64,000 nt of DNA from Liolophura sinensis (Eukaryota; Mollusca; Polyplacophora; Chitonida; Chitonidae). Shown here in pieces: positions 1 to 64,000 of this stretch (position 1 is the stretch's first letter; each line of letters begins with the position of its first letter). Location of the stretch: contig NC_088295.1 in NCBI RefSeq assembly GCF_032854445.1, positions 76,226,028-76,290,027 of the forward strand, in the 5' to 3' direction. The position numbers were made by a program, and so were the translations under genes. The notes beneath the pieces were generated by a model. That model saw only the letters and a list, made by a program, of their open reading frames with translations, had not been told where the DNA came from and did not search any database.

Positions 1-3000
1 TGGTGAGGACATCTGTGACTGTTACTGTGACAGGATACCCTCCGATAGGTACAATGGCATAGTCACAAACCTGACGGCTGCCTCCAGACACAACTTTACC
101 TGAAGTACAAAGACAGGAAATGTTGTAAGCTTCTATCTTTGTTAATTATACTGTCTTCTTCAACAAAACCATTTTATAACAAAAATTTATCCACATTAAG
201 CTTAAAACTATAATAAACTGACTAAATACCATTGAGAACTGTACAAACAATCAGTGCAAATATTTTGACACATGCATACTCAAAGCATGAAAACAAATAA
301 TTATGTGACTCAATACAAGGCCTGTCATCTCTGAGCCTTGACATAACATGTACCAGACTTTACTTCAGCATTACTTGATTTTACTGAGGAAATAAGAATT
401 GTGAATTAACAGCAATATACACTTCAGTGGGATAAAAACACCAAAGCAATGTACAGATGGCTAGAGTAAATCAATTTCTGAGCACAGTTATGATTCTCCT
501 ACCTCCATGTTCCTCTGTATATCCTGCTAACTCTGCCTGTTGATCATCCTCAAAACCCAAAAAGATAAATTTCTTCCCAGAAAATATTCCCCCATCTTGA
601 GCTCCAGCACCAACTAAAATTCAAACAAAATGAAACTTTACATAACTTTAGAATATTTTTGGATAGCTAATGCTACATATACAACAAGACAAAGTAACAG
701 AAATTAAGACCTATCCATGTCAGCCTTTTTTCCTTTTACTTTCATTAATAAAAGCCCATTCAGTGTCCATGGTTATGTGATGATCTTTCTTTCTTTTTCT
801 GTCAGATGGCTCTATCAGGTGGGACAAATGAAATGATTGTTTCATCCAGTTGTGACAGTTATCTTTACGTTTTACTTCACCTTATGGTGGATACTACCAA
901 AATTATACTAGAACTCAAATCTATGTCTAGTCCAACATACCCGGTTCCTGAGTGACATCACCACTGTTTTCTACAGGCTCAGCTACAGTTACTTCCCCTT
1001 CTGGCTGCACAGCTGAAACATTTACAATTCAACCATGAAAGATACAAATGTGTCAATTTTCAAGAGATATCTCAATGCAACATTTAATTTCTGATGACAA
1101 TATATATACTTGGTGTTGTGAGCACTTGCATTTTACACTACAGTATGATTGGTTTTTTTTATTTTTTTAATATTTTACTTAGTACTCAAGAGTATTTCAC
1201 TTGACAGATGACAGGCTGTCAAAAAGGTGAAGATTTTTTATCACAACACAATAGGAAGTGGATGTAGACAAGCGACTGATCTTCCTGTGCGTGAAATGTG
1301 TATGAAGATTGTCAAATCTCACTGATATCAGTCTGCTGCCTCATGTACTGGCTCATCAGCTCCGCCATCTCCCTATCCTCATCTTCTGTATGATTAGCTG
1401 TCTCCTTCACACTCGGAGTGTCAGGACCAGCACATTTTACACTAAACAAACAAACAATTCGCCTCATTAAACAACAAAACAGGTACTTTACGATCTACCA
1501 AGATTTATTGTACATTTTTCAGAAGCATGGCTTGCAAGCAAAAGCTGAATGCATGAAATCATTCCACTGTAGAAATCAAATTATGCATGAAGTACGCAAT
1601 TAAGTAAAAGGAAAACCACTGAGGTAAGGGATTATCGAATAGGTTAACAGACAGCTATACAGCTACCTCAAGGGAAATATAACCTTTCTTTCATTCTCAA
1701 TCTTTGGAGAATAGCAAAAATTTCACGAAATCACAAAAAATTAAAATGTGCTCCTATAGAGACTTTAGGAAGTGGATTTTCATTTCAAGTATAACTTATA
1801 TGAGTATTATTTTCTATTATTTTGTAGTATTATGTTGTAGTTTACTAAACTGTCACATGAGAAGATTATTTTCACAACTACTGAAGCGATGTGGTCCTTT
1901 CAGACACAAACAGCACTATTACAGCTTTCATACACTTATTTAGATGCCTATCAGATTAATCACGCTTCTCAAAATTCTTAAACAATCCTGGCCAAGCCAG
2001 TGCATGTAGGAAAATAAACCTCAAGAGAGGCAAGTAACTCACACTTTGGGCTTTGCAGATGCAGACTCCAAGGGAGGCAACTGTAGACAATAAAACTTCT
2101 TCTCGTCCTGCAGCTTGCCACACTTCAAACTTTCAACCAACCATGATGCTGTAACAACATGTGGCCTGAAACCACCATATATAAATACAGGATATGACAG
2201 AATAAAATCATGTTACGTTAAAAACCACACAAATTTATTACAGAAGTTTGTAAGTATTGTTTTTATCACAGTGTGTACCTGAAGCTGGCCTGTTGTAGTG
2301 TTTTCAGATCCGTTGCTATCTTTTCTCCAATTACCCCATGATGCTGTAACACCATGTGGCCTGAAACCACCATATATAAATACAGGATATGACAGAATAA
2401 AATTATGTTACGTTAAAAACCACACAAATTTAGGACAGGAGTTTGTAAGTATTGTTTTCATCACAGTGTGTACCTGAAGCTGGCCTGTTGTAGTGTTTTC
2501 AGATCCGTTGATATCTTTTCTCCAATTACCACATGGGTAACACTGTCATTGATCTGGTTAAATCTGAAAAAAAAAATTATATCATTTGTTATAGAAAATA
2601 TGTGTTACCCATTCAACTAAAATTAGGACTGAATTTCTTAACCTGAAGAAGACATGAAGACTGATCACTCATAAATGTCAACAGATCCAACATGTTTTTG
2701 AATTACCTTGTAGCTCCACCACAGTTTATAATTTTCCGTAATTTCTCCAACTGTGGGCCTCTAAATCCAGACAGGTATATCTGTAAATAAGCATCACAGG
2801 AAAAGTGTAATTAACATCATTCAGTTACAAGAGAATATGTAGTTTACTATTTCATCTGATTCTGTACAATAGCCATTGATCTAAATTACCTGTACACTTG
2901 TGAAAACGAACAGGCCTACGGTAAATAACCTAAAAATACACCCATGACTAAACTGCCCAATTCTAAAGGTTCTCTTGACCTGGGAGAAGTCTGGTGTTCT

Positions 3001-6000
3001 GAGGTTTGTTAGGGAGGTAGGACAACGTTCCACAGAAAAAATGCAAGTCTCAGCATGAAAAGTACTATTTTATGATATATATTTGCCTCTAAAAATACAC
3101 TTTTTCAGGCCAAATTTTAGATTATTTAACTAAGCCGAAGTTTCATTAAAAAATAAAGCATAACAAAAAAAAAAAATTCAAGAAAGAATGCTAAATTCAC
3201 AACAGCTGTGACATCTTACAAAGTTTTCTGTCTGCTTGCACCCACTCCCCACATTGATGAATGTTAAACGAAGAGACTCAGGCTAAATTAATTTATTTAT
3301 TTGTTTGATTGATGTTTTCCACCATACTCAAGAATATTTCACTTATAAGATGGCGACCAGCATTATCGTGGGAATAAACCAGGCAGAACCTGGGGGAAAC
3401 CACATCCATCTGCAGGTAGCTGGCAGACCTTCCTATGTACAACCGCAGAGGAAGCCAGCATGAGCTGGACTTAACTCACAGAGACCGCATTCGAGAAGGG
3501 CTCCTCGGTTATTACACTGTGCTAGAGTGCTAACCATCTTAACCAAGGGGGCCCCTGGCTCAGGTTAAAAGATAATATTAATTATCTCTTAAATGTAATG
3601 ATAATGACAGGTTAATATTGACAGATGAAATTGACAGATGAAAAGGATTTTAGCTCTACTTTGTTTAGCCAGAGAAAGATTTTTTGCTGAATATACGAAT
3701 GGTCAACTGATGTACTGACATTGAATAGTTAGACAAATGCACTACACAGGAATGGAAACTCAAAAAATTTTCAAAGAATTCATTCACTTTTTTATCATTT
3801 TGAATCAGAATCATGTGTGTTTTATTTCATTAAAATCTGAAGGAAATTAGGAAACTTCCTATACCTACATGTATACCAAGTACTTGATAAACCCTGATTT
3901 GACCATAGCCTACCAAGTAAAAGTCTGCAAAGGAACAATGGTTAATACATTGATGTCTACACATGTATGTTCTTCAATATGAACATTCCAACTCACCCTG
4001 CAGCCATCCAAGAACAGCTCTGCTGGGTATTTACTGAGGTCCAGCTCTAGCAGAGAGTCTACCTCATCTGTGCTGGTCAGTCTGGTCAAGTTTGTCTGAG
4101 CCGTCTCGTTCAGATGACTAAGATCAGGTAGATGGGAGATGGAGCTGATGTCATTCAAACTGGATAACCTTTGACCTATACACAGGAAACAATTCTCTCA
4201 TATAGTCTTGTACTTAATCGAACAAGTGGTAAAAATTTGCAAAAACGTATAATTTGTCCACATTCACTTCCTTTGCCTCCACAATTAAGCCGAATACAAA
4301 ATTCTTACTACCATACCAAAATGGGTTGTCCAACTAGAAATATTTTGATAATTTGACATAACATGATATTTATCATCAAACATACATCTTATAAACCAAT
4401 ACTTAAATATGAAACCAATCAAATATACTATCATCATCTAATAAAAAACATACTGACGAAGAAAAGTGTACTTCACACTCATTACCATGGTCATTACTCA
4501 TTACCACTCTTCACTTCCGTGCTCTGCCTGGTTTCCTCTCCCCATAATAATGGCCACTGTCATATAAGTGACTTCTCATGTCTATTTCATTCAGCAACTC
4601 ATTAAAACTTTTATTTCTAATGCTGACAAATTCATTACACAACTTCGATTTAGACAGATAAATATAGCATTCATGTATATTTACTGTCAAGGTTTCACTT
4701 TCAGACTCACTACATGAACCATGCGCAGTATTGTGTGCAGTAGACTATGAGTATTACCTTTGCCTTTCTTGTCCTTGTCTGGTGTTGATGTGGACACCTG
4801 GGCTCTCTGTGGCACGCCCTCAGCAGACTCCACCCTGTATTGCTCTTCATCCTGACAAAACCCCTTCTCCACACTGTCAGACAGCCACTTTAGGGACACT
4901 ATCTGGATCTTCCACTTACGTGCAAACTCATACTTTTGTCCTAAGTAAAAGTGATTGAAACGGTATTTTGTAAATTCAGTATTCAGTAAATTTTAAATAC
5001 CTGTTGTTGCTATCACCCAGATGAAGGTAATTCTGTATCCTGACAAGTTAAACACATAACCTATGTGTATGTGTAACACAGAATAACTAAACGACCTAAA
5101 AATTCGACCACAAAAGAGTATTACTAGAGGCAAATAAATGTCATGAGATTTACATTTTCCCATCATCCTACCTTCCACACACCTCTCAAAGCACCTTTCT
5201 AAAATCAACAGAACTCCAAGAATCTAGAAAAATGAGCAACTTAGCCATGGTCAAAATGTTGGGTTATTTACGGTATATGTTACCTTTTGGCTCTTTAATT
5301 ATCAGGTGGGTGCACTCATTGACCTTCATTTCCCCCGAGTAAGATCCGCCTGTGAACAAGAATATTGTGCAATGTATGAAAATTGTGACTTGCATGATAG
5401 AAATAAAACAATAACCCAAAACATCTATCACTTTGCCCTGTGATTAAGCCTGTACTCAAGGATAATACTATATCATTTATCTGACAACAATTGAAATGAC
5501 TCATAAAATGAAACAATCACAATAACACCTAGTTATTAAGCTTTTACTCTTTACTTTCACTACTCCATCATAGTCTGTACAACAAAACATCTTCATTCAT
5601 AATGCTATTCCAGAGGTATTCAATACTTCTATTCAGGCAAATGAATTTGATGCGTAACACCATACTTAGAACTTTCCACCTATGTGGTGGTGATCAGTTT
5701 CATTGTTCAACGAAACCAGAATGCCCAAGGGAAACCAATGGCCCTTGGCAAGTTACATTTTACTGTAGAGTGATATTGCATGCAATATTGGCTGGGATTC
5801 ACCCACCATATAACAGCCAAGTAATGCTCCCCTACAAAATGAAAAGCAAATTTTTTTTTACCTTCAGCTTCAACTAATGACTTGACTTGCTTGCGTTTCT
5901 CTGAATCTAGGCCAGACACTGTGATCACCATGTTTTTGAAGATCGGGCATTTCCATTTCTGAAACTGTTCATCTGTGCCGTGAAGGTGTCTGAGAAGTAC

Positions 6001-9000
6001 AAGCAATTCAAACTGCTCAATAACTATCTCAATGTACGAGCAATTCAAATTAATCAATAACTATCTCAAATTTCAAGAAATTCAGACTGTTCAATAACTA
6101 TCACAAAGTACAAGGAATTCAAACTGATCAATAACTACCACAAATATAAGTAATTCAAACTGCTCAATAACTACCACAAAATATAAGAAATTTAAACTAA
6201 AATTTTTGTCAGTTGCTTGTACTGAATCTCAAAAGTACAAGCAATTCAAACTGCTCAATAATAATAACAAAGAATAAGCAATTCAGACTGGTCAATAACT
6301 ATCACAAGTATAAGCAATTCAAAGTGCTCAATAACCATCACAAACTACAAGCAATTCAAACTGCTCAATAACCATCACAAAGTACAAGCAATTCAAACTG
6401 CTCAATAACCATCACAAAGTACAAGCAATTCAAACTGCTCAATAACTATCATAATGCATCTGTAAAGTCACAATCCAGTTCCTAAAACAATGTATTCAAA
6501 TCCAAATTAACCTGTAAGGTCATTATGTAACACCTGAAATCATGTCTTAAATTAACTGAAGAATGGTATACAACCGCCAGGTGGCCTAATATTTAACATG
6601 CTAGCGTACAACAATGAGCCATGACCCTCTCAAAAATGTGATAACTATGAGTAAAAAAACACACACACACACACCTGCATTAACTGTCGTAACCCTACCT
6701 GTTTTTCCCCTTGTTCCAGACTTGTTCAACCCATTCTGGTGACATGATGTGTTTACCCAAACCTCCAGCTACCTACAGAGTAAATTGTATATTCTCCATA
6801 AGGTACAACATATGGGAAGTAATCACCACTTAACTGCCAAAAAGAAATGACTCAATAAATGGAAATACCTGCAACAAAAATCAACCAACTGATTTCTTTC
6901 ACTAAATTCCATAAGCCAAGTGTTTTCAGGACTGAATGTTAAAACAGCATTAAACAAGAATCAGAATAGATATTTATTCACGTTTTTTTTTTAATAGAAT
7001 GTTCAAGAATATTTCTGATGGAGAAATAAACTTACAATGTACTTCTTACTGCCTACTTCTCCAGCCACCAGGTGTGTCACATACTCAGTGAAGTCCTTAC
7101 TAACTTCTCCTCCCATCCACTGCACTTTCTGCATTACATCTTCCTGCACACAGAAGCCATTTGCAGCCATACTTTTATGTTCTTGTGTTTACATAAAATA
7201 CATGGAACTAACACGTGTTTGTGTTTAATTAATGCAAAGAAAGGCTAAATGAAAGACAAAATCAGGGCAACATGAATGCATAAAATTCATCACGGAAATA
7301 CAGGTAACATCACCATCACTGCTTTAAGAACACTTCTGCGGTAATAATGACTGCATTGGAAGGGGCAAATCTATGCACTGGGAGAATCAGGAGAGAAATA
7401 AAACAATACACTTTCTTGCCTGCCTCCATTATGATTTTTATATCACATACAAATTTTTTTTTAAAGATTTAAATTATTTGGAGTATAGATAATGGTACAT
7501 GGCATGGGGACAATCATGTGACAAAGGAAGTAAAACAAAACATTCAGTTACAAAAAAGGCAATAAAATTCCTACTCTGGTTTTCTTGTCAAGGCTGGTAC
7601 AGCTTATTATTAAATCTTTCATGGCAAGGCTGTAAATAGGCACTTTCCTCTTTGGTATTCCCTGGAAAAATAAAATGCCAGCATTAAAAGCACGTTGGTG
7701 GCATTGCTACTATAAAGTTAGTACATACAACGCTCGAGTAAATCCAGTGTTACAAGTATTTATACACCTGGTACAAATGAAGGAAGCTTAAACTATGTTA
7801 GTTTATGAAAACATTATTGTTATAGCGTGTACCAGAATATTCCTTTAAAAAGTAAAGTTGGCATAGTCCTTTGTGCATGCATATGATACAGCTGCAAATC
7901 ATACTAACCACTTTGAGATGAAGACATGACAGCACACACTGTGGACCAAATACCCTGACAACAAAAAGATGGGATATTTCATGCAAATACTTTGAGTTTG
8001 TTTGATTCTGAAACCATTATGATTATGAAATCAAATAGTATCAAATCTCAAACATGTCACATATACACAGATCTACAGAACCATGGATGGTCATGGGTTT
8101 CCTTCCACTATAATGCTGGCTGTTGTCAGATAAGTTAAATATTCTTGAGTACATTGTAAAACACCAATGAAATAAATAAATAAATAAATAGATGTACACT
8201 TATATAATTAGAGAACACTAGTTGTAGTAAATATGATCATATTTACTTAACCATACAAACAACTTGTGATTGTAGAGATGTGAAAAAATAATTCAGTACT
8301 ACAATGGCTACGGCAATGGAAATAAGAACATTAGGTCAACTTCTATTTATATCACCTACAATATACAACTGTCTACTGAGTATGTTTTCATGTAATCTTC
8401 CAAGGCAACAAAAGAAAGACATTTTACTTTTATCTGTTGTAAAATCAAGTGCTGAATACAAGTAGTGATAACTTTTTAATTCTGATTCTTGTAAAATAAT
8501 ATTTATCAGTACCTGCATCCAATAGATGCTAAATGTTCAAAAGCATTTCCACGAAAGGGATCAATAATATAAACACAGTTCTTCTGTCTTTCTTTCACTT
8601 TCAGGCAATCTGACTTGCTGACCCAAACTGGGTGAAAACCATTTTCCAGCATGATCTGAAAGAAAATTCATGAAATAATACTGTGTTATGTTACAACAAA
8701 ATTTACCCGTAGTGTACATAATACAAGAAGTGTAGAACAAAAGTGTTCCGAAAATTTAAAACTTCGCTATATACAACATAAATAACCATGCTGACAAAGG
8801 GTAACAGTATTCTGTTTATCCATCAAAAATACTGGCGTAAAATAAACAAGTAAAACATCACAAGACTATATCGCCAAAATTTTGATACATAGAGATTATC
8901 ATCACACTGTGCTGATCTGCGAGGTTGATAGGGCAATGCAACAGCAGAGAACGAGAGCAGATGCGACGATGCAGGTCTGCACAGTGTAATGATAATCTAT

Positions 9001-9619
9001 TTATCATATACCTTCTATTGACACTACTTTGGGGGCCATAAAATCCAGATATTTCTTCAGACTACTTTGCGTATAGTGTCTGGCAGTGCATAGGCCGTCA
9101 TGACACTCACAAACTATTATGCGCACATGGATTTCGTTCAAAATATCCAAATAGTTGAGCACCGCAGAAGACACAAACATTGCATAAAAAAAATAAATAA
9201 ATAAACAAAGAAAATAAAATAAAACAAATACTCGAAAAACCATGGAAATATTATTTATACAACATCAAGTAAGTATAGCTGGCTTTTCAAAACACAGATG
9301 CTCAATGCAAGTACTGTAACATTTATATAAACATCATCTCAAACCTGACAAGTAGCATTTTAAAATTGAGCATAGCAGCTGTAAAGTGCTCTAAAAAAAT
9401 TCAGGTCAACAGCCAATTTTAGAAGTGAAGAAGTGATTTAATTACATGTGGATGTCTGAAAGTTCTTTAAATTTGCTGAAGTCTCTGAGAGTTCTTGAAA
9501 GAACATTAAACGCTCCATTCACTTACATCGTATGCTGTTTCCACCCCTGACCCTGGGTTATTTTCGTCATCCTCTTCCGAAGGTTTAACACACTTCACCT
9601 GAAATTCTTCATCACCCAT
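1..9619 (-). CDS. TOPBP1: DNA topoisomerase 2-binding protein 1, N-terminal part (17 coding exons; runs off the window)
   Basis: Multi-BRCT scaffold of the DNA-damage checkpoint and replication initiation in the nucleus. Exons in transcript order: 9527-9619 (ATG), 8513-8655, 7909-7954, 7575-7661, 7036-7143, 6699-6772, 5862-5989, 5284-5349, 4758-4940, 3997-4175, 2707-2780, 2474-2563, 2043-2165, 1323-1441, 941-1012, 503-613, 1-99. All junctions are GT/AG and every phase agrees, giving 1,795 coding nt (about 598 codons). BRCT0 is the first two exons (YIIDPFRGNAFEHL). BRCT1 has VTHLVAGEVGSKKYI and BRCT2 has NECTHLIIKEPKGQKYEFAR then SDSVEKGFCQDE; both keep the lysines (GSKKY, GQKY) used for phosphopeptide binding. 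BRCT3 (LDGCR, IYLSGFRG, VTHVVIG) and the start of BRCT4 follow. BRCT5-8 and the ATR-activating domain lie outside. The match to vertebrate TOPBP1 is by eye but unmistakable. Confidence 0.95.
2141..2530. repeat. 195-bp direct tandem duplication inside TOPBP1
   Basis: Copies at 2,141-2,335 and 2,336-2,530 are nearly identical; for example both contain 'gatatgacagaataaaa' and 'tgttttcagatccgttg'. The unit spans the 3' 57 nt of one TOPBP1 exon, the intron, and the first 25 nt of the next exon. The true exons survive at the outer edges (2,474-2,563 and 2,043-2,165). Only about ten differences separate the copies, so the event is recent. Confidence 0.95.
2279..2360 (-). pseudogene. Chimeric ghost exon (82 nt) created by the tandem duplication
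   Basis: In the middle of the duplication, the start of one TOPBP1 exon copy (acceptor at 2,361-2,362) is fused to the end of the preceding exon copy (donor at 2,277-2,278). The result is an 82-nt segment with intact splice sites on both sides. Because 82 is not a multiple of three, inclusion would shift the frame and reach a stop early in the next exon. It may be spliced out, or it may act as a poison exon. Confidence 0.75.
3290..3557 (-). mobile_element. SINE family 1, near full length
   Basis: Read on the minus strand, this starts with a tRNA-like head (GGGGCCCCC, then box A and box B-like blocks around 'gagttaagtccagctc'). It continues through a conserved body containing the complement of 'actcaagaatatttcactt' and ends in a (AAATAAAT)n-like tail at 3,290-3,303. 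It lies in the TOPBP1 intron between exons 2707-2780 and 3997-4175. Other copies in this window share the same head, body and tail order. Confidence 0.8.
4490..4582 (+). mobile_element. SINE family 1 fragment, degenerate
   Basis: The block 'gctctgcctggtttcctctcc' is too long to be chance next to 'cataataatggccactgtcatataagtga'; both match the body of the family-1 SINE in plus orientation. Head and tail are missing. It lies in a TOPBP1 intron. Confidence 0.55.
5998..6456. repeat. Minisatellite, about 37-bp unit, roughly 12 copies
   Basis: Diverged tandem units of the type 'tacaagcaattcaaactg' followed by 'ctcaataactatcacaaag' fill most of this stretch, with one interrupted unit near 6,185-6,230. 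On the TOPBP1 (minus) strand the array ends only nine bases before the acceptor of exon 5,862-5,989, so repeat sequence forms the branch-point region of that intron. Confidence 0.9.
8090..8192 (+). mobile_element. SINE family 1, 5'-truncated
   Basis: This has 'gggtttccttccactataatg' in sense order, then 'ctggctgttgtcagataag', then 'tattcttgagta', and ends in AAATAAATAAATAAATAA. It is the body and tail of the family-1 SINE without its tRNA-like head, in a TOPBP1 intron. Confidence 0.75.
8893..8998. mobile_element. 106-bp foldback element with 28-bp inverted ends
   Basis: The left end 'agattatcatcacactgtgc' is an inverted copy of the right end 'gcacagtgtaatgataatct', and the match continues inward to 28 bp with four mismatches. 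About 50 bp of unrelated sequence form the loop. It lies in the first coding intron of TOPBP1. It could be a tiny MITE or an imperfect hairpin that is transcribed; no coding content. Confidence 0.7.
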
Positions 9620-11368
9620 AATGTCTACAACAATAAACACATCCAGAAAAATTCTTACATCCCAAAGGCAATGCACAAACTGCCAGACAATGCTCGTGAC
9701 TGACTTGACACTCTAGCCCAATAGTGGTCGGTTGTCTATGAAGTCCAAATCTGTGATTGGTTGTCGATTAAGTACAAATCTGTGATAACAACATTCATCA
9801 CAGCGGGATTCTCTGTGTAATCAGAATATACTGTCTGTTGATGACAAAGATGCTTTTTTATGCTGCCTGTAGGTTGAGCAACAAATCCCTCACCAACAGG
9901 CAAAGTAAGACCTACCATATGTACATGTACACAGGATCATTCCAATCTCTTTCACACCACCTCTATTTCTTTGAATGCTATTTGATATCCCTATAACTGT
10001 AATTAACGCATGTATTTCTCTCGATGAATTGGGCACTGGGCATTGGGAATCCCCAAGAAGGTGTCTGATGTTACATGACTGACTCCAGTAACATATTTTG
10101 TACAGAAATCTTTTTACTGATGAATGCTGATTATAGGTCTGCTGGTCATTAGCAATGAGACAAAGCCTATAAACATAAACAAAGCCCATGTACAGTGTAA
10201 AAAGGTCAAACATGTCTAGTTGCTGAGCAGTTATATCCCCTCACTGTGAGGAGATTGTATCAGGAGTAAGAATTTATCAAAATTTCTGCCAGTTTTTGGC
10301 TTGTGTGGATTTACCAGTTTTAGAAAGACCTACCCTGAATAAGCCGAGCTGGCATTTCAGGAGTCCCACGAGTTAAGGCAGATATTAACAAGACAGGATG
10401 GTCTACTGGTGGTTCTCACAAACTAACGTGGCTGAAAGGAAAGATTTTATGGTACTTGCTTGACTGCATGCACATCCCGCACTGCCGGGTCTGTCAACCC
10501 AAATCTCGAGATCCCCTACCCTACCTCGTCTCAACCTGTGTAAACTTGTGAGATTCCTGAAATGCTGACTCGGCTTATTGACAGTTAAGACTACTATGAG
10601 TATGACTCTTTTAAACAGCCCTAGTGTCAATGGGAAGTAAAGAGGTGTTCCAGGTAAACTTGTGGAAGAAGAGAGTGCTGTGATAGTATACTTAATCACA
10701 GCCTTACAGAGCAAAGAACTAAGCGACATTATTTTTTGCGCATAGGGTTGGGATGTCGCATAGGTCAATTAAATTTAACATTACTGTCTATTTTCAATCA
10801 TTTCTGATATTTACTTGCCTCAATCGTTGAATTTAAAAACAGGGTAGGTCCATTCCGCAAGGCACTTTGCAGCACGAGGTTGGCCGTTAAAGCCACTCAA
10901 AACAGCATCACACTGATTTCTGGTGTGGACTGAAAAGTAATGGGTCTTTTCAAACTAGGTTGTTGCAATGAGTGTCAGAATCTAAAGGGACTAACTGCAA
11001 TGGATCTGCTGTGGGCCAGCTAAGCTTACATAAACCCCCTGATGTGCTGTCAGTGATCGTTGGTATTTCGATTCTGGCAACACATTAAGAGTACGACAGG
11101 ATCTTTTTCTTTTCGTAGTTCAAAGAAAATTCCTGTCAACTACACACATCAAATTATTCCCTGTGTAGAGCTATCATACATGGAAGATACAGATCAGTTG
11201 GTTTAACCAAGGTGTTCCTAAGATCTGGTATAAAGTCAAGAAAGAAGATCGCTTGCTGTTGTTGTAGTTGTTTCTTGCACTGTCTGCTGAGCGCTGTTTT
11301 ATTTTCGTCACAATAACGGGTTGACCGACATGTCAAGTTTTCAAATGTAGCTCCACAAATATACTTAC

Positions 11369-11520
11369 CTCGACTGGGGTAGTGTGTGTGTGCGATCTAT
11401 GAAACACAACTAATTCTAGAGGTTGGGGCATTACCAAATTAAAGGGCCAGTCATTCTTCCATACTCGGAAAGTACCGCCATCATCACAAATCTCGTTGTA
11501 AAGTCGCGCATTCACGAGAC
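11369..11520 (-). other. TOPBP1: Candidate non-coding 5' exon of TOPBP1
   Basis: On the minus strand a strong donor (GTCGAG|GTAAGTAT) ends this segment at 11,369. The TOPBP1 start codon lies 5 nt inside an exon whose acceptor is at 9,625-9,626, so at least one untranslated exon must lie upstream, and this is the best candidate. It contains a GATGGCGG start-site-like motif and two short upstream ATG reading frames, one ending just before the donor. The upper boundary is a guess; no transcript evidence is available. Confidence 0.45.
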
Positions 11521-11639
11521 CAATACTGTTCAGCTTTTTATTTTTTTTATTTTTTTATTTGTTGCTAATTAAACAAAACTCATATCACTGCAAATGTCAA
11601 CGTCTGTTCATTACTAAACATAATAATGTAATATTTGGT
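11521..11639. promoter_or_regulatory. Probable bidirectional promoter between TOPBP1 and SMARCE1
   Basis: Only about 120 bp separate the candidate TOPBP1 5' exon (minus) from the CG-rich candidate SMARCE1 5' exon (plus). The head-to-head arrangement and the local rise in CpG towards 11,640-11,702 fit a shared promoter. It holds a T-rich stretch at 11,535-11,560. I see no TATA box in a convincing position. Inference only. Confidence 0.4.
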
Positions 11640-11702
11640 GGTTTCAATGAATCTCGAAACGGCGAGAGGACGCGACATCCATTGTTAGGAGCGCCGGCGC
11701 AG
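11640..11702 (+). other. SMARCE1: Candidate non-coding 5' exon of SMARCE1
   Basis: CpG-rich segment on the plus strand ending GCGCCGGCGCAG|GTACTT, a possible splice donor at 11,703. The first SMARCE1 coding exon (14,370-14,428) begins at an acceptor 13 nt before its ATG, so an upstream untranslated exon is required. This one, next to the TOPBP1 5' end, is the best candidate. Its start is not determined. Confidence 0.35.
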
Positions 11703-12902
11703 GTACTTTTCCTTCATAATTTTTCATTTTGTAGGTGCCTCTTGGACGGAGAAGATGCCTTTGGATGCTAGATGGCATCAGTTTATATGAGTGATATCGG
11801 CCCATAGTGCCCGACTTTTATTTTATACCCAACTGACAAGGTTTTCTGGCTTCAAACTTTCACCATGTAAGAATTGTATTTATGTGGTGTCCAATTTTCG
11901 CCCAAGTGGCTTTGTTGCATCTGCGACTTTCGGCCACAGCAGTAGTACTGTTATGGTGTTCAGTTTAAACGAACACTTAGTTTTAAGGTCAAAGCATCCT
12001 AATGGTTACCGAAGTTATGTTTTGACTTAAAGTTCTCTTTACCCAGTGCAGTTGTGTTTCTTAGTTAACTTAAACCTAGACTGTGGCAATATTTGGTCAC
12101 CTGGTCGTAAAAAAGCTGGTCTGAGTTCCGGTCTGCTGGTGTGAGATCCAGTCCGGGCAATGTGGCTAAACGGTAATGAGTATTGACTTAAAACTGATGT
12201 AGATCGAATGTTATTGATTTACTCTGTTCAGCGGTGTATAATGTGTCAAGATTGAGCAGTATTAACCAAGGTATCATATTTTCATGGCACCCATCGAAGA
12301 TATTCGCTCGATTGCCGGCATTTCCATGGTGCCACGGATCTTAGACTAGCAGACTGGAGCTCAGACCGGCTTTTAGGACGACCCGGTAGTACACGACCAC
12401 ATCAGTGTTTAATACTGGAACTTCCAAAGCCAGTTGTGTGTTTCCTACACACACAACGACCACCTTGGCTGTTGGACTAGAGAGGTATAGTGTCAAACTT
12501 GAGCGTGAAGCGACGCTGGTGTCCTGATTTGTGCAGAAAACTAAGGGATATAAACGAAATGGATAGCAAAATAAAAAAAACGATCGTACATTACACAAAA
12601 TATGTAAATTTCCAATACACATATAGTAGTGGAATATAGACAAACAGCGGTAAGAATATATGGCCCGTAGATTAGTTTTCCATCATAGCTTCTGGCATGT
12701 AGTCCGCATATTTGTAAATATAGGAGAAGAAAAGATAAAGTAAGGCTGGTCTTCTACTTGTCCAATTTCTCCCTATTTTCATGTATACTTATTTCTTTGA
12801 AATACCATTTTAAAAGCCTGTCGTTTATATACATACATCCTGTTGCAATGGTCAGTTTAGACATTAGATTAGAGCCTAGATATCCTCTCACCACAGGAGC
12901 TT

Positions 12903-12936
12903 TTATCTACCCCTGGTGTCTGCCAGGGGTAGATAA
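12903..12936. repeat. Perfect 14-bp stem, 6-nt loop hairpin
   Basis: TTATCTACCCCTGG is followed by a six-base loop and then the exact complement CCAGGGGTAGATAA. It sits in the long 5' intron of SMARCE1. There is no run of T after either strand and no neighbouring gene end, so its role is unknown. Confidence 0.85.
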
Positions 12937-13242
12937 TATTGTCAATTTACAGTGTAACAAATGCTAAGTGTCGTAGCGAGGAAAATGGTTACTCTTTCGA
13001 TCTAAGTTCAGTAGCAAGGGGCAGTTGATTTATTGTTTGCAAACCATCCTTTCTGTGAAATTTTGACGTAAGTCGACGCACAGATATGCTTCAGTATGCA
13101 GTAAAGCTAATATCCTGAAAAGGACCCATAATCTGCATTCATGTGAATGAACCACTTGCCCTATTTTGAAATTCTAACGTACACTATGGCCATTCAGACA
13201 AACTGCTGAGAGTAAAATCCAATTTTCTTGTGTGACCAGCCC

Positions 13243-13580
13243 TGATGAATCAGTTGGTCTGCTTCAGGGGCAGTAGATCCAGGGTTGAACCTGGGTCAGG
13301 TGACATCTAAGACCTTAAAGTAAGTTGTAGCTTCCTCGCTTAGCGTTCAGCATTAGGGGGATAGTGGAATGACTGGTTGATCAGTATCAGTATAATGACT
13401 CAGGTGGGGTGGCTTACTTGCCTTCGGTAAGTTGTCTCAGTGAAGCAGCACTGGATAAAAGAGTGCGGGAAATCCGTCCTGCAACAGGGAGGCACATTAC
13501 ATGCCATCAAAGGACTCCTTCGTCATCATATGATTTAAAAATTGTTCAGTGCGAAGTTAAACCCTAAGCACTCACCCACT
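13243..13580 (+). mobile_element. SINE family 3, near full length (about 340 bp)
   Basis: A tRNA-like head has box A-like 'tgaatcagttgg' and box B-like 'gggttgaacctggg'. It is followed by a long body ('gtctcagtgaagcagcactgg', given here as two blocks around 'aagcag') and a 3' end with 'gcgaagttaaaccc' running into a CACTCACCCACTCACTC tail. Repeats of this design are frequent in molluscan genomes, to my knowledge. It lies in the SMARCE1 5' intron. Confidence 0.7.
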
Positions 13581-13939
13581 CACTCTTTATCATATATCCT
13601 GTTTGTTAAGTGTCTTTGGTGTGACACTCATTTCCAGCACACACTAGTTTGGCTATAGCTTGTGTCAAGAAATAATATACTGTATTTCACTAGGATATCA
13701 GTTGAAACAGACCTACTTGGCCACAGTCATTTTTTTTTCTTTTTTTTTTTAAGTGTTTGCTAATTCTATTCAAATTTTTATTTGTAACTCGTAAGAAGCC
13801 ATGTAATGCACCATGTTAGAACAAATGGAAACTTGATGTTGTGTCACTTCTACCAAATGTGCATTTGGTTAAATGGCAAAAATAGTGTTTGCAGGATGTC
13901 AACATAAGCTGTGCTTTTAAATATAATTCTCAGCAGAAT

Positions 13940-14096
13940 TGTTAAAATTGGTAACATAGCAATGCTTTCGATTCTCTCAGTGTACGTTATTTTGCTCACT
14001 GTAAACTGTGATATTTTGATTATGCAACATCATAAAAATAAAAGGATATGCTTAGAACTTTAGCTATGCATGTATACATTTGATCCAGTGTTGTCT
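13940..14096 (+). repeat. Dispersed repeat family 4, copy A
   Basis: This stretch resembles 49,457-49,633: both have 'gctttcgatt', then 'aaactg(t/c)gatat', 'gcaacatca' or 'gctacatca', an A-rich block, and 'catgtatacatttg' in the same order and spacing. There is no clear tRNA head or inverted terminal repeat. It lies in the SMARCE1 5' intron about 290 bp before the first coding exon. Confidence 0.6.
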
Positions 14097-14382
14097 TCAT
14101 TAAAAATGCTTGCTTTGCCTAGAGATCTTGAAGTTAAGCTCTTGCCTATTCTTTTGGCAATGTTTAGAGAAAGACTTGCAAAGCTGCGTGAGAGTGGCCC
14201 TACTTGTAGCTCCAAGGGTGCTCCTCTTTGTCTTGTGACCTTATCATCATCTGACCTTTTATATGGGATTTTGTCCTATAGCTCATTCAGCTGTTAAACT
14301 GACACAGTAAACAAGAATAAGATGCATGAATAGATAAAATCAATCTAAAAGTATTCTTTGTGTTTCAAGGTTAAGATCAAAA

Positions 14383-28702
<14,320 letters not shown>

Positions 28703-29532
28703 TGTCAGTCCGAATCATGTCATTTACTTTTACTGCCTTTCTCAGTCAAAATATCACTTCACATTCATCACTTTTCAGCACTATTCATCTGAAGTTCATC
28801 CAAAGCCTTTGGTGTAGAAGTGATGTGAAACGACCAGCTTTTGATAAATTAATGTTCAAGGGACAGCAAAAAAAAAAGCAAAATGAAAAAGACCTGGGAA
28901 TCTTAAATATCATATCACTTCTATCATATATTTCTACCAATTTTCTGTAGGAGTTTGCTTTTACAAATAAGTTTAATTTTTGTTTTCGATACATGATCAG
29001 TTTTGTTTTGATCAGTGAATGTACATCACTCCACCATGAAGACAGTCATTATTACACTAACTGAAGTAAGTGCAGCTAAATGTGCGTTGAATTCTGCCAA
29101 CTCAATAAGACTTTCATGGCTTACTGTGGCATAGAGCTAACTTTCACCTAACCAGGTGAAACCATGCTCTCTCTTTTTTTTTTTTTTGTTGGGTTTTCAC
29201 ATCAAAAGGTAGAATGATTTACAAGGTAAGGCATTTACAGTTACGTGAAAATGAGTCCAGTTCTGACGGCGTCTTATTTGTAGGGGCAATGCTTTTCACA
29301 TTGACATTTATGGTCACAAAATGTTGCTTCCTTTAACATTTACAGTGAAACAGTTGGTTCCAGCTCTATTTAGACAATGTAATGGTCAGTGTTGGAATTC
29401 ATAAAAAATAACAATCATCCTTTCATCTACTCATTCATATTCTGTTTCATCGACTTATCCATTGCCCTGTAAACTGTATGTTTAAAAAGAATTCGTCAAA
29501 TTCTTGTACCCTATTTAACAATTGTCATGAGG

Positions 29533-29538
29533 AATAAA
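29533..29538 (+). terminator. SMARCE1: Likely poly(A) signal of SMARCE1
   Basis: An AATAAA hexamer ('gaggaataaaatac') lies about 830 bp after the SMARCE1 stop codon and is followed by a GT-rich stretch ('ttgtttgttttcatgtgt'). This is the usual arrangement of a cleavage site. Other A-rich candidates exist, so the assignment is tentative. Confidence 0.5.
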
Positions 29539-30344
29539 ATACCCAGTCTGTGCATACCCTTGTTTGTTTTCATGTGTCTTACATTCCAACAGCATCCTGT
29601 TTGTATCAAGCTGTGCCAGAGACTGGTTTCATGAAGTGCACATTATGAAGTAAGCTGTTTATAAGAATGTATGTTGTAGACATACTAAGTGCACTTGGTT
29701 AAGGACTACTTAACAGTAAGTACGGTTACTGAAACCAAACCCAGGGCCGGTAGCAGCAAGCGATCACAAGGCTGTAACAGGGCCCCTGGCTGGCTGATCA
29801 GCTGTTTGTTGGTATACTTGTAGATGGGTTTAACAAGTATCTGGGGGCAGCACAGTAGTATCCGTCGGGTTTGGCCTTGTTTTCTCCACCCGTGAAGTAA
29901 AAGAGCTGTCTTGTAAGTTTATCTCTCAACAAAGTGAACAACTGGTGTCCTATGTAGTTCACAAGATCTTGACCAATGATAGTACAAATTCAAATCCCTC
30001 TTACTGTGGTCAAGATGCAAGTAAAGATGACGGGAGTTTCTGGGTTGAACGTAACGTAAGGCGAAAAGCCATACTGTATCAAGTGACCTGTAAGAGAGGT
30101 TAGGGGACTATTTTCTTAACAGGCTATAACATGGCCATTGGAAACTGTTGACCAAAAAGCTATTTACTTGACAAACGATGGAGTAAATCTAGGAGCAGAA
30201 ATCAAGTCTGAAGTCTCTAAATGAAGGGTGTTAAGAGGTACTCAACTCTTGTACAAGGGTGGAAGCTTTTATAGGTCATTTGTTGTCCTGGTATACTGAA
30301 TATTATTTGATGGAGTCTTGCGTAGTAAAGAACTTATACGTAGA

Positions 30345-30440
30345 TGACAAGCATTATGGTTGGGGAAGGGAAACCCATGACCATCCACAGTGTTGTGGCA
30401 GACCTTCTCAAGTACCACTAGAGTGGAAGCTAGCAAGAGT
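30345..30440 (-). mobile_element. SINE family 1 fragment
   Basis: This matches the central body in reverse order: 'agcattatggttggggaagg', 'cccatgaccatccacag', 'tggcagaccttctcaagta', 'aagctagcaagag'. The head and tail are absent. Confidence 0.6.
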
Positions 30441-30494
30441 TCTGTTGTTATATTGTCATGGACTTACTTGTTTCATTGGTCTTTTATGCTGACT

Positions 30495-30592
30495 AAACAA
30501 TATTTCAATTACACGACAGCAGACAGCATTTTGGTGGGAGACAACTGGGCAGAGCTCTGGGGAAAGCCACTACCATCTGCACGTTTGCTGTC
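30495..30592 (-). mobile_element. SINE family 1 fragment, degenerate
   Basis: 'cagcagacagcattttggtg', 'gcagagctctggggaaagcc' and 'ccatctgcacgtttgctg' follow the order of the family-1 body in minus orientation. This is a second relic only about 60 bp after the previous one, with more mismatches. Confidence 0.5.
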
Positions 30593-31453
30593 ATGGACAA
30601 TAATGTAACACTTGCAATCAAATCCACAATGCATAAACAAATCGAACCACTACATGTTTAAAATAGGCTGTATTTCGACAGACATACAAAACATCACAGA
30701 GACAAAAACAATTTAGTTACGGAACAAAAATCTGTTTTCAAAACTGACACGGACATCAGGCTTGCCAGTTCATAAAACAGCAAATACATTTAATCCTTAC
30801 CACTGAATTCCTCACTGGAAATATTGATAAAATAACATAAAAGCAGTGCAGTTAGTTTGTGTAAGTAACTCTAATCATTCATGCTAAAATCTGTCTGCAA
30901 ACTAAATGGCAACCCGTTTCAAATACACGTAACTATAACTAAATGTTTCAACAATCAATCCTTCTAACACTAAGGATATTTATCACAGACAGATTACCTT
31001 ATGTTGGTGTGGAAAAGCTGGCACATGTATTAAATGTTAGGTTAATCTGGATGTCAGAGTATTTACAAGATCACATCCTGTATAATACTGCTCTACTTCA
31101 TCCTTTCCTCTGTAGCCATGAATGTGACTCAAGGTATGGGTGAAAATAAACCATGAAGTTTCTACTCGATATTGAAGCTACTCGGGCAACACTTCAACTG
31201 CAATGACATTTTAAAGCCCCACATACCGTACAAAGCTATAATTAGCTGTATGAAGTACAAAATATATGATTCATGGTTTTGGCACAACCAAAATTATAAC
31301 AATCTAAACCATTCCCACACACATGTATGCAGACAATAGAATGAAATTTTTTGTTTTGACATGTACAGCTTTCATGTCCATGACTAATGTACAAGTGATT
31401 CATGGCACATTTCCTGTCGAACTAGGCTCATAATGATCAGCACCAATAAGAAA

Positions 31454-31528
31454 AACAAATTCTTGTACGTGCGTAGAGGCAAAACCATATAAACAAATTC
31501 ATGTATGTGTGTAGAGGCAAAACTGTAT
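31454..31528. repeat. Short tandem duplication, about 37-bp unit, 2 copies
   Basis: 'aacaaattcttgtacgtgcg' plus 'tagaggcaaaaccatat' is followed at once by 'aacaaattcatgtatgtgtg' plus 'tagaggcaaaactgtat'. It is intergenic. Confidence 0.85.
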
Positions 31529-32190
31529 CAATGGCCATATTTGAAGGATGCAAATTTTTTCATAAAAATGGATATATCAGAAAAGATGAGCCTGACCGTG
31601 TTACAACTGCTTCACTCAACATAGTGCTACATAATGCAATATCTCACATTTTGAAATATATGCTAAATAAAATACATGTACACAAAGTTCACCTAAAAAA
31701 CAAATGAGAAAAAAAAAAAAATTTATCAAATTTGGCAATTTAAATTAACGGAGAATTGCCCTTTGCAGGTCCACATCTTCTGAGTTTCTCAGAACATTGT
31801 TTTCATTTGATAAAATTCATGCACTACTACATTTCCTGTGCATATATATATTCATATATAAATATAACAGAACCCACCTTTCAACATCACTTCCGCACTA
31901 AAACAAACCAGGCGATGATATACAATGATGAAAATGAAATATGAACTGCTATTTCAAAAATGCTGGTAATAATAACCACAATGGCATGAAACTACGAGCT
32001 TACATATTTATGATGCAAACCACTGCTCCCTAGAAAGCCTGCCTAAAGCAGAAAACTGATCATTACGAGTGTACGACTAAAACACGTACTGCCTAATGAC
32101 CTGGCATGGGGAAACACAAAAAAAGCTCACAACTCTGACTCGATAAATGACCATTCAACAAATCCTGCGAGTGGAGTGAGGTCGTGATCA

Positions 32191-35100
32191 TCATAACTGG
32201 CCAGCGGTCGATGACCCTCCGTTGGAACGAGATGAAGACATTGATCCCGGGGCAGGGGAGCTCCAGTCCCCTACAGGTACAGCTGTCTCGTACACTCGTG
32301 AAGCTGTTCTGTTGTAAACAGGTAGCCACTCATTGGCCTCATGAGGAAATAACTGTGATTCAACAAAGAGACATTCTTAGTGATATATTCTACACCAAAC
32401 AGGGCTCTAAGTTCATGTGGAAATACGAACAGGTAACTCTTATGACAACCTGATGTACACAATACTGGCTGAGCATAGTGTTGTAGCATGTCGTGTGATT
32501 CACGATAACTGGCATCCAGCAGGTAGTCTGAACAGTCAGAAAGTCTACAATACATCTATGACAAACAGTGCAAGCAAATGGGGGAACTCACTGAACTCCT
32601 CCTCACCTATAACAAAATGGTCCAACACTAAAAAGCCCTTTGTTCTGTCCCTAATTATGTTGCGATTATCAGTGCTTGTGTACTCATCAAACATCTAGGT
32701 TTTATGCACTGCAGTGCCAAAGAAGAAAAAGTTTGTTCTACTGCCATTTATTATATGAAGTAAGGTTAATCATACAGACAACTCAAAACTATGTGCAAAA
32801 ATATTTTCATTTATTTTTTCAGATTTTTTCAAGTGAAAGGTGTTTAAATATTTAAAAACTATGGTGGGCTTTACAAGCCGTACTGATGGTATCTAGGAAC
32901 TCTGATGTCACATCACCTTTTTTTCCTGATGTTCACCAGAATGAAGGAATTTTTGGAAACATTATTTCAATAATCTTTTACTCACGGGTAAAAGGATTTA
33001 TTCCACCATTCAGCGTAGGGATGAGAGTTGGACAAACTTCCTGTGACGTCAGAGTTCCTAACCTCGGATATTCAGATTTTTGAGCACCTTGAACTTTTTT
33101 CACAAAAATCACAAAAAAGAAATGGAAGTATACTTATGCATAGTTTTAAGTGGCCTATTTAGTGATGCCTACTTTGGTTTTTAGAGGTCTTCTCCTATAA
33201 CTGTAATTCCTACTAAAACACATTCTTGTCTACATGTACCAGTGAATTCACATGCACATACCTTTAGGTAGATGGAAGCATCCGTGCCATATCCCTCCAG
33301 TGAGTTGAGAACGAGATCACCTTGAAAATATCGGGCGTAGAGACGAGACAATGGCAGGCCATAACCATACCCAGCCTATTCAAAGGAAAGAACAAGAATC
33401 TATGTCACACCACATAATTTAGCAGGATATATTTGTGTATTATTAAAATGCGTTTATAATGCTGGTTTCCTCTCCTGTCTTACGTATGAATGTCTGTCAG
33501 CAACCTGCAGATGGCCATCGATTTCTCCATGGCTCTGCCTGGTTTCCTCCCACCACAATGATGGTTGCCGTTATGTAAGTCAAGTATTACTGTGTATATC
33601 CCGAATCAAATATGTAAATAAATAAAACTAATAATACCCAGTAAATGGTAAAACCACAGAAAAAACGAAAACACATTATTGAGACACCCGAATGTTGATT
33701 GCCAGAAGCATAATTCCACATCATACTGGTGTATGAGAATGTGCTTTTCGTTTTTGGGGTAAAACTGCTATGTGGGAGAGACAGGTAGTGACTAGCATTA
33801 CTGTTGTATTAACTTACCAATGGCGGTGAGCCTGAACCGCCCTTCTCAGGCTGGGGAGCTGTGGAGTACATGTACTGAAACAACTGGTCAAGCTTACTTC
33901 TCGGCACTCCCCCACCCTGGTCGCTCACCTGCATCAGGTTAACACACATTTTACATCCAAGCAATGAGACATTTTTATATCTAAACAGTTAAACAAAAAA
34001 AACAAAACAGACTGTCCTTGGCATGAAATTTATCAGAGAACCTTCTGGACTTTGGAATACTCTTCAAATCTCTGTACCAGTTACCCATGTGTTACTAGGG
34101 CATATATCAGTGCTTCAAGTCTTAAGTTTTGTTAACATGTCAAGAAAATTACAGGATATCAAAGAGATTTTCATACTATCATACATACCAGATGTAAACT
34201 CGGACATAATAAACAAACTTGGGTTGACATACTAAGATTTTACTTAACCCATACATAATAATGAGACTAATAAACTCCAAACTATTCAAGTGTATTTCTG
34301 TTTGCTTTACTCGACTGACTACAGAATTTAATTTAACTCAGTGCAGTACAGTGTAACTAACCCTGATGGTGACATCTTCTTCACCCTTGCATACCATCAC
34401 TCTTAATTTGGGGACTTTAATCTCCTTATGGTGATATTCCACAACAGCCCGCATGGCATTCTGCAAACAGAAAACAATGTGGCCTCATCACTTTCAGTTT
34501 CTGACAACAATGTAAATGGAGTACTAAATTTATTTATTTATTTGAATGGTGTTTTACGCCGTACTCAAAAATATTTCACTTACACCACGGCAGCCAGCAT
34601 TATGGTGGGAGGAAACCCACAACCATCCGCAGGTTGCTGACAGACCTCCCCACTTACGACCGGAGATAGAGTACTAAAAAACTGCTCCAAAAATCATTTG
34701 TATACAAATCCCCAAATAGAAAGCAATTGTTTACCACAAAAACGTGTTTGTAAGCCATTTTGAAGAACATATGCGACATCACACTGCTGAAGCTAATATC
34801 AGGATAAGCTTGTCCTTCCACAGAATCAAAGACATGAAGAAATCTAACTGTACCTCACTTAATGTGGCACGGACTTGGTAAAAATAAAGTTGGATGAATG
34901 GCTGACTTACCTTAAATAATTCAAACAGCATGTGGTAGAGATGAGATGGGACGTAAACCATGAAGATTTCACGATCTAATGACTGAGCTGCAAAAGACAT
35001 GATGAATGGAAATTAAGGTCAAACAAAATACACAAAATTACAAACAAAATTATCTAATAATGTTGCCAAGCTATAAGCTCAAAATAACAATAATATTAAT

Positions 35101-38100
35101 AAACATATCATATGTACTGTACAGAGCGAATTGCATTTAATTTAATATTCCTGTTTTCACAAGGTTAAGTTGTATTGTATTATCCTTACATGAACTTCAA
35201 GTTATTCCATCACCAGTCTAATCCTAACCCGTTAAACAGAAATAAAGTTTGAAAAACAAAAAAATATATCTACTTACGATCATGACTAATAATTTCAACA
35301 TCAGGTGATACGAGATAATATTGATCACATAGGAACCGAGCATTCTCATATGCATCTGAAAGAAAAAGTTTCCAATAATATTATATTTATAACAACACAG
35401 CTATGGTAAGAACTAATTGTAAGGGGTATACACTCTACAGTCATTAGCACACTATGCTGTCACTTTTCATTAGGCTAGAGCCTATGACTGATCAGTTTCA
35501 AATCTAAACATGCCACACGTATCATTTTTCAATGTGAATTGCAATTTTTATATTGGCAATATGCACAGTAAAGCACCAAGGTAAATCAAATCACTAATGA
35601 AACAACATTTGCAGGATTTATTGCAGGGAAACCAATGACCAGCCAGAATCCAGGAGAACTTTTTAAGGACATGGGCGACTCCAACTCAATTTGAGATTCC
35701 ACAAATTAGCCCTGTAAATACAATTTTTATTACATGTAAAATGTAAGTACCTAAAACTTACGTAAAGACTACGATAGTTTTCAAACATGACCTAGTGCAG
35801 TTCAACAGTGATAGTGATAGTGAAGTTGCACGCCAAATTTGATCAAAATCTGAATATTTGTAGCAGTTATTTCACAGAAACCCCTTGAAACATGATGGAG
35901 ACAGACTCAAATCAATATTTCTCACTTTCCTCACATTCACAGAGGAGGGGGATAAAAAATAATTAGACATGTGTTGATACCTTTAATGACATCAACAACA
36001 TGGCAGTTGGGGTCTATACAACCTATGTGACGAGAGTGATGTGCCATCTGGCTACCAAACAGCATTGCTGAAAATAAAAACAAAACCAACCTGTTACCAG
36101 TATTTAAATATTGTATAAACACACATAAAATGATGTCTACAATTTGTTTTGCCAAATTGTTACATGTAATTCCACTCGCCAAAACTGCACATGTATAGAG
36201 AGAGTTACCAGAAATGAAAGCAAAAGTAGCTAATACAATGATACTTTGTATGTATTTAGAACTTTCTGTGACTCATTTCCACCTTTATTACACACTCTAC
36301 TGATAAGATGTGTTTCCTAATATCATGGTACCTATAACAAATGTTATCACAATCTAAACGACTGGTTATTAAATATATGACCATGCTATGTAAACACTTT
36401 ACATTTGCACAAATTTGAGCTTTGAACAGCATGTCTGAGAAAGTCGGTTAGCCTGTACTCACTGTGCTGGTTCATGAGCATTCGGATGCTAATACGACTC
36501 ATATAGAAGCGGTCCAGAAAGTACTGTATCTGTGTGTCAACTCCCATGTGTGTCGGGCGATTCTCCTTTAGTTCCATGACTCCCTAAAAGTAAAAAAACA
36601 AAATCATCCAGTAACACTCCGATCTGGTTCACATCAGGTTATGTTAATCCATCCAACTCGTTATGCACTAAATGAGTAGAAATTACCAAATTCAAACGGG
36701 AAACACAAAAAAATTGATGAACTCGTAACACTTTTTCCTGCCAAAACATTACAGTCCAAATTCTCTGTCTTGTGTTACTTCCAGTAGTACGTCACACTTC
36801 CTACACTTACATGTAGGAAGTACACAAGCAATGAGATGTTTCACCAGACAACTATAATGTGGTTCACTGAGATTTGGGCCTTTCTCTGTAGCCTGCCAGT
36901 GTGCAAATTACATAATGTATGAACTAGTAATGACCATGCTGCCCTTGTGTGAAAAATACATACATCAGTTTTTATGTCAGCTGTTTATTAACCAAGTCCT
37001 GATTTTTCAATCTGAAATGAACACCAAGCATATGTATTTTGAAAAGATATAAATTAGGGCTTACCTGAGCCATGGTTTCCACTACATTGGAGTGACGATT
37101 CCTGATGTGCACCAGCGTTTCTGTGAAGCTGGGAAAAATAAAAAGTAAGCCACATAAGATTAACTGGTCATACATTATCATAAAGTACCCCATCAAATTA
37201 TGGTACTATTACTTCAGGATAAAATCAGTATGTATGCTACAGCAACTGCTGTGATACCGCTGTAATACTGCCAACATGGTGTTTAACCCCAACCACTCAT
37301 TCATTCTAGAATACCTGACTACATACATATATCTGGAAGCTTTAAGCCTTCTTCATGCCCGCATCTGTGATACCAGACGCGGAATTTATTATGAAATCAT
37401 TATAGTGAACTACGTGCATTTCCAATTGCGTGAGTAAGCAAAGCAGGCAAAAATTTCCAAATAATTTCATTTAGATAGTTTAATTCTTTAAAAGTAATAG
37501 ACACGGGCACATTTTGTTTTCTTTACTTACATGCATATATAGCACAAGTATGCTTTTTGACATGTACATTTACCATACTCACTTTTCCAAGACATCAGTA
37601 TTCTCTGGATCTGCCTCTTCAAATGCCAGGATCTCTTTAAAGCTTTGCTGGTACCTGTGAAAGGACAAAGTTATTCTACAATACACCTAGTTAATCTATG
37701 ATCAGAAAATACACCCGCAGTCTGAAATACACTCTTAAACAAAATGGGGAGATGGGAAGGCGGTCTTCAACCACTACTTTGTCCGAAATTTTTCACTGCA
37801 AAATTTCTACCGTGGTATGTCACACTGAATGCGATGTTATTATGTCAAGCTGGGAAAGGAGCATTTGAAATCAATTAAATGGCCTTTGCCAGGACCCCAA
37901 CTCCCCATTTCACCTAAAGTTTTAAATAAGCGCATAGTGAATATTCACATTCCATAAAGATAGTCGACTCTTCATTACACAAACTGATTTTGATGGTTGA
38001 ATTGTTTCAGCAGGATTTTAGTCATATCAGCACGACATGACCATGTTTGTACAAATGTTAACTATCAAATATGTCAGCTGATACATTGAAAATACAGTTT

Positions 38101-41100
38101 TATTATGAGAAACTGTCCTTCTTATATTAAAAGGCATATTTCCTGTGTTGTGAGAACGGTTTGACTGAATTCAGAATTTATTTTGTGACAAAATGATCAC
38201 ACCACAGACCAGCAATACATGTACAAGAAGCTTCCACACCTAGTAATCTCAAGTCTCAACACTGCAGCTTTATTAACGTTTTACATCTTCAGTACAACTT
38301 CATTGCACTGTCATTACTATTCTTGTTTTCAAGGTGCAAAGAATTTTTTTTGTTCTCAACTCTGCGAAAAGCAAAAATGTTCACAGAAATGTTACTCAAC
38401 AAGTACAAGGCACAGAAACACAAAATAAATTATTCCCGTGCCTGTTTCATAAAGACAAATGTAGTCCCTACATTGCTCTTTGATGATTCCTTGCAAAAAC
38501 ACAAGTGTATCATCTCTGTCTGATTTCCCCTTGAGCTATTAGCCTAAATGTATCGTACCAAAGCTGTGTGTTTGTGTTAACAAACAAAAATCTGTTACAC
38601 ACATGCAAATGTAGATATGAATACATACATCATACATGAAAATAAAACTGGAAAATTTTCTGCCCAATGGCATAACCATAAAGCCAAACAAATAGTGGGA
38701 TTGAAAGAGTTTAGCAACAACCAGACTGGCAAAGTCTAAAGTCTGCCCAGCTTATGTCAGTAAATGGGTCAGGGGTTTATCCCCCACTCTCAGGTCAGAC
38801 CGGCTAGAACCAGACCTCCCATAAAACTGGGTCAGTGAACTTAACCTGTATAGCTGGCACCCACAGATGGATGTACCTACATGTACACTGGCCTCAGCAT
38901 CTACATGTATACCTGTATATGTAAGCATGTACATACATATCATCCATCTGCTGCTGCATGTAGAACATTGTTCTACATTCATGTAAGCTTTCGGTGACTT
39001 TGAGCTAAATGCTACAGCACACATGATCGTCCGTTTCCCCCAATCTCGGCTCGTTTCCTTCCACCATAATGCTGGCTGTCGTCATATAAGTGAAACATTC
39101 TTGAATACGGTGTAAAAAACCAATCAAATAAATAAATAAATAAATACAGCACACAAATTATGAGCCAACAAATATTGTGCAGAACCTTGTCCAAAAAGGC
39201 ATATATATATATGCAAAGAATTAAAGGTTTGCACATGTACATTTACATGTATACATGAACGAACTAAACAGTTATGTAACAAAAATTATACCACATTTGT
39301 GTAAACAAATTTTTAGATGTGTACATACACGAATTGCAGCTTAAGTTATCATTCATCATGTGGCTATGTCTAAAGTTCTATGCTGTAACAGCCACCATCT
39401 GTGTGGACACATGGCCTTGAGCTGGGACTAACAAACTTTTCTGAATATGTTAACCCCATTACCACCAGCTAGCAAGTCATGAATTATAACAATGATCCCA
39501 TGGCAAACAAAATGTACACTAACAAACATTCCTAGGTCACTGATGAAGTCAGCAAGCTTTTCTTCAAGCATCAATATTATACTGCAAAGTACACATGAAT
39601 TTCCTGTCTAGACATAAAAAAAAAAAAATGAAAGCAAAAAGAAAAACACCTAAACTGAAGTTTTGAAACTAAATGTATGCTCAGATATAAATGTAATAGA
39701 GTGCATTAAAGAAAATGGATTTGTCAACCAATGAACATGTACAAGCCCTCTAGCAGAAGTGAAATAAGTACAAATTCTTATATTTCTTGTCAAGTGTCGA
39801 CAAAATATTAGGCATGCACATGCAAATATACCCACAATATAAGCTATTCCATCACTACTCTCAGCATAGATTTAGCCAGAATAAGAACTTAGCGTGTCTC
39901 ATTTCCAATTTTTCCCCCATTTCCCCCATCTATACCATATTAATTTTGTCTGTGTAGGGTATCTCAAAGACACAGAGACTTCCTCCTGGTTAACCCTACA
40001 ACTCTCACTGGGGTAGTGTATGTATATTTGATGCTGGTTTAGTAAAATCTTACAAACCATGAATCATTCAAGACATTAACACTTACACTCCACGCATATG
40101 AAATAAAAATAATACAGACTACAAGCTACTTGTATTTCATTACTGTCATATGTAGACCACTTGACCAACTTCACGTAACTTCATAGATAACTGAGTTTTT
40201 ACATCTGTATTACATTTCAAATGTTCTACATTATAAAGGATCTAGATGTGCTTGTGTGGGACTACAAACTAAAGTCTTTGATAGAGGGCATCAGTGCATT
40301 CTTCAGTTTCACTTATTTATTCAAATACTTGTGTGAGAGAACAGAAAGACATATGGAGCAATCTAATAACAGTAAACATGTAAAGCTTCGGACCCACTTT
40401 TACAAATAATCAAATACATGTACATGTATGCACACACGTACTATAAAATGCAACCACGAGAACGAGTGTGGAGACAATGGCCAGGACTGAAGCATTTTTT
40501 TCCAAAATGAAACAAAGTTAAGTCTGCATACTAAGATGGAGAAAAAAAAAATCTTGTGAAAGACGCTGCCTGATGGCACAGTGTTTGCAGGGAGAGAGAG
40601 AGAAACTAGACACATCATATATTTGGCTTAGCGCATGTACGCTAACCTTGCCCTAAACATGCAAGGACAGACCTGAACACTGCAGCCTAGAATGAATGTG
40701 ATTAGCCGTAACCAATAGCAACCACCCTGTCATCAGACTGGCTAACACATGATTTTGCTGTTCACTGAAAATGGGAAAGGTGAAAGGCTAAACCGAAAGC
40801 AAACGTGCACGTACACTGGAAAGTAATTTTAGTAAAACATGACGTTTGAAGACTATTTTTGAAGCACAAACTTGGCTGCATCATAAAAATCACATCTGAG
40901 AGCTGACAAGCTTGACTGAATGCCTTGTTTTTCTCAATCTGTAGTCCGTCTCAAGGTGACTGTTGCATGTATTGCATGCACTGCAGTGAACTCTGGTGCA
41001 GGAAGCCTTGGGGCAACATCAGACTGCCAGTACGTGTGTCTCTGCATGTGCCCATTTTACATCAATTGATGTTACCTAACGAGTTAGAACTTAGGCCTTC

Positions 41101-44100
41101 GAATTAGGAAATGTGACATCCTAATAGTAAATAGAGTTAAAACTCCTTGCTTTTAGTTTTACTAAAGCATTGGATAAAAAAAAAGCATGCAAACAATCCC
41201 AGTTAGATTACACAATTACTGGCTCACATGAGTCACATCCAAATTAAGTCGTTATTTTCCATTCTATATGTAGTTCATTAATTACCTCCTGCAACAGCAG
41301 GATCTACAGTGCACATGTACAGTCAGGTAAAAATCAATGGCCTGACTCAGACAACATGGGTGCTTATGTCATATCAACATACAATTGCATCATCTAAGTA
41401 ACACCTTTCTAAAACCTATCTGGTTGTTCAGATGTTGAGAAATTAACAGAATGATGAAATCTTTCCGAGAATTTACGACAGCAATCACTTTACAGTACTT
41501 CTTGGAAAGTGAAAATTCATTAGTCAGATATCATTGTGTAAAAAAGGGAAAAACAGTCAACACCCTAGTTTACAAGGAATAATGGCATATCAACATAACA
41601 GAAACTTTATTCTGTTGCTGATATATACATTTATATATATTACGTTCCTTTCAATATCCCCCCCCCCACCCCCAAAGTAAGAAACTTTATTCTGTTGCTG
41701 ATATATACATATATATATATACATATATATATATATTATGTTCCTTTTCAATATTATTTCCCCACTGGAACTATAAACCAAAGATTATGTTTCTATGCCA
41801 AATGAAGAGAATTTCTGTTAAAAAAATTTGGGGAAAGGAGGGGGGGGGGGGTATTTTTTTTACCTGTTAATTACCTTCTATATTACATATTTTCCGTCAA
41901 CAGTCAGGTTTTGTCAGAAATTATGTAATTGCTGACCTTGCTCGGCAGTCAGTGAACGCTCTCGAAGGGCCCTGAGCCTGGTGAACCATGTCGCAGTTTG
42001 GGCAAGGTGACATGTACACAGATACTGCATGGCTACAAGGTGACGTGTACAGATACTGTATGGCTAAAAGGTGACATGTACACAGATACTGCATGGCTAC
42101 AAGATGACATGTACACAGATACTGCATGGCTACAAGGTGACGTGTACGCAGATACTGCATGGCTACAAGGTGACGTGTACGCAGATACTGCATGGCTACA
42201 AGGTGACATGTACACAGATACTGCATGGCTACAAGGTGACGTACACAGATACTGCATGGCTAAAAGGTGACATGTACACAGATACTGCATGGCTACAAGG
42301 TGACATGTACACAGAAACTGCATGGCTTCTTCTGACCAGCTTAGTGCCCCCTCCAAGCCCCTCCACCTCAAGCACATTTGGTCTGTTCCCCAGACCCCTG
42401 CCCCCATTCGGCCAGACCCGTTTGATCTCTCCCCCACAGAGTTCTTTTTAAACAGGGAACATCGTTGACATCACCACTGCAAGCTACTTAATTTCCAGAC
42501 TGGCCGCTGGAGCCTTAAGAAAGCTGTACTCTGAAGCCATATTTACCCCCCAAAGTGAAAGCTGAAAAAATTGTGTGTACAGTTATGTTATTACACATGA
42601 TAATCTGCACATTAAGAAACGAAACCAAAGCACTTCATGTATCCTTTAAGACACACATTTCTGCTAATAAATGAAGCTCTACTCTGCCATAGTCTGTCAT
42701 TCTTAGGTGTGAACTGTGAATGAGTGTTTTGGTATTTTGTTCTGCCTAAATGAAGTGAAAGGAATTCATTTTGAAATTGCTTATAATTTTTAAAAAATGA
42801 TTCATAAGTGCAACCTGACAATAATATAAAAGTACCTGTATATCCTTCAAGTTTGCAAAGATCAGGCTGATAAGTTGTAATACAGGAAACAGAATATCCT
42901 AAAGCTACACTGTACAACAGGCCACCTACAAGGGAGTCATGGAACTGCCTGGATTGATTCCGGATTTAAAATATTAAAATTTTTCAACTTTTGTCATGCA
43001 TGTATGTTTTGTTTCACATACAAAAATAAAATAACCACTGAACTGACTGATTTCTGGATTAATTGTGAGTGGGGACATACTTGGAAACCATTTCACTAAG
43101 TCTAGCATGCAAACCATCGTTCTATATTTATATAGCTGCAGCATATATAGGTCAGCAAGTATTTATTCCTAAATTCCAATAAAATAACATACACAGCTTA
43201 ACATGTTGCAATGTATCATCTTCAACCTCTGTCGAGATAAGCACTAGCAGTGTATTGGAGATCAATAATGGTACTTACCAACTGTGAACAAGTTTTACTG
43301 AAGGGGTTCTCAGGAGTTGTGTCGGCAGCAAGTTGATCTCTTTCATGATATTTGCAAGTCGCACAGGAACCTCCTTCCGCAGAAACTCAAAAGATGTCTT
43401 CTCACAAGCATTATTGGAACCTACAAATATGCAAGAGAAACAAAAAACTTAGTTATGGCCTTTTTACCTGAAAGTCATAATGATAAATAGTGAACACACA
43501 TGTAAATAATGTGACACATATATAGATATATATTTATCATATACCTATGTTTACGACATCCTATACAAGCCTTGTGATACAAAGTTTTGTATCAGATGAC
43601 GAGGACCGGGGAAAGCCTTGAACTATATTTGTTATATGGCAACACTCACAGCCTACAAATTCTTTCCAAGCTGAAATTTGACAGTCACAGACACTATTTT
43701 TGAGAGTTGCAATAACTGTACATTTTATTAGTTAGTTCAGTTATGTTTGAGTTTGACATTTGGTCTGTTTGTGCTGCTGTGAATCAAACATATATTGACA
43801 TTTCGAAGTTACCTCCACGGTGACGATAGCAATGATGTCGGGATCCCATGTGGCATCGTGATACAAAATGAAAACATGGTCATACTGTTTAAGACTATGA
43901 TTATTCATCAGGACTCAGGCCTCACTGAGTAGAAAATCCCAGATTATTCTTGAATAAATTTCACTCAGTTTATCATGTGCATTCACTTTGTGATGTGTAG
44001 TTTAATATTTATTACAAACTATGTTTGTTTGCGAGTTTACAAGTAGCATGATCAGGCTATCGACCAAATGATTTCAAATGAATCAGGTGGACACTTCTAT

Positions 44101-44226
44101 ATACTCACCAAATTTCAGCAGCTGTTCTAGAGAAACTGGTGATGGGTTATAGGCTGCATACTTTTCAAATGCTCTTGGAGTGATGATGACTTTCTTCATC
44201 TGATACAGAAGTTTTGAGTACTTCAT
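32191..44226 (-). CDS. PDK: Pyruvate dehydrogenase (acetyl-transferring) kinase, mitochondrial (12 coding exons, complete)
   Basis: Phosphorylates and inactivates the E1alpha subunit of pyruvate dehydrogenase in the mitochondrial matrix. Exons: 44109-44226 (ATG), 43279-43420, 37583-37654, 37065-37128, 36463-36583, 35981-36067, 35278-35355, 34911-34987, 34362-34460, 33818-33928, 33262-33375, 32191-32352 (stop). Splice sites and phases agree; the total is 1,245 nt, 414 residues. Landmarks in order: [105 protein letters not shown] (N box of the GHKL ATP site); [10 protein letters not shown] (G1); [20 protein letters not shown] (G2); then LPVYNRTA and the C-terminal GDW (DW motif). The C-terminus after GDW is short and Ser/Gly-rich. 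Which vertebrate paralogue is closest is unclear. An alternative first exon is listed separately. Confidence 0.96.
33480..33625 (+). mobile_element. SINE family 1, 5'-truncated
   Basis: Plus-orientation body: 'gtcagcaacctgcagatgg', 'ggctctgcctggtttcctcc', 'caccacaatgatggttgccg', then a diverged junction and an AAATAAATAAAAC tail. It lies in the PDK intron between exons 33,262-33,375 and 33,818-33,928. Confidence 0.75.
34528..34672 (-). mobile_element. SINE family 1, head-truncated
   Basis: It begins with the ATTTATTTATTTATTTG tail complement, then 'ggtgttttacgccgtactca', 'agcattatggtgggagg' and 'ccgcaggttgctgacagac'. It stops before the tRNA-like head. It is close to the family consensus, so it is a fairly young copy. 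It lies in a PDK intron directly next to exon 34,362-34,460. Confidence 0.85.
37255..37311 (+). mobile_element. SINE family 3, 3'-end fragment
   Basis: 'tgccaacatggtgtttaacc' followed by 'ccaaccactcattcattc' resembles the 3' end of the element at 13,243-13,580. It is short and placed only by similarity of the tail. It lies in a PDK intron. Confidence 0.4.
39030..39147 (+). mobile_element. SINE family 1, 5'-truncated
   Basis: Contains 'cgtttccttccaccataatg', 'ctggctgtcgtcatataagt', 'gaaacattcttgaatacgg', 'aaccaatca' and an AAATAAATAAATAAATA tail. It lies in the long PDK intron between exons 37,583-37,654 and 43,279-43,420. Confidence 0.85.
41599..41757. repeat. Tandem duplication with (TA)n and a C-run
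   Basis: 'gaaactttattctgttgctg' followed by 'atatatacat', a TA-rich block and 'tgttcctttcaatat' occurs twice, at about 41,600 and 41,681. The copies are separated by a CCCCCCCCCACCCCC run, and the second copy has an expanded TA tract. It lies in the long PDK intron. Confidence 0.85.
42007..42327. repeat. 33-bp minisatellite, 10 copies, in a PDK intron
   Basis: The unit is 'ggtgacatgtacacagat' plus 'actgcatggctacaa'. There are ten copies in a row. Two are 31 bp, and most differ only at a G/A position in 'gacatg/gacgtg' or 'acacag/acgcag'. Because 33 is divisible by three, long open frames appear on both strands across the array (for example near 42,033-42,437 and 42,071-42,451). I regard these as artefacts of the repeat, not genes. 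Confidence 0.95.
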
Positions 44227-45738
44227 TGTGGAACCTGATTTTGTCCCCTTCACTTAAATTAAATAATACTGCCTCGTTCCGCCAACACACGTTGTGTATA
44301 TGTATTTGTAGTTGTAACTAGTCCCAGTCAGTGTGTTCATGTCGTATGACGACAGTATCCACGCCAAATTTCATTTACAAGTCAAAATCAAACGTTGAGA
44401 TAAATAAGAGACCTGCCTAGTTGGTAATATCCGCTGTGTTTGTACACAAAGACACGCGGATGGTTGACCAGTTGTTTCCGGAACCTACAATCAGCTGACC
44501 TCCTTTTGTGGCTAAATATAGAACAAGCTCAAGGCACAGGCCAATGAACCGGACTGCCCCAAACGCTTCTAAAATACTAACTCAATGTCTTAGGAGTAGA
44601 AATTATCCACCAGCCCCGAATGCGTTGATCACAGTTCCAGAAAAAGCTTACAGAGGCTCGCGAAAAAGCATGAGCACACATGTAAAATCAAGGTGATCAG
44701 TGTCGACGTTGTTGTCGTTGCAGCGATGGTGATGTCCGCTCCGCCTTTTTAAAGATGTAATTCTTTAATGGGTTTCCCGTTAGCTCAAACCTAGCAACAG
44801 TCTTCTTTGAGATATAATGCGACCCCGAAACGTCACATATACACCTATAGCAACCGCTTTGTGTTTCCTCGTGCCTTCGCCCCTACACTTTTCCATTTGT
44901 TGGCTGTGGAATTTTCCTCCAACCTTCCGTTGTGTTTCTCTGGTTAGAAGCGTCCTGCATCACTATATGCGCATTACGCCGGGAATTTTCCGCCGGACAC
45001 CGTCACAGTGCCCAGCGCGCATGCTTACCCAGGATCATCAATGATACCATCGACTAACTTAATTTAACTGGGTCAGTGATTGTAGATCATGAATTTATTT
45101 ATTTTTTTTATTTATTTATTTGATTATACATGTAAATCAATAACAGATGTAATAAGGGGCACTCTAATTGCATTATTTCTTTTTCAGCCAGTGTTACGCT
45201 CAGTGGCATACTGATCTTTTCGCAGGCCTACCGGTATTCCCAATCTTCACATCTGGTTTTATAAAGATATACGAGTAGGATATTATATGTGATAGGGCTC
45301 ATCACATAGGCCCCGTTTTGGTTATAGACACTTCAATTTCATTGTATACAACCTAGGTATTTTCGAATTATATGCCCATTTATGATGTATGTTTCCGTAT
45401 ATAGGTACCGATAGATGTATACAAGCAAGTTGTGCTGCGTGTGCATAGCCCTACTGCCCAAGGGTAGCCTATAACAGGACAAGTCTATATATGCATGTAC
45501 ATGTAATAGGTAATAAAATATTTGTGAGTGGTAATGAGTTGTTTTGGGCAGGGAAATAGGTCTGTTCCTCTGGTTTGCTCGGCTGATACACCTGTTTCCT
45601 TTAATAACAAACACCTTTCAACTCCAATGGCGCTGTTGGTCAGGTTTGCATTTTGAACAGCAAAACAGGCCTCGCCCTTCCCCTCCCCCTACCAACCTGG
45701 AAAATAAACATTGATTTCTTCGATTTGTTGACACTCAC

Positions 45739-45850
45739 CAAAGTCCAGAAACTTTTTCATGGAGAGTGGAGATGGATTATAGACGGAGTATTGGTCAAGT
45801 CGGACTGCCATCCGCTGGGCTGCCTGTCGCAGACTCTGTGTGGCCTTCAT
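45739..45850 (-). CDS. PDK: Alternative first coding exon of PDK (exon 1b)
   Basis: On the minus strand an ATG at 45,850 opens 37 codons ending at a donor TTTG|GTGAGT, the same phase and the same last residues (..DFG) as exon 1a (..KFG). It encodes a basic, amphipathic start (MKATQSLRQAAQRMAVRLDQ) and then YNPSPLSMKKFLDFG, which matches the conserved PDK N-terminal helix even better than exon 1a does. Both ATGs sit in the same CACAATGAAG context, so the two exons look like tandem duplicates. Spliced to 43,279-43,420 it would give a 412-residue protein with a different mitochondrial leader. It lies 1.5 kb upstream of exon 1a, implying its own promoter. It could instead be a relic, but it has no stop or splice defect. 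Confidence 0.85.
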
Positions 45851-46238
45851 TGTGAAGCCCCATCCACATCTGTGTCACCTGTTACAGCTGGTCAGTTTAT
45901 ACAGCGCAGAAATACACACGTCTGCACGTGAAGGAGTTTGAACCGGTCTGTAGGTCTGGATCTATAGCGTAGGCCTATGAGCCTAATCTCTGACCCGGAC
46001 GATATATAGGGCCTACGTGATAACACTTTAAACATGTAGGAATATATACTGCAAACAGGTTAAACAGAAACCTTGGGCCAGCTAACCGGCCATCTCATCA
46101 AGGACGGATCACATTTCCAGATCTGAAATTATATTTCGGTCACCTAAATGTAGAAAGCTAAGGCCCTTTTACATATAGACGAGTTGTGAGTTTATTTACT
46201 CAACGCCAAATATGACATGCTTATTATAGGAAGAGGCT

Positions 46239-46241
<3 letters not shown>

Positions 46242-46328
<87 letters not shown>
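46242..46328. repeat. (TA)n microsatellite, about 43 repeats
   Basis: An uninterrupted TATATA tract of about 87 bp passes into a short CACACA run. It lies upstream of PDK exon 1b on the minus-strand transcript side. Its length is likely to vary between individuals, and such tracts are prone to assembly error. Confidence 0.97.
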
Positions 46329-46335
<7 letters not shown>

Positions 46336-46516
46336 TCTATGTAGTCTAATATAACTTTATAAGAGTAGGCCTAATTGATGGGTATTCGCTGTATTAAGAC
46401 TCGAGCACCTTTATACACAAATCATCTCCCCGAATTACGGCATTTCCATATAATCACACTCTCCACAAACGTCTGTATACTTATACCCACCCTATACACC
46501 TTCACAGATGTTATGT

Positions 46517-46597
46517 AGATTTATTTATTTAGTTGATTGGTGTTTTACGCCGTACTCAAGAATATTTCACTTATACGACGGCGGCCAGCATTATGTG
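46517..46597 (-). mobile_element. SINE family 1, tail-proximal fragment
   Basis: It reads 'tttatttatttagttgattg', 'gtgttttacgccgtactcaa', 'gaatatttcacttatacgac', 'ggcggccagcattatg', then stops abruptly. The sequence looks essentially consensus, so this is a young but truncated copy. Confidence 0.85.
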
Positions 46598-49456
46598 TTC
46601 CTGTATGCATGCGCCTATATATGCTCTCGTTATCTCGTTATTTCCAAATCTATGTAATAACTTGGTGAGCATATATATCGCTTTGTAGACATTCCATCAA
46701 TCCATGATGGCAGGGGAGAACGAAGTTAAACATTTGACAAATTTTTAGAAGTATAGTAAAATTGGCCATAACTTTCTGGCATGAGGTAAAGCTGTACTGG
46801 CTCGTTATGCATTTCCAAACCAATGCATACCTGTTACATCTATTTAAACAGGTCATAATTCTGTCATAAGTATATATCGTTGTTCACAAAACGAAGTGAA
46901 AAGAAAAGATAACAACTGACCAAATGTATATGTGTCGATAAAGCATTCCGCAAGAAGTTTTAAAAGCATAGCTATTTATTTTTGTGATGTTTCATAACCC
47001 ACCTATACCATTCCTTATACCAGCCCGGCGAGATATATCGCAGTTCAAAGTAAGCAAGATCACTCACACTGAGACAGTCGAAAGTGCCGCCATGTTGTCA
47101 GTTTTATCCAGTCAGGCGCAAGTTAGTTCTATAACCTGACGATGCGTCTGTTACCGCTTAGACGTCACCCGAACCATGTTTTGCCCTTTACCCATATGTG
47201 GGTAACGCAGCATCGTGTTTCTGGTTGCTTTAACATGGCGCATCCCATGCATGGTTAGAATTCGAGTTTAAATATTGATTTATTGAGTTACCAAGGACGT
47301 TAGAAAACAATTGCTGTGGCCCTTTAGGTCAATCCCCCCACCCCACCACTTCCTGAGTAACTCAGGTCATATTCTTGTTGTCTTTTCTTTTAAGCCAAGA
47401 AAATGTAATTTGCCAGCCGCATAAACTGACGTGCATGCCGCATGTAGTTTCCGTGCTGTAAATATGTAAACAGCGATCTTCTGTGTGCATGTCAGTCTAT
47501 ATTACTGGTGATTTCATGTAAGTATAAAACTGCTCTTTTATTGGTATTTCCTCTGGTTACCGCTGTTTTTGTTCACCTTATCTATAAAGCAACATGATGT
47601 AGATGTAAGTGCCCACGCAGTAAAATATAGAAGACAATGCATTGTGTATAGTACAGTATATTTACAGCAAAGGCTTGATTGCTTGGTGTATATATGAATA
47701 GAAGTTTATTCTAGAGCCAGACGATATATGACGTGTAAGCGCATGTCCGCTCTTCTCTACATCTCCTGCTCTTACATCAGAGACGCACAGAAATTTTGAC
47801 GAATGTGCCAAGTTAGATGATTAAGTAGCAATTACATGGTGCCAGAAATATCACTTTTGTAAGTTGGTGTGTAAACAAACAAGTGTTTTCTTTTACCTAT
47901 GCATGCACCGCGTGTATATACATGTATATGAGTCGTGGATGCGGTAGACACAGATTATACGCATCTTATGCTGTACTTATACAATGTCCTTTTTATCTTT
48001 ATAATGAAACTAAAAATGAAACGATGGAATCTTGCAAGGTGTCAGGACCGAATACAAGAATAACGATTACGACCATTACAGATGGTACGTTGGACCGTAT
48101 ATTTATTAGGGGAGGGGGGGGGGGGCAAGCACTTGTGGCAGTTTTGTTATAAAAAATCTTAGGTTACTTTAAAGGCTATGTGAAACGGTATTATAAAACG
48201 AAGAGTATGTTTCAAAGAAAATAAAGAAGATATGGAAAAAAAATTTGCTTTCATATTTGAGGCATATATTGTATTTTTGAATAACCCCTCTATTTTATAC
48301 ATGTTTTCTCAGTAGTCATATACGAAATATTTGTAAATGACATCATTGATGAACATATTGGTGACGCGAGACCGTCAACGAAAAGTTTGGGCTGTCTCTC
48401 CAGTGAACCTGTTGTTGACGTTACCACATGCAGCAGGCTATATAATTTCGTGAATGACCGCTTTGGGAAAACTAGTTTATTGCCATTCTTACGCCCCAAC
48501 AAGAAAGCTGAGAACCTTTTTTGTACCTATATATGTCAGGCCACATCAAATACTTCGTATTAGGATACATCAACCAAGCATTTCATTTATTTCCTTTACA
48601 GAATACCATGTCATGCCTTCCTCTTGTTCCTTTGCAAGAAGTCTTACGATTAATTGCGTTGCTCATTCTTCAGCAAAATGTTAGACAGAAACAAGACAAA
48701 TGCCAGCAGCTGCATTTAGCTCTCATTATCGGAATAGTGCTACTGTACACTCACTTGCCTAGTTCTGAGATCGGTTAGCCCTGTTCCCAGCCTAACTTTC
48801 ACATTAAGTATTTCTGAACGCTTATCTGGGAAGAATGAAACAGATATCCGATTTATCACTTGCCCTGCACTCTGTATATAGGGAATGCATGTGACCATAC
48901 ATGTGTTGACCACTTCTATACATAAATATTTGTAAGAATGTTTTTTTGATTGAATTTATCATCCACTCGGTTATATACATACGGTTAACATATATATCTC
49001 GTAACTGGGTGGGGCCGAGAGTGTGGAAACGGTGTATCTCTCAGATATAACATTCGATTATTTCATAGCGATTTCTACTGTTGTATAGCTGCATGGGAAC
49101 ACCCAACGCAACCATGTTTGTTTAGTACTGCATCAATGAAGCCCTTTTTTTTTTTACACAGAAAAATGCATGTACCAGACTCGCATTTTATAGTATATAT
49201 ACTCTCAATAAACTGACTTTAAAGAAGGCAACAAATAATAGAAGTTGGGTCGAAACAGACCCATAAGGTCAAAGAGAATGTCAGACGTGCTTGTTAACTC
49301 TGCGATACAGCTTTTATTCTGGATTTCTTATACGAGGCCATGGGATGCGCTATGTGATAGAGCAACCGAAAACACGACGTTGCGTCATTCGTACCCCAAG
49401 GTCATATATGCACAATTCAGAGTCCTTGTGTTATGGAAATATTTCGCGCCTGATTG

Positions 49457-49633
49457 GTTAAAACTGTTAACATGGTGGCGCTTTCGATTGCCTTGTGAAA
49501 TGTGCTCGATTTTGCCTACTTTGAACTGCGATATCTCGATTGTGCTACATCACAAAAACAAAAGCTCATGATTTTTAAACTTCCTATGGTATACTTTATA
49601 GATACATGTATACATTTGGACTGGTGTTTTATT
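49457..49633 (+). repeat. Dispersed repeat family 4, copy B
   Basis: Partner of 13,940-14,096: 'ggcgctttcgattgcc', 'ttgaactgcgatatctcgat', 'tgtgctacatcac', an A-rich block and 'gatacatgtatacatttgga' in the same order. The CpG sites are better preserved here than in copy A, where several have decayed to TpG or CpA, so this copy looks younger. Confidence 0.6.
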
Positions 49634-52112
49634 TACTCTTAAGCGCTTGACATGTAACCCCAGATCACCTGTACTCGAGCTGGACCTCTATATAAGCTAA
49701 GCAAGTACTGGGTCAGCTTAAGCGCTACACATATAGAAAAGTATATGGACATGGGGGCTTAATATTTCACCTTTTCATCTTGTTTCATCTACAGTGAAAT
49801 ACAGATGTATGTATGTATCAGCCGTCAATCAAAATGGACTCAATAATCGCTAAACCAATTTCCAAAACAAAGTTCAACTCAAACCACAAAAGAGCTATTT
49901 AAGAAAATAGGCCTATACAAAATAAGAAATTAGGATGGATCCACGCAAAGAGAGGCAGTCAACAGTTTCCTGTGATGACGGGAAGACGCGAGGAATGTTG
50001 TATAGGCGAATGAATAAAAACAGTATGCAAATCGTGTACGATGACCGATTTAACTCAGGCCTACTTGACCTGTGGTAAATGTGTGTCCTATCGAGGAACC
50101 CTCCTTAATGACACATATCACATACCGACCTCCTTATACACCACGAATTCAGCGGAGTAGTCCAAAGAAATAGATCACTCTTCACGTCTCTTTTCTTCGG
50201 TAGTGTATTTTGTGTAATATTTTCAAATGTACGCTTAAACGGTTGCAATCGCTTTCAGAAGCATACTTCATTCTGTCCTTCTATAAATGCATGTATAACT
50301 GTAGGTGACTTTGGCAAGTAATGCATACCCTTATATGGGATAGGCCAAAGGTGCCTGCCTCCCTTGTGACGTCTTCCCTGTTCTTGCAGTACAGTACCGT
50401 ACGACGATTTTTAACAACAACGAGGTACAGTACAGCCGTCTATACTACTTACATGTTACAAGAGCAGGTGCCTCTGGATAGGCAACGATCAAGAAATGTG
50501 GGAATGGAAACAGAAAGCGGGCGATAAGAGGGCGTTATGACCGTTAGCGATGAGCTCAAAATAGTAAATTTGAATTTGTTAAAAGATCAACGGAACAACC
50601 AAAGTATACAAATCTTATTTGATCCATTTATGTTTCGACTAAATTATCATGAATAATTAATTAATTCCTGTTGATTTTAGGTTTCTAGCTAATTCAGTGT
50701 GGTCGACCTAAAGTGTGTGCATGGCTTATATATATATTGGACATACGCAGCTGTCCACCTGTAAATAGGCCTATATATTTCTTCCCTGAACTTTTGACCT
50801 CTTCGTTGATGCATCTTTATACATGTACATTTACAGCATACATGCATGGTATTGACACACTTGACTGACCAATGGGTGAATCCTAATTTTAACATTATAG
50901 ATAACCTATATGTACGCAGCTCAGACGGTTAATGATTAATGCATGGTTAGGGGCTCTAAATCTTACATAGGTTATAAATTGTTTGTGAACAGGGTACACA
51001 TACACAGTACATTTATATATAGTCTGTTAATGTCGTCTGCCATTGGTTGTATATACATACACACGTTCCATTCCTTATGTCCAATAGCTTGGTAAGGTTG
51101 TAAGTAAAGTTTAAGTCGTCCCTAGATTGCATGTTTGTTTGGGTAAACATTTATTTCAACATACTGGTTACGCCGATAGCGTGTCCGTGTATAGAAGTCG
51201 GGTCCCATGCACCACCGTACCGACAATACCTGTGGCTGTGCAACACATTGACGCAGACACTTCAGACATGGCGTACATCCCACTCAATTCCCAAATCTTG
51301 AAGACAAAGGATTAGATCGAATGTCTGGACATGTCTTAACCATATTTCTCCAACATGGTAGAACCATAGTATGTTGTTCCACATTGCTCTAAAGCTGTAT
51401 AGGCTTTGCCCGAGTTTATTAATGTGTCTATCAGCAACATTACAGAAAAAGTTATGCTCCGATTTGGATGACTTTTTGTGCATAGTTTGGCCAATCCATA
51501 CCACGTTGGTGGTGATCTGAACGCTGGAATTTTGTAATCCCTTCTTCACCAAATGCTGCCCGAGAGCAGGCTTTCTAATGTATTTAATTTAATTGTTGCT
51601 CAGCGTCACACGCAGAACGTTTCACATTTTAACGTAGCTGTTACAGCATGCGTATTAGTTAACAAAATGCTTGGCAAGTTATTGAATGAATGATTATGCC
51701 GCATCGGCAACATTTCAGCCATATCGTGGCAATGGCAAATTATTGACAAACTTTTCCCGCACACATATACCATAATGACATGCCAAACCAAACTGGTGGG
51801 ATGCAAGGCACCTAAAACACGTAACGCAATACAAAGGAACCCACGAAAATTGTCCACCGCTTATTGCCAAGACCAAGGTGGTCTGCGAATTTCAAGGATT
51901 CCTGTTTCAGTTGGATGGAAACTAGACACGGACACAACATGACGTGACAATACCCTTAAGCTGTTTTACAGATCAAACACTGAAAACTATCAACTGGGAT
52001 GTTTCACCCAGTGAAATCTGAGCAAAATGATTAAAGAAGTATACAACATATTCAGTCTAGAACACTACCCCTACCCCGTCTCTTTCCAGAGCCCAGTCGC
52101 TCTTGGATAGTC

Positions 52113-52345
52113 GGATTTATTTACTTAGTTGTTGTAAAACGCCATACTCCAGAATTTTGCCTGAAACAATAGCTGAACCTTCTCATGGCGGAGGAAACCG
52201 CAGTTCCCAGGACAAACCACCGAACTGTGAGAGTGTCTAATGGGATTTATGGGAATGTACAAATCCCGTCTCCAAGGTCAGGTTTGAGCCAGTACCTTGC
52301 GTGTCCTAGTGCCTGAAATGCATGCACAGCAACTCGGTCACGATC
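52113..52345 (-). mobile_element. Degenerate composite SINE relic
   Basis: The left part ('ggatttatttacttagttg', 'taaaacgccatactcca') resembles the tail and body of family 1. The right part ('gggaatgtacaaatcccgtc', 'aaggtcaggtttgagcc', 'gtcctagtgcctgaa') resembles family 2. It may be two adjacent insertions or one chimeric element; decay makes this hard to tell. Confidence 0.45.
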
Positions 52346-54831
52346 CGTTCTTAGGGATGGTTTGAAAGATTTTGTACACGGCCTCTATATACGATGTTAT
52401 AACTGAGTTATTAAAACAAACGCCTTTTGTCTTCTGCAACATGGCCTGTGCCGTTTATTTCTCATTTACCGTAAGCCATGATTTGAGTCCACTGTTTCTG
52501 TATGCCCTAGCTACTTTGAGAACCTTTCACGGTAACCTTTCACAGTAAATGCCACAACAAGTGAAAGATGAGTAAGTATCTTAAAGAGCACTGATAAAAT
52601 TCATAAACTTTACCAAATACATTTACAGCTTACAGGATGCACAATATTATATCAAACGTAAAATGTCCAATTTTCTCCCAATTTTGGCTGCTCTTTGATC
52701 GTATTATGACGTTTGTACATGATCCACATGCTATTCAATCGATCATAAAATGACTTCATTGCCTTAAGACTTGTATACTGGCAATTTTCTTGACATACAT
52801 TTGCTGCCCAACCGTTTGTGCAAAAACTCCAATGTAATTACAACGTACTTCATTGAGATTTGTGAGTATAACTGTGAGTCAAATGTGGCAACTTAATCTC
52901 TTTGTTGTATCTTTGTAGATAGAACGATTTAGCACAATTACAGACTCCTGTCTAAATGTGTGACACCTCCGCAGTCCATGCAATGGTTGGGACTGCTTTT
53001 ACATTGTATTTGTTTTTATAATGGCGATCTTTAACAAAGTCAATACTTTCATAACACACAAAAATGGCTTTCCCAGTCATACCAAAATTGATATCATTAC
53101 AAAAATTAGGTAATTGATATAAAATTCACATTTCATCACAAAAATAGATGCATTGCTGAGTTCATAATTAATTATACAGAAATGGTATGAATAGCAGCAG
53201 TAAGACATAACGAAATGGTAATCGCATGCTATCTACTGACACTCCTAATATATTCCTGACAAATGACAAGAAGACTTTAGGCAGTCAAGGCAAGGCAAGT
53301 TTGTTAGTAACATACGCTCTACAGAGTTATGTCCCTTTTGTAAACTCGACTCCCACTGTCAATGTTCTTCGCCTCTCTTTCACAGCAATTCAAAACTGTA
53401 ACTTCTGAGTAGTCTTGAAAACACATGCAATACACTTAAGCTTGTGAAACAGGAAAGATATATTCATATTCGACTTCAGCACTATAAACTTCATTAAAAT
53501 TCCTTACCAGGATAATTATACCCACACAGGTTCTCCCACTACGACTATTCAATAACAGGACATTAGGATCACAGAACGTATAAAATAGACTGAAAATGAG
53601 ATAAAATGTCTACTTCTTGAGAAGGTAGGTTTTCAATTGTCAGTGTGGATCACATTTTGTCCATAACTTATCAGGGTAACAGAAATAACGGTAAACTTTG
53701 TAAAGTCATAACAACTTCAACAATTAAATTATACATATTCCTGGGATGACAACAAATGGATGAGGTTTGAAGACAGTATACACAGCTTATCATATATGTA
53801 GGACATTTAAATAGTACTTTTGAAATAGCACAATTTCTTGGCCTCCGTACAACACAAGGCACACAAAGAAAGCCATTATATTCAGTGATCACTCCTCTCC
53901 ATTTCCCCACTTTCCCTTCACAACATTCTGAATGTCGAAGAACCCATGAAACATGCTTAGATTCAAACCCTAATCAGTTTCTCCCCACTACTCTGTCCTT
54001 TTATATGCCCATTCATTGATTTCCCCACGTGAGATAATGTCAATACATCACATTACAAGAAATCCATACGTTCTAATCCACCCACCCCTGAACCTTTTGT
54101 CATTACCGCATCCCAGCACAATTCTGTGACATCAGATGTTCTAATCCCCCATCCCCTGAACCCTGTTTCAGCACTGTATCTCAGCAGAGTCCAATGATGT
54201 CATATGCTCTGAACCACCCCACCCTTGAACCCTTGATAAACACTCTATCTCAGCACAGTCCAATGATGTCAGATGATAGCACTTGGCAATTATGTCTCTC
54301 TCTATGAAGACATAGAGGCTGGTAACCATATCCAGTAAACCTCAGCCATGAATTACTCCGTGAATACATGTCAACATCACTTAACTCCAGTTCCACCAGC
54401 CATGGACGTATCGGAGTTCACAAAAATCTTGTGAAGACAAACCAGAAAGGTGTGAACAGGCCATCACATGGTTCCAACCAGCCTGGATTTTGTCAGCAAA
54501 ATGAACATTTCCATAATTCATGAAGTCTATAGTCACATACACCTTGGATCATCACTCCTGTTTCAATGCCTGAAATTTATTTCCTAATGTTAGAGACATG
54601 TTTTTACTTGACTGTTCATCCATTTGTTTGTTTTCCTCCACGTACCTGTTCAAAATGACGTTCTCTGTATTTCAAAGAAAAACAAACTGTTAAAGGGATA
54701 TGCAGAATCAACATGGACTGGCTTATCAAATGTGCCATAACTAAATACGACATGATGCAGGACAGATTTTAGTCAAGTTTTTCTAAAACAATACAGAAAA
54801 TATATGATGGTTTCCATAAGGAGAAGTAATA

Positions 54832-55067
54832 TACAGGGTGTCCCAGAAGTCTTGCACCATCCTGATTTTCATTTTTTTTCCCTGTGTTTCAGATTTAAAA
54901 CTGATTTTAAATTTTTTTCTCTCTTCAGAGTTAATTATGGCTAATAAACAGTAAAAGAAAGAGTTGAATTGGTTTTTATGTTTGGAAGAGATAGGGCAAA
55001 ACACCGCTCTGTAGCTCAAGCACACAACCTCATCCTGGATGGTGCGCCACTTCTGGGACACCCTGTA
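54832..55067. mobile_element. MITE with 31-bp terminal inverted repeats (Tc1/mariner-like)
   Basis: The ends are TACAGGGTGTCCCAGAAGT...GCACCATCC and its complement, 28 of 31 positions matching, enclosing 236 bp. The terminal TA at both edges fits a TA target-site duplication, as used by Tc1/mariner elements. There is no transposase. The stray minus-strand frame here reads QKW..FWDTLY, a known by-product of such ends, not a gene. It lies downstream of the CDV3 stop codon and may be inside its 3' UTR. Confidence 0.85.
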
Positions 55068-55317
55068 CATGTGCAAGTGCAGTAACAAAGTATTCATAAA
55101 AAAACAAAGTTAATTTCTCTCTAAATTTCCCCTAACTCTTGTCCCACTGAATCAAAAAACAAAATACAAAACTGAAAGAGAAAGATATCATATCTATATT
55201 AGCATGTTCACGTTTTATGTGCCTGTCATGCTGAAATGTAGAACTTTATCAATGTAGGATGGCCTTCACACATTTAAAAGAGATATTAAACTGTGCAAAA
55301 AGAGTGTATTTTAACAA

Positions 55318-58300
55318 TTATCTGACTGGGTCTTCTTTGCCTTCCTCATGAATATCAGATCTTAAAGTAGAATAAAGTAGTCATGTTTTTCCCAGGTCAT
55401 GTTGATTCTCCAATCTACTGAACACACAGTCACATCAGCTGGTTTGCACCACGCATGTGTGTAGCCCACACCATAATACATAACCATAAATTCACATAAG
55501 TCTGAATGACCTTGGCTTGACAAGTGTTTTGGTAATTCAGGCTGGTAATTTTAGACTTACCCCTGATCACTATCCCCCCAGCGGAACAATCCTCCTCCAC
55601 CTCCACCTACTCCTCCCCCAACACCTCCCAGTGTGGGGAAATCCTCCTCGCTTTTCAGGTTGGGCGCCCCTTTCTTCCTCCTCATCTGTGAGAGTGGGGG
55701 CTGTCGCGCTGGCAGTGGCAGCGTACCTAGGCTGATGGGGGGACATATTTACCCGCTGCTTTGGGTTCTTCAACCTTGGGAGCAGGCTCTGGTTCTGGCA
55801 GCAGACATATCAAGTCATGAGGTAACATAGGCTGCATTCATTCTTGGAGATTCAGGGTGTGCTTAAACATGTTTATTGTTATTTATATGTACATACAGTG
55901 TCTGCATTCTTGTACTTTTATCTACTATATTCCATGACAGGCAATATTTGCTGTAAAGGGCTTCCAATTTGGGTTGCTGATGAAACTAACACCGTAGAAA
56001 TTTTACATTTAAGAATATAAAATACTCATATGTCGTGCACCAAAGTTCTGATGACAGCAATTGGTTTACTGTCATATGACCTGCACTTGCAATGCTTTCT
56101 TTTCCATAACACTGTATGAACAAACTTGTGTGACATACAACAAAGCAGAATTCCTTGGCACCAAGACTTTAATAATGCATTTTGTTCTGGTGTTTAAATG
56201 TGTCTTACCAGGAGGAGGGGGTTGTGGCGTAGGTTCAGCAGCAGCGACCGACACCTTCCAGGACCTTCCTTACCATCACGGCGGTCTTTGCCTTCCTCCC
56301 TTTCCCCATCATCATCGCTATCTCTTTTATCACTCTCCTCGTCTTCCTCTTCTTTGCTGGGAAATTATAAAATTTTTGTTAAAAAATAAAGCAAAAAGCT
56401 GTCCTCCTTTCATCTAAAAAAATACTTAAATGAACCCTTTAAACAAAAGATTTAGCCAGCATATCCTGCTACAATTCACAATATTTCAATGTCACTTAAT
56501 AGCGGTGAAGACTGATCTGATTTGCAGTTAACCTTCAAAACTCAGTGGTACAAGCATTGATACTTCTTGCCACCTTACATAGAAGGAAAGCTTAATGGCT
56601 GAATGCCAACATTTCACTTCTCTACCACACCGCTGGTGTACAAAAAAAAAAAATGAATTAAGTATATTAAGGCAGTGAATACATTTCCCTTGGGGAATCA
56701 TGGTCCCTGGTTTTCATTCACTTTAAGATCATACCTTATTTGAAGATTCTGTATTCTTAAACCTGTGTAATCTTTTTCTGTCTCTTCTTCAAATTCTTTC
56801 CACTCTTGGTCTTCCTGTGGACATAAAATTGTAATGCAGTCAGTATTAATACATGTGTTTCCCCAGTGAGCATAGGGGAAACCACAATTCCTGGTCCAAG
56901 GCCGTTTTAAACCCTGTCTGTCTAAAGTCTGTCCTAGTGAAGCAGCTTCAACTACTAGACCACAGCCAACTCCTTTGTAGAATATACAGGATAAATGTTA
57001 TTTATGACAAATGATAACAACACAGAGAATCCCATCTTCAAACAGTGTGTTTAAATGCTGAAACATACACTGTTAAAATACAATTTTCTCATGCTGCAAA
57101 ATGGATAATTCGCACATCTAATGATCTACTGGTCAGAGCACTTTAAAAAGAAAAAGAACATCAGGTATACATTTCAGAATGGTATTGATTTATTTCATTT
57201 GACTGATTGTTGATTAAGTCACACTCAAGAATATTTTAGAGGATGGCAATCAGCTTCATGATGGAATGGAGGAAACTGAAGTGTACGGATTGAATCACTG
57301 AAGTGGCACTGTTGTCAAGTCATTCAGAAAAAGGCAGAAAAACAACTGGTTGTGATCCAACCAAACTTAAAATGGCACAGACAAAAGCACTAAAGCTCAG
57401 TTTTGTTCTACTGTCTGAACGACAGAGAGTGTACATGTACGATGTATAATGATGAAAGGACATGGATTGCAAGAAATGCAAGGCGTGCAAAATCGTTAGC
57501 CATCCCGAGACAACCTAAAATATTTGTCAGGCAACCTAAAATGCAGTATTAGCAGCCTGTCGGGCTATCTAAAATTCCAGTCCTGCATGACATTTTAGCA
57601 TCCATTCCAAGCTTTATTCCAACCGTAATGATGCAGTTTCCTTCCCATTAAACACTAAACATGCTAAACTCCTGAAACGATTCGAGTCACGGTCCCTTGC
57701 TGCCATGTTGTTATTCAACACAGAGAAATATACAAGTCAGCACATCTGCTGCAAATTCATCATTTCAAAATCTTGTCACGTAGAGGTTGAAAATGTATGA
57801 GTGTACAAATTGGGGAACCAATCTGGAAAAATGTTTTTTTCAATCGCAGACAAGTGTGATCGATGCTGACAGCTATCAATTGACGTCCACAAGAATTTGA
57901 CCAGCGCTACAACTCCAAGCAGCACCGTAGCCCCCAATTGGAAAACTGGTAATGAAACTTCGAAGCACACGTAAACAAGGCTTCGTGGAGTCTTCGAAAG
58001 AGGGAATACAAGTGGCTGAATAATGACCAGGAAAATAACACATGTTCTAGATTATTTGCTGGGGGTCCAAGTTTCCATGCAATGCCGATGTCAATAGTAA
58101 TAGCAATCAAAATGACCCAATTCGGGCTCAAAACAAAAACAGTACTGAGGCCAATACAGCTGCAGACTTCCTTAAAGAAGCTCCTAAGGCAAACTGAAAA
58201 TAAGTATCGTTTACTTAAATTACTACGCATTGTGTTGAATTATGTTGAAATTCCCTGTGTCTCAACAAATACATGTAATTGTATTGTCATGTATTTTATT

Positions 58301-61001
58301 GGCTACATTTGTGGTTAGCAGAAACATTTTTGGGCAACCAAATTCTCATGGTAGCCCAAGGGCTATCAGAGACATGAACATTTTCCTAGCCCTAAATGGA
58401 CAACATTAGGAACAGACATCATTTGGCAGACCAACATTTGTGTATGTCAACAGGGGAAGTACAGAAGATTTATTTATTCATTTTATTTGATTGGTGTTTT
58501 ATGTCATACTCAAGAATATTTCACTTATACAATGGCTGCCAGCATTATGGTGGGAGGAAACCATGCAGAGCCTGGGGGAAACCCACGACCATCCACAGGT
58601 TGCTGACAGACCTTCCCACGTACAGCTGGAGAGAAGCCAGCAAGAGCTAGACTTGAGCTCACAGCAAATGCATTGGTAGGGGCTTTTGTGTCATTGCGCC
58701 ATGTTGGTGTGCTAACCACTTTGGCCACAGAGGCCCCCTGAAGTACAGAAGAGTTCAAGGACAGTTTACAGAGCAAGACAGGGTTACTCCCATCGTGCTG
58801 GCCTGGTTAGCTGGTACATCAAAAGTCCGATTTAGCTAGGAAGCAGATGGACATTTTTTTTGTCTCTATTAATGCTTATATAACCTTTGATGGTTACTTA
58901 GTGGGCAAGAGCAGTGACTGAAAACGTATTGCTACTGCTTTATTGATCTTCCCCCTCATTCACAAGATGTAAAGTTGAGGCTGAGTTACGTTGTAGAGTG
59001 ACATCGGGTTTGTACATGATCAGCATCTGAGAAACAGAAGGGAGTCAATGACTAACAATGGTCGGCAACCACAGCTTTTACAATGATAATGTTTCTTTAA
59101 GGGATGTTGTTACAGGCTACTGAACAAAATTTTCCTCAGTTACTTTGCTTTCAGCACTCTCCAACTTTAATGTCCGGGTTTTGCACATTGTGCATTTCAA
59201 AAGAAGTCTTCTTGGAAAACTACACTAAAGTGTGCAAAAATGTGGATATTTACGAATATTTCTGCCTGATAAGGCATCATGGGTTACACATTAGAGATCA
59301 TACCAGGTTGATTACAGTGACAGAGATAGACGTTATCAGCCAAAAAGTTTTGATTTATTTATTTGATGGCGTTTTACGCCGTACTCAGGAATATTTCATC
59401 TCTATGTGGGCGACCAGCATAAAGTGGGTGGGAAAGCTGGGAAACCCATGACCATTAGCAGGTTGCTGGCCTTTCCATGTATGAGCAGAGAAGAAGCCAA
59501 CATGAGCTGGACTTGAACTCACAGCAACTGCATTGAGAGGCTCCTGTATCAATGCGCAGCATTGACACGCTAACCACCTTTCCCTAGATATCATCCAGAG
59601 ATAAATATCCTCCCATATTTTAGCAAGCTCAACAAACTGGCCAACAACTGGTTCCCAAACTGGCCAATGTCTGATGTCTGTCGTAGTGTGGATACAGTAG
59701 TTATACCCAGTTCCCAGGCCTTGCGAATGCAAACGGTGTGGCCCAGGAACCCACATGGTGTCTATGATGGGCAGCCATATTTGTGAAGTTCAAGCAAGCG
59801 GAGAAGTTGAACTTACTGAAATATGGATGAATATTTACCATCATTTAGATGATGGACAGCTCAGGATTTTATCTGTCTGGCAGTCTAGGCCCTAAGCATT
59901 GTAAAGGGAGTGACTGAGCAGGCTGGGAAGGTTAGAAATCTGACTGTTTTCTGAAATTTCACAATACTTCCTTCAGGGGTGAATGGGAGCAATCCATGAC
60001 TATTGGAGTGCCAGTACAAACATAAAGAAGCCAAGTATTCTCATCCAGGGCTAGTGTCACTCATTAAAATGTCTAAGCAAATGAATGTCAGAAATATAAA
60101 GTATGGAGGCACTGCATTTAATGTGTTGAATTAGTGACAAGCAAAGCAGTGGAACATGGTGTAGTGGTAAGATTTGGACAATGTAGGGTGGGGGGCTCTC
60201 GGGAACTAACAATTTTATGGTACTTGCCAGATTGAATATACATCTCCCCCAACTGCGTCATTAGCAGCTATCATAGCGCCAAGCCCTTTAGCTGCGTTAG
60301 AGCCCCCACCCTCTCTCGTCCACACCTCTAACGCGCTTCTATTTACAAACAAAGCATTGTCTTTCCTTGAAAACTGGTTTTTCCAACGAACAACTAAATA
60401 AACTGGTCAACGAAAAACAGAAGCAGCACCAAAACAACAACCTGGGTCTTTCCTGTTCATTAACAAATGAGAGCGAGACCATATGGACTACGTTGTTGTT
60501 GTTTGTTGTTGGGAAAGTTGAATCCTTGAACACACTGGAGTATAACATTTTGTTTCCCATTCAACAAATCTCGAAACCAAATCATACCTGTGCTACTGCT
60601 GTGGATGTTCCAGTCGTTGAAGAAGACTGTGTTTGTCTGTTTTGAGATTTGTCCTTATCTTTTTTCTTCTTCTGACTTTTCNNNNNNNNNNNNNNNNNNN
60701 NNNNNNNNNNNNNNNNNNNNNNNNNNNNNNNNNNNNNNNNNNNNNNNNNNNNNNNNNNNNNNNNNNNNNNNNNNNNNNNNNNNNNNNNNNNNNNNNNNNN
60801 NNNNNNNNNNNNNNNNNNNNNNNNNNNNNNNNNNNNNNNNNNNNNNNNNNNNNNNNNNNNNNNNNNNNNNNNNNNNNNNNNACTTTTCTGCTGCTCCGAT
60901 TCCTGTTTGACGAGCAGTTCTGTCGGCGTTAATTTCCCCTTTGACTTCTTCGTTCTCTTGTCTTTTTTCGCGAAGAAATCGTCAAGACTTGCATCCGCCA
61001 T
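55318..61001 (-). CDS. CDV3: CDV3 homologue (5 exons; assembly gap and two apparent frame breaks)
   Basis: Conserved small protein of unknown biochemical role (carnitine-deficiency-associated gene expressed in ventricle 3). Exons: 60588-61001 (ATG), 56735-56814, 56209-56356, 55561-55794, 55318-55360 (stop). Matches: start MADASLDDFFAKKDKRTKK; EDQEWKEFEEE and DYTGLRIQNLQI; acidic KEEEDEESDKRDSDDD; Pro-rich EPTPQPPPP; GKYVPPSA; KKGAPNLKSEEDFPTLGG; a Gly-rich run; and a short tail ending EEGKEDPVR. The splice sites are good, but the reading frame breaks at about 56,263 (exon 3) and 55,729 (exon 4). One missing base at each point would restore both, so errors in the assembly are more likely than a dead gene. 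Exon 1 holds a 200-N gap. The last exon is inferred from splice phase only. It is divergent from GGACT. Confidence 0.85.
56866..56975 (-). mobile_element. SINE family 2 fragment
   Basis: Minus-strand order: a box A-like 'tggtctagtagttgaagctg' at the right, 'cactaggaca' in the middle, then 'tttaaaacggccttggacc' and 'gggaattgtggtttcccc'-type end (complement of 56,876-56,900). It lies in the CDV3 intron between exons 1 and 2, close to exon 2. Confidence 0.55.
57183..57290 (-). mobile_element. SINE family 1 fragment, strongly decayed
   Basis: 'tgatttatttcatttgactg', 'cacactcaagaatatttta', 'gatggcaatcagcttcatga', 'tggaatggaggaaac' trace the family-1 order with many mismatches. It lies in CDV3 intron 1. 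Confidence 0.5.
58468..58740 (-). mobile_element. SINE family 1, full length
   Basis: The best complete copy in the window. Read on the minus strand it starts GGGGGCCTCTGTGGCCAAAG then GTGGTTAGCACAC. Box A-like 'tggccaaagtgg' and box B-like 'gagctcaagtctagctc' form a tRNA-derived head. The body has 'ctgtcagcaacctgtggatg', 'cataatgctggcagccat' and 'aatattcttgagta', and it ends with the CAAATAAAATGAATAAATAA tail. It lies in CDV3 intron 1. Confidence 0.85.
59346..59590 (-). mobile_element. SINE family 1, near full length
   Basis: It has the tail 'atttatttatttgatgg', then 'cgttttacgccgtactcagg', 'gaaacccatgaccattagca', 'gaagccaacatgagctgg' and 'acttgaactcacagcaactg', ending near 'gacacgctaaccacc'. 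A short deletion removes part of the middle. It is the second copy within 1 kb in CDV3 intron 1, same orientation as the first. Confidence 0.8.
60682..60881. other. Assembly gap: 200 N
   Basis: Exactly 200 Ns inside CDV3 exon 1, so the length is a placeholder. The bases on the two sides share a seven-base overlap ('acttttc'). Closing the gap on it would give an unbroken frame EQQKSQKKKKDKDK. The true missing sequence may therefore be zero or a short Lys/Gln-rich stretch. Confidence 0.97.
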
Positions 61002-61540
61002 CGTAGATATCTCGGTTATTTGTTTCTAAGTGTAAAATCTGTTAGCGTAGAGTAATTATTCCGAATATTGTTGAAATCCACCAGGAGAAATCTATCGTCA
61101 TGCGGCCGCAGGAATCCATGCGCATGCTTGCGCCGACAGGAAAAGCTATCCCGCAGCTACCGGAAGTATGCAGTCTCATTAGCTGTTTAATTTCCTAGCA
61201 TCGTATCGCCTCAATAGTTGATTGAATGCAACGTTTTCGTCACGTATTATATTTAACGATAGTTTTATAAACAATCACAGGCTAACTGAGTGACTGGGAA
61301 ACCTCTATCGGTTATTACCCAGGGTTTTAATACTTTAAAAAATGCAAGACCATTCCACACAATTTGTGAGGTGTAAAACATCTGGTTGAGTAGAGACTAA
61401 CCAACAGTTGCTTGCGGGCATGCTGGGTTGTTTAAGTTGTTAATTGGAAGCTATATCTGACTTTTATGAGAGACGGAGGCCTCGTGCTTCTTCAGCGCCA
61501 ACTTTATAAACTACTGGGAACTACACTCTCTAGAATTGAA
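61002..61540. promoter_or_regulatory. Bidirectional promoter between CDV3 and GGACT
   Basis: Only 539 bp separate the two divergent start codons. The half near CDV3 is CpG-rich and contains a full ETS/GABPA-type site ACCGGAAGT (61,159-61,167) and an NRF1-like alternating block ATGCGCATGCTTGCGC (61,118-61,133). Both motifs are typical of TATA-less housekeeping promoters in animals. The motifs are seen; their use is inferred. Confidence 0.6.
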
Positions 61541-63962
61541 ATGACTGAAGCTCCTATCCTGGTTTTCACATACGGCACGTTAAAGAAGGGTCAACCCAAT
61601 CATGGGCTGATGCTAAACGCGGAAAACGGATCAGCTATTTTCGTCGGAAAGGGAGTAATTGCCAACCATTATCCTTTGATAATTTCATCTGCGTATAATA
61701 TACCTTTCCTGCTACTGGAAAAAGGCTCTGGAGAGGTGAGGCTTTTGGACGAAAAATTAAATTGGGCAGAGCAATCGTTAAAGATACATCAGTACTATGA
61801 ACAGTCTATATTTAATAATTAGCCAGTAGACCTAGCCTATAATATATAGGCCTATAGGCCTATACCATCACAAGAGCGCGTATCATTAGTCACATGTGTC
61901 TAGCAGGGTGAATGTTTACAAGTAAGTAGGCTATCTCGAATTATTACGTTACAAGTATGTACGTGTTATTTGTAAAGTTCCCATGTAGTCAGTCAGGTAT
62001 TTTATGTTCACATACATGTATGTTCGTTACGTCTCAATTATGTTAGCCTACGTGTTCATACGTAGGCCTAACTTTTTGCCACTACGTATGGTTGCATTGA
62101 TTTATTTATTTATTAGATATATAATCTTTAAATAAAGTGCGTGTATCACTTTAAAGACCATTTCATGCTGCGGATTCCAGGTAGGGTTTTGCAAAATAAT
62201 TATTGAACAGATTCACAGTAAAGTCACATAACGTTCCGTTGTACAGACCAACTTTGTCACAAGGTGACATAAGTACCTGCATATGTAGGCCTACTCATGA
62301 TACCGCCGGAAGAAGTCTCAATCGAACTTTAGACCTGTAGCTGTGTTAGCTGTGCAAACGCGACCATATTAGTGCCCTCGACCGTTTATCACCACTAAGG
62401 CTCCACAGGATTGAGAGTTGGGAAATCCGCAAATTCCCTGTCCAAGGCCTTGTTTGAATCTTGTCTTTATGCATGTGTCCTAGCGATTGAAAGGCAAGCG
62501 CATTTAACCACTAGACCATTCACTGCTCGGTCCGACGAAGATTTTATGAAAGCGATGTCGGTTGTGCAGGCTTATTGTTGGTCAAGGCAAAGCTCGTCAG
62601 TAACTTGCCAAAGGCTCGTGGTTTCCACCGAGAACTCGATCTAGATCCTTCTACTTACACAAATGGCCAGCAGCGTATACGTAAAATATCACATTCATGA
62701 ACAAGGCAGTAAACAACAATCTAACAAATAAGTCAGTTAATTAATTATACAATGGCGCACCGGCCGTGACGCAGAACGGCACTGAGGTCGGCATGCCCGG
62801 ATTAAGTACCCAGATACCCTGTATAGAGATGTGACCGAAATGCATGTAATGTTGGAAGCGTAAAACGAAGAAATTGAATGTTATCCGTGCAATATGCGTG
62901 AAATTATGAGAAAGTGACCCATGCACACTTAAATTGTCTTGGAGTTTTATGGGTATATAGCAATTGTGAAACCTCACTCAGGTATATGCACGGTAAGCTC
63001 GCCACTCTGTGACTAGGCATAAGTCTTTGTTTTGGAGTATACATATACACTTAGCGGGACATGTATATGCATCGACGCGTCAGTTACCTCTGGTCAGAGC
63101 CCATGGCTCTTCCCAATAATCCCTCGTAATTACTCCGACGGGTTTATTATTTTTGTTTCATTACTATTAATTCTGTACAAGGAGCTCGGTATATATATGA
63201 ACATAATTTTGGGTAATACGCTTGCTACATACAGTGCATTTATAGTTGAATGTTATAGATCGTGAATCTCAACTTGGATTCTTCATTAACCACAACACCG
63301 GAACTTCTTTTCGGTATATTCTCAAGGGGTGGGAGTGACAAGTGTAGTGCTGGATTCGGTTGAAGGACGGCATATTTGTCATGCATACATGCCAGGGCCA
63401 ATGGTAACTCGTTTTCGTTGTATCTATGTGTGTTGCGACTTTTCTGTGGCACAGTGTTTAAATTATGAGTGCGATCTGGTCAGAACATATAGGCCGTCGG
63501 CCGCAATGGTAGGGGAAAGGTCACATCTCTGTATTTACACAATATTTTGCATCACCCATGAAGGAGGTAGTTTAAAAAGAAAATAACCTACGTTTCTTAC
63601 TTACCAAACTATACATCTGATTTGTTTTTCAGAAGGTTGACGGAGAGGTGTATAAAGTTGACAGTAAAATGCTATTGGAGCTTGACGCCTGGAAAACCAT
63701 CCTTATCTTTACGAACGCTACTTGACAACGATTCAGTTGACCGAAGACGAGGCAGGCGCCCCCCTCCCAGTTCCCAAGACAATCGAATGCTGGTGTTACT
63801 TCCTGACTAAGTTCAAAGACTCACTTCTGAATCTCCATTTTGAAGTCTTATGATGCAAATGGATCTCATGGTTTGAAATACAAAGCAAGCTATGATAGGA
63901 AAGCATCTGATTATGATTTAATGGTTGATGTAAAGCAAGTGGGAAAAATAAACCAGGTCTAA
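61541..63962 (+). CDS. GGACT: Gamma-glutamylaminecyclotransferase-like (GGACT family), two exons with two apparent frame breaks
   Basis: The family releases 5-oxoproline from gamma-glutamyl-epsilon-lysine left by transglutaminase cross-links. Exons: 61541-61735 and 63633-63962, GT/AG, phase 0. Exon 1 carries the family signature FTYGTLKKGQPNHGLML, then NHYPLIISSAYNIPFLLL and KGSGE. Exon 2 continues KVDGEVYKVDSKMLLELDA. The frame then breaks at about 63,689. In the next frame LENHPYLYERYLTTIQL follows, with the expected catalytic Glu (family LDDFE motif) right after the break. A second break near 63,845 returns to the original frame for ESYDANGSHGLKY and a stop at 63,960. Intact, it would be about 174 residues. 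An in-frame ATG at 61,466 could add 25 residues. Single-base assembly errors are the likeliest cause. Divergent from CDV3. Confidence 0.82.
62416..62533 (-). mobile_element. SINE family 2, near full length
   Basis: Read on the minus strand: GAGCAGTGAATGGTCTAGTG then GTTAAATGCGCTTGCC, a clear tRNA-type box A (TGGTCTAGTGG). It continues with 'ctaggacacatgc', box B-like 'gattcaaacaag', and the end 'ggacagggaatttgcgg'. It is the best-preserved copy of this family here and lies in the GGACT intron. Confidence 0.65.
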
Positions 63963-64000
63963 CATCATCTTTAGACATAATCGCATCAATATACAAAATA

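Follow-up and report, generated by a model that had tools for sequence, protein, structure and literature searches.

An intact pyruvate dehydrogenase kinase (PDK) gene was found on the minus strand of the window, by which I mean the whole stretch of 64,000 nucleotides of Liolophura sinensis DNA analysed here. The gene has two candidate first coding exons. Exon 1b (45,850-45,739; 112 nt, MKATQSLRQAAQRMAVRLDQYSVYNPSPLSMKKFLDFG) encodes 38 amino acids including a split Gly and lies upstream of exon 1a (44,226-44,109; 118 nt), which encodes 40 amino acids including a split Gly. Both are matched in phase to the common exon 2 (43,420-43,279), whose acceptor, tag/GTTCC, scores 14.3. The coordinates of these three exons had been given in a preliminary description of this DNA, and they were reproduced by direct reading and by a script. 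Exons 3-7 were read from the sequence at 37,654-37,583, 37,128-37,065, 36,583-36,463, 36,067-35,981, and 35,355-35,278, and exons 8-12 lie at 34,987-34,911, 34,460-34,362, 33,928-33,818, 33,375-33,262, and 32,352-32,191, the last of which ends with a TGA stop codon. From 43,420 down to 32,191, exons 2-12 are open to this TGA, and every intron has a GT donor and an AG acceptor. The spliced products, 414 amino acids for exon 1a plus exons 2-12 and 412 amino acids for exon 1b plus exons 2-12, are open with a terminal stop, which bears out the earlier claim that both first exons are open and intact.

The 1a and 1b proteins match the BCDHK_Adom3 domain (PF10436) with 176.3 and 174.1 bits, respectively (Pfam cut-off 24), and the HATPase_c domain (PF02518) with 55.4 and 55.3 bits (cut-off 26.4). 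Among PDB sequences, PDK2 is the best match of both proteins (517 bits for 1b and 510.9 bits for 1a), followed by PDK3, PDK1, and PDK4 in this order, and the best BCKDK lies far lower (132.7 bits for the 1b protein and 133.2 bits for the 1a protein). From the domains and the PDB ranking, the gene product is predicted to be a kinase of the PDK type rather than a BCKDK.

Two Candidate First Exons

Exons 1a and 1b both begin with CACAATGAAG, both contain a YNPSP block, and both end with the identical donor TTTG/gtgagt in the same phase, the last G of each being part of the codon split with exon 2. Most of these features had been listed in the preliminary description, and all can be read directly in the sequence. 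An in-frame stop codon precedes the ATG by 10 codons in 1a and by 9 codons in 1b. The donor score is 9.1 for both exons, as compared with 5.5-12.4 for the other ten donors of the gene, from which the donor matrix itself was derived. The leaders were correctly described as basic, with a net charge of +5 in 1a and +3 in 1b over the first 20 residues. An amphipathic helix in the leader was not demonstrated, the hydrophobic moment being reached by 51% of shuffles for 1a and by 12% for 1b.

Both exons stand well clear of chance expectation. The pattern P[ST]P[LVIMF][ST] was sought in all six frames of the window and occurs at only three places, namely 1a, 1b, and an unrelated one at 24,465. In a six-frame BLOSUM62 scan of the window with the PDK1-4 core of 21 residues, exon 1b scored 77.0 and exon 1a 60.8, followed by 22.8 for the next best place; the best score in 20 random 64-kb windows from a first-order Markov model was 30.2. 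When the 22 aligned codons nearest the donor were compared between 1a and 1b, nine encode the same amino acid (five with the same codon and four with synonymous codons) and 13 are changed. The NG86 estimates are dN 0.44 and dS 1.17, from 22 codons with very few sites. This pattern is as would be expected for two old copies under constraint, in a tiny sample. Taken together, exons 1a and 1b are probably both functional as first exons.

Two out-of-frame ATGs, at 45,869 and 45,863, overlap the start of 1b in an open frame of 24 codons and may count against easy translation of 1b. A transcription start near 45,870, as the TATA box described below would set it, could leave both ATGs too close to the cap to matter.

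Copy Number in the Genome

Is this the only PDK gene of the animal? I searched the assembly (609,464,459 bases in 632 contigs, the window being 76,226,028-76,290,027 of C1) with the 412-residue 1b protein at E values up to 1. There were 13 matches, 12 of which are in the PDK locus, one each for exon 1b and exons 2-12. The 13th match is on C10 of the chiton genome (E 0.0096), 6.7 kb beyond the PF10436 matches of a BCKDK locus. The PF10436 profile gave five matches in the assembly, two at the PDK locus and three on C10. The C10 exon that was tested has five PDB matches at E up to 1, and every one of them is BCKDK (best E 7.6e-15). The C10 matches, which extend over 21 kb, were taken as one BCKDK gene. 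Neither the 412-residue query at E up to 1 nor the PF10436 profile revealed a second PDK gene in the assembly; the other PF10436 locus that might have been one is the BCKDK locus on C10. A tandem gene duplication is likewise unsupported, as exon 1b and exons 2-12 each had a single match when the assembly was searched up to E 1. The protein search scores its best candidates only, and exon 1a itself is absent from the output of the 1b query, so other diverged first exons elsewhere could escape it. Relatives were also looked for in viral contigs, where two stretches fitted a pattern and none was confirmed.

PMC12005716 reports a partial genome duplication in the Liolophura genome, and one PDK gene was found despite this. 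The genome paper (PMC11068029) names the species Liolophura japonica, and a published correction (PMC12441733) changes the name to Liolophura sinensis.

The Docking Helix

The preliminary description had placed the first helix in the region involved in regulation and in contact with the lipoyl domain of E2. This location can be sharpened to the residues that PMC4551558 and PMC4813202 name for the lipoyl-domain binding region. In the former, the docking of phenylbutyrate reveals a hydrophobic, narrow channel in PDK3 that is made up of Leu27, Gln31, Phe32, Phe35, Ser45, and Phe48; this pocket is stated there to be found in PDK3 only and to be part of a region involved in binding the L2 domain of E2. 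In the same paper, Leu32 of PDK4 is offered as a possible cause of its opposite response to Nov3r. In the latter, ligands docked into the lipoamide-binding pocket of PDK3 touch Lys30, Asp34, Phe35, and Phe48, and AZD7545, a ligand of the lipoamide pocket, is described as inhibiting PDKs except PDK4. The residue numbers of both papers agree with the PDK3 sequence in my alignment, and the "Leu32" of PDK4 presumably denotes the Leu opposite Phe32 of PDK3.

In a gapless alignment, residues 27-35 (PDK3 numbering) are L-S-I-K-Q-F-L-D-F in PDK3, L-S-M-K-Q-L-L-D-F in PDK4, L-S-M-K-K-F-L-D-F in exon 1b, and V-S-L-E-Q-L-L-K-F in exon 1a. Exon 1b keeps Leu27 and Phe32 and has Lys in place of Gln31. Exon 1a has Val27, shares Leu32 with PDK4, and has the charges at positions 30 and 34 reversed. 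It departs from residues common to PDK1-4 at L27V, K30E, and D34K, and exon 1b does so at Q31K; these departures could reflect relaxed constraint. An i to i+4 salt bridge seems possible in both helices, between K30 and D34 in 1b and between E30 and K34 in 1a. Judged from the alignment, the two exons encode different residues in the docking region for the lipoyl (E2 L2) domain, and the chances that the two kinases would differ measurably in docking or activation appear to be about even.

Does exon 1a resemble PDK4 beyond position 32? The best scores of the 1a peptide were 19.4 bits for PDK4, 18.5 for PDK3, 14.8 for PDK2, and 12.6 for PDK1, and those of the 1b peptide were 22.7 bits for PDK3, 21.9 for PDK2, 21.7 for PDK1, and 20.1 for PDK4. 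The lead of PDK4 over PDK3 for the 1a peptide is 0.9 bit and comes from one of three PDK4 sequences (best E 0.008); the remaining two, with 18.3 and 18.1 bits, rank below the 18.5 bits of PDK3. Replacing 1b with 1a in the full protein lowers the score by 6.1 bits for PDK2, 4.4 for PDK3, 8.9 for PDK1, and 0.2 for PDK4. An orthology between exon 1a and PDK4 was considered and rejected; the common body is closest to PDK2. The likeness of 1a to PDK4 is best regarded as a resemblance at a site, and a thin one, not as orthology.

Upstream Regions

In molluscs, gene bodies are methylated in the germ line and lose CpG. A two-state hidden Markov model of CpG versus TpG/CpA was applied to the window. 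It was found that a CpG-depleted domain (13,079-44,242; CpG at 380 of 5,328 sites) gives way to a CpG-kept domain (44,251-52,553; CpG at 268 of 1,459 sites), and that the boundary, at 44,242-44,251, lies at the 5′ edge of exon 1a. The posterior of the kept state climbs from 0.06 at 44,109 to 0.98 at 44,400. The CpG-kept sequence spans the upstream regions of both 1a and 1b. The observed/expected ratio of CpG is 1.0-1.2 in 44,551-45,150 (the 96th to 99th percentile of the window), drops to 0.29-0.51 in 45,301-45,900 around exon 1b, and is higher again upstream. A putative promoter region of 1a, suggested by CpG and motif evidence, may occupy 44,251-45,150 on the minus strand within intron 1b.

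Two other genes served as a calibration. In a CDV3-like gene of the window with its ATG at 61,001, the kept domain stops at 60,228, which is 0.77 kb inside the gene; an assembly gap separates the two positions. In the BCKDK gene on C10, it stops at 8,724,072, which is 0.41 kb from the start at 8,723,663, the first in-frame ATG of the exon taken as the first. In the PDK gene, the corresponding distance is 0.0 kb for the 1a ATG and 1.6 kb for the 1b ATG. With a calibration of two genes, the CpG record leans toward, and does not prove, germ-line transcription beginning before 1a. A further CpG-kept stretch was found on C10 at 8,728,586-8,729,487 among the BCKDK exons, and it follows that CpG-kept stretches mark more than promoters.

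A putative core promoter of 1b, consisting of two ACGTG motifs on the same strand and a TATAAA, lies at 45,896-45,929 on the minus strand. The TATAAA (45,901-45,896) is 46 bases before the 1b ATG. Fifteen bases upstream of it is ACGTGcagACGTG, in which the ACGTG motifs have their first bases at 45,929 and 45,921, the former being part of a CACGTG. ACGTG is the core of the sites of HIF. Such a tandem of ACGTG (spacing 1-12) occurs once when both strands of the window are scanned. TATAAA by itself is a weak sign, because it occurs 88 times on the two strands of the window. The 1a ATG has none within the preceding 1,000 bases; the first one upstream of it on the coding strand is at 45,263. The NRF1-like motif GCATGCGC is at 45,024 between 1b and 1a and occurs three times in the window. 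All of these short motifs were examined post hoc and may serve as leads only. An acceptor-like AG at 46,048 scores 8.9, within the range of the eleven acceptors of the gene (8.1-16.1), so a more distant 5′ exon may instead be spliced to exon 1b.

Discussion

The best explanation of these observations is probably a single gene, the only one for PDK found in this chiton, with two alternative first coding exons that have separate promoters and are spliced to the common exon 2. The arrangement itself is real as sequence, and its products are predicted from DNA. The preliminary description had proposed one gene making two kinases from two promoters. This proposal is partly supported: it agrees with the genome search, and CpG is retained upstream of both exons, where the two promoters are putative. 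Transcripts beginning upstream of 1a would yield a constitutive enzyme, and those beginning upstream of 1b, perhaps at the TATA promoter, a conditionally expressed one. Both kinases would have the common catalytic core, ATP site, and C-terminal tail. They may differ in the import leader and either in how tightly they dock on the pyruvate dehydrogenase complex or in their response to the reduction or acetylation state of the lipoyl groups. The choice of promoter would then supply part of what vertebrates obtain from separate PDK genes.

The assignment of 1a as the constitutive start and 1b as the inducible start is tentative; it was made less probable by the CpG-kept stretch among the BCKDK exons and by the acceptor at 46,048. 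A bolder version is that the choice of promoter switches the character of the docking pocket, with the PDK4-like Leu32 in a constitutive 1a kinase and the Phe of PDK1-3 in a 1b kinase made from the promoter with TATA and tandem ACGTG, possibly driven by hypoxia during emersion. This version is doubtful. It was made less probable by the ranking of two PDK4 sequences out of three behind PDK3 for the 1a peptide, and also by the CpG-kept BCKDK stretch and the acceptor at 46,048. In the jellyfish Aurelia, an increase of PDK expression under hypoxia, moderately correlated with HIF, is reported in PMC5431473 for medusae and not for polyps.

The strongest alternative accepts two promoters but holds that the two N-termini are functionally equal after import, in which case the amount of the kinase is regulated and not its kind. 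Pairs of promoters with equivalent products are a common mechanism in metabolic genes. The CpG kept upstream of both exons and the salt bridge that either helix may form are as this alternative would have them, but the residues of the docking site differ (L27 or V27, F32 or L32, and opposite charges at 30 and 34), and Leu32 is the very residue that PMC4551558 offers as a possible reason for the different ligand response of PDK4. Functional equality is rather less likely than not.

It is improbable that only one first exon is used and that the other has been decaying since an ancient exon duplication. Exon 1a does differ from PDK1-4 at several positions conserved among them, and upstream ATGs do overlap the start of 1b, which could be read as decay of either exon. 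However, both exons are open and agree in start context, donor, and phase, and four of the nine common residues have been kept through synonymous changes. In a relic with a dS of about 1.2, stop codons, a broken frame, or the loss of the donor would be expected; none of these is seen in 1a or 1b.

Could 1b be spliced to 1a rather than to exon 2? In a 1b-1a-2 splice, the acceptor for exon 1b would lie immediately ahead of the 1a ATG, and the single resulting kinase would carry its first segment twice. The reading frame would indeed be kept by a cag whose last base is at 44,235 (G/GT TCC ACA ATG). However, this acceptor has no pyrimidine tract and scores -3.7, as against 8.1 to 16.1 for the eleven acceptors of the gene, from which the matrix was made; 49.6% of the minus-strand AGs in the window score at least as high, and the best AG within 273 positions upstream of the 1a ATG scores 6.6. 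Cassette use of 1a after 1b was rejected on this weak acceptor, and the doubled product is very unlikely. The position of 1b, 1.5 kb upstream of 1a, might suggest that it is part of another or an incomplete PDK copy next to this one. This can be practically dismissed, as a search of the assembly at E up to 1 turned up no extra body exon and the 1b donor is in the phase of exon 2.

If two alternative first exons are indeed used, the chiton has a natural pair of kinases that are identical except for about 40 N-terminal residues. What the first helix contributes to docking on the pyruvate dehydrogenase complex could then be measured without other differences between the enzymes, and the locus would show how an animal with one PDK gene gains a variety of kinases. 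Public RNA-seq data of five tissues of this species (digestive gland, foot, gill, gonad, and heart; SAMN35319765-SAMN35319769) are listed in PMC11068029. No alternative first exons in a mollusc PDK were found among the matches listed by the searches of the PDK literature, as covered by titles and the beginnings of abstracts, most subscription papers being outside this scope. Nor was a choice of first exon acting on the kinase docking site in a sole PDK gene found among these listed matches. As far as these searches show, such an exon-encoded choice of docking residues, here in the only PDK gene found, is unusual.

Comparison with Known Systems

Alternative first exons are an ordinary and well-known mechanism. 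The chiton PDK gene has the general architecture of alternative first coding exons, with two first exons, their own start codons, a common body, and the same splice phase. It differs in that residues of a protein-docking site fall within the alternative part, which is more than a leader or an untranslated region alone.

BCKDK belongs to the PF10436 family too, but it is encoded by a separate gene, the single locus on C10, and the matches of the solved BCKDK chains to the chiton PDK proteins begin after the first exon, at residue 47 or later. The vertebrate PDK1-PDK4 have the same BCDHK_Adom3 and HATPase_c domains as the chiton protein. In mammals the PDKs are the products of four separate genes, whereas in the chiton one gene was found, whose predicted products differ only in the first 40 or so residues. 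The Phe/Leu difference at position 32 between exons 1b and 1a is the same as that between PDK1-3 and PDK4. Thus, the pocket difference between PDK1-3 and PDK4, which in vertebrates resides in separate genes, would be approached in the chiton by a choice of exon.

Upstream of exon 1b, the more distal of the two alternative first coding exons of the pyruvate dehydrogenase kinase (PDK) gene, two ATGs were found at positions 45,869 and 45,863. The ATG at 45,869 opens a frame of 24 codons that overlaps the start codon of exon 1b. Judging from the sequence, translational control by these upstream ATGs is possible. The intron that separates PDK exons 2 and 3 contains a tandem repeat (42,003-42,327; 10.0 copies of a 33-base unit with 92% matches). 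Several frames are open through this repeat on both strands, which is compatible with its 33-base period.

Near 61 kb, two genes lie head to head in one common CpG-kept domain. The minus-strand gene, whose ATG is at 61,001, was named from its N-terminus and is presumably CDV3-like; the plus-strand gene (61,436-61,822) is GGACT-like by a Pfam match (PF06094). An assembly gap, a 200-base N run at 60,682-60,881, lies just within the CDV3-like gene and begins about 120 bases past its ATG. Among other reading frames, a minus-strand frame at 4,687-4,992 matches BRCT (Pfam PF12738). A plus-strand frame at 17,480-17,911, which appears to resemble SMARCE1, gave no matches in a Pfam scan. Another plus-strand frame at 22,563-23,021 may resemble pinin.

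Applied to the window, the two-state model revealed that this genome switches sharply between CpG-depleted and CpG-kept domains, with a depleted domain at 13,079-44,242 and kept domains at 44,251-52,553 and 60,228-63,994. Thus, with the caveat that CpG-kept stretches also occur within genes, the domain edges might aid a genome-wide search for alternative promoters.
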